This document shows positions 1 through 13,955 of a DNA stretch of 13,955 nt, one piece after another. The notes under the pieces were generated by a model. It ran no database searches. It saw nothing but the letters and a program-made list of their open reading frames with translations, and was not told where the DNA came from. The stretch spans positions 1 through 13,955 of the forward strand of contig JACPQZ010000074.1 in NCBI GenBank assembly GCA_016190205.1. The letters are read 5' to 3'. Origin of the DNA: Candidatus Omnitrophota bacterium. Its GTDB lineage: Bacteria > Omnitrophota > JACPQZ01. Within the stretch, counting starts at the first letter, position 1. Each line of letters starts with the position of its first letter. The translations under genes and the position numbers were made by a program.

Positions 1-30
1 GCCGGATGAGCCTCCGCCGGATGAGCCTCC
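1..30. repeat. 15-bp perfect tandem repeat in the pilin tail
   Basis: Bases 1-15 and 16-30 are identical (GCCGGATGAGCCTCC). On the minus strand they encode repeated Gly-Gly-Ser-Ser-Gly units in the glycine-rich tail. Similar GCC-rich sequence continues to about base 60 with decay, and the array may extend beyond the window. Confidence 0.85.
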
Positions 31-594
31 GCCGCCTCCGCCGGAACCGCCGCCGCCGGAAGATCCTGACCCTCCTCCCCCGCCACCGGCAGGTCCTGTA
101 TCTTCACCCGCCCCTCCTCCCCCTTCCCCATAATCGAACGGGCCCAAAGGTTTCCCGCCTGGAAAATAGACCACATTCCCAGCTTCGTCAATAGTAACTC
201 GCGGTGCCTCTTGCCCCGGGAGCACGAACCCGGTCTGGGTGGCCTCCGCCAGGAAAGTATCCTCGGAAGCGCGCACAACCTTATAATCAAAATACTCCGG
301 TTGAATATCAAGGTCCAACTCCTCTTTGATGGACGAAAGGTCGGGAGCTGCGACGAAACGGCCGGTTTCGGCCTGGTGCGCAAGCTGGGCCCGCCGGATC
401 GAACCCAAATTGGATACGGCTTCCGTCTGTCGGGCTTTCTCAACGAAATGAAAGTAGGCTGGTACGGCGATGGCGGCGAGCACGCCCACGATGATGAGCA
501 CTACCAAGAGTTCCAAGAGCGTCCACCCGCGAGGGAACGCGGGCGACGTCACAAGGCGGCTCACGCAGGTCCTATTCTGAGATCGATATCTCAT
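1..594 (-). CDS. Type IV pilin-like protein, 3' end cut by window edge
   Basis: This protein should be exported and processed as a type IV pilin or type II secretion pseudopilin. From the ATG at 594 there are 198 codons and no stop before base 1. Residues 21-30 (PRGWTLLELL) form a prepilin peptidase site: cleavage after Gly23 leaves Trp at +1 and the conserved Glu at +5, followed by a hydrophobic helix to about residue 45. A KARQTEA stretch, typical of pilin helices, follows. From about residue 157 the visible tail is almost all Gly and Ser, with one Glu/Asp/Pro patch. The ATG overlaps the end of the TPR gene by 23 bp and has GAAGG six bases upstream, suggesting translational coupling. An in-frame GTG at 564, with AGGA five bases upstream, would give a 13-residue leader and is an alternative start. 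The pilin class is clear; major pilin, minor pilin or pseudopilin cannot be decided. Confidence 0.87.
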   Translation of the reverse strand, partial: MRYRSQNRTCVSRLVTSPAFPRGWTLLELLVVLIIVGVLAAIAVPAYFHFVEKARQTEAVSNLGSIRRAQLAHQAETGRFVAAPDLSSIKEELDLDIQPEYFDYKVVRASEDTFLAEATQTGFVLPGQEAPRVTIDEAGNVVYFPGGKPLGPFDYGEGGGGAGEDTGPAGGGGGGSGSSGGGGSGGGGGGSSGGGSSG

Positions 595-1639
595 CGAGCG
601 CCTTCAAATTCTCCGTCGCTAACTCAAAATGGGGGTCAATGCGCGCGGCCTCCTGCCAGGACTCCCGTGCCTCATCCCAACGATGGGTGCGTGCCGCCAG
701 CACACCCAAGTTATTGTACACAAAAGCGTTAGCGGGCGCAAGGAAACGCGCCCTCCCGAGCGCATATTGCGCCTCCTCCCACTTTTCCAGGGCTAGATAC
801 GAAACGGCGAGATTATTCCAGTATTCCGCCCTGTCCGGCATCTCGCGCGTGACCAGCACAAGCTCATCTGCCGCACCCTGCGGCTCATCCAGCTTGAAAA
901 GCGCTATGGCTTTATAGTAGCGGACTTCGGTGTGATCGGGATCGGCATCCAATACTTCCTGTGCCTGTTGGAGATCCTCTTCCCACCGACCGGCACCGGC
1001 CAGAGCCCTGACCAAATGCTTTCCGTAACTTCGCGGCACCGGAACCACACCGCACGCCGCGCGATAGGACCGGATCGCGCCCGCCCAATCCCCTTTTAAC
1101 TCACAGATTTGGCCGCGGAGGTCGTGGGCCCTTGCGTTTTCAGGGTCGGCCGCCAGTATTTTTTGCAAACCCTCCTCCGCCGCATCCAGCCGGCCCAGAC
1201 CCGCATGAAGACAAGCAACGTTGAATGCGGCGGCACCGTCTTTGGGGTTCATCTCCGAAGCGCGCTGGAAAGCCTCCAAAGCCTCTTCTTTCTTTCCATC
1301 CAGCCAGAACAGGTGGCCGAGACGCTTCCACCACCGCGTGTCCTGCGTGACCTCCGCTTGCGCCCGGAACGATACGAGCGCCTCGTCCATTCGTCCCATC
1401 TTCACAAGGCAGGCCCCGATATTGTTTAAAAGATTTGCATGGGACGGTGCCAAGTCCAGGCACCCTCTGTAATATCCCAGCGCCTTTGCCCAATCGCCTG
1501 CCTCGAAGGCCTCATCTCCGGCACGCCAGCTTTGCGCAATGCCCGTGTTTTTCTCCTGCGCCGCGTCTGTCTCCACAACGGCGGGTAGCAACAGGATATG
1601 GCACAACAGCAACGCCTGACAGACATGCGTGAACTTCAT
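572..1639 (-). CDS. Secreted TPR-repeat protein
   Basis: A 355-residue protein, read from the ATG at 1639. Residues 1 to about 26 are a signal peptide: Met-Lys-Phe start, hydrophobic core LLLCHILLLPAVV, likely cleavage before AAQE. The rest is a continuous run of about nine tetratricopeptide repeats, recognisable from pairs such as EAGDWAKALGYYRGCLDLAP, DGKKEEALEAFQRASEMNP and EKWEEAQYALGRARFLAP. TPR superhelices bind peptides or scaffold complexes; the partner is unknown. The gene starts 14 bp after the beta-propeller gene stops and runs 23 bp into the pilin gene, so the three are probably one transcript. A longer frame to 1738 was rejected because it lies inside the propeller gene and lacks a signal peptide. 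The leader resembles that of the upstream protein. Confidence 0.88.
   Translation of the reverse strand: MKFTHVCQALLLCHILLLPAVVETDAAQEKNTGIAQSWRAGDEAFEAGDWAKALGYYRGCLDLAPSHANLLNNIGACLVKMGRMDEALVSFRAQAEVTQDTRWWKRLGHLFWLDGKKEEALEAFQRASEMNPKDGAAAFNVACLHAGLGRLDAAEEGLQKILAADPENARAHDLRGQICELKGDWAGAIRSYRAACGVVPVPRSYGKHLVRALAGAGRWEEDLQQAQEVLDADPDHTEVRYYKAIALFKLDEPQGAADELVLVTREMPDRAEYWNNLAVSYLALEKWEEAQYALGRARFLAPANAFVYNNLGVLAARTHRWDEARESWQEAARIDPHFELATENLKALDEISISE
1531..1639 (-). repeat. Duplicated leader sequence, copy B (TPR gene)
   Basis: The first ~109 bp of the TPR gene align without gaps to the first ~109 bp of the propeller gene (3651-3759). I count 69 matches over the 100-base stretch 1541-1640 against 3661-3760. 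At the protein level 20 of the first 37 residues match, including MKF, VCQ, AAQEK and IA. Confidence 0.8.
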
Positions 1640-1653
1640 AATATCTCTTTTGC

Positions 1654-3759
1654 TCACTCCGCCGGCCGGACAGAAAACCGCAGCACCCGTCCGGAAAATT
1701 TGAATTCCCCCACCCACAGAAAGCTGCCGTCGAAGCATAGTCCCGCAGGCCAGAAAAGCTTGTGCCTCCCGATCTCTGGCTTTGCATCCTCCGGCCGGCT
1801 TGCCCGATCCGTATAGCCCAAAAGGACATCTGCTTCTTTGCCGCCGATGGCATCTTCAATATCTTTCCATATATGAACACGGTTAAAGCACGTATCGGCC
1901 ACGAAAAGATGACCCTCACCCGCGAACACGCCCTGGGGCAGGTTAAAAGGGCGCTCGCCGATGACGATCCCCTGGGCCTTGGGGCCCAGCTCGCTTACCC
2001 GGAAGATGGTCAAAGATCCGGGCTCGGTGGTCAGGACAGCGAGATAGTTCCCATCGCTTGAGAGACGCGAGGGTGCGCGCTCAACGCCGAAGGAAAACTT
2101 GGGGTCAACGTTCGGACCCGGCACGCCGTCCCACACATAGATTTTCCCGGCATCACCCTCCGCAACCGCCAGATAGAAATACCGGCCGTCAAGCGCTATG
2201 CCGCCCACGGGAGCAAGGTCCGCGCCCCCGATCCGTGCCTGAAAACTCGCGTCGGGAAGCTCTCCGGCCAGGGGGAGCTTCTTCCAGACGTAAATATTCC
2301 CGAACCTCTCCGCAAGGACCAGAGTGTCTCCAAAAAGCGCGATATCCGACGGCGGAAACTCGAGCTGGTACCGGTAGTCAGGTTTGACCCCGCTCTCATC
2401 AGGAAGGTTTTTCCAAACCGACAAGGTGCCGTCAAAACCGGAGGCCACAAAAAGGCTTTTGCCGTTGGTTGCAGGAACCGGGTTGGAAATAAAATAATTG
2501 GAAAGCAGCGTCTGGGTGTTCACATCCGGGGCCCCCACGGCAAAATCGGGCGCTTGTCCGGCAGCCGCGGGCATTGCATTAAAGCCCACAATCTTGTTGC
2601 CGTTGGAAAGCGAGATATACACCTTGCCTCCGGCGAAGGCAATGCCTGAACTGTCGCCCGCCTGCCTTCCTCCGAAATCATATCCCGGCTGACCCGGGAC
2701 GCCGCCTACTTTAAGATCGGCCGCGTCCTCTTCGTTTTCCGGAAAGGAATTCCATAGGTACAGCATGTTGGATATCCCGATGAGCTTTCCGTCGAGACTC
2801 ATTCCGGCCCACAGCACATCCCGGCCTTCTCCCTGCTTCCTTTTCTCGCCCATGCGGAAGAGATCGCTCACAAAAAAGTCGTACATCTGGTCATCCCGGA
2901 CAGGAAAAGTCCTCCAGAAAAAATTTCCGCCCCCGCCGCTGGGTTTAGCGTTGTGGTCTCCGATCATAAGATGTTTGCCGTCACTGGCAATACTGCGCGG
3001 TGTGCCAAAATGGTCCTTAAGCGCAAGAACGATATCCGGCGCTTGACTATCTTGGGCGGGTATTTGATTCCAGATGAGGACTTGTGCGGCGCCCGTTGAA
3101 GCCACCACAAGTTTCTGCCCGTCACTCCAGACAGCCCAGGGCCAGACCACCTGGCCTCGCCCTGGCCCCCCTCGAGCCCCCTTGAGCTCCACATCAGCAG
3201 GCTTTGCATTGCTCGAGGGGAAACTGTGCCAGATCAGGATGCGGTCGTTGTAGGTATCTGCTACGATCGCTTTCCCGCCGGCGGCTGCAACGCCCACCGG
3301 CCAGTTCAACTGGTCAAGCCCTGCGCCGGGGCCGTTCGTTGAGAAATCCTTTTGTCCGAGCACGAGATCAGGCGGCGTGTTGTCCGTGGGGAGAGTATTC
3401 CAGATCAGGACCCGATTATTGTTGCGGTCGGCGAGCACAAGATGCGCTCCGTCGCTCGCTACGTTACCGGGGTGATTAAAAAGCAGGGGGCCGCCCGCGT
3501 TGTTGAAACCCGGCGCCGCGAGGATAATATCCGCATCCTGGCCAGCTTGAAACCATCCTGTGGACTTGACGGACACGGTTTTGTAGGTCGAACCAGTGGC
3601 CTCCACCGTGTTAACCTTCTCGAGCCCCTCGCCCTGGGCATGCACCAGGCTGTGCGCAATACTCGCGCCCTTCTCCTGCGCCGCGCCCCCCTCCGAAACA
3701 GCAGACTGCCACAGGAGATAAAACAGAAGCATGAACTGGCAGACACGCTTGAACTTCAT
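1654..3759 (-). CDS. Secreted 12-repeat NHL-like beta-propeller protein
   Basis: A 701-residue exported protein. A signal peptide covers residues 1 to about 26, with cleavage likely before AAQEK. After a short linker I count twelve repeats of about 45-60 residues, each built as '(N/W)P..(I/V)A.DG..L.(V/I)AD...N.(V/I).IW..(L/F)P'. Their cores lie near residues 95, 152, 205, 253, 315, 370, 424, 468, 515, 561, 606 and 669. Examples are ADRNNNRVLIWNTLP and ADTYNDRILIWHSFP. Between many repeats sits a PD.VLG-type spacer, as in NHL-like proteins. Twelve blades fit two six-bladed propellers, though the boundary is not obvious. NHL propellers usually bind proteins, RNA or carbohydrates or, in a few cases, are enzymes; no catalytic motif stands out. 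It is first of three minus-strand genes. The ATG has no convincing Shine-Dalgarno sequence. Confidence 0.85.
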   Translation of the reverse strand: MKFKRVCQFMLLFYLLWQSAVSEGGAAQEKGASIAHSLVHAQGEGLEKVNTVEATGSTYKTVSVKSTGWFQAGQDADIILAAPGFNNAGGPLLFNHPGNVASDGAHLVLADRNNNRVLIWNTLPTDNTPPDLVLGQKDFSTNGPGAGLDQLNWPVGVAAAGGKAIVADTYNDRILIWHSFPSSNAKPADVELKGARGGPGRGQVVWPWAVWSDGQKLVVASTGAAQVLIWNQIPAQDSQAPDIVLALKDHFGTPRSIASDGKHLMIGDHNAKPSGGGGNFFWRTFPVRDDQMYDFFVSDLFRMGEKRKQGEGRDVLWAGMSLDGKLIGISNMLYLWNSFPENEEDAADLKVGGVPGQPGYDFGGRQAGDSSGIAFAGGKVYISLSNGNKIVGFNAMPAAAGQAPDFAVGAPDVNTQTLLSNYFISNPVPATNGKSLFVASGFDGTLSVWKNLPDESGVKPDYRYQLEFPPSDIALFGDTLVLAERFGNIYVWKKLPLAGELPDASFQARIGGADLAPVGGIALDGRYFYLAVAEGDAGKIYVWDGVPGPNVDPKFSFGVERAPSRLSSDGNYLAVLTTEPGSLTIFRVSELGPKAQGIVIGERPFNLPQGVFAGEGHLFVADTCFNRVHIWKDIEDAIGGKEADVLLGYTDRASRPEDAKPEIGRHKLFWPAGLCFDGSFLWVGEFKFSGRVLRFSVRPAE
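3651..3759 (-). repeat. Duplicated leader sequence, copy A (propeller gene)
   Basis: The 5' end of the propeller gene is the other copy of the leader duplication. The two copies share the exact ten bases before and including the start codon region (GAACTTCATA on the plus strand) and an exact TTCTCCTGCGCCGCG block encoding the AAQE area. Confidence 0.8.
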
Positions 3760-3780
3760 AATTCAGTCAACTTACCCCTT

Positions 3781-3912
3781 CGGTTATCGGTTTTCGGTGA
3801 TCGGTTATCGCAAGAAAAAAACATGATGGGCTTTCAGCTTTTGCTGATGGCTGAAGGCTGATAGCCGATAGCTGACGCTGCTTGCGATCACCGATAACCG
3901 ATCCACGAGCGA
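3781..3912. repeat. Heptamer-repeat inverted repeat
   Basis: Intergenic DNA before the propeller gene is built from degenerate 7-bp units. From 3781 the units read CGGTTAT, CGGTTTT, CGGTGAT, CGGTTAT. From 3843 they read GCTGATG, GCTGAAG, GCTGATA, GCCGATA, GCTGACG, and from 3885 CGATCAC, CGATAAC, CGATCCA. The stretch 3795-3814 pairs with 3881-3900 as an inverted repeat with 18 of 20 matches. It is therefore both a short-period tandem array and a large potential hairpin. It is not a CRISPR: the units are far too short and there are no spacers. Confidence 0.75.
3815..3858 (-). terminator. Possible terminator downstream of the tRNA genes
   Basis: Read on the minus strand, GCCTTCAGC (3858-3850) can pair with GCTGAAAGC (3838-3830), with eight of nine pairs and an 11-base loop. 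Seven T residues follow (3821-3815) after a gap of eight bases. The gap is longer than in a standard intrinsic terminator, so this is weak. It would end the tRNA transcript before the propeller gene. Confidence 0.3.
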
Positions 3913-3937
3913 CGGACTCGGTATTTCAAGAGGAAGA

Positions 3938-4010
3938 TGCCCCCGCCAGGAATCGAACCTGGAACCTTCTCATTAAGAGTGAGCTGCTCTACCAATTGAG
4001 CTACGGAGGC
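3938..4010 (-). tRNA. tRNA-Lys(CTT)
   Basis: A 73-nt cloverleaf on the minus strand. The acceptor stem is GCCTCCG/CGGGGGC with one T-G wobble, the D stem GCTC/GAGC, the T arm CCAGG-TTCGATT-CCTGG, and the discriminator base A. The anticodon loop CTCTTAA has anticodon CTT, reading AAG (Lys). The first anticodon-stem pair (27-43) is a G-A mismatch. CCA is not encoded, so a CCA-adding enzyme is needed. No separate promoter is visible; it may be co-transcribed with the tRNA-Arg upstream. Confidence 0.96.
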
Positions 4011-4025
4011 GAAACTTGCCAAAAC

Positions 4026-4072
4026 GCGCCCGGCAGGAATCGGCGCCTTCGCCCTTCGCTTTCGCTACGGGC
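4026..4072 (-). pseudogene. tRNA-Arg remnant (both ends, middle replaced)
   Basis: Bases 4026-4042 repeat exactly the 17 bases of the 3' end of the neighbouring tRNA-Arg (4180-4196, GCGCCCGGCAGGAATCG on the plus strand). Bases 4064-4072 repeat the 9 bases GCTACGGGC from its 5' end. The intervening D, anticodon and 5' T-arm sequence is replaced by 21 unrelated GC-rich bases. It cannot fold as a tRNA. A decayed duplicate or a recombination scar at a tRNA end would explain it. Confidence 0.5.
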
Positions 4073-4166
4073 TCCGGTCGCCACCCGCATCGACCAAGGA
4101 TGGTCGCGCTCCCATTAGGTCGCGCGACATCTTGTTGGGCGGTCGATGCTCCCTTCGATTCCTGCC
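4032..4166. repeat. Nested inverted-repeat element between tRNA genes
   Basis: The outer arms GGCAGGAATCG (4032-4042) and CGATTCCTGCC (4156-4166) are exact 11-bp inverted repeats whose sequence is the T-arm/acceptor region of tRNA-Arg. Inner arms GCATCGACC (4087-4095) and GGTCGATGC (4141-4149) are also exact. Further inside are a small hairpin CGACC/GGTCG (4091-4106) and the palindrome GTCGCGCGAC (4119-4128). No open reading frame of note lies in it. It resembles a small non-coding structured element rather than random spacer. Confidence 0.5.
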
Positions 4167-4178
4167 AACACGTGAATA

Positions 4179-4252
4179 TGCGCCCGGCAGGAATCGAACC
4201 TGCGACCTACTGGTTCGAAGCCAGTCGCTCTATCCTACTGAGCTACGGGCGC
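4179..4252 (-). tRNA. tRNA-Arg(TCG)
   Basis: A 74-nt cloverleaf on the minus strand. The acceptor stem GCGCCCG/CGGGCGC pairs fully, as do the D stem GCTC/GAGC, the anticodon stem ACTGG/CCAGT and the T stem GCAGG/CCTGC. The anticodon loop CTTCGAA gives anticodon TCG, reading CGA (Arg). The discriminator base is A and CCA is not encoded. Confidence 0.97.
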
Positions 4253-4270
4253 AACAGGAAAACACTTTGT

Positions 4271-4298
4271 ATCATAGCATGGCGGCCGCTATTTTGAA
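4271..4298 (-). promoter_or_regulatory. Promoter of tRNA-Arg (and probably tRNA-Lys)
   Basis: On the minus strand the -10 is TATGAT (4276-4271), preceded by the extended TGC. A -35 of TTCAAA (4298-4293) lies 16 bases upstream. Transcription would start near 4264, about 12 bases before the mature tRNA-Arg 5' end, as expected for a tRNA gene. Confidence 0.55.
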
Positions 4299-4309
4299 TA
4301 CAAAACGCC

Positions 4310-5092
4310 TTACGGCAACTGCGGCACGAGCCACGAGCCGCGGCCGAGCCGAACCGCCTTCATGAGAGCCCGGTGCACATAGTCTTCGGCTGCCCGGACA
4401 GCCTTCAGCACGTCCAACCCCTTTGCGAGTTCAGCGGTGATCGCGGCCGACAGGATGCAGCCCGCGCCGTGAAAGGCACGTTTCTCAATCCTCGGCCGGC
4501 TAAAAACATAGTTTTTTCTGTCATATAGCAAGAAATCCTTTGCCATGCGTCCACCTGCGTGCCCCCCCTTGATGAGCACAGCACCGGCTCCCTGGTCTGA
4601 TATCGCCCTCGCGGCGTCGGCAAAGTCGGAAGGTTTGGATACCGGCCTCCCGGATAGCACCCGGGCCTCATCTACGTTGGGAGTGACAAGGCGGGCCAAA
4701 GGAAGCAGGCGGAGGCGCATGATCGCAACCGCATCTTTGTCCAGCAGACGCGTCCCCGTGCCGCTCACCATGACAGGATCTACAACGAGGGGGAAACGGA
4801 ACGTCCGGGCTGCGTCTGCCACCGCTTCAACAACTTCAGGGGACCCCAGCGCTCCTGTCTTCGCGGCACCGGGGTTAAAATCCTCCAGCAGAGTTTTGAG
4901 CTCGTCCCGTACGAGACGCGCATCCAAGACCCTTACCTCTTTAAGACATCTTGTGTTCTGCACCGTGACCAGGGTAAGAACCCCCAGCCCGTGCACTCCT
5001 CTTTGGCGGAAGGTCTTTAAATCCGCCGCAAGACCCGCCCCGCCGCTGGGATCCCATCCCGCAATGGAGAGCGCGACCGCCGGTCTCGTCAT
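4310..5092 (-). CDS. thiD: Hydroxymethylpyrimidine/phosphomethylpyrimidine kinase ThiD
   Basis: ThiD phosphorylates HMP and then HMP-phosphate with ATP, giving HMP-pyrophosphate for thiamin phosphate synthesis in the cytoplasm. The 260-residue product has the ribokinase-like ThiD pattern: N-terminal AGWDPSGGAGLAADLKTF (residues 11-28), VVDPVMVSGTGTRLLDKDAV (103-122), VTPNVDEA (137-144), AVLIKGGH (171-178) and HGAGCILSAAITAELAKG (208-225). Cys212 in GAGC matches the catalytic-loop cysteine of the family (Cys213 in Salmonella); the usual GTGC is GAGC here. I start at the ATG at 5092, 16 bases after the preceding stop; a frame open to 5158 overlaps that gene and adds a non-homologous tail. It is last of a five-gene operon with no other thiamin gene, so it probably serves salvage or complements thi genes elsewhere. 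Confidence 0.94.
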   Translation of the reverse strand: MTRPAVALSIAGWDPSGGAGLAADLKTFRQRGVHGLGVLTLVTVQNTRCLKEVRVLDARLVRDELKTLLEDFNPGAAKTGALGSPEVVEAVADAARTFRFPLVVDPVMVSGTGTRLLDKDAVAIMRLRLLPLARLVTPNVDEARVLSGRPVSKPSDFADAARAISDQGAGAVLIKGGHAGGRMAKDFLLYDRKNYVFSRPRIEKRAFHGAGCILSAAITAELAKGLDVLKAVRAAEDYVHRALMKAVRLGRGSWLVPQLP

Positions 5093-5108
5093 CGGCAGAA
5101 CCGGTGCC

Positions 5109-5345
5109 CTACGTCCAAACCTCGACAAGCCGGCCCTGCTTGTCTTTGAAGCACCCAATGATGATGCAGAAAAGATCCACCAGGGCCCAGATTCCGAAAA
5201 AGCCGCCGAGCGTAACGATCATGAGGATGCCGGTACCAATCTTCCCCACGTAGAAGCGGTGCGCGCCCAGCCACCAGAACAATAGGCAGAGCAAAAACAC
5301 CGGCAGCCTTTTCTTCGGAGAAACTTCAGAAGTTGCGCCGTCCAT
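5109..5345 (-). CDS. TM2-domain membrane protein, small
   Basis: A 78-residue TM2-domain protein. The hallmark GAHRFYVGKIGTG (about residues 27-39) links two transmembrane helices (about 15-26 and 40-64, the second broken by a Gly-Gly-Phe-Phe-Gly turn), followed by a short charged tail FKDKQGRLVEVW. TM2 proteins are widespread; their function in bacteria is not established. It starts 22 bp after the stop of the related 5368-5676 gene, with a strong GGGGGGA Shine-Dalgarno sequence about six bases before the ATG, and is followed by thiD after 16 bp. Two TM2-like genes in a row suggest an ancient duplication or a two-subunit partner. Confidence 0.87.
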   Translation of the reverse strand: MDGATSEVSPKKRLPVFLLCLLFWWLGAHRFYVGKIGTGILMIVTLGGFFGIWALVDLFCIIIGCFKDKQGRLVEVWT

Positions 5346-5367
5346 TCACAATCCCCCCTTTACTCCA

Positions 5368-5676
5368 TTAAAGCGTCCGGACAAGTAAAAACAACATGAC
5401 GACCAGCGCGGCAAAAAACGCCCCGGCATAAATCCCTCCTGCCCAAAGGAGGGATTTGAGAGTTGGGACTTCGACAATCAGCTCCCTCATATTAATCCTC
5501 CGCGCGGTCACGCAAGCGTCGTACACGCCGTAAGCCCACGGGATGACGAGCCAAAAGGTCAAAAAAATAACGACCCCCTTTTTGACCTGGCCGTTATAGA
5601 TCTGCCCCAGCCCCGCGACGAAAAGACTTAAGAACGCTGCCAGGACCGGCGACTTCTCGTCCAAGACCGGCGGCAT
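5368..5676 (-). CDS. Small TM2-like membrane protein
   Basis: A 102-residue membrane protein. An N-terminal helix pair is built around LSLFVAGLGQIYNGQVKKG, the typical 'GLGQ.YNGQ..KG' turn of TM2-related proteins, followed by a second helix and IPWAYGVYDACVTARRIN. A third helix near the C-terminus (about residues 75-100) is extra relative to the minimal TM2 fold. The ATG at 5676 shares its A with the TGA of the upstream gene (TGATG), and GAGG lies seven bases ahead. A GTG at 5679 is one codon earlier and equally in frame. Function unknown; the neighbours suggest an inner-membrane role with the 375-residue protein upstream. Confidence 0.85.
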   Translation of the reverse strand: MPPVLDEKSPVLAAFLSLFVAGLGQIYNGQVKKGVVIFLTFWLVIPWAYGVYDACVTARRINMRELIVEVPTLKSLLWAGGIYAGAFFAALVVMLFLLVRTL

Positions 5677-6803
5677 CACTCCGCCTCTTGAAAGCAGTCG
5701 AGATCCGGCTCCAGAGAAGCCAGGAACTTAAGACTCAAGGTCCTAAAGAAAATAGAAAACGGCAGAAAACAACATTGAATAAGGAAACTGGTGGCCCCCC
5801 ACACGGTGAGGGCGGCCGCGAGGAGCGCAAGGGTCAAGAGAATCTTAAGGGCAAGGGGGCCCAAGACCGCAAGGAGTACCCCCGCCAGAAAATACAATAT
5901 GAGGGGAACATACACCACCAAAACAATCAGCAAAAGTCCCACGGCCGATGCCAGGACCGCAGCTATCCCCAGCCCGAGTTTGACAAGTAAGTAAAGAGTG
6001 ATCCGTCCGAGATGGCGGCCCGCAAGTTCCAGGACCTCGAGCCAGGCGGCCGTCACCCCGGTCCCGCGCCGAAACATGACGGGAACCATAAAATCCCTCG
6101 CGATAACCCCGACGAGCCAGCCCGCGATGATGAGACCCGCCAGCAAGAGGGCGAGGGGTATAAACCCCGGCCAGACTTCGTCCCAAGCCACCTGGCCAAT
6201 GTCGCTCCATTTCAGTATTCCTACTACCTTGAGCACCGCCAAGCCAACGATACCAGCAGCCAAGGCCCAAAAAACCAGCCCGTAGAGCAAGAGCCAGACG
6301 AAATACGAGTCGCCCAACTTCTTATGACTTCTGAATGGGCCCCGAATTTCAGCCGTGCCCCGGACGATATTCTGTAAAAAAACGAAGGTAAGCCGCGCGC
6401 GCAGCCAGGTGAAAAACACTATGACGAGCAGTAAAACAGCAAAGGCGATGAGAGCGATGCGCAGGCCCCAACCGGCGACAAACTGCTGAAAGCCCGCGCG
6501 AAGGGCCTTAAGATCAATGGGAGCGGGCGGAGAAGAATCTTGGAGTTCCACGGATTCTGTCCCGCCTCCTGTATCCACTTCCCCAACCGTCAAGCCGCCT
6601 TCCTCCGCTGCCTGCTCTTCCCGGGCGCCCGGCGGCCAGTCGGAGGGGAAATTGAAATTCATGCCCGGCCCAGACAGGAGTTCACCGGACAAGGCAGCCA
6701 CGCACACGAGCACAATCCAATGACCCGGTCTCAACGGCCTAAACAAAAGCTTGAGCATCCCGTTCCAGGAATCCGCGATAAGGTATTTGAAAGACGCATT
6801 CAT
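5676..6803 (-). CDS. Multi-pass membrane protein of unknown function
   Basis: A 375-residue integral membrane protein that I do not recognise with confidence. Residues 28-44 form a first hydrophobic segment. Residues 48-100 are a polar, acidic and Gly/Pro-rich loop, probably outside the membrane. Five or six more helices follow (about 112-134, 166-192, 212-238, 266-300, 302-345). The WLRARLTFVFLQNIVRG...GDSYFVWLLLYG pattern (133-174) is reminiscent of a family of uncharacterised bacterial and archaeal membrane proteins annotated as DUF4013- or DUF7544-like; this is from memory and untested. Its ATG overlaps the amidotransferase stop by four bases (ATGA), and it overlaps the next gene by one base, so translation is coupled across all three. 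Confidence 0.8.
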   Translation of the reverse strand: MNASFKYLIADSWNGMLKLLFRPLRPGHWIVLVCVAALSGELLSGPGMNFNFPSDWPPGAREEQAAEEGGLTVGEVDTGGGTESVELQDSSPPAPIDLKALRAGFQQFVAGWGLRIALIAFAVLLLVIVFFTWLRARLTFVFLQNIVRGTAEIRGPFRSHKKLGDSYFVWLLLYGLVFWALAAGIVGLAVLKVVGILKWSDIGQVAWDEVWPGFIPLALLLAGLIIAGWLVGVIARDFMVPVMFRRGTGVTAAWLEVLELAGRHLGRITLYLLVKLGLGIAAVLASAVGLLLIVLVVYVPLILYFLAGVLLAVLGPLALKILLTLALLAAALTVWGATSFLIQCCFLPFSIFFRTLSLKFLASLEPDLDCFQEAE

Positions 6804-7531
6804 GCTATGCCGCGCACCTTTCTCTGCTCCGTTCCCAGCCGCGCGCTCCGTTCCATCCCATCCAAAAATGCGCTCATGACAGGAGCCAGGCCGTCAAAGC
6901 CTACGGGCGCCGTAATCTGTTCCCGCCCTTGTACGTATTCACCCTCCAAGAGCTCGTCCCCGCACTCTTCTATGAGCGCGTCCACACCTTCCCGCGTCGC
7001 CTCCAAATGAAATTGGAGACCTGCGACCCGGCCGCCATACTCGAAGGCCTGGTTGGCACAAGCCCTGCTCTCCGCAGTCCGCACAGCACCGCTCGGAATA
7101 TCAAAGGTATCCCCATGCCAATGGAACGGGGTAAATTCACGCGGGATATCCCTAAAAAAAGCAGACCGTCCGGCATCCTGCGTCAACTGGACCGGAAACC
7201 ATCCTATTTCTTTGTGACGATTCTTGTATACCCGGGCACCCAGCACGCTCGCCACAAGCTGTGCCCCCAGGCAAATACCCAAAACCAACTTCCCCGCTCC
7301 GATGGAAGCCTCGATGAAACGCTTTTCACGAACGAGCCAGGGAAAACCCTTTTCATCATAAGCCCCCATAGGACCCCCCATGATCACCAGCCAATCTATT
7401 TTTTCAAGGTCAGGCAAGGGTTCCTTTTGAAAAAGCAAGGTGGTTCGCAAGGTGTGGCGCCGTTCCCGCGCCCAGCCCGCAATGCGGGCCGGTCCCTCGA
7501 ATACTGCGTGCTGGATAACTTGGATAATCAT
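6800..7531 (-). CDS. Class I glutamine amidotransferase (GMP synthase-like)
   Basis: A 243-residue stand-alone class I glutamine amidotransferase, expected to hydrolyse glutamine and pass ammonia to an acceptor or to hydrolyse a gamma-glutamyl bond. The Rossmann-like start is followed by VIMGGPMGAYDE (49-60), the nucleophile elbow VLGICLGAQ with Cys87, and GLQFHLEAT with His175 and Glu177, so the Cys-His-Glu triad is complete. FHWHGDTFDIPSGA (136-149) is the segment seen in GuaA-like 'GATase1' proteins that are not fused to a synthetase. The physiological acceptor is unknown, and no synthetase is adjacent. It heads the five-gene minus-strand operon. The ATG lacks a Shine-Dalgarno sequence (CCTTCT immediately precedes it). 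Confidence 0.92.
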   Translation of the reverse strand: MIIQVIQHAVFEGPARIAGWARERRHTLRTTLLFQKEPLPDLEKIDWLVIMGGPMGAYDEKGFPWLVREKRFIEASIGAGKLVLGICLGAQLVASVLGARVYKNRHKEIGWFPVQLTQDAGRSAFFRDIPREFTPFHWHGDTFDIPSGAVRTAESRACANQAFEYGGRVAGLQFHLEATREGVDALIEECGDELLEGEYVQGREQITAPVGFDGLAPVMSAFLDGMERSARLGTEQRKVRGIA

Positions 7532-7562
7532 AGAAGGTCTAGGGCATATCTTAAGCCGAGCA

Positions 7563-7591
7563 ATTTTAGCACCCTTTGCCCGATTTGCCTA
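7563..7591 (-). promoter_or_regulatory. Possible promoter of the amidotransferase operon
   Basis: On the minus strand, TAGGCA (7591-7586) and TAAAAT (7568-7563) are separated by 17 bases. Transcription would start near 7556, about 25 bases before the ATG at 7531. The -35 matches consensus at only four of six positions. Confidence 0.4.
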
Positions 7592-7614
7592 GTGCGCAAT
7601 TCGCATAGATCTAT

Positions 7615-7643
7615 TTGACACTTAAGGTTAGAACGTCTATCAT
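7615..7643 (+). promoter_or_regulatory. Promoter of the Mla-like operon
   Basis: A perfect -35 TTGACA (7615-7620) and a -10 TATCAT (7638-7643, five of six) are spaced by exactly 17 bases. The predicted start falls at about 7649-7651, directly against the ATG at 7652, so the transcript would have essentially no 5' leader. Confidence 0.65.
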
Positions 7644-7651
7644 AAACCCTG

Positions 7652-8794
7652 ATGAGCGCACTCGCCACCGTTCAAGGAGCGCATTACACCTTCGTACGGC
7701 GCCCTCCCGAGACACTCGCCCTCATGCTAAGCGGCCGCCTGGACGCCGACAGCCTCGGGTCACTTTGGTCTTCCCTTTTCCGGCAGATTGATAGCGAGGG
7801 GCCCGCCCATCTCGTGGTCGACGCGGCCCAGGTTGACTACTGCGACGGATCGGGAATTGGTCTTGTCCTGGAACTGGCCCGCCATCAGAAAAGTATGGGC
7901 AGATCTTTTAAGATCGAAGGGCTGCGGGAGGAATACTTAAACCTCCTCAAACTCTACACCGTGAGTGAAGTGGCGGGAACCGTGAGGGCCAGCCTCAAGC
8001 CCACGAATACCTTCGAGGAGATAGGCCGTTCGACCCTCGTCCTTTGGCGGGGTACCCGAGGGGTACTTTCTTTTGTGGGCGAGCTGTGCGCGACCCTGGC
8101 CAGAATTATCTTAAATCCCCGCCTCCTGCGCTGGCAGGATACCCTGGTCGTCGTGGAGAAGGCGGGCGTCAATTCCTTTCCCATCATCGCCCTGGTCGGA
8201 TTTCTCATCGGGCTCATCATGTCGTTTCAGTCGGCCATCGCCATGCGCATGTTCGGGGCGGAAATCTTCGTCGCCAATTTCATTGGCATCTCGCTTTTTA
8301 GAGAGTTGGGGCCCCTCATGACGGCGATCATCCTGGCGGGGCGGTCCGGGGCCGCCTTTGCCGCCGAAATCGGAACGATGAAGGTGAATGAAGAGATAGA
8401 TGCCCTGAACACCATGGGTATCGACCCCGTGCGCTTCCTGGCCGTGACGCGCGTGATCGCGTCGGTGGTTGTCACCCCCCTCCTCGCCATCTTTGCCAGC
8501 CTCTTCGGCCTCATCGGGGGCGCGATCGTATATAGCTCGCTGGGCTTTCCCCTGATTACCTTCGTGCGGCAGATACAGTTTGCGACGACCTACGTGGACC
8601 TTATGGGGGGGCTGGTTAAGGCTGCCGCGTTTGGTTTGATCATCGCCGGCTTGGGCTGCCGGCACGGCCTGATGACGAAATCGGGAGCCAGCGCAGTGGG
8701 AGACTCCACCACCCAGGCCGTCGTCAACATCCTCATCCTTATTGTGGTCGCAGACGGGGTCTTCTCCGTGCTTTATTACAACTTAGGAATTTAG
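7652..8794 (+). CDS. mlaE: STAS-MlaE fusion, lipid ABC transporter permease
   Basis: The inner-membrane permease of an Mla-type phospholipid transporter, with the regulatory STAS subunit (MlaB-like) fused at the N-terminus; 380 residues. Residues 15-110 are STAS: SGRLDADSLGSLW, then DYCDGSGIGLVLELAR with Ser67 at the position phosphorylated or sensed in STAS proteins. Residues 125-380 are the MlaE domain, with an amphipathic segment, five to six helices and the signature FRELGPLMTAIILAGRSGAA (216-235) followed by EIGTMKVNEEIDALNTMGI. MlaE works with MlaF and MlaD, both encoded immediately downstream. The ATG at 7652 has no Shine-Dalgarno sequence, and the promoter abuts it. The next in-frame ATG, at 7724, would truncate the STAS domain. 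Confidence 0.94.
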   Translation: MSALATVQGAHYTFVRRPPETLALMLSGRLDADSLGSLWSSLFRQIDSEGPAHLVVDAAQVDYCDGSGIGLVLELARHQKSMGRSFKIEGLREEYLNLLKLYTVSEVAGTVRASLKPTNTFEEIGRSTLVLWRGTRGVLSFVGELCATLARIILNPRLLRWQDTLVVVEKAGVNSFPIIALVGFLIGLIMSFQSAIAMRMFGAEIFVANFIGISLFRELGPLMTAIILAGRSGAAFAAEIGTMKVNEEIDALNTMGIDPVRFLAVTRVIASVVVTPLLAIFASLFGLIGGAIVYSSLGFPLITFVRQIQFATTYVDLMGGLVKAAAFGLIIAGLGCRHGLMTKSGASAVGDSTTQAVVNILILIVVADGVFSVLYYNLGI

Positions 8795-8798
8795 TACG

Positions 8799-9563
8799 AT
8801 GGGTGGGCAGGGCCAGGAGCTTATTCGCGTAGAAGGCCTTACGTCAGCATTCGGCCAGGAAACCGTGCTGGAAGACATCTCGTTTAACGTCATGCACGGA
8901 GAGGTGTTCGTCATCCTGGGGGGATCGGGCTCCGGAAAGAGCACTCTCCTCAAACACATGATCGGTCTTTTAAAACCACAGAAGGGACGCGTCCTAATCA
9001 ATGGGGAGGATATCGTCGCCGCAAGCGGCGAGTCCCGCCAGCGCATCTTGCGCAAATTCGGGGTAATGTACCAGAGCGGGGCCCTCTTTGGTTCTATGAC
9101 ACTCCTTGAAAACGTGCGCCTTCCGCTTGAGGAATTCACACAGCTCCCTGCCGAGGCCATGGACCTGATCGCACTCATGAAACTCAAGCTCGTGGGACTG
9201 GCGCCTTTCGCGCATCACCTGCCCGCGGAGACGAGCGGAGGCATGCAGAAGCGCGCGGGGATCGCCCGGGCCATGGTCTTGGACCCCGAGATCCTTTTTC
9301 TGGATGAGCCCTCGGCGGGTCTTGACCCGGGCACCTCGGCCGATTTGGACGAGCTTATCCTCAAGCTCGCGCAGACGTTGAAGATCACTTTCGTGATCGT
9401 CTCGCACGAGCTGGCGAGCATCTTTAAGGTGGCGGATCGGGCGGTCATGCTGGATAAGAGGTCCAAGACGATCATCGCAGAGGGCCGTCCGGCGGAATTG
9501 CGCGCCGCGAGCACCCACCCGCTCGTCAGACAGTTCTTCAACCGGGAGCCTTCACGCACATGA
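8799..9563 (+). CDS. mlaF: MlaF-like ABC transporter ATPase
   Basis: The cytoplasmic ATPase driving MlaE/MlaD lipid transport; 254 residues, close to the family norm. Walker A is GGSGSGKST (41-49, Lys47); the Q-loop lies in GVMYQSGALFGSMTLLENV (88-106), the 'F-G-S/L-T-V-xEN' form usual for MlaF. The signature is TSGGMQKRAGIARAM (145-159), with SGGM as in MlaF rather than SGGQ. Walker B is ILFLDE (165-170, catalytic Glu170), the D-loop AGLDP, and the switch His203 lies in VSHE. It starts four bases after mlaE stops and ends overlapping mlaD by ATGA, supporting stoichiometric co-expression. All catalytic residues are intact. Confidence 0.96.
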   Translation: MGGQGQELIRVEGLTSAFGQETVLEDISFNVMHGEVFVILGGSGSGKSTLLKHMIGLLKPQKGRVLINGEDIVAASGESRQRILRKFGVMYQSGALFGSMTLLENVRLPLEEFTQLPAEAMDLIALMKLKLVGLAPFAHHLPAETSGGMQKRAGIARAMVLDPEILFLDEPSAGLDPGTSADLDELILKLAQTLKITFVIVSHELASIFKVADRAVMLDKRSKTIIAEGRPAELRAASTHPLVRQFFNREPSRT

Positions 9564-10393
9564 GCTTTCAACCCAACCACTTCAAGATCGGGCTATTCGT
9601 GGTCCTGGCCGTCACCTTTTGCACGATTGGAATTGCTGTGCTCGGGGCCGGAAAAATCTTTCGAAAAACCATTCCCATGGAAACCTACTTCAACGAATCC
9701 GTGCAAGGTCTGGACGTGGGCTCCCCCGTAAAGCACCGCGGGGTCCAGATCGGCCGTGTGGAGGAAATCACCTTTGTGCGGGACGTTTATGAACGGGGTT
9801 TGGAAGATGAGGGATTTTTCAAATATGCGAGTTACGTGCTGGTCCGGTGCGCCCTCGACATAAACACGTTTGGGGGCCTCACCCTCGCCAAAGCACGGCC
9901 CATCGTGGAACAAATGGTGGAGAAGGGACTGCGCGTTAGACTTGCCTCCCAGGGGTTGACGGGTATCGGGTACCTGGAAGTGGATTACCTCTCGCTGACC
10001 GAGAACCCTCGCTTGCAGATCGACTGGGTTCCCGTCGCGCTCTATGTCCCTTCGGCCCCCAGCGTCTTCAACCGCTTCGCCATGTACGCGGAAGAGGTCC
10101 TCAAGGAGCTGGGCCAGCTCGATATCGACGAGATCGGACACGATCTGGACCAGCTTTTGGTCACTCTGGATTCGTCGTTCAAGGCCGAGTTCTCCCCCTC
10201 GCTCGCCCAGCTTCACAAAACCTTGAGCCGCGTCGACTCCATTCTCAATTCGCGCCAGCTGACCATTGAGGAGACGCTGGATAATCTCCACCGCGTCTCC
10301 TCCAACTTAAAGGATATTACGGAAAACGCCAAACAAAATCCGTCCCAGTTTGTCTTCGGGGCTCCCCCCGAGCGGGTGGAGCCGTCCAGATGA
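9560..10393 (+). CDS. mlaD: MlaD-like MCE-domain substrate-binding protein
   Basis: A membrane-anchored periplasmic MCE protein expected to form a hexameric ring on the MlaE dimer and conduct lipids; 277 residues. A short cytoplasmic start is followed by one transmembrane helix (about 9-31). The MCE domain runs from about 38 to 145, including FNESVQGLDVGSPVKHRGVQIGRVEEI and the hydrophobic GLTGIGYLEVDY. A helical, coiled-coil-like tail (about 170-260) is longer than in E. coli MlaD, with LDQLL...LHKTLSRVDSILNS periodicity; such tails can extend the channel or bind the lipoprotein. A residue 70-95 insertion (VRDVYERGLEDEGFFKY) lies between MCE strands, as in PqiB-like proteins. It overlaps both neighbours by four bases. 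Confidence 0.93.
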   Translation: MSFQPNHFKIGLFVVLAVTFCTIGIAVLGAGKIFRKTIPMETYFNESVQGLDVGSPVKHRGVQIGRVEEITFVRDVYERGLEDEGFFKYASYVLVRCALDINTFGGLTLAKARPIVEQMVEKGLRVRLASQGLTGIGYLEVDYLSLTENPRLQIDWVPVALYVPSAPSVFNRFAMYAEEVLKELGQLDIDEIGHDLDQLLVTLDSSFKAEFSPSLAQLHKTLSRVDSILNSRQLTIEETLDNLHRVSSNLKDITENAKQNPSQFVFGAPPERVEPSR

Positions 10394-11016
10394 ATTCTAA
10401 AATTTTCGCTTTCCCCGCCGTGATGGCCCTCCTCGCGCTGGGACTTACGCTCACGAGCTGTGCCAGTCTCAAGCCCAGCTATCCCAGAAAAAGCTCCTAC
10501 GTCCTCGAGGTAACGCGGGAGGGCCCTCCCTCCATGCCGGTGCAGGGGATGTTTTTAAAAATCCGCACCTTAAGGCCCGCCCCGCAATTTGATCAGAAAG
10601 GGTTTGTCTACAAGACGGAGCCTTTGACTTTCAAATCCGACTATTACAACGAATTTTATGTCTCCCCGCCCGCCCTGATCACAGACGAGATTAAGAAATG
10701 GGTGACCGCCTCGGGCCTTTTTGAAAAGGTGCTGCCGAAAGAGAGCTTGTTGGAGGCCACGCACACCATGGAGGGAGAAATCCTTGAGCTCTTCGGGGAC
10801 TATACCGCCCCTGACACCCCGCAGGCAGTCATGACGATTAAGCTCGTGTTTCTCGAGCAGGGCACTTCCCCGCCTACAGTCCTTTTTGAGAAGAGCTACC
10901 GGAAAAACCCAGCCCTAAAAACGAAATCCGTCGGGGGACTCGTAGAGGCATGGAACGAGGCCTTGGAGGAGATTCTTACCGACTTCGAGCAGGACCTAAA
11001 GACGGCCTACTTTTGA
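10390..11016 (+). CDS. PqiC-like ABC transport auxiliary lipoprotein
   Basis: A 208-residue lipoprotein of the ABC-type transport auxiliary family (PqiC/DUF330-like), which partners MCE systems at the outer membrane. The signal peptide ends in the lipobox LTSC (21-24), giving lipidation at Cys24; Ala and Ser follow, with no Asp at +2, consistent with outer-membrane sorting. The domain reads YVLEVTREGPP (37-47), then ...FVYKTEPLTFKSDYYNEFYVSPPALITDEIKKWV, the typical 'Y.....y....W..pP...i...l...l' pattern of the family, and a C-terminal helix NEALEEILTDFEQDLKTAY. It begins with an ATGA overlap on mlaD and has GTGGAG eight bases ahead of its ATG. It is probably the last gene of the Mla-like transcript, and no MlaC or MlaA follows. 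Confidence 0.86.
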   Translation: MNSKIFAFPAVMALLALGLTLTSCASLKPSYPRKSSYVLEVTREGPPSMPVQGMFLKIRTLRPAPQFDQKGFVYKTEPLTFKSDYYNEFYVSPPALITDEIKKWVTASGLFEKVLPKESLLEATHTMEGEILELFGDYTAPDTPQAVMTIKLVFLEQGTSPPTVLFEKSYRKNPALKTKSVGGLVEAWNEALEEILTDFEQDLKTAYF

Positions 11017-11041
11017 ACGCGGCCTCCCCGCGTGCTATAAT
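11013..11041 (+). promoter_or_regulatory. Promoter of lapA-terC
   Basis: A perfect TATAAT (11036-11041) preceded by extended TGC has TTGAAC (11013-11018) 17 bases upstream. The -35 overlaps the stop region of the lipoprotein gene. Transcription would start near 11048, leaving about 24 bases before the lapA ATG at 11072, with a GGAGG ribosome site at 11062-11066. Confidence 0.7.
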
Positions 11042-11071
11042 GATGTTTACCAAATAGTTACGGAGGGTTCC

Positions 11072-11266
11072 ATGAATTGGAAGACGAATGGTATCGTGGC
11101 ACTCGTCATCATCATTATCATCTTCATCCTGCAGAATAGAGAGGTCGTGCCCGTTCGCTTCCTCTTCTGGTCGCTCCAGATGAGCCGGGTCGTCGTCCTC
11201 TTTACGACCTTTCTCTTGGGCGTCCTCGCCGGCTGGGCCTACACCCGCTTCGTGAAGCGCTTCTAA
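11072..11266 (+). CDS. lapA: LapA-domain (DUF1049) small membrane protein
   Basis: A 64-residue two-helix protein of the LapA family. Helix 1 is about residues 7-23 (ALVIIIIIFILQN); a short NREVVPVRFLFWSLQMS link with the typical 'QN...V.v.F..W...' pattern follows; helix 2 is about 39-58, with GVLAGW and a basic end RFVKRF. In E. coli LapA works with LapB in lipopolysaccharide assembly and LpxC control. This copy lacks the long cytosolic tail of the E. coli protein and there is no LapB gene next to it, so the role is inferred from family only. It has a clean GGAGG site and is followed by terC after four bases. Confidence 0.85.
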   Translation: MNWKTNGIVALVIIIIIFILQNREVVPVRFLFWSLQMSRVVVLFTTFLLGVLAGWAYTRFVKRF

Positions 11267-11270
11267 TACC

Positions 11271-12197
11271 GTGTCGCCCTTCGGCTGGGTAGCTTTTCAC
11301 GTCCTCATTTTAACTCTCCTCGCCTTCGATCTATTATATTTCCAGAAAAAACCGCGCGAGATCCGCATCCGGGAGGCCGTACTCTGGAGCGTCTTTTGGA
11401 TCATTCTCTCTCTATTATTTAACGGCTGGATCTACATCTCCAAAGGTTCCGACGCGGCCCTCAAGTTTCTCACGGGATACATCCTCGAGAAATCCTTGAG
11501 CGTCGACAATCTCTTCGTCTTTCTTCTCATCTTTTCGCACTTTCGTATTCCGTCCGTCTACCAGCACAAAATTTTGTTCTGGGGAATCCTGGGAGCCCTC
11601 ATCACGCGCATCACCTTTATCCTGTGCGGTGTGGCGATCATCGAGGCCTTTGAGTGGGTCCTATACATCCTGGGCGCCGTTCTTATATGGGCAGGGGCGC
11701 GCCTCTTGTTCGAGAAAGACAAAGAGGTGGAACCCGAGAAGGGGTTTCTACTCAAGCTCTTTCGAAGACTGCTTCCCATCACCCCGGGTTTGGAAGGGGG
11801 CCGGTTCCTTGTCAAGAAAGGCGGCCGGATCATGGCCACCCCCCTGCTCGTAACCCTCGTGGTCATTGAAACGACCGACATTGTCTTCGCCATCGATTCC
11901 ATCCCTGCGGTCTTGGCCATCGCACGCGATCCCTTTATTGTTTACACGTCCAACATCTTCGCCATACTGGGAATGCGCGCCCTGTTCTTCGCCCTGGCAG
12001 GCGCCATGCAGCTCTTCCACCACCTGCATTACGGGCTGGGGGCCATACTGATCTTTGTTGGGATTAAAATGGCGACCGAGGGACTCCTGCACATCCCCGT
12101 GGCAATCGCCTTGGCGGTCGTGGTCGTCATCCTGACCCTGTCCATAGCCGCCTCGCTCATCTTTCCCGACAGAAAGGGGTCAGGTCTTGCAAAATAA
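11271..12197 (+). CDS. TerC/Alx-family membrane protein
   Basis: A 308-residue integral membrane protein of the TerC family, linked to tellurite resistance and, for relatives such as Alx and MeeF, to manganese export and metallation of exported proteins. Helices cover nearly the whole sequence. The signatures EKSLSVDNLFVFLLIF (73-88) and ETTDIVFAIDSIPAVLAI (200-217) carry the conserved acidic residues proposed to bind metal. The only available start is GTG at 11271, because an in-frame TGA lies six codons upstream; no ribosome site is seen, so translation may be coupled to lapA, four bases upstream. The last six codons (GSGLAK) and the stop lie in a palindromic element, so the native C-terminus was probably different. 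I see no yybP-ykoY riboswitch in the short upstream spacer. Confidence 0.93.
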   Translation: MSPFGWVAFHVLILTLLAFDLLYFQKKPREIRIREAVLWSVFWIILSLLFNGWIYISKGSDAALKFLTGYILEKSLSVDNLFVFLLIFSHFRIPSVYQHKILFWGILGALITRITFILCGVAIIEAFEWVLYILGAVLIWAGARLLFEKDKEVEPEKGFLLKLFRRLLPITPGLEGGRFLVKKGGRIMATPLLVTLVVIETTDIVFAIDSIPAVLAIARDPFIVYTSNIFAILGMRALFFALAGAMQLFHHLHYGLGAILIFVGIKMATEGLLHIPVAIALAVVVVILTLSIAASLIFPDRKGSGLAK

Positions 12198-12226
12198 CAT
12201 GTGTGATACTGCAAGACCTGACCCCT
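12175..12226. repeat. Perfect 17-bp-arm palindrome (REP-like element)
   Basis: The left arm AGGGGTCAGGTCTTGCA (12175-12191) and right arm TGCAAGACCTGACCCCT (12210-12226) are exact reverse complements, around an 18-base loop containing ACATGT. The left arm is inside the terC frame. The GGGGTCAGGTCTTGCA arm looks to me like REP/RAYT-associated palindromes common in environmental bacterial genomes; that is from memory. It sits between convergent genes and could end transcription in both directions, but there is no T run on the plus-strand side. Confidence 0.85.
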
Positions 12227-12234
12227 CATTAAGA

Positions 12235-13551
12235 CTAGACGCGGTCGCGTCCCACGACGGGGCGTATCCCTAAGACGCTGAAAAAAAGATCGCGGCTCGT
12301 GATCCTCTCCACGGTCCCCCTCACTTCCTTAAATCCGCCCGACAGGATGAAATGGGAACCATACCGGAGCGCCGACGAAAGCAGGAATACCCCGTATAGC
12401 TTGTAACCCCACAGGGGCGGCAGGTGCTCCGCGAGATACCCACCCAAAGACGCCCCCAAAAAAATGGCCGTGCCGTTGATGAGATTAAAGTAACTCAAAC
12501 AACGCATCCTCTTTTCGGGAACCACGGCGTCGAAGATGAAATTCACGGAGCACAGGTTAAAGCCGCTCCACATAAACCCCGCGAAGAGCTCAACCACGAT
12601 CAGGAGATAAAACTCCCGGGTCATGAGCCAAAGCAGCGGGATCATGGGTACGATAAGTCCGGTGAGTTTCATGACCTGGGCATTGCCCACCCGGTCGGCG
12701 TGCCGGCCCCAGATGGGAAAGGCCATGAGGCCCGAGACCACCGCCGCAAGGTGCATCAACATATATTGCACGTAGGTGAAGTGAAGATTTTTGAGCATAT
12801 AGACGCTGAAATAAGGCGAGGCCACTTGAGTCGAAAAAGTCATCAAGGCCACGTAAAAGACGAATTTAACAAAATTGCTTTCTCGGAAGCGGCGCAGAAA
12901 ATCTATGAGGCTGAAGCGGGCATCGGGCCCGCCGGGTCCTACAGGAACATCCTCCATGCGGGCCATCCAGAACGTGGATGCAAACCGCGCGGCCACCGGC
13001 AGAAGGAAAACGACAAAAAATGCGAAAGATATTGAAAACACCTTCAGGGCGGCCAGCAAAAGTCCCCCGATAGCTAACCCCACGATACCTGCAAAACCCG
13101 AAATCTTGCCGCGCCACCCAAGGTAGGCCCCGCGCTCCTCCGGGGTAAGGTAACTCGAGACCAGGCTCCCCCACACGGTACCAATCAGATTTCCCAGCAC
13201 ACGAAAAACGATGACCGCAAGGATGAGCGCGTACACCCTCCTTCCGTTCCCCAGAAACGGCAGGACGGCGATGGGAAGGAGAAGGGCTGCCTGGACACAG
13301 GCACCCTGTGTTAAGAACCTGACGCGGCTCGTGACCTTCGTGACGAGGTTTGCGGCGAAAATCTGGGAAAACGACCCCAAAAGGTGCGGGATGGCCACGA
13401 GCCACCCGATCTGGCGGGGGCCCGCGCCCAGAAAAAGGGCGAGCGGAATGAAATAGTAATCCGTCACGGCGATCATGATGCTCGCCGCGATGCCTTCCTT
13501 CCAGGAGGCATCCAGGCTTTTTCGGTGCTGAGTAGGAATCGGGATAGACAT
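12235..13551 (-). CDS. Major facilitator superfamily transporter
   Basis: A 438-residue membrane transporter with the MFS layout of 12 hydrophobic segments in two halves, separated by a polar loop at about residues 195-220 (ARMEDVPVGPGGPDARFSLI). The MFS-type loop after helix 2 reads VTKVTSRVRFL rather than the classical G-x-x-x-D-R-x-G-R-R. The equivalent in the second half is IWGRHADRVGNAQVMKLTG (residues 274-292), which does fit the A-motif. The LTPEERGAYLGWRGKISGFAG segment is characteristic of a group of uncharacterised MFS proteins. The substrate is unknown; the start at 13551 has no ribosome site and follows the methyltransferase stop by 11 bp, suggesting co-transcription. Confidence 0.88.
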   Translation of the reverse strand: MSIPIPTQHRKSLDASWKEGIAASIMIAVTDYYFIPLALFLGAGPRQIGWLVAIPHLLGSFSQIFAANLVTKVTSRVRFLTQGACVQAALLLPIAVLPFLGNGRRVYALILAVIVFRVLGNLIGTVWGSLVSSYLTPEERGAYLGWRGKISGFAGIVGLAIGGLLLAALKVFSISFAFFVVFLLPVAARFASTFWMARMEDVPVGPGGPDARFSLIDFLRRFRESNFVKFVFYVALMTFSTQVASPYFSVYMLKNLHFTYVQYMLMHLAAVVSGLMAFPIWGRHADRVGNAQVMKLTGLIVPMIPLLWLMTREFYLLIVVELFAGFMWSGFNLCSVNFIFDAVVPEKRMRCLSYFNLINGTAIFLGASLGGYLAEHLPPLWGYKLYGVFLLSSALRYGSHFILSGGFKEVRGTVERITSRDLFFSVLGIRPVVGRDRV

Positions 13552-13562
13552 GGCTGGGTAGG

Positions 13563-13955
13563 TTATTTTACGGCTTCCAGCTCGAAGGAGAGCCGGTAGG
13601 GCGGGTATCGGTGGGCATAATACTTTTCATAACGCCGGGGCGATATCCGAGCGAGCAGGCTTCCCATTCCCCATTTCCTGTGGAATATGAAGTGCCTCTC
13701 GATCATGCGGTACTTGCGGTGCGTGTAAACCGGATACAGAAAATCTTCCAGAAAATAATCGAAGGTGTAAAAGCTGAAGTGCCATTTCTGCCTGGGATCC
13801 ACGTACGAGTTGGATGCGGCAAAATGATTGGTGTGAATCTCCACGCGGCCGCCCGGTTTGGTCACCCGGTGCGCCTCCTCCATGGTCTTCACCACGTCAT
13901 CGAGCATTTCCAACGATTCCCTAAACACGAGCCGGTCAAACTCGCTATCGCTAAA
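13563..13955 (-). CDS. Class I SAM-dependent methyltransferase, 5' part outside window
   Basis: The last 130 codons plus stop of a gene that starts beyond base 13955. The visible part begins FSDSEFDRLVFRESLEMLDD, where ESLEMLDD occupies the place of the 'H.LEHL.D' element of Methyltransf_11/UbiE-type enzymes. It continues MEEAHRVTKPGGRVEIHTNH, the conserved 'E..RVLKPGG...I..P' strand. The SAM-binding glycine-rich loop is outside. The C-terminal part (WHFSFYTFDYFLEDF...RYPPYRLSFELEAVK) is aromatic-rich, as in sugar- or lipid-modifying members, but the substrate cannot be told. It is upstream of the MFS gene in the same direction. The frame is open through the window edge, so this is a fragment, not a short gene. 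Confidence 0.87.
   Translation of the reverse strand, partial: FSDSEFDRLVFRESLEMLDDVVKTMEEAHRVTKPGGRVEIHTNHFAASNSYVDPRQKWHFSFYTFDYFLEDFLYPVYTHRKYRMIERHFIFHRKWGMGSLLARISPRRYEKYYAHRYPPYRLSFELEAVK

Follow-up and report, generated by a model that had tools for sequence, protein, structure and literature searches.

A signal-peptide start duplicated between two neighbouring genes for unrelated, probably exported proteins in an Omnitrophota bacterium

Two adjacent genes in the genome of a Candidatus Omnitrophota bacterium, encoding a predicted beta-propeller protein and a predicted TPR-repeat protein, begin with copies of one ancestral 5' end that arose by duplication and not by convergence. The pair adds a new case of N-terminal signal capture, with a Sec-like signal shared by neighbours in a likely operon. 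It is clearly a one-off capture of an export signal and not an instance of a widespread sorting tag. It remains readable in the DNA how a bacterial gene can come by an export signal, namely through a copy of the beginning of its operon neighbour.

A duplicated gene start

The window, by which we mean the whole stretch of DNA analysed (13,955 bp), is an entire contig of a 1.65 Mb genome of 76 contigs. Read along the minus strand, it presents two tRNA genes (Arg, 4253-4178; Lys, 4010-3938), a copy of a dispersed intergenic repeat (3775-3910), the propeller gene (1654-3759, 701 aa), the TPR gene (572-1639, 355 aa) and a type IV pilin-like or pseudopilin gene that matches GspG/PilA-type models and is cut by the contig end (1-594). 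Both the propeller and the TPR reading frames are as originally predicted, and the span 1531-3759 given for the pair fits them. The two proteins had also been described as different folds beyond their starts, and the Pfam matches agree: TPR families are hit down to E=2e-35 in one, and an NHL repeat above the curated cut-off (PF01436, E=7e-10) in the other. The presumed propeller fold rests on this NHL match, and no solved structure was matched by sequence.

The propeller and TPR genes lie in tandem on the same strand, with 14 bp between the stop of the first and the start of the second, and are therefore likely to share one transcript and one operon. The start of the pilin-like gene overlaps the TPR stop, and such a neighbour hints that the propeller and TPR proteins act in the envelope or in connection with pili. 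The pilin-like protein itself carries GW instead of the usual GF at its prepilin cleavage site and is rich in Gly and Ser over a long stretch where the contig stops, with similar Gly-rich stretches in its relatives of family f43 (described below). At the other end of the window, a 52-bp imperfect palindrome (12175-12226) lies across the end of a gene stopping at 12197, ahead of a convergent gene ending at 12235; it is probably a two-way terminator.

When the window was compared with itself by blastn, a single pair was returned: a 114-bp direct repeat, 71.9% identical (E=2.8e-11), between the start of the propeller gene (3649-3762, minus strand; predicted signal peptide and about 11 mature residues) and that of the TPR gene (1529-1642, minus strand). 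Aligned without gaps from the ATG, the two leaders are identical at 20 of 37 residues, as first counted, and at 79 of 111 bases, slightly above the earlier hand count of 69 of 100. The identity has sharp ends, starting 3 nt before each ATG and falling to background level after codon 37. By eye, both translations have a basic n-region, a hydrophobic core and a small residue before the cleavage site, as in Sec-like signal peptides, and both proteins are probably exported.

Signal peptides of this hydrophobic, Sec-like kind form a class that is alike in general, and two ordinary ones might come to resemble each other by convergence. Against this, the local alignment score of the pair at the DNA level is 62, and the best of 5,000 codon shuffles reached 32. 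Among 8,385 pairs formed from 130 signal-peptide-like gene starts of the same genome (picked by a crude hydrophobicity rule from 40 sampled stretches, 566 kb or a third of the genome), the next best pair scores 30, leaving the other 8,384 at or below that value, and the next pair of neighbouring genes scores 24. The identity moreover covers the start of the mature protein, and we give convergence almost no weight. The score of 62 against 30 among the signal-like pairs of this genome shows that the leaders have a common ancestry and that such sharing is rare here. With a DNA identity far beyond that of other signal-peptide starts, the proposal that the 5' end of one gene had been duplicated together with its export signal is supported. 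The 29% divergence between the copies suggests that the event was not recent.

The repeat may run on weakly as far as codon 46 or so, across a single 3-nt indel, but this stretch is insecure (P=0.03 when anchored, 0.8 by free local alignment). As a possible remnant of the TPR protein's first helix within the propeller gene, and so a clue to the direction of copying, the similarity past codon 37 was not significant.

Recurrence of the leader and constraint on its residues

The original prediction took the conservation of AAQEK next to the cleavage site as a hint of a functional, perhaps modular tag, and suggested that the copied start, with perhaps a binding segment (AAQEK..IA), might serve to recruit a partner. 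Such a sorting or binding tag would have been kept for the co-localisation or interaction of both proteins, and two features of the alignment lean that way: AAQEK falls within the longest identical run of the leaders (15 nt), and codons 26-37, the mature part, differ slightly less (7/36) than codons 2-25 (25/72; P=0.12). The length of that run is nevertheless ordinary (P=0.13 at the base level and 0.56 at the residue level), and a small residue followed by AQ after the cleavage site is usual for a leader of this type. The 20 identical residues also match neutral expectation, being 18.1 +/- 2.0 in a simulation of 32 random differences (P=0.25), although tests on 37 codons have limited power. 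The 32 base differences fall 11/10/11 on the three codon positions, and Nei-Gojobori estimates for the leaders are dN 0.30 and dS 0.65. There may be weak constraint on the leader residues, but these tests show no specific constraint on AAQEK.

Nor does the leader recur. Searches with both of its versions found no further gene bearing it in the same genome and no match at a convincing E-value elsewhere in the phylum (384 and 383 sampled genomes), leaving only these two genes as carriers. A DNA pattern search located the only further AAQEK of the genome inside a MarR-like regulator. The tag reading, for which no third carrier in this genome or the sampled genomes of the phylum and no excess of residue identity was found, is accordingly very improbable. 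We infer instead that the leader is an ordinary signal peptide followed by a short linker, which has drifted with little constraint on its exact residues. Common descent by itself can make a motif beside a cleavage site look conserved, and the pair is no pointer to a new sorting system.

Relatives of the two genes and the direction of copying

Relatives of the TPR protein were found in family f43 of the same phylum (E 1e-30 to 1e-37). In four genomes, a pilin related to that of the window (E down to 4e-25) directly follows the f43 TPR gene, the fourth of these pairs (L104) having been reached via the pilin. A comparable order of genes occurs in family f2, where a different protein is encoded ahead of the pilin. 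No propeller gene was found upstream of the f43 pairs in L081, L083 and L104, while the contig of L082 ends at the TPR gene. The TPR-pilin pair thus looks older than its link to a propeller gene. Compared with the TPR protein of the window, those of f43 are shorter and align best from about its residue 98-118, and its first ~97 residues have no clear counterpart in them. Their signal peptides show no recognisable match to the leader, the similarity being within the range of other leaders.

Another pairing was observed in L081 (6613-8702), L083 (5858-7883), L101 (791-2559) and L103 (694-2636), in which a pilin-like protein of ~385-445 aa is followed by a short protein that often has an FTFEYP-like motif. 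More than one family of the phylum has this pairing, several in all, and a TPR protein or a protein with a 'LKNGNAIETKIL' segment often comes before it; it looks like a conserved cassette.

The nearest relatives of the propeller protein are L028 (56% identical, from a MAG titled Dehalococcoides sp. JdFR-56) and L119 (52% identical, genome G091 of the same phylum). Both align only from about residue 46-51 of the window protein. L028 starts with a lipoprotein-type signal and a Pro-rich linker unrelated to the window leader, L119 with a different Sec-type leader and a longer N-terminal region, and the relatives L029-L031 have other leaders too. No TPR-pilin neighbour was found in the flanking DNA examined around the L028 and L119 propeller genes, and more distant propeller proteins of the phylum stand in other gene contexts. 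Close members of the family have a patchy distribution, being present in 2 of 384 phylum genomes including that of the window, and no relatives were found in viral contigs. Three phylum genomes (L076, 3304-8224; L077, 2685-7631; L078, 3457-7499) encode an exported protein of ~1000 aa (FSLPKPLPGEN..STVRIKGLT), and the next gene in each is one for an NHL-type propeller.

We infer from these comparisons, in which the window's genome was the only one returned for its class, that the leader was copied from the TPR gene to the propeller gene. The propeller gene would probably have come to rest ahead of the TPR-pilin pair and then gained the signal-peptide start of the TPR gene as a copy. Given the shorter TPR proteins of f43 and their non-matching leaders, the f43 pairs lend support to this direction, short of proof. 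Copying the other way, with a leader native to the propeller gene whose 5' end was transferred onto the downstream TPR gene, would fit the lack of a recognisable leader in the f43 relatives and of a clear f43 counterpart to residues 1 to ~97 of the window TPR protein. It sits poorly with the other leaders borne by all near propeller relatives examined and with the occurrence of the TPR-pilin pair without a propeller, and we regard it as unlikely, if still deserving of some weight.

On the simplest reading of the preferred direction, from TPR to propeller, a propeller-coding segment would come to lie upstream of an existing TPR-pseudopilin pair, between two copies of the TPR start. An insertion that duplicates its target would turn the 5' part of the propeller gene into a copy of that start. 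Alternatively, part of the TPR gene may have been duplicated in tandem, with the propeller segment later replacing the remainder of the copy. By either route, both genes of the likely operon would end up with a start codon and a Sec-like signal peptide of their own, and their products would both probably pass through the general export route. A single step, in which the direct repeat flanks a propeller-coding insert and marks ~114 bp of target duplicated at the start codon, is rather unlikely. If true, a one-step, target-duplicating insertion would be a route to a new secreted gene or exported operon member.

Only ~15 bp separate the dispersed repeat at 3775-3910 from the propeller ATG that follows it, and, speculatively, the repeat could have served as a recombination site. 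Its 49 genomic matches reach 90-100% identity over parts; it is built of short palindromic units (inverted repeats) of the CGGTTATCGGT and GCTGATAGCCGATAGCTGA types, and has no match in Rfam.

Comparison with known systems

That N-terminal signals can move to new protein bodies is already well established as an idea, above all from type III effectors, in which N-terminal export signals have reportedly been joined to new, unrelated C-terminal bodies. Terminal reassortment of type III effectors appears in a title (Stavrinides, Ma and Guttman 2006) cited in PMC3136466. As in that process, an N-terminal export signal on an unrelated body makes a new exported protein in our case. Unlike it, the signal is Sec-like, the donor gene lies next to the recipient in what is likely a single operon, and only one event is concerned.

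Signal capture is seen here as N-termini that are homologous at the DNA level on proteins with unrelated bodies. A recipient family lacking this N-terminus is found in L028, L119 and L029-L031, if the propeller gene is the recipient. Relatives of the donor would then be the f43 TPR proteins, which have signal peptides of their own and no recognisable match to the leader.

In its body, the propeller protein resembles NHL-repeat proteins (PF01436), which its 52-56% identical relatives match too, and it differs from all the relatives examined in its leader. The TPR gene, with a related pilin gene immediately after it, resembles the f43 pair and the similar f2 arrangement; unlike the f43 pair, the window adds a propeller gene upstream and its TPR protein is longer N-terminally.
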